From NCBI GenBank assembly GCA_946699065.1, contig CAMPDV010002023.1:1-64000 (forward strand): a stretch of DNA of 64,000 nucleotides. The letters are read 5' to 3'. Each line of letters starts with the position of its first letter. Position 1 is the first letter of the stretch. The notes beneath the pieces are model-generated. The model did not search any database. It saw nothing but the letters and a program-made list of their open reading frames with translations, and had not been told where the DNA came from. Of this stretch, positions 1 through 64,000 are shown piece after piece. Position numbers and translations under genes: made by a program. This DNA is from Loxodes magnus. Lineage: Eukaryota; Ciliophora; Karyorelictea; Loxodida; Loxodidae.

Positions 1-1992
1 CTTTTCCTCCAAAACATCCTCCAATTCCCTTCCTTTCCTCATAGGAAAATATCATGATCACTTTTCCCTAACGTCTACAAATTTTCATATCTAAGCTCAT
101 TCAGTTTAGCTTTTCATATCAAATATCCTATATAGCAGCTTACCTGCCTCTTATAGAATTATGCCATTTACTGAAAATTTCAATATTCCAAAGGGATAAG
201 AAAACACAAAATGAATCTGATACTTAATAAGTTTCATATGCATCTAAATTGATAAAGAGCTTTCAGATTTTTAATTCATATCTTAGCAAAAATTTTACAT
301 CAAGTAACTAAATACGCTTCAGATTTTAGTATTCAACATGAAATAAAACGGAGAGCTACTGATATTAGAAAAGCTAAAGTAAGTTAAAATACTAGAAGCA
401 TAAATAGAAGGATTAAGACATCGAAAAAGACTGAGAAATGCGTTGATCGAATTAGTATAAGCTAACTAAAGGTGCAATCATATAGATATACAATAGTGCT
501 ATGTAATGAAATAAAAAATAAAGACATTCAATTACCCTGAATTAATAACTTTAGAAATTGAATCATTAAGATAAGAATATAGAACTCAAAGAGACTGATA
601 AATACCGTATAGATTGGGTAAAGTATTTTGAGAATTTTAATTTGAAACTGAAAAGTGTAAAGAAGAAACATTTTTCGGAAGTATCAGGCTTTATAAGTAA
701 ATTTGGACTATGAACTATATGAAAGTAATTGATAATCTATTTCTAGAAAGATTTTAAAACTAATGAAACATTTAATGAGTATAGGAGAAATATCCCTTAT
801 AGCATTAACTAATATGATACTGATTTGAAGCTACATCAAGTGGGAAAAGTAAATAAGTAATGCAAAGGATAATGCATTAGCGCCTAATTCTCAATATCAG
901 CAAAGAAAATAATGAAGGATAATAAATTAAATCAGTAAGACTCAGATTAAAAACCTTTTTCTTACGATCTTTGTCTACATCTCTTTGAAATATAAATGTT
1001 GGTTTTAATAGAAAATTCTAATGTCTTTATTTAAAGTATTTCATCATTTAAGAATATATGTAATTAAAGGAAGTTTTAAAATATCTAAATACATTAAAGT
1101 CTAAATGAATATTCTACAAGTATAATAACTAAAATCAGTTTTTAAGCTTAGACAAATTTAGCCTTTTTAGTATTCAAATATCAACTTTCAGATCAATTAA
1201 CAGAAAAGATGCAAGTGTTTAAAAACTTAAATTAGCCTATCTCTTTTAGTCGTCTTGCTAGTGATGAGCTATAAAATTAGATGATATATACAACTTGCTA
1301 ATAGCAGCAATTTAGATGGTTCCTCGACAATACTTTGCACTTATTATCTATATAGTAGTTAGAAATTAAGCTTTTAGTCTAAGTTTTGATGAAATTATAA
1401 GCTTATATTAGTATTTTAATTCTCATGTTTATATTAATTTGAAGATGATTATCTAAGTATAAGGTACTCAAACAGAATGAGTGGAATATTAACTTTGCTT
1501 GTTATATTTTTAATATATTAAAAGGTAAATGTTAGAAATGAAAAAGTAATAAAATAAAGTTTACTATCTAATAATTAAAATATAAACTCATAAAGTTGCA
1601 AATAATACTTAAATAGAGGCTAGTTATTAAGACTCTATACCTATTTATTTTATAATTATTAAACATTATATCACATTTAAATATACTCCAGCTATTTAAA
1701 TAAAATCATCTATTATATGAAATTAAGTTTCCAGTTGCTAAAATTGATAATTGACTGTATTTATAGATGAAGGTATTAAATATAAATCCTTAAATCTATT
1801 TTACCTATGCTGGTTATTTTGCTTGACTGAACTTTATCAAAAATTTAATATGTTTAATCATTTAAATCACTCAAGAGAATTTATTTGACACTTTTAATAT
1901 CTACTTTTTCTTTTATTACTCATCTAGTTAAACAAAATGAAGCGTATGTTAACTATATCAAAATTTATGAATTAATATTTTCTGAACTAAGC
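1..1992. other. AT-rich stretch, no confident gene
   Basis: No recognisable protein motif or RNA gene was found. Around 560-780 on the plus strand one frame reads as fairly natural mixed charged and aromatic residues with TAA/TAG as Gln. There is no homology, no clear start and frequent frame ambiguity, so I do not call a gene. Confidence 0.3.
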
Positions 1993-3111
1993 TCAAATAA
2001 TATCATTTTATGAATGTACATAACATAAGAAAATAGGAGTTTGAAATTGGAATATAAAAAAGTGAGGAATTTGATGAAAAATAAGTTAAAAATATGTATA
2101 AGTGTTCGTAAGCGAATCACTCATATACAGGCTACTAGGTAAAAATAAAATAGAAATAGAAATAGAATTGCCAAGCAAGAAAGCCACATAGTCGGAATCT
2201 TTTTTAATTCCTTCTTCTGAAACTTCTTACTCATTTTCTTCTTCATTATTTTGAAGCAATAAATTAGAGAATATTCTATCACTAAAAAATCATCCTTAAC
2301 TCGACTGAGATATTGATGTGCTTTCTTTGTTGATAATGCTTAGACTGGAAAATGAGCTTTAATTTTATAAAGATTAAGTGCTATTTGCTTTTTTCATTCT
2401 TTCATTTACTTATTCTAGGGGCACAAAGCTACCTTCTACCAAGACTTATTTCTTATAAACTTTTTTCAAACCTGTCAAGTTTTTTTCCTTTGGTTTTTTT
2501 GTTTAACAGTAAGGAATAGACCATTATGAAGTCATAGACTTTTATCAATCTTATGCTTCTTATTATTCCATTGATATTGAGCTTATACTGCCAACTTTTG
2601 CTTATAATTTGCTTTATTTTTATTATTTGAGTGCTTAAACTTTGTTAGCTGACTTTTTTTAATTAATATCTTGAGAGCTACTCGAACTTGACTAGCCTTA
2701 ATTACTTCTTTTATTAGGGGTGGAATCTAAATCCTTTGAAATAAATCTCTTAATTAAGCTGTGTTTATTCATGTTTTTATTTAGACTCTCTAAATTTCCT
2801 ATAAAAGACTGATCTGAATCTTTAAGTTTTTCAGTGATGACCGTTTCGTCAGCATCATACCAATCATCGCAAACTTATCGCATCTTTAAAGGCTAGAAGT
2901 TCGAAGTTTCAACACCTTTGTAACTTTTATATTCCATCTTGCTTTTAAGCTTTTGTTCGCCGTCTTGTTTCTCGTTACTCGTCCATAACCAACACGCCTA
3001 CCCTTATTTACCCATAGAAAGCATATTTTTCTTACCCTCTAACCCCAAACTCTCCTAATTTCTTCTTATATTTATGTGTTTTTGACGTTCATCTGAATCC
3101 TGCTTCCACAT
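1993..3111 (-). CDS. hypothetical Ser/Lys/Gln-rich, mostly disordered protein
   Basis: An ORF of 372 codons begins at ATG 3111, which lies just inside a GC-richer block (2160-3130) that stands out from its surroundings. Read with TAR=Gln and TGA=Trp, the protein starts MWKQDSDERQKH and is hydrophilic: Lys/Glu/Asn-rich, with a serine run near residue 150 and an acidic patch (NNEEENEQEVSEEG) near residue 300. TGA falls in plausible Trp contexts, such as QDWQKS. The last 60 residues or so turn hydrophobic, so the true end may be near 2160 rather than the TGA at 1993. No domain was recognised. It is single on the minus strand with no close partner. The evidence is composition and frame only. Confidence 0.5.
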
Positions 3112-5005
3112 TTTGTCTATAAAATAAAATGCTTAGAGCAATTTAAATCTCATTGAAGGTTTAATTAATTTAATAACATATTAAAAGTCCTTGACTAACT
3201 ATATGCTAAATATGGAGTATAAGTTAAAGGTAATTTAATTATTAAACATTCACATTTTAATAAAAGTATGTTGGTAACTATCACCATAAAGAATGATATC
3301 ATTTTGCCAATAAATAGCTAAGAGAATATTACTAGTATCTAAGTATGACTAAGAGATTTTAATTAGATTTTTATCTTTAAGTATGTAATTTTGAGTTAGT
3401 TATATATTTAAGTGATATTAACTAGAAATTTATTTAAAAGAATATTTAAACAGAGCACTTTTACTAAATTATCCAGAAGCTTCGCTGTAAATCCAAGAGT
3501 TATAAAAGCAATCATAAAAATAATAAATAGTCCTTATGAAAAGCATGACGATTTGAATAACTTTCATTAGCATGAAACTTTTTGCTTGCTATTATTGCAA
3601 ATAAAATATTGGAAAATTATCTTATCAAGCATATGAAAATAAAAAAAATCTTATTATGAATCTAAATACAAATGTGTTGTCTAAATTTATTCTTTTATTT
3701 CTTTTTGTTAATTTTTAAAGTAGAAATGCAAACTTTAATTAATTTCAATAAATGATATCTAAGCTCCTTTTGCATATCTTCTAAGCATCAAATGTATTTC
3801 ACCTGACTTTTATACTTTAAAGCTAATTTTTCGACCAAGATTGCTTATAATTTTTTCTTAATTGTATTGAATATTCACTATATAATAGATTAAGCAGATC
3901 TCTATTTATTACAAGAGAATATTTTATTAAGCTTAATATAAAATAGAGTATCTTTGCTCTTGAATCTTTAGATGAAATATTAGTTCTAGTTGCTATATTT
4001 TTCTTGATATTAAGGTTTAGATTATGATTTAATACAAACATGTATTGTTGGCTTAGGTTTAGTGTATTAAGGCATTTGATTTAAATTTATTGATATGAAT
4101 AACTATGATTAACTGTCTAGCTAGCAAAATTCTATAGAAGATCTTATTAACCACATGTGAAGGTTAATTTCTATTGTAATTTTACTTTAATAAAGAAGAT
4201 TCTTCAAATTTAATGCTTCGATATATCAACCCTTTTAGCAATTTAGGTATTTAAATCTCATATTAAAAGTGAGATAACTTGGTGAGATATGAAAATACCA
4301 CTGACAAGCCTAGACTAAAAAACTAAGTTCTTAACTTTTTATAGAGTAAATTTAAAATTGTTTAAATTTCTTTGTTAGTGATAAGTCTAACAAGATAAAT
4401 GATTTATCCATTTAATTAATAATTTATCACTATAATATAAGACATTATCAAGCTATATTAAAATGTAAGTTTAGCTTATCCTAAAGTTTATGTTGTTTAT
4501 TAAAAGAATAATTATTGCTATATCAGTTACTATTATTTTGCTCTAGTCAATAACTATACCTCCAGAACTGTCATATGATATTGAAATTTACTTAGCTGGT
4601 TCTTAATATTTCCTCTTAAGCTTCCTTCTTATATTAATTGTTTTTGAAATAGGTAATTAGAATAGTAGAATTTAGATATTAGTCTATATATTTCTAACTA
4701 AAAATACTAGTTTAATGATATCTAATAATAGTAGCTTACATTACTAGCTACTTATATAAATACCTTTGTTTAAAGAATCCTTTTTAATTATTAGCTATAT
4801 ATCAGAATTTGTTCTCTATGCAAGCAGATAATTTATCTGCTTTTTTGATACCTTCAATATAGCAATTGCTAGATTTAATACTCTGTTATTTATCAGGCTT
4901 ATTATAATTGCTTTTAATAGTAAATCAGAGCCATTTAATCTATTCCTGATAAATAAAATATTAAAATAGTGATGATGTTGGTCTTAAAGATTCAAGCTGC
5001 TTAGA
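3112..5005. other. AT-rich intergenic stretch
   Basis: I see no motif, RNA gene or repeat. Short open frames here are expected by chance in this base composition. Confidence 0.35.
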
Positions 5006-7912
5006 ATGAAAACTCAGATATGCTAAAAGCAAAATTTGAATAATTTGGAGGATGGGCTCTATAGTGACTCTGAAATTATAGTAACTTATTTAAAAAATTC
5101 TGATACTGATGCTAAATTTTGAAATCCTAGAAAGATGAAAATGAATCTAAGAAAAGTAAATGCTTTTGCTAAAAATGTAGATCTTAGTATCCTAATTGAA
5201 AAATAAAAATAATGGAATAGAAATAAATGGATATGATCATGGTCTCTTATACTAACAAGGCATGAATAATAAAAGGATTAAATGGAAATATATAAGGACT
5301 AGGGAAAAGGCTTATTAGATTAATTTATATAGAATTAGAAGGCTAAAATTAAGAATCTGAAAGGTAAGCAAATTTAAGTTTTATAAAGTCTAAAATTAAC
5401 TTTGAAAATAGCTTCTATCATATATATCAACAGTAGATCTAAATTTTTGCTTGAATAGGTATTAAATAAAATAATTTAATCCTTTAAAAATCTTAAACAA
5501 TCATAAAATTTAGCTATAATAAGAGTAAATCAAATTAAAAAAAGTAAAATATTAAAAATTAGAAATAGAAGCTTGATATGTATAGCAATAGGTTCTAATA
5601 TGAGATTTCCTAGTTATTCTGAAAAAGAGAAGAAATACATTATATAATGGCCCTTTGATATTTCTTTTTAACTTGATATTTAAAGCTACATTAATTGAAA
5701 TTTCAAGAGTTAATTTACATAGTAAAGAATAAATCTAGTTAAATATAATAAAGGGTCTATATGTGTATTATCTAGATTCTTCTAATTAAATTATTATAAA
5801 GTAAATAACAGGAGACTAAGCTACTAGTCTTATAAAATATCTACAATCTAATTTCTATATTTTGGTTAACAATTATTTACTATAAAGGATATATAAAAAG
5901 GTTAAGTTACCATTTGCTTATTTCATTATAAAAGGATAATAAATATAGCTATTAAGCTTTGCTTTATATAAAAAAGGCTAAGTTTATAAGAACATCAAGT
6001 TGCAGTAATTCAATTATAAAAATCATATTTCAAATATTTTAGTAGGAGGATTGGCTGCTTAGAAATAATAAAAGGAACTTTCTCATACACTCCTTCTTCT
6101 TATAGAGGAGAATTAGGAGATTTCATAAAAAATAAATCTTAAAATATGTTTGGAAATGATCCCTACTAACTGACTTTCTTTAATTACGATGCTGCTCTTC
6201 TAATAGGGAATGTTATAAATTATTAAAAACAGGATAAAATTACCTTGACTACTCTAGTACAAGCAATGCCTTAAGAACTAGATAAATATTGGGATGCTAA
6301 AGAAAAATATAAATAAAAAAACTAAAATGATCCAGATCTTAAATTTTATGATATAATAAACATAAAAAATTATAACTAAAAAAGACTTTAAAAAACTAGA
6401 AGATAGGAACATTCTGTGCAGCATGTCCTGTTATATAATAGCTTGAAAAGTAAATAATATGAGGAGATGGAACTACAACAATTACTAAAGACTATATAGA
6501 AGATATATAATATAGTTTTAGAAAAAGAGATATTCAACTTTTAAAAAGGAGAAGATTTAGTTTATATAAAAAACTCAATCTGAGTCTTTATATTGGGTAT
6601 TTACTAATAATAAGTTATAGAAGTTGGAGAAACTTAGAAATAGAAGAGATTAAAGAAAATAAATATATGACTTTTTCTGATGGACTGCAATTTGTTCTAT
6701 TTATTATTTAACAATGCTAGTTTCTTTCTGTTGGTCCAAGCTTGCCAAATGTTAGTGAAGATTTGTGAAAAAATTTAAATTCTAAAGTTTGATTTCAACT
6801 AGCTTAAATATATAAGAGCTATATAATTCAGTCAGGTATTTTATTTTGTTATTTTTATTTCAGTCACATGAATCGCTATGCTTATATGAATATTTCTAAA
6901 GTTAGAAGTATGATGGAACATATAGTCATAAAATGAATAACTTAAATTTCATTTTATGTTTTACCTATTCTAAGCTAGGTCAGCTTAGTACAAGTTATTT
7001 TTACTATAAGTGATGTTTATAATTGTATAGAAGCAATAGATTTTGATAAGAGAGTAAGATTAAAATTCAATGAAAGTTTTTACAACGAGAATACTACATT
7101 CTATGCTGGCGAGATGATCACCAGACTTACTAATTCGGGAACCTTTTCTCATTTTTCTTTATAATTTCTATCACCTTTTTTAAACCTTTAATATAACAGT
7201 TTTGACTGGAAACTGTAATTAGATAATCTATTAACCACACATCTCTTTAAAATTTTTTCCAAGTAGTTGCAACATTGCTCAACTAATCTTTAGTTGATTT
7301 TAATAAGAAATTTCTTTCATTAGTATATACTATAACTTTTATTTTTCTATATCCTGTCATATAAACTAAAGTCTTGTAACTATGGAATACTAAACTGTCT
7401 TTAGTTTAGCTGCTTCGCTCTCGTGATTTGGTCTAGTTTCCTCTCAACTTTGCGCTTTTTTATTGAGGGTTAAGATTAACTAACCTGAATTTTATTGCTA
7501 TTTTCTGGATGATTTTGTATTATAGTGATTACTCAGTTAGTTCTATATAAGTGATTTGATAAAAATATTAATTTATTATAAAATAGCTATCAATACTCGA
7601 AACAGTATCCAAGATTTAAGCTCTCAAGAATAAGATATAGCATCTTAGAAGATGAACAATAATTCAGAAAATTAGTCGAGTGTACTAAAGCTAAGCAAAG
7701 TTAATCATAATACCCACAGCTAAGTGTATATAAAGAAGGGTGAAGATAATTTAAGTTAGAGCATAACAATCGACAAAAATTAAAGCAGCAAAATTTTTCT
7801 AATATAGATCATTCATTAAAGTCGAAAGATTTGAAGAATCAGACTATCAGAATTTTAAACCTGTTTGTCATAAATAGCTGACACTGGATGTTGTAAGATC
7901 TCCTAGATGTGA
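5006..7912 (+). CDS. hypothetical large protein with hydrophobic C-terminal half (likely multi-pass membrane)
   Basis: ATG 5006 and the TGA at 7910-7912 are in one frame (968 codons), and natural protein text appears at intervals all along it. Residues 1-200 are hydrophilic (start MKTQICQKQNLNNLEDG). The middle part contains GTFSYTPSSYRGELGDFIKN and a Gln-rich helical stretch. From about residue 515 there are repeated hydrophobic segments, for example FYFVIFISVTWIAMLIWIF and VFSLAASLSWFGLVSSQL, suggesting six or more membrane passes. The last 110 residues are polar and Ser/Asn-rich. TGA occurs several times inside and reads well as Trp. Earlier TGA codons at 6581 and 6668 could be the real stop if the downstream part is not coding. 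The family was not recognised; a channel or transporter would fit the pattern but is only a guess. Confidence 0.45.
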
Positions 7913-10900
7913 ATATTCATTTACTCTTAGTTTAAGCTTTTATATTTTAATAGCTTTGGATAAGTTTTCTATATACTAGCAAATTATAAAGAAACTATAC
8001 AAAATTTCCATTTATAAAATAAAGGAAAAAAAGATAAAAACAATTAAAAGGATTAATAAAGCATTAAAGAGCTTTTAGTCTCTATTTAATCCTCTTTTTA
8101 TTTGTTTAGTTATAAGACTAAAATATAAAGTTAATAATATGAAATTTAAGCATATTAATTAAAAATTACTCATATGCATAGAATTAAAATTTACCTTCTA
8201 AATAAAAGCAAGGAGATAAAAAATAATACACTTGTATAAATTAAATAAAAATCCAATTTTCACATATTGATAGTTAATTGTTTATGTCTTACAAATGTGG
8301 AAAACTTTTAAGGTAATATCATTATATTTAGATTAATAATAAAAAAATCTAAAGATAATAAAATAGATTAGAGTATTATTTAAATAAACTTTTAATTTTA
8401 GTTTTTTAAAAAAAGAACTGCTATAAAGTAAATAAAAGTGAAATAAAAAGAAATAAATTTAAAAAATTTAGAAAGAGCTGTCTATTTTTTCAATTTATAT
8501 TTAAAAGGAAAGATGATGCAATTTTTTAAGTTAAAGACATAAATTAAATTAATATTTCATAACTAAAAAGGAAAATAAATTTAGTTTAGCTATAAAAATT
8601 ATTCTAAATGTAAAGTATTATTAAGGCATTTAGCTATTAAAATCATAAAATTTTAAATGGAGCTATTATTTAAATTACTCTGGAGTTAAATCTAAAAGAT
8701 GCTTAAAGTAAGAATGATTATTGTTTTATAAATTTTTTATTTTTAGGAAATAATTAACTTAGAAAGCAATTTATTAGTTTCAAAGGTTTATCATCAATTA
8801 ATATAAAAATCATTGTAAAAACCTTATAAAATTTATATAGCTCTATTTCAAGAAATTTTAATAGATAACTATTAAAAATATGATTTCATCAAACTCTAAA
8901 TTTAGGCATTCAAATGACTTGAGCTTAACCGAAATTTTTACCTCAGAAAAGGCATTAGTGCAAAATATTTAACTTAAAGAGACATATAAAATTTATTTTT
9001 TTATTATCATATTTGAAATAAAAAGACTTATAGCCAGTGTACTCTATGATTTTTTAATATTTTAATAAATTTAACATAATTCATAAAAATGATTTTCTTT
9101 TATTACATTTCGAAGTTGCAAGATAAAATAAAAATATAATGAATAAAAATCTTTTAAATTTGAAGTGATATATTGATATATACTAAATCTTTTTCGAAAT
9201 TAATATCTTTTAATAAAAATTTTAGATAAAAATAAGGAGAAATTTCTTAAACTTTTGTAAATTTTTAGGATCTCTTTTATGCACTTAATTTCAATTTAGT
9301 TTTCTTTAATCTTAAATAAGTTATTTTTGATTTGGATATGCTTTTAAGAATTGGTTTATCTATTTCTTCTTTATTATTTTTATTAAATTATTTTTATGAT
9401 TTAAGTTTATTAATTCAAAATAATATCAAATTATATATCTTTTAAGCTATTTTTAGCTGAATTAATATTAATAAATTCTTAAGAATAAGCATGATTAAAT
9501 TAAATTTTAATTATTTACTTAATTTATATCTAATTAATTTAAACATAATCTCAAAATAATTAATTAATAAAATGATAATTAATACTTGCCTGTTATTTTT
9601 ATTGATAATGGTGGTTATGAAGTTAAACTTGATTCTTATTAATTATGATTATAAAATAAATAAAAGGTATTTAATTATATTATTCTAGTAAGATAAAATA
9701 TGTTGTCTTATCTTATTTAGTAGAACTTAGTAGTTATTAAAGGGTTTTTAATATAAAAGGAATAATAATTTTAAATATAGTAGTATTATTCAGAAAATAA
9801 TAGTTATAATTTAAAATATTTGGATCTAAGAACTTATTTATAGTAATAATAATTATAATTTCAGGTTATTTTTACAAGTAAAGAAGAAATAAAAGTTTTA
9901 AACGTAATTTTGGATTTATAAGTTGAGATTAACTTTTGGGTTTTAAAATTGTGGAGATGATTGATTTCTGATTTAAGAGGTAGGACAAATGATTTTAGTA
10001 TTAATTAGAAGGTATTAAGATACATTTATTTATAATTAATAATTTGAAAGAGATTTCTTAGAGTTTATATATCTAATGGTATATTGTTGCAGTCAGTTGC
10101 ATTATTTATATTTTTAGGTATGATACATTCTAATATTAATTAGTTAATGCTTTATAGTTATAACTGCCATATATTTTTATGCTTAGTTATATATAAAACT
10201 CCTAATGTTGATTCTAGATTTGATATTAATAGATTAATTATAAAAGTATTAAAACATTAAAATTTTAATTAAAAATAGCTTAAATAAAAGAATTTTAATT
10301 AACCTTTAAAGAGATAACTAATTTAGATCAGCAAATTAAATTACTAATTTTAATAAATTATTATTAATAAAACTTAGAGAATAGAGATAGTATAACTTAG
10401 ACTAAAATAGGGAACTATAAGTTAATAAATCCCACTAAAATATGAGAATATTAGAATAAAAAATTAAATTTAAAATAAATATTTAATTGGAAGTATTAAC
10501 CAATAGCTTTTAATTTTAAAAGTATCTATTTATTATATTTTAATATTTATTTGCATTAGTAGAATATTATTATGATTGAAGGAACATTATTAGTCAAAAC
10601 TATATAAAAGTATTAGATATAAATTGTAGAAATTATTTAAGAAATATAATTTATGAAAGCCAATAAAAAGCTATCAAATACTTATGAATCTGGTAAAATA
10701 AAAGTAGAACAAAAAAGATTTTGGTAAAATTCTATACTTTTTTGCTTAAATTTAGATATTTATTTTTAAAGAAATTTCTTTAAATTTTGCTATATAGAAG
10801 TAAAAGTTAAATTGAATGCTGCTTTTATATAAAAATTAAATTTTTCAGCATTAAAGTTTATGAAAAATTAGCTTTAGTTAAGTTGATTTTAGAGTATTGA

Positions 10901-13900
10901 ATTAATAAAAGAGAATAAATAATAAAGATATTAGAGTTATAGCCTTATTGGTATATTATAAAAATTAAATTAAGCATTAAAAGAATGATTTAAGCTTTTA
11001 ATATACTTAAATAATAAAGAAACTTATAAAAAAGTTTTAAAGGAAAGGATAAAAATATAAAATAAAATAGATTTATTATCAATTAAGAATTTCCTTTAAA
11101 AAAGAAAAACATATAAATATTTAGCTAGGATATTTAATATTAATTCTATTATTTAATATTTAATAATCCTTTCATAATAAAAAGGAAATACGAAGTTGTT
11201 TTATAATAAAGTAAATTGCTTTAAGTTATTAAATTTAAATTTATTCTTATGAAACTAAGTTTATTAAGATATTTAATTATTTAGATAGCTAAAATATTTA
11301 TTAGAGGCACTAACTAAAATTAATTTTTTATAGTAATAGCAAATTTTAAAGTATTAGTAAAAAAGAATGATAGATTCATAGAAATATATTAATATAGATA
11401 TTTCGTATTTAAGATTAATAAATACTCATGCTAAATTTAAAATAGCTTAGTTATAAAGATTCTTCATATATTAAAATATAATTATAGCTAAATTCAATTT
11501 TATCATTATTTCTGAGTTTCTAAAAATATCAAACTTTATTTGTACTATAAATAATTGATAAGCCAAGCATAATAACTATTTAAAGATACTCAAGGATATT
11601 TTCTCTTCAGTAACATAATTATATAGAAAAATTTAGTTAAATATACAAATATTATAGAACTTCCTTGCTATTTAATATAAAAATTCTTAGTAAATAAATA
11701 TCTAATATTTTAATTCCATAAACTTAAAATGTGTTATATCTAAATAGGGTTATCATTTTATTTGTCTCTCTATCTAAAAAAACAATTTATCTAAAAATTA
11801 ATTAATTTTTATGTGGGAAATTTAGATTAAGATTTAGAAATGAATGCTAAGCTTTAAAGATTGAATATATAAGCATTCTAAAGCTAAAAATTAAATATTT
11901 AAGTAATATTTATAAAATAGTATAATTTCTACTCTTAAAGATCTATTTAATATGCTATAAGATTTTTATTAAATTTTTATATAAGCTATATAGTTAAAAA
12001 TATAAGTCTTTATTTCATTATAATAAAAGCATATTTATCTCTTTCTCACCTTATGTATTTTCATTGATAATTGAATGACTTATTTATTAAAGATATATAA
12101 TTAATTATATCATCTTTTAGCTTTTAAATTAAAGAAGATACTTAGTTTATAGCAATTGAATAGATTTCTCAATAATAGGAAATTAATCTTTAAAATGTAG
12201 ATGCAATGATTCTAAATTTTAATTATGATATAATATACTATTTTATATATATACTTTAGCTTTATTCTTTAGGATAATTATTATGGAAGAGGAAGAATAA
12301 AGAAATAAGTAACGCATTCACTTTAGCTTCTTTTTATATTTTTCTATATCATAAGATGATCATTATTACATTTCCTGCTGCTTCTGTATCTTAGAACCAA
12401 AATTTAGTTTTTAATTTTAAAGATAATTTATGGAAGCAAATTTTATTAAAAGGCAGGTATAGTAATATAATAAATTATAAGCTATAAATAAAGATAATTA
12501 CAATTTATTAATTATTTAAATGAGAGATAAACCATAAATATTTTTATTTACCTTATACATTTTATTCCAAAATTTAAAAGTTAACTAAACTTAAAGAAAT
12601 TAAAACTTATGTAATTGCAATACTCTAAGATTACCTTTGTAATATTTTCACAAATGTTATGTAACTTCCTCTGTAGTAGTAGCTTATCTAAATTAATAGA
12701 TAATTATAAATAATTTTTAGATTTATCTTTAATTTTAAGAAGATGAGAAAAGTTTCTTAATTAGCTTTTAAATGATTTAATAAATGTATTTAACTAGTTT
12801 AATCTAGTTGCTTTCATCCTGTTATTAAATTAATTTTAAATTCCTTATAATTAATTTTAGGGTTCTATTTTAGTTGTAGTAAGTCTCTTAATTATTTGAT
12901 AAATAGTATAATATTTATCCTAATAGAAATCCCTTATGTCTTAATAATTAGTTATATTTAGTGTTTTATATACAAATAATTATTTTTAATATTAAATGAT
13001 ATATAAAGTATCTTGATGAATGACTGTTTATTGCTATTCCTCTGCTTTTTAATACTAAAACTATTAAATTTATTTTATACTCTTAAGATCTATTTTATTT
13101 ACTTCTATTTTAGCTATTTTATTTTAGCTTAAATCAAATTATTTACTAATTTATGGTATGCTTTTGAAAAGCTAAATTGACAAGTATAAATTAAAAAAAG
13201 GTTAGGTAAGGAAAGGTGGGTTTATTTAGCTAAAGTGTTGAATATAAATTTGAGTAAATTGAATTAAAGTTAGAAGCATCTAAATACTTAGAGTTGATAT
13301 TAAAATAATTGATAAACTTATTTTCAAATTAATCCTTAAAGTTTAATACTTTTCAATTATGGTTCTAAAAGAAATATTTGTAAGTAGCTATTACTTAAAA
13401 TAATAAAAGCTAAATATAAGTATCTAAGCAATATATTTATTCCTTATATTTATTAATCACTTTTCTAGTTTTGATTCTACTTAATCCCTTGTTACTTATT
13501 TATCTATATTTAGCTTAAATTTTAGATTTAAATGTATACATTCTCTGTCTTATAACTAGGAATGGTTATTTACATAATTAATAGTTTAAGTATAGTATAG
13601 CTAGTTTTAATAATAAGTAGCCTTTAATAGTTAAAGGTATTTACTTAATAGCTTTTATATATTATTTATATTAAAATCATTTAATAGAGCTAAGCTATTT
13701 AGTAGCTATAAGGGATATTACCAAATAATACTAATATCATTAGTACTTTTTAAATCAATACTTATTTAAACCTTTTAATATCATAATTGCATTTCAACTT
13801 CTATACTTTACCACTACATCAATATTAATCAAAAATAACCAGGATACTAAAAAAGGCCTGCTATGGAAATATGCTGGAGCAATGTAATAATTTTATTAAA

Positions 13901-14392
13901 GAAAAGGAAAAGTTTAAGTAGTCTCTAAGCTTTTGATTTAGTTAGACAGTATAAAATATATAAATGCTAATACTTTAAATAAAATAATTCTTATATAAGC
14001 ATCTCTAATATAACAATTACTAAATTAGAAAATTATTTCTTTAAGATGCTATCAAGAAAGAGTATTAAATAGCTATTGCTTGATAAAATTATAACCTAGA
14101 AGTATTAGACTATTATTATATTAAAAGAGTCTAATCAATTTAAATCACTTTTATAGAGGTAAACCTTAGTAATATTAGAACTAAATAACTAAATAATTTA
14201 ACTACATAACTTTAGTATCAAATAATAGCTATAAAACCATTAAATTAACTAAGCCATTATAAAGTAAAATAATCCTAGTTATTATATTATTTATCTAAAC
14301 CTTTATAATTAATAAGCTTTATTTACTAAATTACCCTAAATTAAACTTCTCTATTTCAAATCTTCTTCATAGAAAAAAGAAAGCACAAAGAA
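7913..14392. other. 6.5-kb extremely AT-rich gene-free stretch
   Basis: Long runs consist almost only of A and T, with scattered short TAATAAT-type repetition. I found no convincing coding text in either strand, no tRNA-like fold and no transposon motif. It may be intergenic or decayed sequence. Confidence 0.4.
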
Positions 14393-16255
14393 ATGGAGAA
14401 ATTTAAGTAGATTAAATAATAATTATAAAAAAAGAAAAAAGTAAATATCTTAATAAAGTGTAAATATTCTAGTTAGAATGTAGATTTCTTAAAATTCAAA
14501 TTCAATTATTCAAATAAGAGAGCAAATCAAACTTTCAAACCATTCCAAAATTATTTCCTAACTAGAACCAGTTTGAATATGTTTACTAATAATAAGGTAA
14601 TTAAATCTCAAACTTTAATTTTAAACTGATAAAGTTCAGTTTACTATAGATAGCCTGAATAGTTGAAGACAGGGAAGTAGCTTCCAAAAATCAATAAAAA
14701 TTCATAAGAAAATTTATAGTATGGAAATGATATCAGTCAGTTAGGAGCTAACTTAGGAAGAAAATTGGACATTTTGGGTTTTATAATCCTCCTTAAGCTA
14801 ATTTTAATTATGGGCAAGCTAATGTTAATTAAAAATTGACCCCATTTAATGAAAAGGCTAATAAAGCTTTAATTAATATCCCTAGGCAAACCAAAATTTT
14901 ATTTTGTAAACTAGGGGTAAAATAATCCATTTTAATAAAGAACAACTTAAAGTGTTAGTCCTAATGAGCTTTAAATAAATTTTAAATAATGATAATCTAA
15001 TTAGTAGAAAAGTTCTAGTCTAAATCCTTAGTCAGTTCAGCAAATTATAAATTTTGGTTGACCAATAAAACTAAAATTCCCTCTGTATAATAAACTTATC
15101 AAGACTTTAATTAGGATCCTAGAAAGTCTATTCTCGGATAGCTATTACATAGAATAGCAAGATGATACTTGATAAAGTCTGTTGTAGATAAAAAGATTAA
15201 CACTATCTCATAGTTGTATATTAGAGGAAAACTTAAAATACTTATAATTTGCATCTTCACAGCATCTTAGCTTAAATTATAACCATATCAAAGACTTCTC
15301 CTTTATCACCTCTAAAAATACTGGTATTTATTATAATTAAATAGAGTATATTTCTTGAAATGCTGATTAATTGGAGTTATCAGAAATTGTTTGTTCTGAA
15401 ACTAGTTAAAAATCTAAATGGGCTGGAGAGATAGGTTTGTTGATAGTGCTTGATTATTTTTGTAATGAAATAGATTTAAAAAAGGAAACTAATAGTTACT
15501 TGTATAGCTTACAAGTCTTGAAAAAATAGGCTTGAAATAAAACTGCTTTAACCGTAAGTAATATTCAAATTTAGATTAGTTACTAACTCTAAGAATAGTA
15601 AGCCAATTAAAAATAATTAACTTTAGAAAACTATAAATAGCAAAATAAAAAGCAGATAATCAAAGCACTAGTTAAATGTCAACAGAAAGAATATTACGAA
15701 AAAATATGGAAAGTTAAAAAGTTTATATTTTATTTAAGTAAATGAATGCAGCAGATGAAGTTAGCAGGATATATGGTTTCGATCTTTTAGGTAAGTGAAG
15801 CGAAAAAAAATTGATTAAAACAACTTTTTTGAGGAATCTTAAATAGCTTAGAATTTCTTTTCTAATAGCTTTTAAAATGTTAATAACTTATAAAGCAGAA
15901 TTACAGGATTAATTTCAGAGATGTACTGGGTTCTTCATAATTCCCTAAAGAATGGCTAAGATCCATTTAATCTATGAAATATTTCGTATCTCCTAACATT
16001 TCTAAGAATAAAAATACATTAGAAACTAAAAGCACTGTAAAGAATTTTTTTATATAGCAACTTAAATTTAGAAAAAGCATTTAAAAGGCAAGAGTTACCA
16101 GCTGTCTCTTCACAGAAGAGTTTCAAAAAAATGAGTTACCTCCTTATTCGACATCAGGTTGCGATTTCAATTATACGACAGAAGTACTTTCAGAACAGAG
16201 AAATTTAAGGGTTCAAGGTATTTTTTCCAATCATGAAAGCTAATAAAAGAAATGA
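14393..16255 (+). CDS. hypothetical Q/N-rich protein, possibly with compensating frameshifts
   Basis: ATG 14393 (after an A-rich leader) and TGA 16253-16255 share a frame (621 codons with the stop). The first third is Asn/Gln/Ser-rich and prion-like (QQRTTQSVSPNELQ). From about 15400 to 16255 the text is well mixed and convincing: LLIVLDYFCNEIDLKKETNS and further on NELPPYSTSGCDFNYTTEV. Between about 14770 and 14930 another frame reads better (FYNPPQANFNYGQANVNQ), so there may be two compensating indels. No domain was recognised. Several internal TGA codons must be Trp. It lies on the same strand as the next two genes. Confidence 0.4.
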
Positions 16256-16910
16256 AGCAAATATGCCAAAAATTAGTGAGGTTAAAGAGTTAGAAGTGAG
16301 AGAAATAAGTTATGCTATCCTTGGAAAAGTAATTAAATGAATATCTTTAAATTAAATCTAAAATTAATGGATCAAGAGGATTAAATTTGTAAATTTAATA
16401 TTATAGAGGTAATAATTGCAGTAAGTTATAAGAAAATTCCGAGGAAAATAAATATCCCACTTTCAATCTCTAATCTACTAAATATACATTAAAAAAGAAA
16501 TTTCATATCACAAAAGAAAATAAAAAAAACTAGGTTTTAAGTTAGTTTTATATAGTAGATTAATTATAAATTTATTATTTTATTTAAATATATCATTAAA
16601 CAAATTTTTGACTGTGTAGATGGTAGAAGCATAAAACTTCAAATATACCTACTAAATTTTTAGAGCAACTGTAATTGGTAAGATATATTATAGAATTCAC
16701 ATTCTACATCATATTTCTATTAAAAAGATTTAATAAAAAGAATGGAATAAAAGAGAAGATTCATTATTGAATTATTATATAGCCTATATAACTATGACTT
16801 TCCTTGTATTTAAGCATGATATGATAAATCCTATACTTTTATCATTTTAATAATAAAAATTTAACTAAAATGTTTATAGATAAAAGTGGTTCTAGAATCT
16901 TCTATTTTTT

Positions 16911-18095
16911 ATGAATTAAAAAGATTAACTTCTTAGAAAAATCTCTAACTTGGTAAAGGGGGAAAATGCTTAAGTATATAAAAAAGAAGGCTAAGCAAAT
17001 ATTATTGAGTATGGGATGAAAAAAGTTTATTGCTAGAATTGTAAGAAGCATACTTTGGCTAATTTTGCTGATATTAGAAAAATTTGAGTTAATTGTAGAC
17101 TTCCTTGGAAGCCTTAAGAAACCTAATAGAGTATTTAGAAATAATAAAATAAAAAATCCTAAAATCCTGGTGTTCTAAAAGTTAATTAATTTGGCTAAAT
17201 TAAGTTTTAAGGCTATCCTTGTTAGTACGAAAGTTTAATCAACTCAGCTGATATTAAGAAAATCTGTCCTTAGAGTGGTTCTGAATTTTAAGAAGTGATT
17301 AAGTCAAGAGAATTCCCTCCTCGATAATTTCACATACAAGAAAAACCTAACTCAGCACCTGGAAACCAATATTAATAACACCAAAGAACAAGACCAGCAT
17401 GACTAAAGTTTTAAACAACTGATGGATACTGGAAAACTTAAGTAATAATACAAGTGGAACCTTTTCCTTCTTCTTTAGTGATAGAAGAAATTTTATTTCC
17501 AAAATATATTTGGAAAGATCCATGTTTTGTAGATTTTAGCTAATTTATAAGCAGTTAAAATAGATTGCTCGATCTTTTATTACATTCCTTTCCTCCAGCA
17601 TGATTTAATTTTAAGTAGGAATGTTTCAATTTCTTTAATAACTTTGAGGATATACTTTAAATGATGATGTACTAAGAGAGTAAAACAGACATGGATTACC
17701 TCCAGGTTTCATAGTAAAGTTTTGACAAACTAAAGAAATACTAAGCTTTTGAACTAAGAGAAAAAGGGCAATGTTTAGTATGTTAATAATAAATAATATA
17801 ATGCGAAGTTTTTATATAACCTTGCAAGCAGTCAAGCAGTCAAGCAGTCAAGCAGTCAAGCAGTCAAGCAGTCAAGCAGTCAAGCAGTCTTTCCATAATG
17901 AATGTCAAATGCCTTTTATATTTAAAAAATAAAAATAAAAAATATGAAATAAATTCTACCCTTAATTATACTAAAGCTACCTATTATTTTTAATCATTCT
18001 ACTTTTACTATAACTATCAAATTTGCTAGCACAAATTACTATTTAATACTAGCTAAAATTTTCTATATTATTAGATAAACATCTAAAAAAGTTGA
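16911..18095 (+). CDS. hypothetical protein with CxxC-containing N-terminal region
   Basis: The start at ATG 16911 gives MNQKDQLLRKISNLVKGENA. A CxxC pair (VYCQNCKKH) follows near residue 52 with a further Cys near 72. A second cluster with the words GYPCQYESL and KKICPQSGSEF follows, then a Pro/Gln-rich linker and an aromatic-rich segment (FPSSLVIEEILFPKYIWKD). Three internal TGA codons fall where Trp is natural (KIWVNC, RPAWLKF, PPAWFNF). The cysteines could bind a metal, but the spacing matches no family I can name. The first later in-frame TGA is at 18093. Convincing text ends near 17800, so the octamer array at 17825-17888 may be coding tail or 3' UTR. Confidence 0.5.
17825..17888. repeat. 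tandem octamer array (CAAGCAGT x8)
   Basis: Eight perfect head-to-tail copies of CAAGCAGT occupy 64 bases and stand out by G+C content. If translated in the frame of the gene that starts at 16911, the 24-nt period would give repeated SSSQAVKQ. Confidence 0.95.
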
Positions 18096-18719
18096 TATTA
18101 TCTATTTTCAACTATCATTATTATTTCATTTATTATCCCTAAAAATTCTTATTTCTGACTTGAATCAAAAGCTAACCAATAAATTTACTTCTAACAAAAA
18201 TAAAGCAAATCTCATACATATTCACTTTAAATGTTCTTATCTTTGCATTTTGTCTCTAAAATCTAAAGTCTAAGTACCGCATTAATATTTGAAGCTTGCA
18301 AATAGAGTTAGCATACGAAAATAAAATAACTTTATTAGTAGAAGAATGTAGATAAAGGTAAAACTTTAAAGCAAATATATCCTTTTACTAATTGCTAGAT
18401 GATGGTATTAGATTCTATAATAGCTATAATTGGTTAAAGCTTTTAAGCAATTAACTATTATTAACTTATACAACTTATTAGTGCTTCATTTTATTTATTC
18501 AGTCAAGCTTCTAAATAGCAGTTTACATAAGAATAGAATAGTAGTAATTGATAGTTAAATGTATTTAAATTTAGATAATAATAGCTAAAGGTGTAATTTA
18601 GACTAGTATAACTTGTATCTCCTTAGAAATAACTAATTTTCTTAAGCTAATGCTTAGAATATTAAACATAAATAGCTTTATTTCATTTTCTTTCATTCCA
18701 TTTTTTTATTTAAATCAAC

Positions 18720-19570
18720 ATGGGTTCATCTATCACCGACAACCTATGCATATGTCATTTCGACTATCAAATAAGAATTCCCATTACTTTTCCTTGTGGG
18801 CATAAATTATGCTAAGTCTGTGTTCTTCAATAATACTAAAAAGAAAGCTCTAGTCTATGTCCAAAAATGTAGTGCAAAATAGTATCTTTCATTGACCAAA
18901 AAGCTTATTAAAAAGCAAAAATACTAACTTCGTGTTGAAAAAGCTTCACATGAGATACCTTTATAGCAAAAACCAAAAAAGATGAAAGTTTAGATTTGAA
19001 CTTAAAGCGGGATAAAAATAAAGTTAATAGTAGAGGAAGGAGAATCAATTGAATAACTAAAATAAAAAATAGAAAGACTAGAAACAATTTATTCTGATTT
19101 ATATGATATTTACAGAATGTAAATTTAATTAGATAGATAACAAAGTTTAAAGAAAATGGAGGAATAAGAAGAAATTTAGTTGGGACTAGTGTTTAAGAAA
19201 TTTAACAAATATTAATTTTAGGAAGTAAGAAAATAAGTTTAATTTCAGAAAGTAAAAATAAAGATAGAAAGTAATTTATAAAAAATTAGTTTTTGGGACA
19301 ATAAGAAAATAATGAGGTAAATTAAAAATATTAGTAAGAGATGTAAAAAAATATAAATTAAGCTTGCAATAAAGATCTAATAAAGCGTAGATAGATAGAA
19401 GACAGAAAAACAAGAGTTAGCATTGAGGAAAATGAGGAAGATATGCAACTAATAAGAGAAGAATTTCTAATACCTGAAGATTTACTTGAAGAAACGGACA
19501 TATATTGAGATATGTAAAGAGCTGAGCACCAACGAGGTGCTACGCGCTCTATAATCAAATTTATTTATTT
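18720..19570 (+). CDS. RING-finger protein with coiled-coil region (apparent frameshifts)
   Basis: ATG 18720 begins MGSSITDNLCICHFDYQI. A RING-like zinc-binding order follows: CxC near residue 10, CGHKLCQVC near residue 27, and a final CPKMQC near residue 50. This is the N-terminal layout of many E3 ubiquitin ligases. After about 18900 the reading shifts by +1 and continues as a strong coiled coil (ESIEQLKQKIERLETIY onward). From about 19390 the original frame again reads well (REEFLIPEDLLEE) and ends in QRGATRSII. That last peptide is encoded by a GC-rich cassette shared with 24.4 and 45.0 kb. The double shift means either indels or a dead copy. A TGA near 18970 lies in the shifted frame. 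Ubiquitin-ligase activity is inferred from the RING alone. Confidence 0.55.
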
Positions 19571-19619
19571 ATTATTTATATCTTTAGATTAACTATTGCA
19601 ATTTATTAATTTCTTTTGT

Positions 19620-20220
19620 TTCTTATTTATGTAAAGAAGCTGTGAGATTGTTCTATGTCTTATTTAGGTTATTGTAGAATAGCTTTCTTCTAGAATCTTT
19701 TTGATTAATATAGCAACTTATGATTTAATTTTAGTTTTGTTAAAATATCTACTCTTATACGAAATAGAAAAAGTAAGGATATATGTCGTGAAGCTTATTT
19801 TCTTTCTATTTATTCAAAAACAATAAACAAATCTCTCAGTTATTTCTAGTCTTTTATGGACAATAAATAGAAGGCATCAATAAAGGCAGTCAAAACAATA
19901 TCTCAAAAGATAGTTTAAATTTATACGAAACTAATTATCCAATAAACAACAATAGCAGATATATTGGCTAGGAGTATTTGGATATGGTTCATTAAAGTAA
20001 ATGAAAATGACTTTTATTGCAATTAATGTGCTTATTAGTCTTAGTCACTGTTAGCTTAGTTGATGGTAATTAATAAAATAGTAATATAGATAGTAGTTTA
20101 TTATATGCTTAGATAGTAAGTATCTAATAATAATAGATGGATTAATTAGCTATAATAGATATCCTATTTAATCTTTTATATTCCTAGCTATTCTAATTTA
20201 TACTTTTAATATATTATAAA
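19620..20220 (+). promoter_or_regulatory. duplicated 5' flank of the NACHT gene family
   Basis: About 600 bases upstream of the 20.2-kb NACHT copy align, with gaps and substitutions, to the bases upstream of the intact gene on the other strand (60888 to about 61490). Matching segments include TTGTTCTATGTCTTATTTA against TTGTTCTATATCTTATTTA. The duplicated unit therefore carried its promoter region. No individual promoter element was recognised. Confidence 0.6.
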
Positions 20221-22957
20221 ATGGCTAAATATTGCAAGTCAAATTGCTTTATTTTCAGTTAAGTTCTAAGAAAATTTCATGGCTCTCAGTCTTAAATCTA
20301 ACTAAATGAATTTCTATAATCTCATGATGCTTTAATCTGTGTATACTAACAACTTTAAACGGATGTGAATTTTAAGGATTAAAAGGTACTCAAAAAGGTT
20401 GAGGGCTAAACTTCTAGTAGATTTATACTAAAATCAAATTGTAATTAATTTATGGATTATTAAGCCTTACCAACACTAATGGACGAATATATCCATGGAC
20501 AAACAGCATAAATCTCTTTACGTTACTATTAAGGTAATTAAAATTACAGCTTTATTCAAAAATACCCTAATCTGAAAAACGCGGAAATACTAGATGTTAA
20601 ATAATTTTAGATAAATTAAACAAATTATCTGAAAGAAAGCTTATAAATGACTTTTTGTTAAGAAGATATGGTGATCAAGCGAAATTAAAACCTTAAATTT
20701 TAGAAAAGTATTAAATTGAAGGGAGGGGGATGAGGAAGTTCTAAGATAAATGATGCTTCTAAATCTCAAAAACCAAAAAATTAAACCTAACTAAAAGTTT
20801 AGTAAGCTCCAAACTAGGTAAGCAGTAAAATCGTTGATTAAGGATAAAGAGTTTTATTAAATGAGGAGTAAAAGATTTATCAAGAAGGATTATTTCTATT
20901 AAAAGAAGGTTTAAGCTAGTAAAAGATGGAATTAGTTCTGCAAGGAATCTAAACCATTCAAAAAAATAAATTGACCAAAATAAATGATCCTTTGGTATTT
21001 ATAAATCAATTTATAGAAGTAGTCTCTCATAGATATACTGAAGGTTGGTCTTAGCTCTTGAAAGATAGCTTGTAAGAAATCTTCCTGAGTTGTTGGATAT
21101 GCTGCTTTAGAAGAACAAGTAAAACTCTTCTAAAAATGAGGAAAATAAGAAAAATAATGATTTCTTCATAAGTGCAGAAACAAAAAATGATCTTATGCTT
21201 AGAATAAATGCTTGCTTGAAGTTAGTAAAAAAAGAGAGAATATGAGGTCCATAATTAGATTTTAACTTAAGATACAGTTAAATGATATTGGAAAACATTC
21301 CAGACAACAAAGAAAATGATTATTTCGGTATATTCTGCAAAATTCTAAAGTTTGCCCAATGAACATTGGCTTTGTCGTTTGGAGTAGGAGCTATAGATAC
21401 TGAGGCGATCTCCATAATAAAGGATTTAATTGTATGGGGAACTAATTAAATAAATAAAAACATTAAACTTAAAAAAATAGTTAGGATAAAACTATTAGAT
21501 GCTCTTACATATGATTTAGTAATGTAATAATCGTAAGTAACGTTCGAACAATTTAAAGGCATCATATTGAAAGAAAAACTGGATTTAAGATTTAGGGCGT
21601 GTTATCTTCTGACTCTTATTATAAGAAATCCTTAAGCTACTCAAGAAGTAAAAGAGTATTTATGCAAATTTCTAGAGCAATTATGAAAGGATAAAGATTG
21701 GTAGATTCGATACTTTGCTTTGAAATCTTTATTAGAACTAAGTAATGACAAGAATTAATTAGCTAATACTTACTAAGAGAGAATATTTAAATAAAAGAAT
21801 GAAAGTTTAAACTAAAATATTAGGGAGCATTAGACAGTAATAGAAATTCTAAAGAACTCAGACCATGTTACTTAGTTTACCTAAACTATGGAAGAGAATT
21901 GACTGGCTTTAAAAGGTATAGACAGTAAAATATATTAAAACATGATAAATTATTTGAAGAATGAGATTCAAGAGAAGTAAGAGCATTATGTAAGTTTGAT
22001 ATGTGCTCCTAGTCCTAGTTCCTTGATTTAAAATGATCTTTTAATTGAAATTTAGAAATTTTTAGACAGTGAAAATAAGACAGGATTACTACTTCTGGGA
22101 GATTCTGGCTCAGGAAAATCCTTATTTATGAAAACTTTAGCTTTAAAGTATCTGGAGTAGAAGCACGAATGATTACCGATATACATATATCTTCCAACAG
22201 TAAAATAATATGAAGACAAATTAATAGAATCTGCTTTATAGAACTATTCGATAGAAAAGAATGAAAGTTTGATGTTTAGGAAAATGCTGCTTCTATTAGA
22301 TGCCTATGATGAATTAGGAAACTATATAAATATAATAGGTAATAATTAAATAAACCTTAAATATCCTTAAGCTAAGTATATAGTCACTTGTAGAATTAAT
22401 TATGCGTTAACTGATAAGAATTATAAAGATTATTTTGCTAATTTTAAAAATGAAAGAGCTTAAGTACAAGAGTTGGAAGAATTATATATAAAGCCTTTTG
22501 ATAAAAGTTAGATATAGTAATATATAAAGCTAGTTATAGGAAAACAGATTCAAAATACAAATTAATAGGAAAAGTAAGAAGAAAATATTGAAAATGTTAA
22601 AGAGTAAATGAGTATCATCTAAAGTGTTCCAGGTTTAATGGAAATTTTAAATAATCCTTTTATGTTATTTATATGTATGAGTGAACAGGAAATAATGAAG
22701 TATTTGAGGAGTGGAGTGGACAAAAAAGTGTTACTTCTCTTAAGTTAACGAGTGACAATAAGTATCTCATAACAGGAAGCAGTGATGAAACAATAAAAAT
22801 ATGGGAGACGACTAAGGATCCATTAGGTTATTTTTTTAAGAGGATGATAGGCAGACATGGTTTAAAAGTATTTGAATGTGATTTTGAGGGAGTGACTATG
22901 GAGTAGAGGAATGTGAGACAAGTACCTTTCATTGGGTTGAGACTTAAATAAATTAAA
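20221..22957 (+). pseudogene. decayed NACHT-WD40 (NLR-like) paralog
   Basis: This is a plus-strand relative of the intact gene at 55779-60887. ATG 20221 gives MAKYCKSNCFIF, matching the paralog start. It keeps the N-terminal Cys-rich motif, the HEAT-like helical region and the NACHT P-loop (GDSGSGKS, about 22097) and Walker B (LLLLDAYDELG, about 22290). A 2-nt loss near 21065-21075 shifts the frame. Near 22715 the sequence jumps from the C-terminal part of the NACHT region straight into one final WD40 repeat (YLITGSSDETIKIW), so the pentapeptide segment and some 13 WD40 repeats are deleted. TGA at 21360 aligns with TGG in the paralog, and TGA at 22170 aligns with TGA. It should not make a working receptor. 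Confidence 0.85.
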
Positions 22958-23884
22958 GAAATAATTATAATTATAATTAAGATAAATAAAGTATTAAGTA
23001 TTTAAATTTATTATCTTATTTTAAGTTTCATTAATCAAGTTGGATATGATTATTGTGCTTTATTTAGTTAAGTAAATTATATTAAAATGTTAGTTATAAG
23101 AGAGTTGATAAGAGGGTTAATAATGTAGTTTAAGAAGGATGGGTATAAAGGAAGGGTTATAGAATGTTGTGTTTTTTAAGGTAATCAAGATTTGTTTGAG
23201 AGTTGAATTTGGTGAGAACTAAAAGGTGAGAAAGTGAATATTTGAAAGAGAAACGTTAATATTGAATAAAGACTCTGTAACTAACAAATAGGAGAGTGAG
23301 AATATAAATTAAATAGCTAGTGAGAGAGTATAGTGAAGATTATTGCTATATATGAAGGAAATAGTGTTTTGAACGGATAGAGAAAAAATGTTTAAATAGA
23401 GTCGTGAACAAGAAAAATGTATGATAAAAGTTTAGTGATAGAAAATTTTGAAATTGTAGTTTTAAACTGTTAAAAAATAAAAAGTAAGTAGGAGTAAATA
23501 AAGAATTTAGAAAAAGGGGAAAAAGGAAAAAAGGAAAAAATAATAATAAATTTTTGCTAGGAAAAAAGGGAAGGAATTTGGAAAAGGGATAAAAACATTT
23601 TTATAGAAATCAAAAGAAGTCTGCTTGAAGAAAAATTTTTTGATTGGGATAAACTAAGAAAAAAGTTATGAAATTAAAATTTAAAAATATACTATTAACT
23701 ATATAAATATTTTTTATTTTGAAATAAAGACATAGCAAATTTTTACGCGAAAGTGATAACATTTAAAAGAAAAAAGTATTAAAATATGTAAAAAAGACAA
23801 AAAATTATTTTTTTGCTCTTCGTTTATTACGACAGAGAGTACTATGCTATGATAGAATTATTTTAATTAACCCTTGAAAAATTT
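22958..23884. other. purine-rich decayed flank
   Basis: A G/A-rich stretch with no recognisable motif. It sits where the intact paralog has its own pyrimidine-rich (plus strand) 3' flank at 55260-55770, so it is probably the ageing 3' flank of the duplicated unit. Confidence 0.4.
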
Positions 23885-24058
23885 AAGTATACTTGCTTAT
23901 AGGCTAAGGATAATCTGGAAGATGAAATTTAGAAATTTTTAGATAATAAAGCTAAAGTGGATTATTACTTCTTGAAAATTCTTGTTATTAATAGGCTAAA
24001 TATATAATAATGTGTAGAGTTAATTATCCTTTAAAAGAATAATATTATAATATATAAA
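23885..24058 (+). pseudogene. small NACHT relic with internal deletion
   Basis: About 170 bases match the NACHT family in two blocks. The first is the segment before the P-loop (EIQKFLDNKAK against EIQKFLDSENK in the 20.2-kb copy). The second is the segment after Walker B (IMCRVNYPL against [10 protein letters not shown]). The P-loop lies in the deleted part. The relic ends where the inverted-repeat unit starts at 24059. Confidence 0.65.
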
Positions 24059-24480
24059 AAATGGATATCGGCCGCGTCAGAAAAACTAGTAAGTAATCTG
24101 GTGCAGTGTATACTGCATAACGAGTAATCTTCCACTAGATGCCACCACGGGGAAGGGTGGATAAGCTCAGAAGAGACATGGCTAACTTACCCTGAGAGTT
24201 CTCTCTAGCAGTATGAAAGTTTGACTAACGGGTTTTCTAATTACCGACTTAATAACTAATTCTTATTTGGACCTTATTCAAGAATACTGAAGAATTTGGC
24301 TCAAGATTTAAGAATAATTTTTAATAAGAAGATTCCCCATTTGGAGGTGACATGATTCATTGGACTTCTAGAATTTTAACAAGAAACATGAGAACATTTT
24401 CTTAATATTAAATATTAATATTGAAAGAGCTGCGCGCCAATGAGGTGCTACGCGCTCTATAATAATTTTTATTTATTTAA
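24059..24480 (+). repeat. left arm of 0.4-kb inverted repeat (coding-like)
   Basis: The arm starts at GGATATCGGCCGCGTCAG and ends in the cassette GGTGCTACGCGCTCT followed by TTTATTT-type sequence. The inverted copy is at 25665-26088, with few mismatches. In one frame it reads as protein: NLPLDATTGKGGQAQKRHG, then VWLTGFLITDLITNS and LIQEYWRIWLK, ending QWGATRSII. In that frame about half the differences between arms are synonymous (TGA/TGG twice, ACG/ACA, GGA/GGG, GGT/GGC). In the competing frame nearly all would change residues. The protein family was not recognised. Confidence 0.8.
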
Positions 24481-24628
24481 TTATTTATAAAGAATATTTA
24501 GCACAATTAGAATGGAATCTATAATATGCTAGTTGTAAGATTTTTATAAGAAAATTTGATGTAATGGAAATAGAAAATTGACAATTTAGAAATATATTAG
24601 TTGAGTAGAGTCAATAATAAAGTACAAA

Positions 24629-25300
24629 ATGAGTTTAAAATTAAGTAGAATATAAGTAAATATAAGAGATTAGGCCTTAATATAGAAAATAACAGGTCTT
24701 TTAGAAAATATGAATAATCCTTGTTTGAAGAATAAGATATAATAGATATTTAATTTTATATTTCTATATAATATTTCATTAAATACCTTTAGAACTTTTA
24801 TTTTACAACTTAAACTGAAAAAAATTACGGAAAAAATAATTATTGCAAGAAAATTCACTTTAAACGACAATTAGAGCGACCTGACATAAGAGCAAGCTCT
24901 TGGAATATAAGTAAAGCATATTTAAAAAATTATTTTCTACTAACTAAGACTGTCATTAAACTGGAAAAGAGTTGAAATAACTCCATAATTCATCGTATTT
25001 TATGCTGAATATTTAATCACGTATCGTTTAAGTTTAATGAGAGTGTGTGCAAATAGCAAAAAAGCATTGGAAAATGAATAAAAAAATTAACCTCAAATGA
25101 AGATAAGTCTGAATTTAGAAAATCAAAATTATGAGAATTTTAGAGAATAGAGAAATCTGATGTACCAAAATTTTTATTAAGCAGCAAAGAGTATTAACTG
25201 CTGTTTTACGACATGGTTGAAATAACCAGATGAAAAGCTTGTTAATCTTATCATTAAGCTTTGCTTATTTTTGTAAGTTTATTAATCATTATTAAAAATT
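24629..25300 (+). CDS. hypothetical protein between the inverted-repeat arms
   Basis: From ATG 24629 the frame reads MSLKLSRIQVNIRDQAL and continues naturally for about 220 residues, including LNWKRVEITPQFIVFYAEYL and QAAKSINCCFTTWLKQPDEK. It is Lys/Gln/Asn-rich and probably mostly helical. I do not recognise the family and see no transposase signature such as a DDE or HUH triad. No in-frame TGA occurs before the right arm, so the end at about 25300 is where the text stops looking like protein. Just upstream (24480-24610) the frame of the left arm continues as plausible text, so arm and ORF may be parts of one gene broken by a frameshift. Confidence 0.45.
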
Positions 25301-25664
25301 GTCTTGAAGTAAATTTAAGTTTTAATTTCTATTTCTACGTTTAAGATTTTATCCTAATTTTAAAAATCCAATTTACCTAAAATATAATCTCATTTACTTA
25401 ATATAAATTTTTTGCTCTGCTCATAAAAACCTTAATTTTTATTAAAAAAATAACTTTTTATTCTTAAATATACTAGTATCTAATATATCATTTTTATTTA
25501 TAAGTAGTTGATACTAGCTTTCAATCATAATAAATTAAATAATAATATGTTAATTTATAATAATTTTATATAGATAGTTTGTTTTCTTCTATTTAAATAT
25601 TTACTTACTATTAAAAGGCCTTATTTTTATTAAACTAATAAGCTTTTAATTTTATAAAATAAAT

Positions 25665-26088
25665 AAAATAAATAAATAAAAATTATTATAGAGCGCGTAG
25701 CACCTCATTGGCGCGCAGCTCTTTCAATATTAATATTTAATATTAAGAAAATGTTCTCATGTTTCTTGTTAAAATTCTAGAAGTCCAATGAATCATGTCA
25801 GCTCCAAATGGGGAATCTTCTTATTAAAAATTATTCTTAAATTTTAGGTCAAATTCTTCAGTCTTCTTGAATAAGGTCCAAATAAGAATTAGTTATTAAG
25901 TCGGTAATTAGAAAGCCCGTTAGCCAAACTTTCATACTGCTAGAGAGAACTCTCAGGGTAAGTTAGGCATGTCTCTTCTGAGCTTACCCACCCTTCCCTG
26001 TGGTGGCATCTAGTGGAAGATTACTCGTTATGCAGTATACACTGCACCAGATTACTTACTAGTTTTTCTGACGCAACCGATATCAATT
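25665..26088 (-). repeat. right arm of 0.4-kb inverted repeat
   Basis: This is the reverse complement of 24059-24480, with about a dozen substitutions seen by eye. The outer end is the GATATCGG sequence and the inner end is the GC-rich cassette. The arms are separated by about 1.2 kb and could fold back on each other. Confidence 0.85.
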
Positions 26089-26187
26089 TTATAATAAAAT
26101 ATATAATAAAAATAATTATTTAAAGAACTTATAATATTTACTCTTATTTTTTATTTAAGTTTAAAATTATTATTTAAAGAAACAAAA

Positions 26188-26260
26188 TGGAGAACTTGTA
26201 TATCGATCCCAATGCCTCTCGCATGCTAAGCGAGCGCTCTACCATTTGAGCTAGATCCCC
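26188..26260 (-). tRNA. tRNA-Ala (AGC), slightly degenerate
   Basis: The minus strand begins GGGGATCTAGCTCAAATGGT. It has a good D arm, a clean anticodon stem around the loop with anticodon AGC, and a T loop ATCGATA. The acceptor stem (GGGGATC with GTTCTCC) has one mismatch and one wobble. The T stem is weak (TTGGG with TACAA). It could be functional or recently inactivated. It lies 100 bases beyond the inverted repeat. Confidence 0.75.
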
Positions 26261-27391
26261 TTATTTATTATATATTAAAATCATTTTAATATAGACTATT
26301 TTTAATTTATCTTACTATCTTAAGCCTAATACTTTGGTATAGAAATTAAATTAAATAATAAAAAAATGAATAAAATAAGAATACTTATAAGTCTATCTTT
26401 CATAAATAAAGGTATTATTAGATATACTTTACAAAGTAAACGAACTACAATCTTATGTTTATCTAATTAATATATTATCTAATAATATACTATATTTTAA
26501 TTCATTTTACTACATTCAAATATTATTATTCAGCTACTTTTTACTTATTTTAAGCATCTTCTATCAAATTTTCAGAAAAGCAAACAAAATAAAATTTTAC
26601 TATTTTTCACTGAAAGTCCTATAGATGCGTTTTCTAAACCTAAATTTGATCATAAAAGGATAAAAAATATAAAATTATCTGTTGTTTTATCTATAAAATA
26701 AAGTTAAATGTTTAAAAATATTACATTCTATATGATTAGTAGAAGAATTTATAAGAGAAAATAATTATAACATTTTTCAATTAGCAATACTCGGTAAAAA
26801 CAAGATTTTCCTCCAATCTTAATATGAGATTATAGGACTTATGTAGATATGCGAGAATGGATAATAGCAAAGATTGGATAATGCGACATTAGTAGATTAG
26901 AATCATATGACCTAAATTATATCAATTAATTTACAATAAAAATTAGAATATATTGATCTGTAAATTAAAACATTTCATAGGATGTTGCTTAAAAGGAAAT
27001 AAGATTGATCATATAATTATATGTATATATTATAAACACTTAAGGGACTGATTTTTATAACAGGTTGGGAATCTTGATATTAGGAAATTAATAATTTACG
27101 ATTAGATATATATTAATTAATTTCCTAGAAAGTAATTAGATTATTTAGATCTTTAGATTAAAATTTTTCACAGAAAACTTCTATCTTTCAGAGTGCAATT
27201 CTTGGATGTAATAGATGGGATTGGAAGAGCAGAATTCAAGTTGAACAAATTGAAGAAGAGAGAATGATGATTTGTTTTTTAAGAACTTTTAAAATGTCTT
27301 TGATTGAAAGAATTAATTCTTACAATTAAAGATGTCCATAAATACTTATAGTTAAAATTAATTAATTAAAAGGAAATAAGAATTATTCGGA
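26261..27391. other. AT-rich stretch, no gene seen
   Basis: No motif, tRNA or repeat was recognised between the tRNA-Ala and the charged ORF at 27392. Confidence 0.35.
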
Positions 27392-27589
27392 ATGGAAAAA
27401 GACGAATGATAAGAAAGTTCTGAGATTAAGGGTAAAGAAATGAAAGAACAAGAAAAAAAGAAAATGATGAAGATTAGAAGAAAAGAAGAACATAAAAGAA
27501 CAAGACGAACAAGTAGAAGATTAAAGTAATAATTTGATGATGAAGATGATCTAACTGAAGAAGAAGATGAAGATTAAATGTCGGATTGA
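27392..27589 (+). CDS. short highly charged ORF
   Basis: A 65-codon frame from ATG 27392 to TGA 27587 is made of Lys/Arg/Glu clusters (KEEHKRTRRTSRR) followed by an acidic patch (DDEDDLTEEEDEDQ). The composition suggests a nuclear, disordered segment. It may be the start of a gene now separated by decay from the zinc-knuckle ORF 0.6 kb downstream; the frames do not match. Codon 6 is TGA and would be Trp. Confidence 0.3.
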
Positions 27590-28176
27590 AAAAATTTTAA
27601 ATAGCGCTAAAAATTTTTAATTGAAGGAAATAATTTCAACAATGAAAAGATGTCACTAGAACTTTTTTATTTAAATTTAAATAGTAAAGGAAAGGTAAAG
27701 AAAAGAATAGGTAATTGGTTAATGATATTAGTTTTAATAGATGATTAAAAAAAGGTTTAAATATAGAATGAAAAAAGTAATTAAAGATTTAAGTATTATA
27801 ATAAAAATTTAGATTTAATAATAAATAACTAGAATCTAAACTTAGTTGTTTATGATTTAGAAATTAAATAATTAATATGAAAGATTAATAGTTTTAATTT
27901 ATAATAGTTAATAATTTATAAAGTTTAACTAATAGTGAAAATAATCTCAGGAAAAAGATAAGACTTAAGTTATGCTTTTCTAAATAATTCAAATAAAATA
28001 AAAATTATTTAAATTAAGATATTTTAGAAACATAGCTGCCTCTTAAACCTATCTTAATAATTAGTCCGAGTTCAACTTTTGGTGAGATTATATATTTTAA
28101 TAAAGAATATTTGGTGAAAGAAATTTTTTGGAAAAAGGAATAGTGTAAATAACTATTATTATGTATATATAATAAA

Positions 28177-28915
28177 ATGGTACCTAAGAAATAATAAACC
28201 TCTATTAAAGAATATTTTTAAAAATAAGAATAGCAACCTAATTTAATTGACTAATCATCTTAATAAGACTAAGAACAATAATCTTAGGTATCCTTTGCAT
28301 AATCAGGGCAGTAAAGAATATAAAATATATAATACGAGCTAAAGCAGCAAAGATTAAAAGTAGAAAAATTAGAAAAAATGTTAGATGATTTGATTTAATA
28401 ATTATATCTAAAATTTGCAAGCATATAATAAACTCTTGATAAGCTTTTAGAGTCAATAGTAGCTAAATTTGAAGACATTGACAAATAATTCGATGAAATT
28501 TCTCAATTATCTTAATTCTAATTCTCTATATTCTAATATGAAATTAAAGAACTTTAAGTAAAGTAAGAATAATAATAACTAGCAGTTTAAAAATCTCAAG
28601 ATTAGTAATAAAGCATTCTAATGGAAATCGAACCTGAATAATAATAAGAGACAAATAAGATAGATTATTATCGTAGAAAGATCAGGTTTTATTTATGTCA
28701 GAAAAACCACTGCTGAAGATAGTGCTGGAAGAGAAATGAAATTGAAAGAATGAATAAGAAATAAATATTATATGAACTTTTCTGCATTTGACCAACGAGA
28801 ACCGGATAAATATATAGAAAAAAATTTTACAATTCAAGACTTCAAGAATAAAATAACAAGTGAAATAGAAACTAGAAGAACAAACGGTTTTTCTGTGGGA
28901 GATTAGGATGGCTGA
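28177..28915 (+). CDS. gag/ORF1-like protein with PIP box, coiled coil and zinc knuckle
   Basis: ATG 28177 gives MVPKKQQTSIKEYFQKQ. QTSIKEYF is a textbook PCNA-interacting (PIP) box pattern, Q-x-x-I-x-x-[YF]-F. Residues 20-150 are Gln-rich and coiled-coil (LKVEKLEKMLDDLIQQLYLK). A zinc-knuckle-like motif follows at about 28690 (YLCQKNHCWRQC), with TGA read as the Trp. It is related to the knuckles at 47.2, 49.25 and 50.1 kb, though its first Cys is Phe. Between about 28740 and 28790 the frame shifts by +1, then DQREPDKYIEKN and ETRRTNGFSVGD follow to a TGA at 28913. Zinc-knuckle coiled-coil proteins are the RNA-binding part of retroelements. No reverse transcriptase follows on this strand. 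It converges on the dead LINE. Confidence 0.6.
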
Positions 28916-29045
28916 CTAGCAAAGTCCTATGCCATCCTTTTGTTTGGGAGAGAACGGAATCAAGTTAGTTGTGAAGTTCTCTTCTAAGACTATAAACTTA
29001 ATTTTACCCTTTTTTTACCTTTATGAATTTTAAATGCTAATATAT

Positions 29046-29085
29046 AAGGCTAGCGCAGTCGGTAGCTCGCCTGTCTCATAATTTC
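29046..29085 (+). tRNA. tRNA-Met-like 5' half
   Basis: The segment TAGCGCAGTCGGTAGC followed by CTGTCTCATAATTTCC resembles the D arm and anticodon arm of elongator tRNA-Met, with anticodon CAT. The expected variable loop, T arm and acceptor 3' side are absent. Instead the sequence runs into the 3' end of the minus-strand LINE. It is probably a broken gene or a 5' fragment. Confidence 0.5.
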
Positions 29086-29089
29086 CTAT

Positions 29090-32000
29090 TTTCTGTGTTT
29101 GTTGTATCTTAGATAATTGGGTGAGTCCATAATAAATGATTTCAGTCATTAACTTCTATATATGAATCTTGTCATAATACTCTTCATGCAGTTTATTACT
29201 TCCACGTTTTTGTGGAATTTTATAGCTTCGTTTGTTATTTATTTGATTTTTTTTCCATTTCATTCTTCCAAAACTATAATTTATTCATTTAATTGCAGTT
29301 TATTTAGTACTCTTTACGAGTAAATTTCAAATAGGAATTTTCTTTTTAGCAGATACATTCAACCATCTTCTGTTAATTCAGAATTTAATAATAGTTTGCG
29401 TCTGAAAACTAACATCCGTAATCAGAAATAGAATTGAATTTTAGTAAATTATAATTCGCATTCTAGTATTTCGCTTTGTATACAAAAAGGTCCATCTATT
29501 GTAATTCTAAGGGATCTATTTTAAATTATTTCCAGCTTCTCTAATATGTTCTTATCTATAATTTCGTCTTTGAATGGTATACATTCACTTCCATATCCGA
29601 AATTAACAAAAGTTTTTAGTATAATTTGCGCATTAAATGATATAATAATTTTTTATATTGTGTTTTTATTAAGAATTCATCCTTATGTCTTTTATCATTC
29701 AATAATCCTAGACTCCAGATATTTTTAGTATGATACTACTCTTATATTAAGTAACCTAGATATTTAAATGTATTTGCTATTATATTTCTATACTCTTAAA
29801 TTTTTTGTAGTTTAGAGCTTCATAGCATTTCCATTTTATATTAATCTTTTTTTGTCAGCTATTGATAAGTTGAAACTTTCAGATCATGTTTCTAATACTT
29901 CATTCAGTTCTTGTAATTAGTCTAGTTAAATTATGTATGCTATGTCATCAGTATACGCTAGTGCACCACAATATCTTTGCATTATGCAAAATTCTGTTTT
30001 AGTTCTATTGCTACTCCAACATGATTTTCTTTTATTTTATTTAGAAGTATATTTATTATAATATTGAGTAAACATGTGCAACCTTATTTGAATCTTTTCT
30101 GTTATAAATTTGTCCGAAAAGAGATCGATTATTCTCAATTTAATGTCTTCTTCTCTGTATATTTCAGCAAGAAGTTCTATTAATTATTCTGATATTCTTA
30201 TTTCATTCAAGCTTTGTCATATATCTTCCATATAACTAATTCAAAAGCTTTCTTTGAATCAATAAAAATTAAAACTGCTTGTGTATTGTTTTTATAAAGA
30301 TTCTTCTAGTTAGTTTTGAGTTTGAAAAATATGTTGAGAGTAAGATTTATTTGGTTTAAAGCATATTATAATTCATCGTCAAATCTAATTAGATATTATT
30401 TTAGTTATTTGAATATCCATAGATCTATAGTCTTTAGGAAATGTTTAATATGGGAAATGGGTCCATAGTTCATCGGATCCACCTTTTTTGTCCCTTTTAT
30501 GAATAAGTATAATATATGATTCTTTTGCTCTTTTAGGAATATTTCGTGATTTTAATATTTCTTTTATTAGCAGATTTTTCACCATTATTAATTTTTTCCT
30601 CCAGAATTTATAATGTCTGCCTATATTTTATCTGATCCTGCTCTCTTCATCGCGATATATTTTTGATGCATCATTCTATATCTACTATTTTGATTTCTAT
30701 TGATTTATTGTTTCTAAATTGACTTGGTAGATTGTTATTTCCATACCTATAGAAATTTTCTCAACTTATCTTGAAGAGTTGGTTTTCTTCTTTATTTATT
30801 AGTGTTCACGATAGCATTTACCTTTTTATATAATAATACCCTTTCTTCCAACGTTTAGGTTCTCTTTGTTGATTTCATCTAGGAGAATATTAAATTGATT
30901 TCTACAGTTTTTTTTATATTTTGTCAATATTTGAGTCTATTTTACTGTCTTATTTTGATCTCTCTCATTATATCTGGTTTGTCTTATCTTGTTAATCGTT
31001 TTACTTTTTATGCATGGTTTTTAAAATTATTTTCTTAATTGTTTCGCCTCATTAGAGCAACTTTATAGAAGTAATATGTCCACATATTAGATCTGCTTCT
31101 TATTGAATTTATTCTTATCATTTTTCATAGAATTTTTCACAACTTTGATGAGAGAATTTGCTTATGTCCATATCTTCAAATCATTTTTATAATTTTTCTT
31201 ATACCAATTTTTTTTGAAATCTTTAAAACCGTTTTTTTCTTTACATAATCTATATTTTTTTACTATTTAAAATAAAAATCTGCCGGATTATCTCCTTATG
31301 TCCTGTGTTGATAGAATTTAATTTCGATTATACTGGGTGTAATTAACTGGTTTTTAGATAGTAATCAATCTTGAATCTGCCTCTCCTTTATATCGTGATA
31401 TATTTGGATCGTAAGCTGGATCTTTTCATGTCAGATTAAACTCTTGCCTTAAATTTGATAGGTATTGTTCCGTTACATTTATTTTATTTGGTAAAAATTA
31501 TGGCATATGAACATTAAAATCCCCATAATTAATATTTAGAGCCTAAGTCTTTAGCTGTGTGCACAAAATATCTTACACCATCATAGAAAATACCAAACTC
31601 TGTTGATCTAAGGCGGATGCATAGACATTAATTATCATTAGTCTATTATATAGACTTATAGTAATTATTCTGCCAACCTAATATATATCTGCTTAGTTAA
31701 GTCCATCATTTCTATTTTCTTTACCCTATTTATTCGTTAATTTATCTCTAACGAAAAGCCCACTTCTTTACTATGATTTGCACCTACTTTTATACTTGCT
31801 CTGAATCCGTAAAGGTATGGTATATCTTCGATTTGAGTTACATAATCTCTTTTAAGGACATAATGTTTATCATTTTTTCTTCCATGAATTTAATTAACTG
31901 TATTTTTTTCTTTGTCTTTTTATATTAGATGTTCCTATATTTATTTTCTCTTATACTATTTACGACTGGTTAACCCCTATATTTTTGTATGTCGTGCTAT

Positions 32001-33506
32001 TTCTTACTTAATTCAACTCTGCATTTTCTGTTTATGCTGTCGTATTTTTTTTGTTGTTTTAAAACTCTTATTATGAATCACTTTATTTTGTTGTCCATAA
32101 TTAAGATTTAAAGCCATAATCTTCCGGATTTTAACGCTTTTTTGAATTCAGATTTTTGTAAATTATTTATTTGCTCTTTACTGTCTTTATAATTTATTAT
32201 TAGTTTATAAGGTTCAATGTTGATTTTGGGTTCAGCTCTATTTCTTTTTGATTTGAATATATGAAATTTTTTTAGCTTGTTTTATATTCTTAATTTTTAT
32301 AGTTTAATAATATTTTTCTTAGCATTTTTGTCGTCCTAGGGTATTTGCTTTTTTTTAGAGAATAAACGCTCTTTTGATTATGAAAATTCCCATTTTTTTC
32401 AATATTTATATTATTATTTTATCGATCAATAAAGAATTTACTCGAATTATGATTGTGTGTGTTGTTCTTCCTTTGTATTTGATATATTTTCTTCTTCTGT
32501 CTTATTCATAAGAATATTGCTTCTTAATTAAACCTACATCAGAGTACTCTATACATTTCTGCATTTTTTATAATTACTAATTTCGCTTATTCTCTTCCGC
32601 ATTGATAGATACTGTACCCAGTTGCTTAACAATTCTCGCGTTTTCATATAGCTGGGTGGTTCAGTTTAACTGTCTTATCTAAAATCTTTATAAAATGTGG
32701 ATTCTTTTATATGTACTCTTATTGCTCTAATTGCAGATACACCGTAATTTTACTATTTAATCAAGTTGTATTTTCATAATTATTGATAATAATTTGGTTG
32801 ACTTTACCAAATTTAAATAGTTTTTGTTCTATTTACGTAGCGGTTAGGCCAATATCTAGGATATGATAACTGGATAATTTTTTAATTAAAATATTCTTTA
32901 ATGTTTCTTTACTCAGTGGGTATTACCAACGTTTTGTACTTCCATAGCTTTTTATCCAAATTTTTCATGCGTTTCTGCGTCTTTGAACGCTATCAAAATT
33001 ATTCCTGTTTATAAGACTTAGATTCTTGCAATATTCCGATCATAGATTTATTTAAGATGTTTTAAAAATTCTTATAATGCATGTCTTGCTAAATATTTTA
33101 TTTTTTAATATTTTATTTTTTAATATTTTATTTACCGTATTTTGCTATAGGTAGGAGTTAAAATACACAATTCCGACTCACTTGAAATAGTTCTACTACA
33201 CTTTTTCGTGTACTGTTTATACTCCTACTATTTGCTTGTTCCTCTACATAGATTATTTCTTCATATTCATTTTGGGTTTATTTTCTTATGTCATTAGTTT
33301 TATTCTGTATTATTTTCCCCTTTTTAGTTATTTGCCTGCGGTTATTGTTCCATTCCACCTAATAAATTACTGCTTCATTTCCGTAGCCTTAATTTCTTTG
33401 GAGATTTTGAGTCAGCTGGTAATTCAAAATGTTATATGGAAGAAAGAAAGAGACTCTTTCATGTTTTTGTTCATTGATTTAAATCTTCTACCAGTTTATT
33501 AGGCAT
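29090..33506 (-). pseudogene. decayed APE-type LINE (non-LTR retrotransposon)
   Basis: Read on the minus strand from ATG 33506 (MPNKLVEDLNQWTKTWKS). In order: an N-terminal region with SPKKLRLRKWSSNLLGG; an apurinic endonuclease-like domain with LMIINVYASAL and GDFNVHMP (about 31520); an RT domain with KVDPMNYGPISH (about 30470, R of RPIS replaced by G) and the catalytic YTDD (LAYTDDIAYI, about 29955); then FKYLGYLIQ and a C-terminal LEKLEIIQNRSLRITIDG (about 29500). Frame changes are needed, for example between YTDD and YLG. TGA reads as Trp in LETWSESFN and YFWLRML. The 3' end meets the tRNA-Met-like half. It is related to, but clearly different from, the intact LINE at 36877-42690. Confidence 0.85.
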
Positions 33507-36500
33507 TCAGTGGTGTAAGATGATTTTCTGGATTTTGAGAGCTATTTTAAAAATGTACATTAATTGTAACTTTTTATAATTATAAATTGATAATAAAGGA
33601 TATTTTAATTAATAATAGAAAATAAAGCATAAACAAACTATATTAATAAAATAAATAATTAATCCATAAATCTAAAAACTATTATCATAATATTTTCTAT
33701 TACTTTAAACTATTAAAACATAAAATTATAATATCTATCTAGATATCACAATATTTATATATAAAATATTAACTTTTATAAACTAAAAAAATAATCAAAA
33801 AAGCTAAATAAAAAATTTAACTATAGAGATGATTAAGCTAACAATATATCTAATTTTAAGAAATGATAGATTAAATATAGTCATAAATTGATAAATATAT
33901 ATTCAAAATTATATTTCTTATATTATAATTAGATATAAAATATTTTATTCACCTTCATTAAATGTATAATTAACAAAATTTAAAAATCTATATAAAATAG
34001 TTTAAAAAATATAAATATAATAATAAAAGTTAAATAAAAAAGCACATAAAATTATATTTATTTCAAAAAATATATTATATAACTAGTTTAAGCAAATAAA
34101 AGATTTACTTCTAAATTTTTGAATTAAAGGCAATAAAAAAATATTAGAAAATAATAAATAAAAAAACTATTGTAAATTTAAGTAAAACACTTAATAAAAT
34201 AACTAAATTAAATATATAAATAAATAAAACTATATTAAAATTTAAAAAATATATAAAATAACATTAATAACAACATTAAAAATTGTAAATTATGTTTAAA
34301 CATAATAAAATTAAAATATGAGCATTTTAAATTAATTACAAAAATATCAAATAAGCTTTAAAATTTTAACAATAATAAATTTCATAAAATATTATTTAAA
34401 ATGTAAAAAATTTAAAATTACTAAAAATATTTAATACATAATCTAATAAAAATTAAACATATCATACCTAATTTACAGAAGATTAACAAAGTAAAATAAA
34501 CTGATTAATATATTATATTAAATAAGATAAAATTAAATAAAATTTATCTTTATTAAATACAATTTTATAGTCCCAATCAGCAAAAAATTATTTAGAAATT
34601 TGTTAATTTCAGTAATAATACAAAAAAATATTTAAAATATGAATATAAAAAATTCACATTTTAATTAAAGTAAAAATAATAATTAAAATTTAAAATAAAA
34701 ATAAACTTAAAAAACATAGTTTAATTATAAAATAATTTATATTTTCTAAATTTGATATTTTAATTAAAGATTATTAAAATAGAATAAAATTTTAGACTAT
34801 TATTTAAAAATAAAGGTAAATCAAAAAATCAAAATAAGTTAAAAGAAATTTTAATTTGTTGTTAAATTAAATTATATAATGTTTGCCTTTCAGCTCAATA
34901 AAATGATTTTTTTATGATATCACTCTCCTTCTTAAACTCTTTGATCTTTATTAACGTTATGATTTGACTTTATTTTTTTACTGTTTTGTTTCTCTTCATC
35001 TTTAATCTTTGTTCATATTAAAAATAATTATTTTAATTCTTCTTTATTTTCATATAATTTTAATTTGTTGTTAATAAAATATATTAGAATATTAAAATAG
35101 ATAAAAATAGAAACTTAAAAATAATAGATTTTCCAATTAAAGTAATAGCTCTTAGCATGATGTGGTCAACATCCTTTATCTTTTTCATATGTAGAATTAA
35201 GAATTAGCAAAGCTATTAATATTCTTTTTAAACGAACTTAAGATTCATTAAATTCTATGGATTTTGTAAAGTTTGAAAATTCAATAATATGATAGAAATT
35301 AGTTTAAAACCGTCCTTGCAGTAAATTTAAGGAAGAATTTTATAAAAATAATATATCATAAAGGAAATTTAAAATTCCAGAAACTCTAAGACATATCAAA
35401 CCTAATAACTCAACAACTCAATGTATATAAAACCATAACCTTTAATATAAGAGATTTCCTATCAGAGTATTGGTATAATGAAACTACAAGCGGCCAGAGC
35501 ATAAAGTTCTAAAAAAAGATGTTAGCATATGTAAAGTTAACTAGTATTTAATTAAAATAATTATTATTTAAAAATATTAGATAAGATAAATTAATACATC
35601 CATTAATTAAATTTGTCTTATATGATATTTTATCTTCGAGTAAATTAATTTAGAGTTAAATATTTAGTGAAACCTATTATTAGAATTAACATTTTACACT
35701 TCTAGACTGTTAAATAAGCTTAGTTTATAAAATTATTCATATACATCATTATCTCTATTCAGCTTCAAGTTACTTTATTTCAGCATTTTCTATCTTTAAA
35801 TTTACTTCTTTTATTTAAAATGCTTTATATTGATTGTTTCTTAAATATAGGTATTAAAAGTTCTGCTTATGTCAATATATTTACTGCTAAAAATATTATA
35901 ATTTTTATCAGCTTTATTAAAAAAATATATATTTTTCGTTTAGTCGTGAGAGATATTATATTCAGGTCTTTTTTGGAGGATTGGAAGGAAAAGTTGCTTG
36001 ATTAGTACTTTTTCTGTTATTTTTCTCATTTTTAGTATTAATTGAGAAGGCTGATCTAGTAAAAGCTAATACTTTATCTAAAGTAGTATTGGATTCGATT
36101 TTCTCTCTCCTGCTAATAGAAGGCGGTTAAAAATCTTCTTTAAGCTATAAATTTTTTTATATATTAAAATTAAGAAATAATATCAAAAAATACAAGAATA
36201 TAAAGTTTAATTGACTAAGTGAAAATCTAAATCTAAATACAAATAAATATAATTTTTTTATTTAAAAAATTGAATAATATAGACATATAAATTAAGAATA
36301 ATAAAACAAAAATATGCAAATATTTAAATTAAAATTTTTGTTCCAATTAACATGAAATTTATAATTTACAAGTATTTTTAAATTATATAAAAACTATAAA
36401 AAATATGAAATAGAAAATTGTTATAAAAATAACTAAACTTAAAACTAAAGAAAAAAGATTAAAAAATGTTTAATTTTAAATATAATCATGTAACAAAAAT

Positions 36501-36876
36501 TAAATAAACTAAAGTATTAGTTATATTAAAGATATCTAAAATTTTATAATAATGTTGTTCAAATTATATCTTAAAAAACTTAAATAAAAAAGATAGAGTA
36601 TAAAAGTCATATTAAATATAGTATAAAAAAATTAATAAAAATTATAAATAAGGCAAAATAATTTAAGTTATATTACATTATAAGTACTAGAAACCATTTT
36701 TCAAGTCATGAAACATTTTAATTTATCAGTTTTATTTTTCCTTTAATTTTAATGTTTTCTATCTTTAAAGAATTTGTAGTTTTATAATAATAATATCATT
36801 TAATATGTCTTTACTATATTTTCATATAGATAATAAAACTGTTTATTTTACATCTAATTCATCATTCCTATTTTAT
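33507..36876. other. AT-rich stretch, no gene seen
   Basis: Sequence from 33550 to 34870 and 36150 to 36700 is almost pure A/T. No motif, tRNA or transposon hallmark was found. The 3' trailer of the intact LINE must lie in its right end (about 36700-36876), but I could not place the element boundary. Confidence 0.35.
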
Positions 36877-39800
36877 TCATTGCTCATGTTCTTTTTCTTT
36901 TTCTTTTTCTTTTTCTTCTTGTTCTTGTTCTTCTCCTCCTACTGCTACAACTTTATCCAAATCGTTCTGCCACTGTAGTATTTCCTCATTCCACTATAGG
37001 ATTTCAATTCTTCTCTTCAATAATTGTTAATGGAAGCTTTTAATTCTAAAATCTATTTCTCTTAGCTGTTTTTAAGTAGGGAAATTAAGAGTAAGATAAC
37101 TTTAATTATATGTTAACATTTTTATTAGGTCGTAATTTTTAAAATCTTTAAATTCCTAAATTAGATCTTGCAGAGCTTCACATGATTCAATATGAACAAA
37201 GCTATCTAATTCTCCACATATGCAAATCTCAGAGTATTTGATTTTGAAGTGTCTTTGTTATAAGTCGTATTAGAAATTATAGCAAAAGGTTCTAAATTTA
37301 TAAATAGAAATTATTTCTCTAATCATAAATTTATTTAGTTTCGTATATGTATAAAATGGAAACTATCTTGTTTCTTTATTAATATCTTCAAAGTAAAAGT
37401 GTGCAGTTTACATTGATCTCATCTTTTCTGTAGCATCTTAAAAGAACTTCTCTTAGATTTTGTTATAAGCTGTACTCAAAAATAATTTGCTGTTTTCAAT
37501 ATTCTATACATCTATTTCAAAAAGTTAAGTTAATTTCTCCAAGTTTTTAAAATATTTCAGATTAGCTATTTTTGTTTTGTTAAATAAAAAGGTAATATCA
37601 GAGTCAGGATTTGTTTATGTTTCTTATCATAATTTTACGTAAAACTTTAAATATCTCATTGCTATGTAGTACTCAAAAGGTAGTCAGTTCAAATCAATAA
37701 AGCATGATTCATTAAACGTTGAATTTGGACTTTAGAATGCATATCTTGCTACTTTTCTTTAACTAGTATGTATGTCTTTCTTTATTTTTCCAATGCCCCT
37801 TAAAATCGTCCATGGAATAACTTCTGAGCCATATTCTGTTTTAGGGAGTAAAAAGACTTGAAAAATCTACTTAAAGTTGTAAGGAGTGATATTCTAATAT
37901 TTGGACAATTATATCAAGGATCCATTAACACATTTCTTATATTTTTACACTATTTCTTTGCAATGGACTTTATAATATTCGTTTTCATGGAAAGTATATC
38001 CTAAATAAGTTATCCTCTTAGATCTTTTAATTTCTTAATTATTCAAACTTATGTTAACATTAATGTCTTCTTGTTTTTAATTCTTAGTTTTAAAGCATAT
38101 CAACTCACACTTACTAACATTTATGCTCAGTTTTACTCATCCAAATACTTTACACGTTGCTTTAATCAATAGATTCATATTATCTTCATTAGAAATCAAT
38201 AATAAATCATCTGCCCAAGCTTTAGTAACAAATGTGCGTCCACAGATTTTAAAGCCAAATCGTTTTTAATAAGTTTCTAAGTACCTGATAACAATATCGT
38301 AGAATATAATAGCTAGAACTGGACCATGGGAACTTCCTTACAATACTCCATTACTATATTATAAATTTCTTGAAAGAGTACCATCTAAAATGAATCTAAT
38401 ATCTAGATTAAGATAAAATGATTCGAAGCAGTTTATTAGGGCAAGAGGTAGTTTTATTCTGCGTAAATGATGAAACAATAGTCTTCTGTTAATAGTGTCA
38501 AACATCTTTTCTACATCTATAAGAGTTGTAAGTAAGTGCTTTTATTTCCCCCATCTTTTGTGTAAATCAATAATTGATTATAAAGTTCAGACATGATGCA
38601 TTGTTTGTCTACTCTTTAGAAATCCTTATTAAGAGGGGTGTATAATTTTACGCTAATAAATATACCCATAGAGTCTTTAAGTTAGTACTTTATCATATAT
38701 TTTTAAAATTACATTTATGAGCGCAATTGGTCTTCAATTTTTTCAATCGCTCTTTGATCCTTTCTTGTAAATTGGAAGAATTCTTACTTATTTAAGTTAA
38801 TCAGGTATTTTTTACTTTCTCAACATATTATTAATGAACTTTAACAATACAAAATGAAATTCCTTATTAGCGTATTTAATAAGTTCTGCTTTTATGCCAT
38901 CTGCTCCTGATGATTTATTATTCGCTAGTCCTTTTATGGTTTCTTGAATTTCTTTAAAACTAATAAGATCTAATCCTTACAAATAAGAAGCCTATTATTC
39001 TTTTACAAAGGTACAACTTTTGAAAATATTATCAATCCTTTAATTGCTGCTTTTTAGTTCTTCTTCATCAATAATCTTATGTTTGTCAAAAACATTACTT
39101 TCCCAATTATTAATAAATTAAGCAAATCCTTCTTGATCCATATGCATATAGTTTCTTTTCCTAGGGTTTAAAAGTTTCCTTGCTTATTTAAACATTTTTT
39201 AAGGAGACTAATTCATTAATTCTCTATTTTTCTTAGCCTATTTTTACTTATATTATCAGTAATTACGTTTATATCTATTAAATTTTTTTGTTTTTGCTTA
39301 TGCTAGCTATATTACTTCTTGATTTGCTCTTCCCTGCTATATTAACGCATTTTAATAAGCTATTTATGCTTATTTGGCAGCATTAAAACTATTGATTATC
39401 CTTCAAGGAAGTTTATTATAATTAGTATTTTAAAGAACTTATCCAAGTACCAGATTAGCATTATTATAGAGTATTTGCAGAATATAATTGTATTAATCTT
39501 CTAAGTTATTTTCTTCAATTGCTTCAAAGCCAACTAAACATCCGTTAAATGTATCCTAATATTCTTCTCTTATTATCATATTTTATAGTTTCTATATCTT
39601 AAAGTTAACTCTAGGAGCAAGTATTGGCGGGTCTCTATTAATGTTTTAAGTATGTAACTATAGTAAAATTGGGAAGTGATCTGTGTCAAGTCCACTACTA
39701 GGTAAAGTTATAAAGTTAGAGAATTGATTGATGTTAATATGATAATTAGATATAACATAATCATTGCAATAAGTTCTATAATTAGCCCTACTTCTAAAAG

Positions 39801-42690
39801 TATCGAAAATAGGATTGTTAATTATCTATAAATCTTATTCTTCAATAAAATTTTGTAATCTTAAACCGTTATCTTATTAATTCTGTACATCATTGCTACC
39901 ATAACCATGTAGCAGAGCGTTAAAGTCTCCCATTAGTATTATTCCTTTATCTTCTATTACTCTAAGGATATTTTCTAAATGTTAATATGATTAATCTTTA
40001 AAAGATATTGGCTTTTCATTTGTTGGCATATAACATGTCGCAAAATATATGTTATTAGCTTTAATTACAAGAAATCTATCATCTTGTCCTCCAAAATCAA
40101 TTTCAAATTAGCCTGAGTCCAGATCATCTTTAACAAGAAGACATACTCCACCAGCTCTTGTACTTTAATTACAATTTTTATAATAGGTTCTATATCCGCG
40201 AATCTATATTGGAATAAAGTCTGAATGTTATCATGTTTCATTAATGGAAAATATATCAATTTAATGTTATAAAGTAAACTGTTAAATACTATATTATTTA
40301 GTAGATATTGAATTCATATTGCAGTGAGCTAAGTTTAAAATCTCTCTATTTGATCCTCCTTTAAGTCCTGGGTCATAAATGCAGAGGACTTTTTGACCAT
40401 TTTAAGTTTAAATATGAAGTAAATTAGGAGCTTATCGTATTGTATTTCTATAGCATATTATAATAAATAAAGTCGATGAATCATATTCTTATAATAACTA
40501 TTTATCTATTTTAATTGGTACTGAGTTTCCATCACATGTCGCACGATTTAATCTAGAAGATAAAGTAATGAATCTATTTTCTATAGTTGTTAAGAGATTC
40601 TGCTTTTATCATTATTTTGATCGTAAGTATTGTATAAATTAATCGCTTTTAAAATTATACTTCTTTAATAACTCTTCAATATCAATATTTTACATATAGA
40701 AATTATGTTATGTTGGACTTAAAAATGCTTAATTAAGTTATGCTTCTTTTCAGTTTCTCTTGCCATTTTATTCTATCGAAATCTAATTAGTAAAAAGAGG
40801 TTGAACTTAGTCATTCTTGATTATAAAATCTGATGTATCTCTATTTTAATTTGATTATGCATAATATAAATCACTTAATTAAATAGTCTAACTAGCTTAA
40901 TTTTATTTTTAGTATTTTAGCATTTATTGAGACATCTCTTCTTTCTTTTGTTTTTAAAGTTCTGATATTCTTGCATATGCATCAAGTTTACGTTCAATTT
41001 CACGTTCATAATCTTGTGTCAATTAAGAATATCTAATGTTCAGATTATTATAAACTTCTTACATTTTAAATTCATTTTATTTAAGATTTTATAACTCTTA
41101 AAAGGAAAGATCAAGTTATTAGTTAATAATTTCCGTTATAGTTCCGCGATCATTCTTATAACAACATGTTTCAGTTTAAATTAACTAGTTAAAAGCTTCA
41201 TTAACAACAGATTAGGAATTGAGTTTAATCATTTCTACTTCTGATTAATCTTAATTTTGATAACAAATGTTCTCTTTAAATTAATAATCACAAGATTAAT
41301 CTTAATTATTTCAATCTAGTTTAGTTAAACTTTAAATTTCATACTAAAACTTTCTGTTCTTATCGAAATCTATTGAACTTTCATTCTCTTTTTCATTTTT
41401 GTGTATAATTTTACGTTTTTTTGAAGGAAATGTATTCCAGTTTGATTGGCATTTTCTTTTTAAATAGTTAAATTCTTTGTCAAATATAAAATTAATATTA
41501 ATAATACTATCTTGAACTTGAGGCATATTAGTTTGATTCTATTAAATTTTGGACCAAGGCTTAGTTTCTATTTGGAATAATTTCTCCCTTAATTCTCTAT
41601 TAGTCCTCAATAATTGTTTTTCTTTTTCTTCTTATTTTTAACTGCTACTAATGTAATTAAGATTTAATTATTAATAATATTACATCAGATCCTAAAAATT
41701 TTAATCTTAGGAGTTGACTTAACAAAACTTATCAAATTATTAATTTTGTATAGTGTTAGTTGTATTTGTTGTATTGTCTTCACACTATATTATTTAGGTT
41801 TAAATTTGCTTATCTAGACTTAATCCTTTTGCTTGATTTTATTCTTAAAAAATAGGTTAAAGTGCAACATATTGTTCTTAATTGTTGTTTAAATACAATA
41901 AACAATTTTATTAATTCTATTCTAGCAAACTCTAAATAACTAATTATTTGTATTATAATTATAATTATATTCATAGACTTTAATCAGAGTTCTGTTTACT
42001 TTTCTTATCATTTTCTTAGCTTATTTATAGAAAACTATTAAATAAATCCTGATATTAGATAGTCAAGAATTAGATAAGTTATTGTTGTATTTGTTCTCTA
42101 GTAATTGCCTTTTTTAATTAGATTTCACTATCTACTTTTTAATCAGAAATATTTATAAGTTAAACTTCAATATTGTTTAAAGTATTTAATTATGGTTATT
42201 TAATGGTATTTTATGCTTAATTCTGTTAATTATTTGAAATAATATCTTAAGTTATATCTTAAGTTATCTTAATATCTTCTAATATTTCTAGCTCTTTAGA
42301 GGATTCTATATCTTAATTATACATATCTTTTATAGATATTTTTTAAATCTATGCCGGTAACAAGGCGGGAAACTTATTCTTTTTTCTATAGGAGTATTAT
42401 TTTCCTTTTAAGGTTTTCTACAACAAATTTCCACGTTTTAGAGCTGTACTTATTTGCTTTAAAGGAATTCGAAGGTATTTGTTTATAGGTTATTAGTTAC
42501 AGCTTCTTAATAAATTTCTTAATAAGTTCATAATTTCTTTAAGTCTCTAAAGTTAAATATAGTCTAAATCTATTCCTTTAATGTTATCTAGCACCTGCCT
42601 ATGCTAATCCTTTTAGAAAGCAGCTTCTTTATTTTGAAATAAAGAAGAGTCGCTAAGAATAAATTCTTGCGATTTTATTTATTCCTCCAT
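36877..42690 (-). CDS. intact APE-type LINE polyprotein (endonuclease + reverse transcriptase)
   Basis: ATG 42690 to TGA 36877 is exactly 1938 codons, and I followed the frame through almost all of it without a break. Residues 1-760 are a long Gln-rich coiled-coil region. The endonuclease domain lies at about 790-1030, with INETW at residue 820 (Trp spelled TGA, 40231-40233) and MGDFNALLHG near 918. The RT domain lies at about 1230-1560: SDWKNWRPIALIN (both Trp are TGA), IDVEKMFDTINRRLL, GVLQGSSHGP, the catalytic WADD (about 1491) and GWVKLSINVSKCE. A Cys/His motif (ICICGELDSFVHIESC, about 1826) precedes an acidic-basic tail. It should nick target DNA and copy its RNA in place. No separate ORF1 was found; the N-terminal region may substitute. 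Confidence 0.92.
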
Positions 42691-43324
42691 TTTAATTTTT
42701 TATAAAAAATTTGTAGTTTTATTAAATCACTTTTATGTTTTTATATTTCTTAAAGGAATATACAAAGATCAAAAAGGCATTACAATAAAATATTTCCGTT
42801 ATAATAAATTTTAATATTTTTTTATTTAAAAGAAAAGATAAGAAATATTTTTTAGAAACATATAATGCTAATACAGAATAATCCTTTAATTTTTAATTTT
42901 TGATGAAAAATAACCTGAAAGCATCTTTATTTAAATCATAGACTTTACTAAAATTTTAAATTTTGTTAACATTATTTAGTAATAAAAATATAAATAATCA
43001 AAAAATAAAAAATAAAGCTTTAATTAATTTAGTACCTTTCTCATATAAAGAAAAAAAGGCAATCCTTAAATTTTATCAATAAGGATTTTTAAAATAAATA
43101 AAAGTATAAATTTATTTTATATTTTAACTTAATTAATTATAATGTAAAACTTTACTTTATATATTATTAATTTTTATATTTCTCTTAATGTAAAGATATC
43201 TCTTATTGTTTTGATTAACTATTAGTTATCCTAACTGAAGTGTTATATTTTCTAATTTAAGTAAGTTAAACATTTAAGTTAAATGAATTATTGATAATTA
43301 ATTTCTCTAAAATTATAATAATTG
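42691..43324. other. AT-rich spacer, probable 5' UTR side of the LINE
   Basis: It lies upstream of the LINE ATG. No promoter motif was recognised. Confidence 0.3.
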
Positions 43325-43616
43325 AAAAGATGGTGGGAGCTGAGAATGAACTTCGTGACAACACTTTCTGGTTTTATGACTAGGAACAAGTTCCTTTCCT
43401 GTCGCTGAGAAAGTACATGGTCAGAGTCATTTTCTGAAGGGAACACTGTCTTTGAGATTATCCGCTCTTGGTAGGGGCTTGAAGCCTGGCTGCTCATAGC
43501 GATGAAGCTCCCTAGCAGCTGTACCTGGAGCACAACAGGATATCCCCGTTATTCCATAAAAAGAGAGCGTTAGGTCGTGCAATCGGAAAGGAGCTTCCGG
43601 TCCAAAAACTTTTTTA
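43325..43616 (+). ncRNA. GC-rich structured RNA candidate (SRP-RNA-like ends)
   Basis: About 290 bases have near-balanced G+C inside AT-rich DNA, which in such genomes usually marks structured RNA. It contains strong local stems: GCTGCT with AGCAGC near 43490-43525, and CGGAA with TTCCG near 43590. The 3' part (TCGGAAAGGAGC, then GGTCCAAAAACT and a T6 run) resembles the 3' end of eukaryotic SRP RNA (TCGGAAACGGAGCAGGTCAA) and would fit a Pol III terminator. A GGGAGCTGAG block near the 5' end resembles part of the Alu domain. The conserved 5' UGUAA-type motif was not found. It could instead be another stable RNA, or a coding fragment on the minus strand. Confidence 0.4.
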
Positions 43617-44379
43617 GTTGAAATTGATAATAAATTTCTCTAAAATATTAAAATAATTAAAAAGTGTATTTCTTAAATATTTTGCTTATATTAATTTATT
43701 AATTAAATTTGAAAATTAAGAAATATACTCCCTAAATTTTTCTCTCTTTTAAAGAATTTCACTAAATATTATGTAATTTGATATTTAGAAAAAAATTTGT
43801 GTTTATACTTCCAAAATGGCAATATAAAAAGTTTTAACTAACTGAAAATTAAAAAATCCTTAAAGGGATAAAATAAATTAATATTAGAAGTGACTTTTTT
43901 ATCATATATTTGCTTATCATATTAATAATATGAAACTAAATAGGCTAATGTTTTAAAATTGAATAAGTATATTAATAAATTTATATTCTAAAATAAAAAA
44001 TAATTAAATATAATAATAAGAGTTTTATATACAATTATAGCTAAAAGTAATCTTACATACATCATTTTACTAAACATTATTAAACAAAATTAAAGGTATA
44101 TTCTTAAATAATTTTATAATTATAATAATATTGTTATACGTTTTAGTTATAATTAGATAATTATTAATCTTTATTATTAAATAATTAAAATACTTAATAC
44201 TAGTATTTTACTATTTCTATTACTAGTTTTTATTTTTTATTTTAAACATCAAATATTTAATTTTATCTAATTTTTTGCTTTAGATGCTAAAAATTTATTA
44301 AAAGGATTAAAATAAAATATCTAAATAATAATATAGAAGATTAAAAATTAAATAAAATTAAAGGGATCATACACAAAAG
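43617..44379. other. AT-rich spacer
   Basis: Nothing recognised. Confidence 0.3.
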
Positions 44380-45010
44380 TTTTATCGTAGCTTCATAAAA
44401 TTAGAGTTAACCGACATCCTAGAATCTATTGGACTAATAAAAAATCAGTAAGAAAAAACGCAGTCAAAATTCATATTTCAGAACTATAAATACCTTCTAA
44501 AAATATGTTAGAGTTAGAAATATTAATCTTAAAACTTAAAACAGAAAGAGAATGATGTGAACAATAAGTTGATACAGCTTTTAAAACAATTTTTCAATTA
44601 TTACTTTTAATAAAATCTGTCTTAAAAAATTAATTAATTGACGAAAGTGAAATAAAAGCTACATAATCAATTTCTATTAAAAAAGAAAATATTAGAAACT
44701 AGAACTGGAATAATTAGCTTAAAATAAGTTAAATAAATAAAATATTTAAGATAAATAAAAAACTAATTATTTAAAAAATACTTGATAAGAAGAATCCACT
44801 GCAACAAGAGGTTTCTAATGTAAATCTCTTAAAGAAGGCAGAAAATCAATTTCATAGTTTAGGAAAATATGTACCTGTAATCATAAATGCGTCTATGCGT
44901 TGGTAGGTTTGAATTGCAAATCCGCATAGCTTTTAGAGGCTCAAGATTTTAGAGATATTGGGAATAAAAATTATTAATAAAGCTGCGCCAGCAAGGCGCT
45001 ACGCACTCTT
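44380..45010 (+). pseudogene. coiled-coil ORF fragment ending in the GATRS-type cassette
   Basis: The plus frame from about 44380 reads FYRSFIKLELTDILESIGL and then a Lys/Gln-rich helical text (KQKENDVNNKLIQLLKQFF). No ATG lies near its beginning. It ends at 44985-45012 in RQQGATHSLI, encoded by a cassette equal in length to, and closely matching, the ends of the RING gene (QRGATRSII) and of the inverted-repeat arm (QWGATRSII). It is probably a 5'-truncated relative of one of these genes. No catalytic motif is visible. Confidence 0.4.
44889..44932 (+). other. strong hairpin
   Basis: CTATGCG and CGCATAG pair perfectly over 7 bp, enclosing a second stem of GG..TTTG with CAAA..CC. It lies inside the coiled-coil ORF fragment, so it may be a chance fold or an RNA signal. 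Confidence 0.35.
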
Positions 45011-45929
45011 TAATCTAATTTTTTTAGTAAATAATACAGCAAAAAATAAAAGTTTTAGATGTAATTAATTAAAATTTTAGTTAATCTACTTGTTTATTCA
45101 TGTGCTTTTTAGTCTATTTTAACTATTTTATAAATAAAAATTTTAATTTTTGATTAAATTTATTCTTATAAAACACTCATACTAGATTTATACCTTTATA
45201 GATTTAAATTTTTTTAGAAATAAATAAAAAATAAGCTATAGTTTATATCCTAAAAACGAATATTTTCTTAGATATTAAACAAATAATAAAATAAAAATGA
45301 AAAATAAGTTTAACTTTAATTAATTTTAAATATTAAACTATAGTTTTAAGCTAAAAAATGATTAAAAGTTTCTAAATAAAGTGTTGAATATAGGATATAA
45401 GATTTAAAATTGTATAATAATTAGTCTATAAAAATGATAATTAAATAATTTAACTTTTCCAAACTATTTTAGTTGCTTATATAATATTTATATTTGCTTC
45501 AATCAAATATAGAGGTTTTTCTTATTTTTCATTTATAAAATTTAACTTATTTTTTAACTTTAGCAGCTAAAATTTATCACTTATTTCCTTCCTAGACCAA
45601 GTTTTGCCTTTTCTTAGATCTATATGCTCAAGAACTTGCTTATAACAGTTCGTTTGAAATTGAAGATTGAGGAATTTTCATTTTGTAGGTGTGTAAATTG
45701 AAAGGTGCATTAATCTAATGAAAATAAAAATAGCAAGGATATATTTATTAAAGCAAACAGGTTAACTAATTGTAGCTTATGATATAAATGAGTATATCAC
45801 TTAAAGTACATGCTTAATAGCTTAAAAAATGGTTTTTATATAAAGACTATATCTGATGGCATTTTATTTCACTATATCATATTAATACTTTAATTCTTTA
45901 TGCTAGTTGGTATTGGTAAAATAATAAGA

Positions 45930-46640
45930 GAGCTATTTATCATTTAGATCCCTGTTTATAATTTTATTCTGGTTCTAGAGTTTAATTAAAAAAGTTAAGG
46001 ATGGGAACAAGAATGCCTGAACTGTTTATTTAAGAAGTGATAAGCTAATAATTAAACTACAGATCTCATAATGTTTTACTCAAAGCTGGGTAATTTGACA
46101 TGAAATGTAATGTAGGTTTTACAGTGGTTTCTTTAAAAATACTGAATAAATCTTATATAAATATGAAAATGAATCTTATATAATAAATAGAAAGATTAAG
46201 ATTAAGAGTGATTTATTTAAAAATAGTCTTTCTATATAAAGTTTAGGTACTATAAATAGAAAATAAGCTAAGCAATATTTTTAGAAATAAAGAAATTGTT
46301 TATAAACTCTATCAATAATTATGGATTTATGTTATCATAGCTTCAGTTAATTGATAACCTTTTTAATCCAACTGTAGTTCGATTTAGAAATTAAAAGCTT
46401 GGAAATTCAGATATTCTATATGTATAATCAAACTTATTTTTAGATAGAGAAGATTAAAGCACATTTAGAAGATAATTATCAAAGTTTATAGTGAAAATCT
46501 ATTCGATAGGCAATCAAGTCTAAATTAGTTAAATAAAAGGCTAATTTATTCTTCTTTAACCTGCTTTATCTTAATCCATTGATTTAGTAGAAAATTAAAA
46601 TTAAATAGCTTTCAAATTTAAGTTTACATAGTAAAATTTA
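45930..46640 (+). CDS. weak candidate coding text
   Basis: One plus frame reads naturally in patches, for example WEQECLNCLFKKWQANN near 46010 and LIDNLFNPTVVRFRNQK near 46350. No start, domain or partner was identified, and the frame is open everywhere by default. I record it as possible coding only. Confidence 0.22.
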
Positions 46641-46823
46641 GTTATTATATATTTTTGGTTAATCTAATCTTTTTAAATAAAACCTTATAGATTTCTAATA
46701 AGTAAATATGTAAAATTCAAATATAATTGAGCATTTCTATCTTCATAATGTAAAACTCTTTTATTTTAAACTTTTTAAGCCTTTCCAAAATTAATTATTC
46801 TTTTTTACTGAAACTAAATAGAC

Positions 46824-47384
46824 TCATAAGTTGCAAATCTATCTAAATTCTCCTATTCTATATAACATAACATAATTTATAAAAGTGACTTCACCTTTAT
46901 TTGGTTTGCCACTAATTAGTTTATGAGTTTTAAGATGTAAATGAATCGTTCAAGTCTTCCTCAGAGCTTGCTTCTTCTATTGCATATCGTGTTGTACAGA
47001 TTTAACCTTTCTTGATCCTAGGAATTTTTCTTCAATCTCAATTAGGTCCCAACATCTTCCTCGTCCTTCTTTTTAGAGCATTTACTATATCCATTAGTAA
47101 TTAATCTCCACCGTATAATTTTTCTTGTAAAATCTTCCTTCTGGAGAACAGTATAATTTTGTCATATTATTTCATATCTTTCAATTATTAGATTCTTATT
47201 TCTTCTGAAAATACCAGTATCTTCTAAAGATGTGTCCAACCTTTTATCAATAAAAACATCTTTTTTTACAATATTTTGAGTTATGTCCTATTTTTAAGCA
47301 TTTTTAGCATTTTTGGAATTTTAAAAAATTGACAATTTTTTTCTGATCCGAAAAAGAATTTAAATTTTGTTCTTCTATTACCAT
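46824..47384 (-). CDS. gag-like protein with two zinc knuckles (second degenerate)
   Basis: ATG 47384 (MVIEEQNLNSFSDQKKI) to TGA 46824 is 187 codons. Coding-like text extends upstream to about 47500, so the true start may be earlier. The first knuckle is perfect C-x2-C-x4-H-x4-C (CQKCLKIGHNSKYC, about 47290). The second, CFYWQKVGHIFRRYW, keeps the spacing but has TGA where the second Cys belongs and Tyr for the last Cys. That second knuckle aligns with the single knuckle of the other three gag-like ORFs. The C-terminal part (RGRCWDLIEIEEKFLG) is Lys/Glu-rich. Tandem knuckles bind nucleic acid in retroelement gag proteins. No RT is attached. Confidence 0.6.
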
Positions 47385-48606
47385 AGGATAATTATTAAGA
47401 TTAGAATTGTATGGTTTATTAATTTCTACTATTTTTTGCTCCGTTTTTTATAATAAACATTTCTCTATTTACTTTTTTATAAAAGATTATTGCTTATTTT
47501 TTATATAACACTCTAGTAAAAATTTACCTGATTTCTAAACAAAATTAAGAGATTGAAGTATAAAAAATAATTTATTATATATAATTAAACTAGAGGGATT
47601 TAAAATATACAATTAGAGGGTTAGCTTAATAAGTTAAATCAATTATGAATTAATTATCAACTCCAAATTTCTATATTATCAGTATATAAATCAGCATTAG
47701 AGAAAAATATCTATCAATTTCATAAAATGTTTCAGTTTAAAATTTTGTTCTATTTAAATCCAAAATAATTAAAATGCTTAAAAACTTTTCTGTTTTCTTT
47801 TATCTCGATAAAATTATCTAATTTTCTATTTTCCTTAATTCATAAGCTAATGTTTTGTTTATTTTCATATGTCTTTTGCTCCACATTCAATTAAAATTGC
47901 TTAAGCTTATTTTTCTTAATTTCTAAAGAGATCGTTACTTTGATTAGCAGCATCTTACTTCTAATAACAATTTAGCTTATATCAGTTTAAAAATAATTAT
48001 TAATTAGATGCTAGAATCTGTTAATATTGTAACTATTTCATTTATATCTAAATAATCATACTTTAAGAACATCAAAGTTAGAATATCTCTATGCTACTCT
48101 ACCCTTTCGCTCTAGAACTAGTATAGCCAGTCAAGTCATACTACTCTAGCAGAAGTGGTTAGTATTAAAATAGAATCTGTTGGAAATTAATGGAAAACTA
48201 GAGAGCCCACTGGAAGATTTTTGAACTAAAACGGAGCAAAGAAAAAAAGGCCAGAATAAAAAGCAAAAACAAAAGCTGTATTATCAGAATAAGTTATTCT
48301 ACGTACTTGGTCTTAGGATTTATAGAAAATACTCAAACTTTGAGATGTATGAAAACTAACGATTTTACACGTTTATCTTCAGAATTAACTAAAAATTAGT
48401 CTTAAAGCGATATATATTCTTGAAATCTATCGCATTTGCAGGTAAACAGTAACAAAATCCGTTGATAGAAGTATAGATATAAAAGTATTTTACCGAAAAC
48501 TTTTGCTTCGAATAAAAATTTAATTCAGAGAAATTCATATTCAGATAGAAATTGAGTTTGATAATAATTAAGCTTTTTCATTTAATCAGATAAGAATAAT
48601 AAATAC

Positions 48607-48621
48607 AATAAAGTTGTAATT
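48607..48621 (+). repeat. 15-bp direct repeat, left (target-site duplication candidate)
   Basis: AATAAAGTTGTAATT recurs exactly at 49594-49608. The pair brackets the zinc-knuckle ORF 48638-49546. Confidence 0.7.
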
Positions 48622-48637
48622 ATATAAAATAAATAAA

Positions 48638-49546
48638 ATGGTTGAAGGTTTCAAGAAAGGCTTCTATATCACCTCTTCCTAAGCCAGAAAGGAAGGGAGG
48701 AAGCAGGAAACCACTTCTTGGATGTCGTCTTCTTCACAGCTTTAACCTTTTTCTTAATTTTAACAACCTGGAATTCAACAAGAAGAATAGAAGAAGACTC
48801 AGAAAAGCAAGGATACTGAAACACCGATTTCACTAGAGAAGCCTAGAAAGCAGACTTTGTTTGCTTTACACCAGGAGGTGTCGGAATTTAATCCTTCTTG
48901 CCAGATGAACATGGAACAGCTCCTCCAAGTTGAACTAAACCTCCAGGAAGAGGTCGAGAGACTAAAGAAGGACAACGACAGGCTAATGGAGAATCTGAAC
49001 AAGCAAGAGGAAATCGAGTCAAGATTTATGTCCTAAGAAAGGAAATTAAGTGCATTTTGATATATATCACAGAGTCAGAACTGCTAATCCTAAAATTAGC
49101 AATAGAAACACAAGGAGTTGGACAAAAAACTTGGAGAAATAGAAGAGAAGCTGCAACAGTAAATGAAACTTAATGAGCAAAGAGGGGATCCAATGCTGAT
49201 ACAGGTAATTGACATGAAGAAGAAGGCTAAGCCAATCAAAGTAGTTAAAAAGTGCTACTATTGTAATTCAGAGAAACACCTATGAAGAAGATGTGATTAA
49301 TTCCTAAACTTTAAGAACCAGTATTGGAGAAAATAAAGCAAGCACCAAGCGTAGCAAAAGAAAATGAGACAACTATAACAAAGGAAAATTAGAGAGAGAC
49401 TATTCTGAACTAGCTTGGAAATATTTATAGGAAGAAACCTTTGCTGAACTGAAGACATATTAGAGACAACAAGAACAAATGGGTGGGAGAGAAGTAGAGA
49501 CCTATAAACCTTTTTTTAATCCCGGAGCAATCTAGGATCGTCATGA
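48638..49546 (+). CDS. solitary gag-like coiled-coil zinc-knuckle protein
   Basis: ATG 48638 to TGA 49544 gives 302 residues (MVEGFKKGFYITSSQ start). It is noticeably G+C-richer than its flanks. Residues 1-90 are polar. Residues 90-190 form a coiled coil (QVELNLQEEVERLKKDNDR). A perfect CCHC zinc knuckle, C-x2-C-x4-H-x4-C (CYYCNSEKHLWRRC), lies at about residue 205, with Trp spelled TGA. A basic Gln/Lys/Arg-rich tail follows. This is the build of a retroelement RNA-binding protein (gag or LINE ORF1), but no protease, RT or LTR is nearby. Flanking 15-bp direct repeats 0.97 kb apart suggest the gene was inserted as one unit. TGA at 49410 or 49435 could be the true stop instead. Confidence 0.65.
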
Positions 49547-49593
49547 AGAGGTGAAAATCCTCGAAAATTGTCAAACTTAATTATTTTAATAAT

Positions 49594-49608
49594 AATAAAG
49601 TTGTAATT
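49594..49608 (+). repeat. 15-bp direct repeat, right
   Basis: Exact copy of 48607-48621; see that entry. Confidence 0.7.
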
Positions 49609-49906
49609 TATTAAATCATTTGTTTGACTAACTAAATTTTCATTGATTCTCACTTTTTTTTTTCTATATTATATATTTAAACTGTTTGAATCTATTATTT
49701 AAATTTTTTTTTTGCAGTTAAAACACAAACATCAACTTAACTTATTTTAACTAGTTTTCTAGTTGATATAATTCATTCAGAATAAAAATTTAAATATTTC
49801 CAGTTCCTTCATTAAAAATATAAACTTACTTTTAAACTAAAAATGTATATGATTATTCGTTTACGTAAATCTTATTTATAGTGTTTTTCAAGTTTCTTTT
49901 TCGATA

Positions 49907-49923
49907 TTATATGCAATGATTGC
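49907..49923 (+). repeat. 17-bp direct repeat, left (target-site duplication candidate)
   Basis: TTATATGCAATGATTGC recurs exactly at 50354-50370 around a 430-bp insert. Confidence 0.8.
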
Positions 49924-50353
49924 TGCAAGAGCAAGACGAGAAAAACTGAGTGAAATTAGATTCAAGACTCAAATTAATAGAAGAAAACCTGTAGAAGCTT
50001 CATAAGAAATTCCAATGGAAATAGGGAAACAAGAAAAGACATTTCCTAGAGCAAGAAAAAGAGACTACATTTGCAACAGCACTTGACATTTATGACGGAA
50101 ATATCCCCAATAGAAAAAAATAAGAATGTATATCTGGAGAAATGTTAACTAATAAAAACTAAAGTAAAGAGCAACAGAAATCTTCCCATCAAAATGGGAA
50201 AATCTGGAAAAAAAATTCTCAATTCAGATGATATGAAAGAGAAAAATCAGGGATAAAATGCAATGCAAGGACAAAACATGCAGGAACGGAGATTTTATAA
50301 ATTTAAAACTTCAATTTAGCCGAAAGGCGAACAGTTATTTTAATGATTAATGT
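49916..50353 (+). pseudogene. short gag-like insert with broken zinc knuckle
   Basis: The frame from ATG 49916 reads MIAARARREKLSEIRFK and then DYICNSTWHLWRKYPQQK, which aligns with the knuckle YYCNSEKHLWRRCDQ at 49.25 kb. The first and last Cys are lost (Asp-Tyr-Ile-Cys and Tyr) and a shared TGA is read as Trp. The rest is Lys/Arg-rich. The insert is bounded by a perfect 17-bp direct repeat. I read it as a 5'-truncated, inactive relative of the 48.6-kb gene placed by the same retrotransposition process. The ATG lies inside the left repeat, so it may not be an original start. Confidence 0.55.
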
Positions 50354-50370
50354 TTATATGCAATGATTGC
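50354..50370 (+). repeat. 17-bp direct repeat, right
   Basis: Exact copy of 49907-49923. Confidence 0.8.
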
Positions 50371-51543
50371 ATTTTAAAAGTCTTTAAATAATCCTTCAAA
50401 TATATATATTTCATTTTATATTACCTAACCACTTGCTCCTTCTGTTTCATTTATTAAGTCACAAAATCTCTTTAATTTATGTATTTTTACATTAAAAGCT
50501 TCACGTTCAGATAAATAATCTAATCATTTACCTCCTATTATAAAAATAAATTACAGTTATTTATGAAAATAAATATAGGATCCATATCTTATTACTTGAG
50601 ATTCAAGTTCTATAACGTTATTTTCGCTTATATATTCAATCTATAATCTCTTTAATTCCTATTATATCCACCAACTGCAATGAACTCCTTATTAGAATAC
50701 TGAATAGATCTACAATATTTATCTAAATTTTTTGTTTAAACTTTAAAAGATGTGAACTTCTGGGTTACTTTCATTAGTAATAAATACAATTAATAAAAGC
50801 CACTTAGATCTTAAATCCATTATATTAATTATAAGCTAAATTGTAAGAAAAATTTAATTAATGAAGGGTTTTTTAGTTTAAAAATTAGGATTTTCCATAT
50901 TTAAAATCAGTCTTCTTTGTTGGCTTTTAAAAAATATATAGTTACTAAAATAGAATCCTTAATAGGATTATATTAAACTAATTTAAAAGCTATACAATAT
51001 AAAAATAATACATTAGAATCTTTAAATAAGCACCTATCTATTGATTTTATAATCAAACCAATAAAAAATATGAAGAATAATAATTTGCTATAAACTCAAG
51101 AGATTGAATACACAAAGATCAATAAGCGACCAGTTTAGATGAAACACGTCTAAATGTATAACAGATTAATTAAAATTGTTACTAATGACAAAAAATGTAT
51201 TTAATGGAATAGTCATATTTAATGTGACTTTTAAAACATAAAGTAGATTAAATTTAATGAAGTTTCAACAATCATTATTTTCATACTTTAAGCCAAAGTC
51301 TCTAGGCTTATATAGATGATGTAACTTTTCTAAATTAAATAATAGCTTCTGATTAAACATTTTATTCATTTAAATTTGGATTTTATTTCTAGTATTTTTT
51401 AAATATTTCAGTTTAACTTAAACTTATGTTGCTTTTAAACTGTTTTAACATTAGAAGAAATGAAAGTATGTAGTGATATGGTACTAGCTAAAAAGTAGAA
51501 ATTATAATATTAATATTTAAAGAAGTGATTCAATAATAAATAA
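50371..51543. other. AT-rich stretch, no gene seen
   Basis: Nothing recognised between the gag-like insert and the tRNA-Lys-like sequence. Confidence 0.3.
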
Positions 51544-51606
51544 ATCGGTTTAGATCAGTCGGTAGAGCGCCAGCCTTTTAAGCTGGTGGACAAGGGTTCA
51601 AGCAGT
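51544..51606 (+). tRNA. tRNA-Lys (UUU)-like, 3' end lost
   Basis: TAGATCAGTCGGTAGAGC is a D arm with one mismatch. CCAGC-CTTTTAA-GCTGG is a perfect anticodon arm with anticodon TTT. A GGTTCAAGC T-loop/B-box follows. The 3' side of the T stem and the acceptor stem do not pair with the 5' side, so it is a truncated tRNA gene or the head of a tRNA-derived SINE. Confidence 0.6.
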
Positions 51607-52389
51607 TAATTAAAGTAGTAATTAATTAACAAGAAGAAGCTAATTATTTAAAGAAAATTTATTGAATATGTAAGCAAATAGGAAGTACTTAGCTCAATAA
51701 TTTATATAAATGATGCTGAAAGCTGAAATATATTTCATCCAAAATTATTATAAAAAAATACTGAAAGATTAAAAAGATAGCTCTATAATTAGTATATTAA
51801 GTTTATTATTTCTAAATTAAGCAGAAATGCCTTATAAAATTTAAAATTTTTTATAGCAGTTGTTCTTGCTTTATTATTGACTAAGAAAAAAGCAGAATAC
51901 TTCAAATGAAAAACTTTAATTTCTAGATTCACTATTCTTTAGATCTTTTATTTAGGTTAATCCTTCTTTTACATAAAAAGTAAAAAATTTACAAGCTGTA
52001 GAGCAGGAATCCTTTATTCTTATAATTTTAGAAAGCAGAAAAACTTTTTCCATCTCTATTTAAAATTTCTAAACTATTACTAAACCTTTATCTATATTTC
52101 TATATCAGAAATTTAATTTAGTTTTAGTTTTGATTTTTCCCATTTTATTAATTCATAATTTTATAAAAAGATTAGTAGAGAAATACTTTATCAAATAAAT
52201 ATAGAACTTATTTAAATTCTAAAGAATAAGGATAAAAGATGAAGTTAAGAGATTATTCTAAAATAGTATAGAGTAATTATATAATTTTAATATAAAATAT
52301 ATATTAAAAGTTAACTATAACTTAATACAAACTATTAATACGCTTCCTATTTCTATCTTTTATCTCTTACATTTTAACTATTAGGCTTG

Positions 52390-54270
52390 CTTACAAATTA
52401 TAATGTCTTTAGATTATTCACTAGCAAAAAACCTATTTTTATCATGAGTCACAATATTTTTTTCTTCTAAGGATAATTCTAAATCAATGATATTTTAGAC
52501 TTCACAGTAATCTCTTATCGAAGTGTGGGTAAATTAAATTCTATTTTTGTAACTTTACTCTTCTATCTATATCAAACATCCTATATCATTTTATTTTTAT
52601 TGAATTACTCTCTTCACTTTTAATTTCATTTTTCAAAATTTCTAGCAGGCACTGATATATTCTATAGTATATGGATGCTTTTACCTTATTTGGAAGCGCT
52701 GTTTATTGCCTTATATTATCCCAATTCATCATGCGCGTCAGATAATAATAATAATAATAGTAAACAAAAGTAATAAAAATTTAGCCTCCTCTAGATTTTC
52801 AACCAGGTTTTTGCTACCATTTTTTAGCGTGGGTAGAAAGACTGAGAATCTTCTGTTTTTTATGCAAATAATTTTTTCTTGTATACCCCTGTTTGAGTAA
52901 TTCAGAGTCTGCTGATCATGCTTAACGTTCTTCTTTGCTCTTTTATCTAAATTTAACTTTATTGATCGCAATTTTGTAATAAGTGTCACTTTGATTTGCA
53001 ATAATATCATTATTTAATTTGTCTTTTCTTTAATCTATTCAGAAATAATTTTTTCAAATTAGCTAATTCTTTTGAGTAAGTCTGGGTTAATCTTTACGTC
53101 ATTCTATTTATGGACTTTTGCTTATGTAAAAACTTTTTCGATTATCATATTTTGATCTTGCTTAAAATTCGATTGAGATTATTCATATAGTTACTATTTC
53201 GTGACTAAATTATTCTAAATCAATTGTCGTCTAATTATAAGTAGCTCATTATTTTGATCTTTGCTAGTATTCATTAATTCTCTTAGTTTTTCCCCTTGAT
53301 TGTAAATTGTTTCCTAATAATTATGTATTATTGTTTTCATTTAGTCAAGTTATATTTATAATTATGATTAATTTTACACCTTTATTAGATTTGTCTCTAT
53401 TGTTCTGACTATGACTTTTCCTTCAGATGAGGAACTTGATTTATCTTCTTTCTTTTGTTGTCTCGCGTTTGTTTCGCTGCTTTCCTTTTGCGTTTTTAAT
53501 TAGGTTTTTGGAAAGGCGAATAGAATATACAATTTTTTTTATACACGTCAAATAAAAACAATATTTTATAAACTTAAAATTTTATTTCTCTTAAATTATA
53601 CTATTTTAAAAAGCAAATTCTTTTAATTTATTTTCAAGTGCTTTAATGGTTGGAAGATATACTAATATATATAAATATTCATTATTATACTCTAGATTCT
53701 TTAAAGTTAGAACTTCTAAAAATAAATTTTTCCAGAACCAGAATCTCAAAAAGTAATAATCCAGTTTTCCTATCATTATCTAAAAATTTGAAAACTTCAA
53801 CTGCAGATCATCCTTAACCATAAACTTGGATTTAGAGAAGATTATAAACTTAAGAAATATTCTTATTTCTTTATATATCATCTTTTTTATTTTTTATCAT
53901 ATTTTAATAGATACTTTTTTTTACATTTTAAAGTAAGTCAGTTCTATTCTATTGTTTAAGTAAATTAAAAAGCAAGCTCTAGATGAGTTAAAATTCAAGT
54001 TTATATCAAGTCTTAATTTCCAAATGACACAATATTTTAGAATTATAGGAATCCATCTTCGATATATTACCTTACTAGATCATAATCAAGAATATCTAAG
54101 ATATTTAACATTAAAATTGTTTTTTTATGGATTTTTTCATTTATCTATCCATGACTCCTTATAAAGAAATTCTTTAAGATGGAGATAACATTAGTATCCA
54201 TAATTCCAACTAAAAAATACAAAGAAAACTACTTTCTGACAATCTAAATAAAATTACAGAACCATCAAAA
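52390..54270 (-). pseudogene. third NACHT (NLR-like) pseudogene, split by an insertion
   Basis: Fragments on the minus strand follow the order of the intact gene. 54040-54230 matches the helical region (GIMDTNVISILKNF against [14 protein letters not shown], and ILDYDLV against DALTYDLV). 53650-53760 matches the P-loop region (FGDSGSGKNLFLEVL in disrupted frames). 52395-52560 matches the post-NACHT segment (HTSIRDYCEV against [10 protein letters not shown]). The piece between the last two is replaced by a coiled-coil ORF at about 52747-53556. Frames are broken throughout and no WD40 repeats remain. Confidence 0.7.
52747..53540 (-). CDS. coiled-coil ORF inserted in the NACHT pseudogene (one frameshift)
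   Basis: On the minus strand from about 53525 the text reads FPKTQLKTQKESSETNARQ. A Ser/Lys segment follows, then a long coiled coil (MKTIIHNYQETIYNQGEKL, then NPDLLKRISQFEKIISEQIK). Near 53027 the best frame shifts and continues DIIANQSDTYYKIAINK and ERQAWSADSELLKQGYT. It ends close to a (TAA)n run at 52742-52757. No ATG fits near the beginning, so it is probably 5'-truncated. Coiled-coil build and insertion context suggest a gag/ORF1-like origin, but no zinc knuckle is visible. Confidence 0.5.
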
Positions 54271-54349
54271 TAGTGATTTAATATATTATTTGGACAATAT
54301 TAAATTTAAAAATTAGATTTTTTATCTTAAAGTGTTAAACAAACTTTTA

Positions 54350-54516
54350 AAATTTTATTCCGTTCCAAAAAATTTTGTTCCGTTCCAAAAAATTTTGTTC
54401 CGTTCCAAAAAATTTTGTTCCGTCCCAAAAAAATTTGTTCCGTCCCAAAAAAATTTATTCCGTCACAAAAAATTTTATTCCGTCCCAAAAAAAATTTGTT
54501 CCGTCCCAAAAAACTC
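54350..54516. repeat. 20-21-bp tandem repeats, block 1
   Basis: About eight units of the form TTCCGTCCCAAAAAAATTTG, with C/T and A-run length variation. The block is followed by a GTAAAACGCTGAGCAAAAAA tail. Confidence 0.85.
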
Positions 54517-54783
54517 ATGTAGTGTAAAACGCTGAGCAAAAAAACAAAAATAAATTTTTCACGTTTTTTGCATTCTTTTCTACTTTTTTATCTCTTCACT
54601 TTTACAATTTTTAAATTTTTCCAGAAAAAAAACATACTTTATTATATTACACCTTTTGACTTTTTTTCTTCGCTTTTTCACTCCGCTTTTCATTTCAAAA
54701 CATTATTTTACTCAATCATACTTTTTTTACCTATATTGAAAAAAAAAACTTTCTAAAACTCATTTCTTTTTTAACCCAAAAAA

Positions 54784-55032
54784 AATTGTTCCGTCGCAAA
54801 AAAAATTATACCGTCCCAAAAAAATTTATATGTCCCAAAAAAATTTTGTTCCGTCACAAAAATATTTATTCCAAAAAAATTCGTTCGAAAAAATTTATTC
54901 CGTCCCAAAAAAATTTTATTCCGTCACAAAAAAATTTATTCCGTCCCAAAAAAAATTGTTCCGTTCCAAAAAAAATTGTTCCAAAAAAATTTATTCCGTC
55001 ACAAATTATTTTAGTCCGTCACAAAAAATCTC
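54784..55032. repeat. 20-21-bp tandem repeats, block 2
   Basis: About twelve units of the same TTCCGTC(C/A)CAAAAAAATT sequence. The block is followed by nearly the same tail (GCTAAACGCTGAGCAAAAAA), so block plus tail were duplicated together. On the plus strand it would read as VPSQKN-type peptide repeats, but nothing else suggests it is coding. Confidence 0.85.
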
Positions 55033-55125
55033 CTATAGTGCTAAACGCTGAGCAAAAAAACAAATTTTTTATTTTCACTTCTTTTACACACTATTAAATA
55101 CCAAATTCAAAAAAAACTTGCACAC

Positions 55126-55262
55126 TCATAACCTAACATAACCTAACATACCCTACATACCCTAACATACCCTACATACCCACATACCCACATACCCACA
55201 TACCCACATACCCTACATACCCTACATACCCTACATACCCTAACATACCCTAACATACCCAC
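55126..55262. repeat. interstitial telomere-like array
   Basis: A run of CCCTAACATA, CCCTACATA and CCCACATA units (10, 9 and 8 bases) fills about 135 bases. CCCTAA-type units with CA inserted resemble ciliate telomeric repeats, for example the CCCTAACA known in heterotrichs. The array is degenerate and internal. Confidence 0.8.
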
Positions 55263-55778
55263 ATTTAAATATCTTCTTCCAAATTCCTCTTAAACCTCCA
55301 CTTTCTCTCTCCCTCTTAACACTTAACTCTTCAATAAAAAAATATTCACCACACTCACACACTTTTTTTCAATCCATTTAAATTCTAAAATTTAATTTAT
55401 ATTTATATTTATATTTATATTTATATTTATTCACTAATGATTGCTTAATACTTTCTTACTCACACTTTCTCTAATCTTATTTTTTCTCTTTTTTGAATTC
55501 AAATACTACACTAATTCATCCCTTTTACTAACCTCAAACACTAAATTTTTTCAATTTTAATTTATTATTTTTCACACACCCTTTCTAAAACTTTTAACTA
55601 CTCTCTTTATTTCCAACTCTCTTATAGACACTCACTTAACTTTTTAAAACACTTATTATCTAACACTATACATACCACTTGTCTTATTAAATACTTTAAA
55701 CCAAAAAAACATATATAACTTATAATTTACTTATCTTAATTCAATTATTATTATTTGTTAAAATTTATTCAAGTCTCA
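55263..55778. other. pyrimidine-rich 3' flank of the NACHT-WD40 gene
   Basis: C/T-rich on the plus strand, including six ATTTAT hexamers at about 55395-55430. No gene was seen. It is the downstream side of the minus-strand gene that ends at 55779. Confidence 0.5.
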
Positions 55779-58700
55779 TCACAATGAAAGATACCTGTCT
55801 TGCACTAGTCTCACATTCATCTACTCCATTGCCACTCCCTCAAATTCACATTGGTGCACCTTCAAACCATTCCTTCCCATCATCCTCTTTAACACATAAT
55901 CCCGATGATCCTTTGCTAACTCCCATATCTTGATTGTTTTATCCCAACTTCCAGATATTAAATACTTAGAGTCACTTGATAATACCAGAGAATAAACATA
56001 ACTAGTATGACCCTCTAATGTTCTTATAAGCTTGTATGTCTACATGTCCCATATCCTTATTGTTTTATCCCAACTTCCAGATATTAAATACCTAGAATCA
56101 CTTGATAATACCAGAGAAAGAACAGAACCAGTATGACCCTCTAATGTTCTTATAAGCTCATATGTTTACATGTCCCATATCCTTATTGTTTCACTTCCAG
56201 ATATTAAATACTTAGAGTCACTTGATAATACCAGAGATTCAACAGACCAAGTATGACCCTCTAATGTTCTTATAAACTCATATGTTTACATGTCCCATAT
56301 CCTTATTGTTGTATCCTCACTTCCCGATATTAAATACTTAGAGTCACTTGATAATACCAGAGAATTAACAGTATCAGTATGACCCTCTAATGTTCTTATA
56401 AGCTCATATGTTTACATGTCCCATATCTTTATTGTGTTATCATCACTCCCAGATATTAAATACTTAGAGTCACTTGATAATACCAGAGATTTAACACCAT
56501 AAGTATGACCCTCTAATGTTCTTATAAGCTCATATGTTTACATGTCCCATATCCTTATTTTTTCACCTCCAGATATTAAATACTTAGAGTCACTTGATAA
56601 TACCAGAGATTTAACACCATAAGTATGACCCTCTAATGTTCTTATAAGCTCATATGTTTACATGTCCCATATCCTTATTTTTTCACCTCCAGATATTAAA
56701 TACTTAGAGTCACTTGATAATACCAGAGAAGTAACAGACTTAGTATGACTTTATAGAGGCTTAGTAAGATTATCTATCTACATGTCCCATATCCTTATTG
56801 TTGCATCAACACTTCCAGATATTAAATACTTAGAGTCACTTGATAATACCAGAGAAGTAACAGAACTAGTATGACCCTCTAATGTTCTTATAAGCTCATA
56901 TGTTTACATGTCCCATATCCTTATTGTTTTATCATAGCTTCCTGATATTAAATACTTAGAGTCACTTGATAATACCAAAGAATTAACAGAATCAGTATGA
57001 CCCTCTAATGTTCTTATAAGCTCATATGTCTACATGTCCCATATCCTTATTGTTTCATCACCACTCCCAGATATTAAATACTTAGAGTCACTTGATAATA
57101 CCAGAGAAGTAACCCAATTAGTATGACCCTCTAATGTTCTTATAAGCTCATATGTTTACATGTCCCATATCATTATTGTTCTATCACCACTTCCAGATAT
57201 TAAATACTTAGAGTCACTTGATAATACCAGAGAATTAACACAATGAGTATGACCCTTTAATGTTCTTATAAGCTTATATGTTTACATGTCCCATATCTTT
57301 ATTGTTTTATCCCAACTTCCAGATATTAAATACTTAGAATCACTTGATAATACCAGAGAATTAACACAATGAGTATGACCCTTTAATGTTCTTATAAGCT
57401 TATATGTTTACATGTCCCATATCTTTATTGTTGTATCCTCACTTCCAGATATTAAATACTTAGAGTCACTTGATAATACCAGAGAAAGAACAGAATCAGT
57501 ATGACCCTCTAATGTTCTTATAAGCTCATATGTTTACATGTCCCATATCCTTATTGCTTTATCATATTCTCCTGCTGATATTAAATACTTAGAGTCACTT
57601 GATAATACCAGAGAAGTTACACGATTAGTATGACCAGCTATGGTTGGCATTTAACCAAAATTAACCTAACTCATATTTGCGCCGTTGAATTTACAATTCC
57701 TCAACCATGCTCCCCTGAAATTCACCTTTGATAAATTAGCACCACTCATATCACAACCATCAAACACCGAATCACTCAAATCCGCCCCAGGCACCTAGAT
57801 CTCCCGAAGATCTGTCATCTACGTAAACTGATAATCCATCCAATTCAATATTGTTATACAGTTAGCACCCACTATTTATAAAGCTTTATTGGATCTTGTC
57901 CACTTCACTATCTCCAATAAATTTTATTAAAACTAAACCGAACTATCAATCTCCCTTATAAACTACTAGATCTCCTTATTGTCCACTATCGAATATATGT
58001 TTATTTCGTGAGCTTCTATAGAATTTATGCTATTTTGCAAATTTAAGACTAAATTTACTATATTCCTTGCCACATAGTAATCCCTTATCGATGCATGAAT
58101 AAACTCAAACCTCTTTTAACCATTTTCCTCTTTTATCTATATCAAACATCCTATGTGGTTGGAACTCTCAGTTATTTTCTTTATTCATTCTATATTTGTT
58201 TTTTTAAAACCTTCCCAGTTTATCTAACCAGTTAATAATTACCATGATGCCTCTACTTAAATATCTTCGAAAGTCTCTAAATACTCCCCGATTTCATAAT
58301 TTTTTTTATTTAATCCTTTTAACTTTTATTCAGTTTTATCATTTCATTTATTTATAAAGATCTCATATATCTTTGCCCTTTACACCTTTTTATCCACTCC
58401 TCTCCTCAAATACTTTATTATTTCCTCTTCACTCATACATATATATAACATAAAAGGATTATTTAGAATTTCCATTAAACCCGGAATACTTTAGATGATA
58501 CTCATTTACTCTTTTACCTTTTCAATAGTTTCCTTTTGCTACTCCTATTAATTTGCATTTTGAATCTACTTTCCTATAACTAACTTTATATATTACTCTA
58601 TCTAACTTTTATCAAAAGGCTTAATATATAACTCCTCCAACTCCTATACATAAGCTCTTTCATTTTTAAAATGAACAAAATAATCCTTATAATTTTTATC

Positions 58701-60887
58701 CGTCAATGCATAATTGATTCTACAAGTTACTATATACTTTGCATACGGATATTTAAGGTTTAATTCATTATTAGCTATTATATTATTATAATTTCCCAAC
58801 TCGTCATAGGCATCAAATAGAAAAAGCATCTTCCTAAACATCAAACTTTCATTTTCCTCAATTTTGCGGTTTTTTAAAGCTGTCTCTACTAAACTAGATT
58901 TATAATTTTCAATAGTTGGAAGATAAACGTATATCGGTAGTCAGTCATGCTTCTACTCCAGAAACTTATATGCTAGAGTTTTCAGAAATAGAGATTTTCC
59001 GGAACCTGAATCTCCCAACAGTAATAATCCAGTTTTATCTTCACTGTCTAAAAAGTTCTAAATTTTGCTTTCAAGATTATTTTATTCCTTAGAACTAGGA
59101 CTAGGAGCACATAATAAACTTATGTAATATTCCTACTTTTCTTAAATCTCATTTTACAAATAGTTTCTCATATTCTAATATATTTTATTATCTATACCCT
59201 TTAAGGCCAACCAATTCTCCTCCATAGTTTAGGTAAACTAAGTAATATGGTCCGAATTCTTTAATATTTCTATTACTATCTATTGTTCCCTATCATTTTA
59301 AATTAAACTTTCATTCTTTTCCTTAAATACTCTCTCCTTATAAGTTGTAGCTACTTAGTTCTTGTCAATGCTTAGTTCTAATAATGATTTCAAAGCAAAG
59401 TATCGAATCTACCAATCTTTATCCTTACACAATTGCTCTAGCAGCTAGCACGATTCCTTAACTAGTTCTGGAGAAGCTTTAGGATTTTTAATCATGTGCT
59501 TCAAAAGTTAACATGCTCTAAATCTTAGATCCAACTTTTCTTTCAAGACGAGACTTTTAAATTATTCAAATGTTTCTTATGAATATTTAATTACCAAGTC
59601 ATAGGTAAGGGCATCTAGGTATCTTATTCTAACTATTTTTTTAAGGTGAATTTTTGAATTTATTTTCTCAGTTCCCCATACAATGAATTCCTTTATTATG
59701 GAGATCGCATCAGTATCGATAGCCCCAATTCCAAATGATAAAGCAACTGCCCATTAAGCAACCTTTAGAATTTTGCAGAATATTCCGAAGTAATCATTTT
59801 CTTTATTGTCTGGAATATTCTTCAATATCATCTAACTGTATCTTAAGTAAAAATCTAACTCTGGTCCGCCTATTCTCCTTATATTTACTAATTTTAATCC
59901 AGCTTCTATTTTTTACTCAAGATACTTTTTCGTTTCAGCACTTATGAAGAATTCATTACTTTTATTCTTTTCCTCACCTTTAGAAGAGCTTTACTCGTTC
60001 TTCTAAAGAAACATGTCTAATAACTCAGGAAGATTTTGTACAAGTTACACCTTTAAGAGTTAAGACCAACCTTCAGTATATTAATGAGAAACTATTTCTA
60101 TAAATTGCTTTATAAGCACCAAAGGATCATTTAGTTTGATTAACTTATTTTTTGGAATGGTTTAAATTCCTTGTAGAACTAGTTCCATCTTTTACTAGTT
60201 TAAGCCCTCTTTTAAGAGGTTTAATCCTTTTTGATAAATCTCTTAGTCTTCAGTTCCTAAAACTAGTTTTTGAGACTAAGTAGCATTTATATTGTTTGAA
60301 GTTTACTACGTCAACTAAGAGTTTTAGATTTTTGGTTGTTGAGATTTAGTAACATCAGCTACTTTAGCACTCCCACATCCTCCTCCCTTCAGTTTCATAC
60401 TTTTCTAGAATTTAAAGTTTTAGATTTATTTGATCCGCACTGCTCCTTAATAAGAAGTCGTCTATAAGCTTTCTTTTAGATAATTTGTTTCGTTTATCTA
60501 AAACTCTTTAACATCTAGTATTTCTGCGTTTACCAGATAAGGATAATTTTGAATCAAGCTGTAACTTTCAGTACCTTATTAGTATCGTAAGGCATTTTCT
60601 GCTATTTGTCCTTGAATATACTCTTCCATTAGTCTTGGCAAAGTTTTATTATCCATAAGCTAATTATTACTTGATTTTAGCATAAATCTAATTTAAGTTT
60701 ATCCCTCAACTTTTTTGAGTATCTTTTAATCCTTAAAATTCGCGTCCGTTTAAATTTGCTAGGCTAATCAGATTATAACATCATGAGATTTTAGAAATCC
60801 ATATAATTAGGTTTAAGACTGAAAGCCATGACAGCTTCCAAGAATTTAACCGAAGATAAAGCAATTTGAATTGCAATATTGAGGCAT
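55779..60887 (-). CDS. NACHT-pentapeptide-WD40 STAND receptor (NLR-like)
   Basis: ATG 60887 to TGA 55779 is exactly 1703 codons in one frame. Residues 1-45 form a Cys/His motif ([21 protein letters not shown]). Residues 45-560 are mostly helical with HEAT-like units. The NACHT NTPase has P-loop GDSGSGKS at about 625 and Walker [12 protein letters not shown] at about 685. A helical segment ([17 protein letters not shown]) runs to 1000, pentapeptide-type repeats ([23 protein letters not shown]) lie at about 1030-1075, and 14 WD40 repeats fill 1080-1672. STAND proteins are ligand-gated switches: the repeats sense, the NACHT domain oligomerises. The start and 5' flank are conserved in the 20.2-kb copy. 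It ends in tandem TGA TGA. The effector, if any, would be the N-terminal part and was not recognised. Function in immunity or self-recognition is inferred. Confidence 0.92.
55880..57650 (-). repeat. 14 near-identical 126-bp WD40-encoding units
   Basis: Units of 126 bases (three shortened in frame) encode [20 protein letters not shown] followed by GSxDxTIxIWDMQTYELIRT. The framework is almost invariant in DNA sequence, while the x positions differ between units: after GHT one finds NR, DS, HC, NW, SS, KS, YG, DT, WS, GS and SY. Two pairs of neighbours share the same variable residues, a sign of recent unit duplication. Confidence 0.92.
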
Positions 60888-61490
60888 TTTATAATATTTT
60901 AAAAGTAGAATATCTAAGAATATAAAAGATTAAATAAAATGTCTATTATAACTAATTACTCCATCTATTCGCATTAGACACTTACTATCTAAACCTATAA
61001 TAAACTACTAATTATACTACTATTTTATTTATTACTATCAACTAACTTAACACCAACTCTTTTAAGACTATCTATCACTTCAATTTCATTAAAAGTCATT
61101 TTAATTCACGCTAATGAACCATATCTAAATACTCCTAATCAATACATCTGCTATTGTCTTTATCTGATAATTAGTTTCTTAAAGATACAATTAGACTTTG
61201 AGATATTATTTTGAATAACTTTATTGATGCCTTCTATTATTGTCCATGAAAGACTAGAAATAGCTAAGAGATTTGCTTATCGTTTTTGCATAAAAAAGAA
61301 AGAAAATAAGCTTGGCGATATGTAGCCTTACTTTTTATATTTGGCGTAAGATTAGATATTTCAGCAAAACGAAAATTAAGTTATAAGCTATTAAATTAAT
61401 CAAAGAGATTATAAAATTCATGCAGAACATAAATAAGATATAGAACAAATCTCACTAACTTCTTTATATAAAGAAGAAGGAAAAGAAGAA
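60888..61490 (-). promoter_or_regulatory. 5' flank shared with the 20.2-kb NACHT copy
   Basis: Homologous to 19620-20220 on the opposite strand. It likely contains the promoter, but no element was recognised. Confidence 0.55.
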
Positions 61491-61758
61491 CAAATAAATA
61501 AATAAGCTGTATTAATTAATTTAATTAAAAAACAAGCAAACCAAGGATTATTAGTCTTTAGATAAGCTACTACTAGTAAATCTTAAATTGCAAGTTTATA
61601 AGCAAGTCTAGTAAAATAATAATAAATAAATTGATATAAGTAAATAAAGAATATTCAGATATCTCTTAAATTACTACCAAGTAATTCTTATTTCAGATTT
61701 AAGTTAATTAACTAGAAGCTTTAGTTCCTTATTATTTTTTAATCTAAACTAGCATAAA

Positions 61759-62900
61759 ATGTCAATTATTTATAATACCTAGAAAAAATTATTAAGCAAT
61801 AATAATCAAGCGCTAATATATACTTAAGGAATAATAAATTAGTTTAATGAAAAATTTAAAAAATCTAAGGAATAAATCAAGTATGAGACAGAGAAAGAAA
61901 GATTTATCATTTTTAAGCTATCTACCTTTCATAAAATTGTGAAAGATTTGGAGAAGCTAATCGAATTTCGTAATTATTTAAAAAAGATAAAAAGAGGCAA
62001 AAATTCCTGATTGGACCAAAGATAGCTTTAGTTTCTAAACAATTCATTAAAATTGAACATATAAGGATTTTATTGAAACTCTAAGATTTAAAGAAGGCTA
62101 GCTAACTAAAGAATCGTATAAAGTATAATTATTAAAAAACATCGATAATATGAGTAACTACGAAAATCTAGAACTTATCATAATTAAATTCCAAGAATTC
62201 AGGAGAAATTTTTAAGACACATAAGGATTAGTTTAATCTTAAGGACATTTTAGGAATTAGAGAAATAACAGAGTTTTAATATTTTAAAAATAGCTAAATT
62301 AAAAAATAAATCTAAAGAAGCTAAGGATAATTCTATAACACAAGTAAGGAGAATCTGAACAACTTCAATTTTATACTAAAGCAATTACTCAATTAAATAA
62401 ACGCTAAAAGTATACTGCTGCTAACAACTTAGATTCAGAACAAAAAGGTAAAATATAAAAATAAAATTGATACTGGAATTTTGAGAAAGTAGTTACAAGC
62501 TAAACTGCATGTACAAGTTGAAAATATTTAAATATATAATAAAAAGAAAAACTTCAAAAGCTTAATTTAATATAAGCGTAAATTATATTTGACCTGAAAA
62601 GTCTTATGTGAACTGGATTTAAAAAGAGATTCTTTATTCCTCTAGAAGAGTTAAGAGATTAAATGAAGAAATCAATATTCTAAATAAATATTCATAGCAA
62701 TATCTTAAGAATAAAATAAAATATTAACTTAAATAAAAATTGAGCAGAATCATAATAATGAAAAAAAAAGAGTAAGAAAGAAATTGGTCAATCACTTAAA
62801 ATCCCTGTTGAATACATATCAAATTTCCATTGTAAGCTTTTCTGAATCTCCTAGGGAAATTTTTCTACTATTGAAGATATGACTTGGCAAACTTAAACTC
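61759..62900 (+). CDS. hypothetical helical protein (one frameshift)
   Basis: ATG 61759 gives MSIIYNTQKKLLSNNNQ and continues as a charged helical text (HKIVKDLEKLIEFRNYLKK). Near 62005 the reading must shift by one base to continue KIPDWTKDSFSFQTIHQNW and onward for about 290 residues, with Gln-rich helices (SEQLQFYTKAITQLNK). Four internal TGA codons read naturally as Trp (QNWTYKDF, QNWYWNFEK, CTSWKYLN, LMWTGFKK). The end is uncertain; convincing text stops near 62900, close to the convergent gene. No family was recognised. The shift may be an assembly indel, a mutation or programmed. Confidence 0.5.
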
Positions 62901-62989
62901 TTGAATTTTTTATATTAATTTAAGTTTATTCTTAATTAAATATCTTCTTATGCATTTCTTTTCTGAATGTTTCTCATTTTAAACTTTTA

Positions 62990-64000
62990 TCATTTCTAAG
63001 ATCCTTTTATTGGATATCTAATATAAATTTTCCCTAAAGTTTCAACATCTAGTAAAATGCGTGCTCCAGATAGTAGTTATTTTTAACATTCTAAAAATGT
63101 AAGTAAATATAGATTAGTTTCTTTTGTATTTGTAATCAGATTAATTCAAATTCTCCCAAAATTATTCTTAAATCTGAGTAATCTTTCTTGCATTTGTTTT
63201 CTTTTTGCTTGGAAAGGTATCTTAATTTCCTTATCTTAATAAACTGCTTTTTTCTTAATAATTTTAGCTTTCATGGAACTTTCTTTCTAGCCCTTTATTT
63301 TTTAATTCAGCCAATTTGTTTTGATATAACTTCTAGATACTGAAATATTTATAAAGTCCTTTAGTCTGAAATTTTTTGGGTTTTATCTTGTATAGGTAGA
63401 TTGATAACTTTACGTTTATACTTTTTTATTTGAAGATAATTCCTTAAACCAAACCTTATCTATTTATCGCTTTCATATTATAATTAATTTTAACTATTAC
63501 ATTAATCTAAGATAACTAAGCTTAGGTTATAAGAGAGATTAATTAAATCCCTAAACTTTATAATAGCTTGACTAAATTTAATCTCTTTTATTTAAGTAAT
63601 ATGACTGGCTTTTTAAAAATTAAGCAGCTTTTTTAATTTAACTATAAATAAGAGCTTAAAAAGCTCTCTAAATTTAACTGAAAAGATTAGTTTTGTCATC
63701 GAGAAATTCTTGAAATAGCCTTGCTTTTTTGTTCATTTAATCTTGTTTTCGTTATTTTTTATTATAGCTCTGCTTACTACTCTACATGTTCGCATAAAAT
63801 CTTAAGAATCCTATCCTTTTTCTACTTTTTATTTTGCCTTATTTAGTATCTTAAAGTAGATTTAGAGCTAGAAAGTTGCAAAGGCTGAGGAGAGATATTG
63901 ATTTTTTCTCGAATTGCTCTAATAACTTACTGTAGTTTTAATCTCTATGGTATAATCATTGTAATTTTAATCCTCTTTGTTCATAGTTTTTAGATTCACT
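62990..64000 (-). CDS. hypothetical basic protein, 5' end beyond the window
   Basis: On the minus strand the frame is open from the window edge (64000) to a TGA at 62990, 336 codons, with natural Lys/Arg/Gln-rich text throughout: RKRIGFLRFYANMQSSKQ, KDFINISVSRSYIKTNW, RKQMQERLLRFKNNFG and finally LLSGARILLDVETLGK. TGA codons inside read as Trp (KLQWLYH, IIIWKRQ, GRIWINL). No conserved domain was recognised. It converges on the gene starting at 61759, with at most about 100 bases between them. The basic composition suggests a nucleic-acid-associated role, but that is only a guess. Confidence 0.5.

Follow-up and report, generated by a model that had tools for sequence, protein, structure and literature searches.

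The window analyzed here, a 64,000-nucleotide stretch of the genome of the ciliate Loxodes magnus (contig CAMPDV010002023.1), carries on its minus strand an intact gene of 1702 codons whose product contains, in order, a helical ARM/HEAT-like region, a NACHT NTPase region, pentapeptide repeats, and 14 WD40 units (Table 1). The coordinates, strand, and single intact frame proposed in the initial annotation hold when TAA and TAG are read as glutamine and internal TGA as tryptophan. Under the bacterial code, or under table 6 without TGA as tryptophan, the frame breaks, and reading TGA as stop reduces the gene to fragments.

Table 1. Features of the NACHT-WD40 gene, in coordinates of the window
Feature	Position	Strand	Remarks
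Whole gene	55779..60887	minus	1702 codons + terminal TGA; TAA/TAG = Q, internal TGA = W
Conserved 16-letter motif, ~residues 163-177	60357..60401	minus	Possible alternative start
Helical ARM/HEAT-like region, ~residues 197-590	59118..60299	minus	Weak HEAT; helices in model
NACHT NTPase region, ~residues 600-890	58218..59090	minus	
Walker A, GDSGSGKS, residues 625-632	58992..59015	minus	Present in 30/30 loci
Walker B acidic residues, DAYDE, residues 692-696	58800..58814	minus	Present in 30/30 loci
C-terminal module, from ~residue 876	55779..58262	minus	Common to subfamilies with far more divergent N-terminal and NACHT regions
Pentapeptide repeats, residues 1034-1069	57681..57788	minus	PF00805, E 2.1e-10; model pLDDT 81-87
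Hypervariable codons 4, 5, 7 (loop 1) and 23, 25 (loop 2)	55887..57635	minus	In every unit
WD40 units 1-7, putative first seven-bladed propeller	56751..57635	minus	Unit starts 57635, 57506, 57380, 57254, 57128, 57002, 56876; unit 7 ends with linker DNLTKPLQ
WD40 units 8-14, putative second seven-bladed propeller	55887..56750	minus	Unit starts 56750, 56630, 56510, 56384, 56258, 56138, 56012; closest solved relative by sequence 2ymu
Terminal TGA	55779..55781	minus	Second TGA directly after

Reading frame and domain architecture

From 2727 first-look candidates, 43 full or nearly full copies were scored, the window gene included, and the best 30 of these 43 were analyzed as loci, so that the sample favors close relatives of the window gene. 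Removal of ten redundant members of the 30 (N-terminal DNA identity of at least 98.5%) left 20 for most counts. Residues 1–1076 lie in the same open frame in the scored Loxodes copies. The window gene has four internal TGA codons, at residues 40, 649, 848, and 901; among the 16 copies of the same length, itself included, TGA is present at 40, 848, and 901 in all and at 649 in 14, so these codons are not errors of one copy. Since they are common to the copies and the karyorelict code is reported to read internal TGA as tryptophan (PMC11441545), these codons do not mark the gene as a pseudogene. When pN/pS was computed by window along the body in 15 loci (L033 left out), values of 0.17–0.42 from residue 221 on indicated purifying selection. 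Residues 1–220 are weakly constrained (0.61–0.88), and the true start of the gene may therefore lie downstream of 60887.

The Pfam score of the NACHT region falls below the cut-off (21.8 versus 26.7 bits). D692, Y694, D695, and E696 are invariant across homologs, and a NACHT fold is predicted, closest to those of NOD2, NLRC4, and NLRP3, animal NLRs whose sensors are LRRs; APAF1 carries an NB-ARC and divergent blades. With intact Walker A and B motifs, this predicted fold, and C-terminal repeats in the form of 14 WD40 units, the Loxodes protein has the build of a NACHT STAND protein. In the helical region, HEAT was matched only weakly by Pfam, below the cut-off (E 0.003), and the structure model consists of helices that are fairly confident just around residues 420–500; Pfam recognizes ARM_5 before NACHT in homologous Mortierellaceae proteins. 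A check for N-terminal effector or adaptor domains yielded this weak HEAT/ARM similarity alone, with residues 1–200 lacking a confident model; no recognized effector fold was found at the N-terminus, where the model is poor, and no HET domain was matched by Pfam in the window protein at E up to 10. Conservation of the 16-letter motif is seen in KGGGC, present in all 30 Loxodes loci. The motif is found as well in the metagenomic proteins P0002, P0005, and P0006, where it ends a ubiquitin-like domain. Such a domain in the Loxodes N-terminus, hinted at by P0002 and P0005, was not borne out: the profile comparison gave a probability of 54% with agreement mainly in the shared tail, and model pLDDT was 20–39 across the candidate stretch.

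The WD40 array and its hypervariable codons

The array comprises exactly 14 units, as first read, and TRF finds in it a 126-bp period with 13.7 copies and 89% matches; the WD40 match of the window protein is above the Pfam cut-off, as is its pentapeptide match. The 42-aa units of the window are 82% identical in amino acids and 89% in nucleotides (80–88% aa in the four copies measured), and among the nine of them framework identity is 91%, as against 14% at five variable residues. Fourteen units are present in 21 of 23 copies, the exceptions having 10 and 7, while the array end was not reached in seven of the 30 loci; in one further contig the array runs to 50 units or more and includes long internal duplications. 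The 14 units, with the linker in unit 7, probably form two seven-bladed propellers. The single-sequence model of the WD40 part has a mean pLDDT of 35, so that propeller closure and the top-face position of the loops rest on blade number, 2ymu, and the Podospora model. A structure search with the WD40 part returned no matches at E 1e-30 and 739 at 1e-3 with a slightly different cut.

Across the 20 non-redundant copies, the hypervariable unit codons are those named at the outset, 4 and 5 after GHT, 7 before S, and 23 and 25 in GSxDxT, together with a weaker codon 28. Counts of codons and pN/pS used units of exactly 42 aa that were not cut by a locus end. The ratio of pN at variable codons to pS at framework columns 1–33 was 4.4 (bootstrap 3.5–5.9) in the 20 loci and 7.7 (6.4–9.7) in 8 close loci, a group that omits L014 and L017 as redundant. 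In NG86 proportions, which ignore recombination and saturation, pN/pS was 4.5–4.8 at variable codons, 0.33–0.39 in the WD framework, and 0.31–0.38 in the N-terminal region; variable and framework positions thus evolve differently across paralogs, the behavior on which the original reading depended. There are 160 distinct five-residue combinations among 179 units. Length variants account for 47 of 256 units (20 loci, L027 replacing L022), and 46 of the 47 differ in loop 2 alone, which is 4–8 residues long; because the unit splitter accepts 39–45 residues, larger variants would go unseen.

In Podospora HET-D/E, unit codons 7, 9, 25, and 27, flanking conserved framework residues, are reported to be under positive selection (PMC1805685). 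Motif alignment equates these with Loxodes codons 5, 7, 23, and 25, and diversifying selection thus acts at the corresponding unit codons, supporting the proposed likeness to the fungal NACHT-WD40 pattern.

The third base of the variable codons is mostly fixed (T at 4, 5, and 7, A at 25, G at 28), while the first and second bases vary. Columns 4, 5, and 7 contain 459 NNT and no NNC codons and column 23 contains 121 and 1; in the N-terminal regions the corresponding counts are 7243 and 2028. All 17 arginines at column 23 are encoded by CGT, which encodes 6 of 605 arginines in the N-terminal regions. The framework around columns 4, 5, and 7 is strongly homogenized too, silent sites partly so, and the T-only pattern alone is therefore no proof of selection.

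Gene family, exchange between loci, and related proteins

The pentapeptide DNA pattern occurs at 85 places in the genome, 47 of them exact and haplotype copies counted, while a reversed control gave none. Arrays differ between paralogous copies, as had been anticipated: where copies have less than 99% N-terminal DNA identity, same-slot identity at the variable residues averages 0.15–0.24. In haplotype-like pairs these residues are identical (L030/L032, 1.00) or nearly so (L027/L029, 0.95), so that the arrays do not show diversification at all timescales. Of four further copies, with 53% identity before the array, three have a nearly identical C-terminal module; in 50-column windows, identity of the window gene to L044, L045, and L047 is 17–66% before the module and at least 90% after.

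Whole units identical in DNA are seldom common to loci (3 of 214). Pairwise tests hinted that a unit's two loops vary in strict independence, but a joint test still detects association (z 5.3), and the loops are taken to be weakly associated. Within loops, association is strong (z 12.5, 5.3, 3.2, 4.1), and none was detected to markers 6–9 nt away (z −0.7 to 0.2), a test of modest power because the markers vary within just 6–17 of 20 arrays; linker-bearing units were excluded from these tests. The near-identical C-terminal modules on diverged N-termini and the weak association between loops reveal unit exchange within and between loci. Shuffling of whole units as the sole mechanism is not favored, at the modest power of these tests. 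Of the initial proposal that shuffling and selection build the recognition surface, selection is supported, but whole-unit shuffling alone accounts poorly for the weakly associated loops and for the number of units, which is 14 in all but two of 23 arrays.

Like Loxodes, the Podospora NWD/HNWD family (HET-D, HET-E, HET-R) joins NACHT to WD40 units of high similarity. Podospora WD units are described as homogenized and exchanged within and between genes (PMC1805685, PMC2873952), and internal unit identity in fungal NACHT-WD40 proteins is given as ~85% in amino acids (PMC4986451), a level that the Loxodes units reach or fall just short of. There are also differences. In place of the HET domain of Podospora HNWD, Loxodes has the ARM/HEAT-like region and pentapeptide repeats; its column 4 is also variable and its loop 2 varies in length, unlike those of HNWD; unit number varies widely in Podospora genes, whereas the Loxodes arrays are near-constant and have a positioned linker; copies number dozens, as against 10 in Podospora; and the genes belong to a ciliate, whose code depends on context.

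The combination of NACHT, pentapeptide repeats, and WD40 in one 1702-aa protein, taken initially as an unusual build, is confirmed but is not unique, being shared by metagenomic P0002 and P0005–P0007 and by Mortierella P0008. In P0002, P0005, and P0006 (P0007 is shorter), the order is Ubl-NACHT-pentapeptide-WD40, matching that of Loxodes; a 12-letter motif is common to the two groups, and P0002 is 24% identical over 98% of residues 160–1083. The unit columns that are hypervariable in Loxodes are also the most variable ones in P0005 and, less cleanly, in P0006 and P0007. The metagenomic proteins differ in having a ubiquitin-like N-terminus (by Pfam, and by comparison of P0005 with ubiquitin) that is unrecognizable in Loxodes, less uniform units, and predictions made with ordinary stop codons. 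No relatives of P0005 were found in IMG/VR; against GTDB genomes it matched 32 loci, 20 of them cyanobacterial by title, none before query residue 759 of 1550. Among Mortierellaceae proteins, P0003 and P0004 have an ARM_5 helical region before NACHT, and P0008 has pentapeptide repeats and WD40 after it, as in Loxodes, although the WD units of P0008 average just 27% identity (rough parse, nine units).

CHAT-NACHT genes are also present in the Loxodes magnus genome. Among other NACHT genes, the sequence after NACHT gave no Pfam match in L001 and in L003 (NACHT frame), TPR matches below the cut-off in L007 and L008, and a match to a glycosyltransferase family (GNT-I) in L004.

A putative recognition repertoire

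Judged by sequence, the family looks as a large repertoire for recognition would be expected to look, and we consider it likely that the window gene belongs to a large set of NLR-type receptors diversified by selection and recombination. The best reading, by analogy, is that these receptors would work much as fungal NACHT-WD receptors do, without a HET domain, and may serve self/non-self or parasite sensing. The 14 units would close into two seven-bladed propellers, with the variable loops lining putative ligand-binding top faces. Binding of ligands, probably microbial or non-self molecules, would free an autoinhibited NACHT region for nucleotide exchange and oligomerization, and the N-terminal helical region would relay the signal, perhaps triggering cell death or some other defense response. 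New specificities could arise by point changes under diversifying selection, by recombination both inside and across units and loci, and by exchange of whole modules.

The same design might instead recognize a conspecific ligand and serve allorecognition or mating compatibility, as in the heterokaryon incompatibility of Podospora, and not the sensing of pathogens. We regard this as unlikely: the closest functional parallel, HET-D/E, does have such a partner in HET-C (PMC1805685), but at least dozens of loci and the 160 combinations in 179 units exceed the needs of a few compatibility loci, and Chevanne et al. see the dynamism of the Podospora genes as fitting pathogen receptors better (PMC2873952).

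We give little credence to a dedicated mutator that writes the loop codons, for instance by reverse transcription, as bacterial diversity-generating retroelements are reported to do for NACHT-linked sensors (PMC10907252). The fixed third bases beside varied first and second bases would suit it, as would, in a test of modest power, association that is strong within a loop and undetected 6–9 nt away. Non-T third bases, however, occur mainly where the residue changes (GAA, GAG, TGG, AAA), contrary to the prediction for a blind base-specific mutator, and at a given column each residue has one main codon, which suggests a small number of origins that recombination then spread.

Relaxed constraint, under which the loops are free to vary while folding and homogenization hold the framework, appears highly improbable. 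The loops occupy surface positions of the WD40 blade, where tolerance is expected, and framework silent sites are partly homogenized. Neutral loops would give pN no greater than pS, whereas pN at the variable codons is 4.4–7.7 times framework pS (lower bootstrap limits 3.5 and 6.4), and synonymous T-to-C changes are absent from the 459 codons of columns 4, 5, and 7; relaxed constraint cannot explain this excess. Equally hard to credit is an amplified repeat, a mobile-element-like family, or an assembly product devoid of receptor function, which the many copies, the satellites that TRF finds adjoining the gene, and the contig with its long internal duplications might suggest, but which is at odds with purifying selection from residue 221, Walker motifs intact in 30 of 30 loci, the near-fixed 14 blades, and the absence of any mobile-element domain in the 20 neighboring frames scanned, although these gave no Pfam match of any kind.

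Rapidly diversifying NLR repertoires occur in plants and animals. They are also known from fungi (PMC4986451). Among the literature listings searched, none reported such a repertoire in a ciliate, and neither NACHT nor WD40 is mentioned in the main text of the paper on the Loxodes genome. Dozens of such genes in a free-living single cell are relevant to the question of whether innate immunity of the recognition type requires a multicellular body or the fusion of cells. The near-fixed blade number, uniform framework, and loops variable in sequence and length make an unusually clean scaffold on which the shares of selection, gene conversion, and mutation can be measured directly, and the family is a natural library of double propellers.

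A bolder reading, which we hold to be distinctly doubtful, is that of an antibody-like anticipatory repertoire in a unicellular eukaryote, in which dozens of NLR genes on a near-fixed scaffold of twice seven blades would present 28 short hypervariable loops, two per blade and the second length-variable, with a process that targets the loop codons themselves diversifying them faster than adjacent silent sites. Loxodes somatic nuclei are reported to be made anew from germline copies even at asexual division (PMC11441545). Were the antibody-like reading true, different nuclei might even carry different versions of an array; a 14-unit and a 10-unit version were found of one locus whose flanks are nearly identical.

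Variable codons of the WD40 units

Among 261 full 42-residue units from 30 loci, a set that contains redundant copies, entropy reaches 2.2–3.5 bits at unit columns 4, 5 and 7 (loop 1) and 23 and 25 (loop 2), is 1.3–1.4 at columns 15, 28 and 42, and is about 1.0 or less at the remaining columns. The initial annotation would have been refuted by variable positions that evolve no differently from framework ones across paralogs; the comparison shows that they do differ: pN/pS is 4.5 at the five variable codons, 0.33 at WD framework codons and 0.38 in the N-terminal part for 20 non-redundant loci, and 4.8, 0.39 and 0.31, respectively, for 8 close loci. In the key comparison, pN of the variable codons was set against pS of framework columns 1–33 in the same unit pairs, with bootstrapping over loci. 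Variable pN was 0.57 in each set, against a framework pS of 0.07 in the 8 close loci (ratio 7.7, bootstrap 6.4–9.7) and 0.13 in the 20 loci (ratio 4.4, bootstrap 3.5–5.9); relaxed constraint predicts a ratio of at most 1, which both values exceed. Variation in the length of loop 2 agrees with the codon comparison: 47 of 256 non-terminal units (20 loci; one 42-residue unit was missed by the search motif) differ from 42 residues, and 46 of these are altered in loop 2 alone, with 4–8 residues in place of 6, the sole exception lying in locus L021.

Pyrimidine-ending codons at columns 4, 5 and 7 comprise 459 NNT and no NNC, and those at column 23 comprise 121 and 1, compared with 7243 NNT and 2028 NNC in the N-terminal parts. 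Common variable residues are mostly encoded by a single codon per column, at times an unusual one; arginine at column 23 is CGT in 17/17 cases, a codon that accounts for 6 of the 605 arginines in the N-terminal parts. Third bases other than T occur mainly where the residue is thereby changed (Glu, Lys, Trp). This pattern fits a small number of mutational origins that were spread by recombination under selection for the residues, and is not decisive by itself because silent sites of the framework near loop 1 are also strongly homogenised.

Exchange among units and gene copies

The five variable residues form distinct combinations in 160 of 179 units, and of 214 distinct DNA sequences of units just 3 recur in more than one of the 20 loci. 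Columns of the same loop are strongly associated (4–5, z 12.5; 5–7, z 5.3; 4–7, z 3.2; 23–25, z 4.1), other column pairs weakly or not at all (z up to 2.4); the latter also holds for markers 6–9 nt away, which vary within 6–17 of the 20 arrays and so have limited power. When the two loops were tested jointly against each other, z was 5.3, and part of the units is therefore inherited whole. Identity of variable residues at the same slot averages 0.94 (range 0.53–1.00, 15 pairs) for copies with N-terminal DNA at least 99% identical, 0.24 at 98–99% (11 pairs, one at 0.95), and 0.15–0.19 in the classes below 98%.

Four further copies, L044–L047, were retrieved through their WD units. Over the whole pre-array part, identity to the window's gene is 71% for L046 and 53% for L044, L045 and L047; in 50-column windows these last three run at 17–66% up to about residue 876–905 and at 90% or more thereafter. 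Among 15 close loci (the window copy and L010–L031), silent divergence over residues 1–1080 climbs from 0.027 at the 5' end to 0.17–0.19 in the pentapeptide region. Both the shift and the gradient may reflect recombination between genes.

Blade number, relatives and likely mode of working

Of the 23 arrays covered up to their last unit, 21 consist of exactly 14 units and carry a linker, [VI]DNLTKPLQ, within the seventh; L012 carries another one in unit 9. Such arrays, with their centre marked, are compatible with two propellers of seven blades each. Two arrays deviate: L016 comprises 10 units, and L034 (contig C376) comprises 7, with the linker in unit 3. The seven units of L034 would make up exactly one propeller; in L033, a near-twin with 99.4% identity ahead of the array, there are 14. 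The N-terminal parts of L016 and L017 do not differ, yet the arrays have 10 and 14 units. Their flanks match at 1499/1500 bases upstream and at 100% and 99.8% over two downstream stretches of 1001 bases each; about 12 kb upstream, 595 of 1001 bases match at 100% and the remainder of the piece is without a match. The pair would seem to be a single locus in two versions, which may be alleles, nuclear variants or the result of an assembly error. Another locus, L097 (C2076:33080-39600), has at least 50 in-frame WD40 units with long internal duplications. Among solved structures, the relative nearest in sequence is the repetitive WD40 protein 2ymu. Blade number and the Podospora model (PMC1805685) suggest that the propellers would close and carry the loops on their top face.

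Residues 160–1083 matched three proteins among 7986 scored candidates (database of 5.8 billion), the best being P0002, one of four metagenomic relatives with NACHT, pentapeptide repeats and WD40. P0002, P0005 and P0006 have their parts in the same order as the Loxodes gene (P0007 is shorter) and begin with a ubiquitin-like domain (Pfam; P0005 was also compared with ubiquitin) that ends LKLKGG, where a KGGGCG motif occurs as in Loxodes. On a rough parse, variation among P0005 units peaks at the same columns as in Loxodes, and units of P0006 and P0007 have a few other columns equally variable; the pattern is therefore probably not confined to Loxodes.

Further genes of the NACHT kind in the genome of the window include NACHT-pentapeptide genes (L003, L006), NB-ARC genes (L007, L108) and CHAT-NACHT genes (L004, L008, L107); the stretches downstream of L007 and L008 gave TPR matches that fell below cut-off. 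CHAT is a caspase-like domain, in this ciliate joined to an NLR core, and such a fusion would fit a cell-death pathway.

The Loxodes gene resembles fungal NACHT-WD receptors in diversifying at corresponding blade positions; unlike the Podospora HET-D/E/R type (HNWD), it has no detected HET domain and is not classed as HNWD. The data here concern anatomy and mode of evolution; if the protein works as other STAND proteins do, which is likely, sensing would fall to the double propeller, switching to NACHT and signalling to the N-terminal helical region. A literature search on NACHT/NLR proteins in ciliates or Loxodes, outside which lay most subscription papers, preprints and supplements, returned nothing relevant, and the main text of PMC11441545 mentions neither NACHT nor WD40.

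Genetic code, family size and neighbouring features

Karyorelict ciliates use TGA both for Trp and as sole stop, and the macronuclear assembly published for Loxodes magnus comprises 706 Mbp (both from PMC11441545). The internal TGAs of the window's gene are common to other copies. In the assembly searched (705.73 Mb, 7843 contigs), residues 1–1076 as query found 43 full or nearly full copies including the window's own (36 contiguous, 7 split into two pieces), a lower bound because scoring covered just 43 of 2727 candidates. A 35-base pentapeptide pattern occurs at 85 places with at most three mismatches (47 exact; reversed pattern, 0); since haplotype-like copies are present in the assembly, the gene number is below 85. 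On several contigs there are two or three copies, some of them 26–62 kb from each other.

Features of the window
Feature	Position	Strand	Remarks
NLR-like receptor gene	55779-60887	minus	1702 residues with TAA and TAG = Gln, internal TGA = Trp
Tandem satellites	54349-55264		periods about 20 bp and 9 bp; just 3' of the gene
Tandem repeat, 8 bp	17825-17889		CAAGCAGT, perfect, 8.1 copies
tRNA-Ala (AGC) gene	26188-26260	minus	
Second tRNA match	51544-51615	plus	Rfam 31.1 bits; no ARAGORN match

Read-through 3' of another copy, L014, shows repeats resembling the satellites beside the window's gene.
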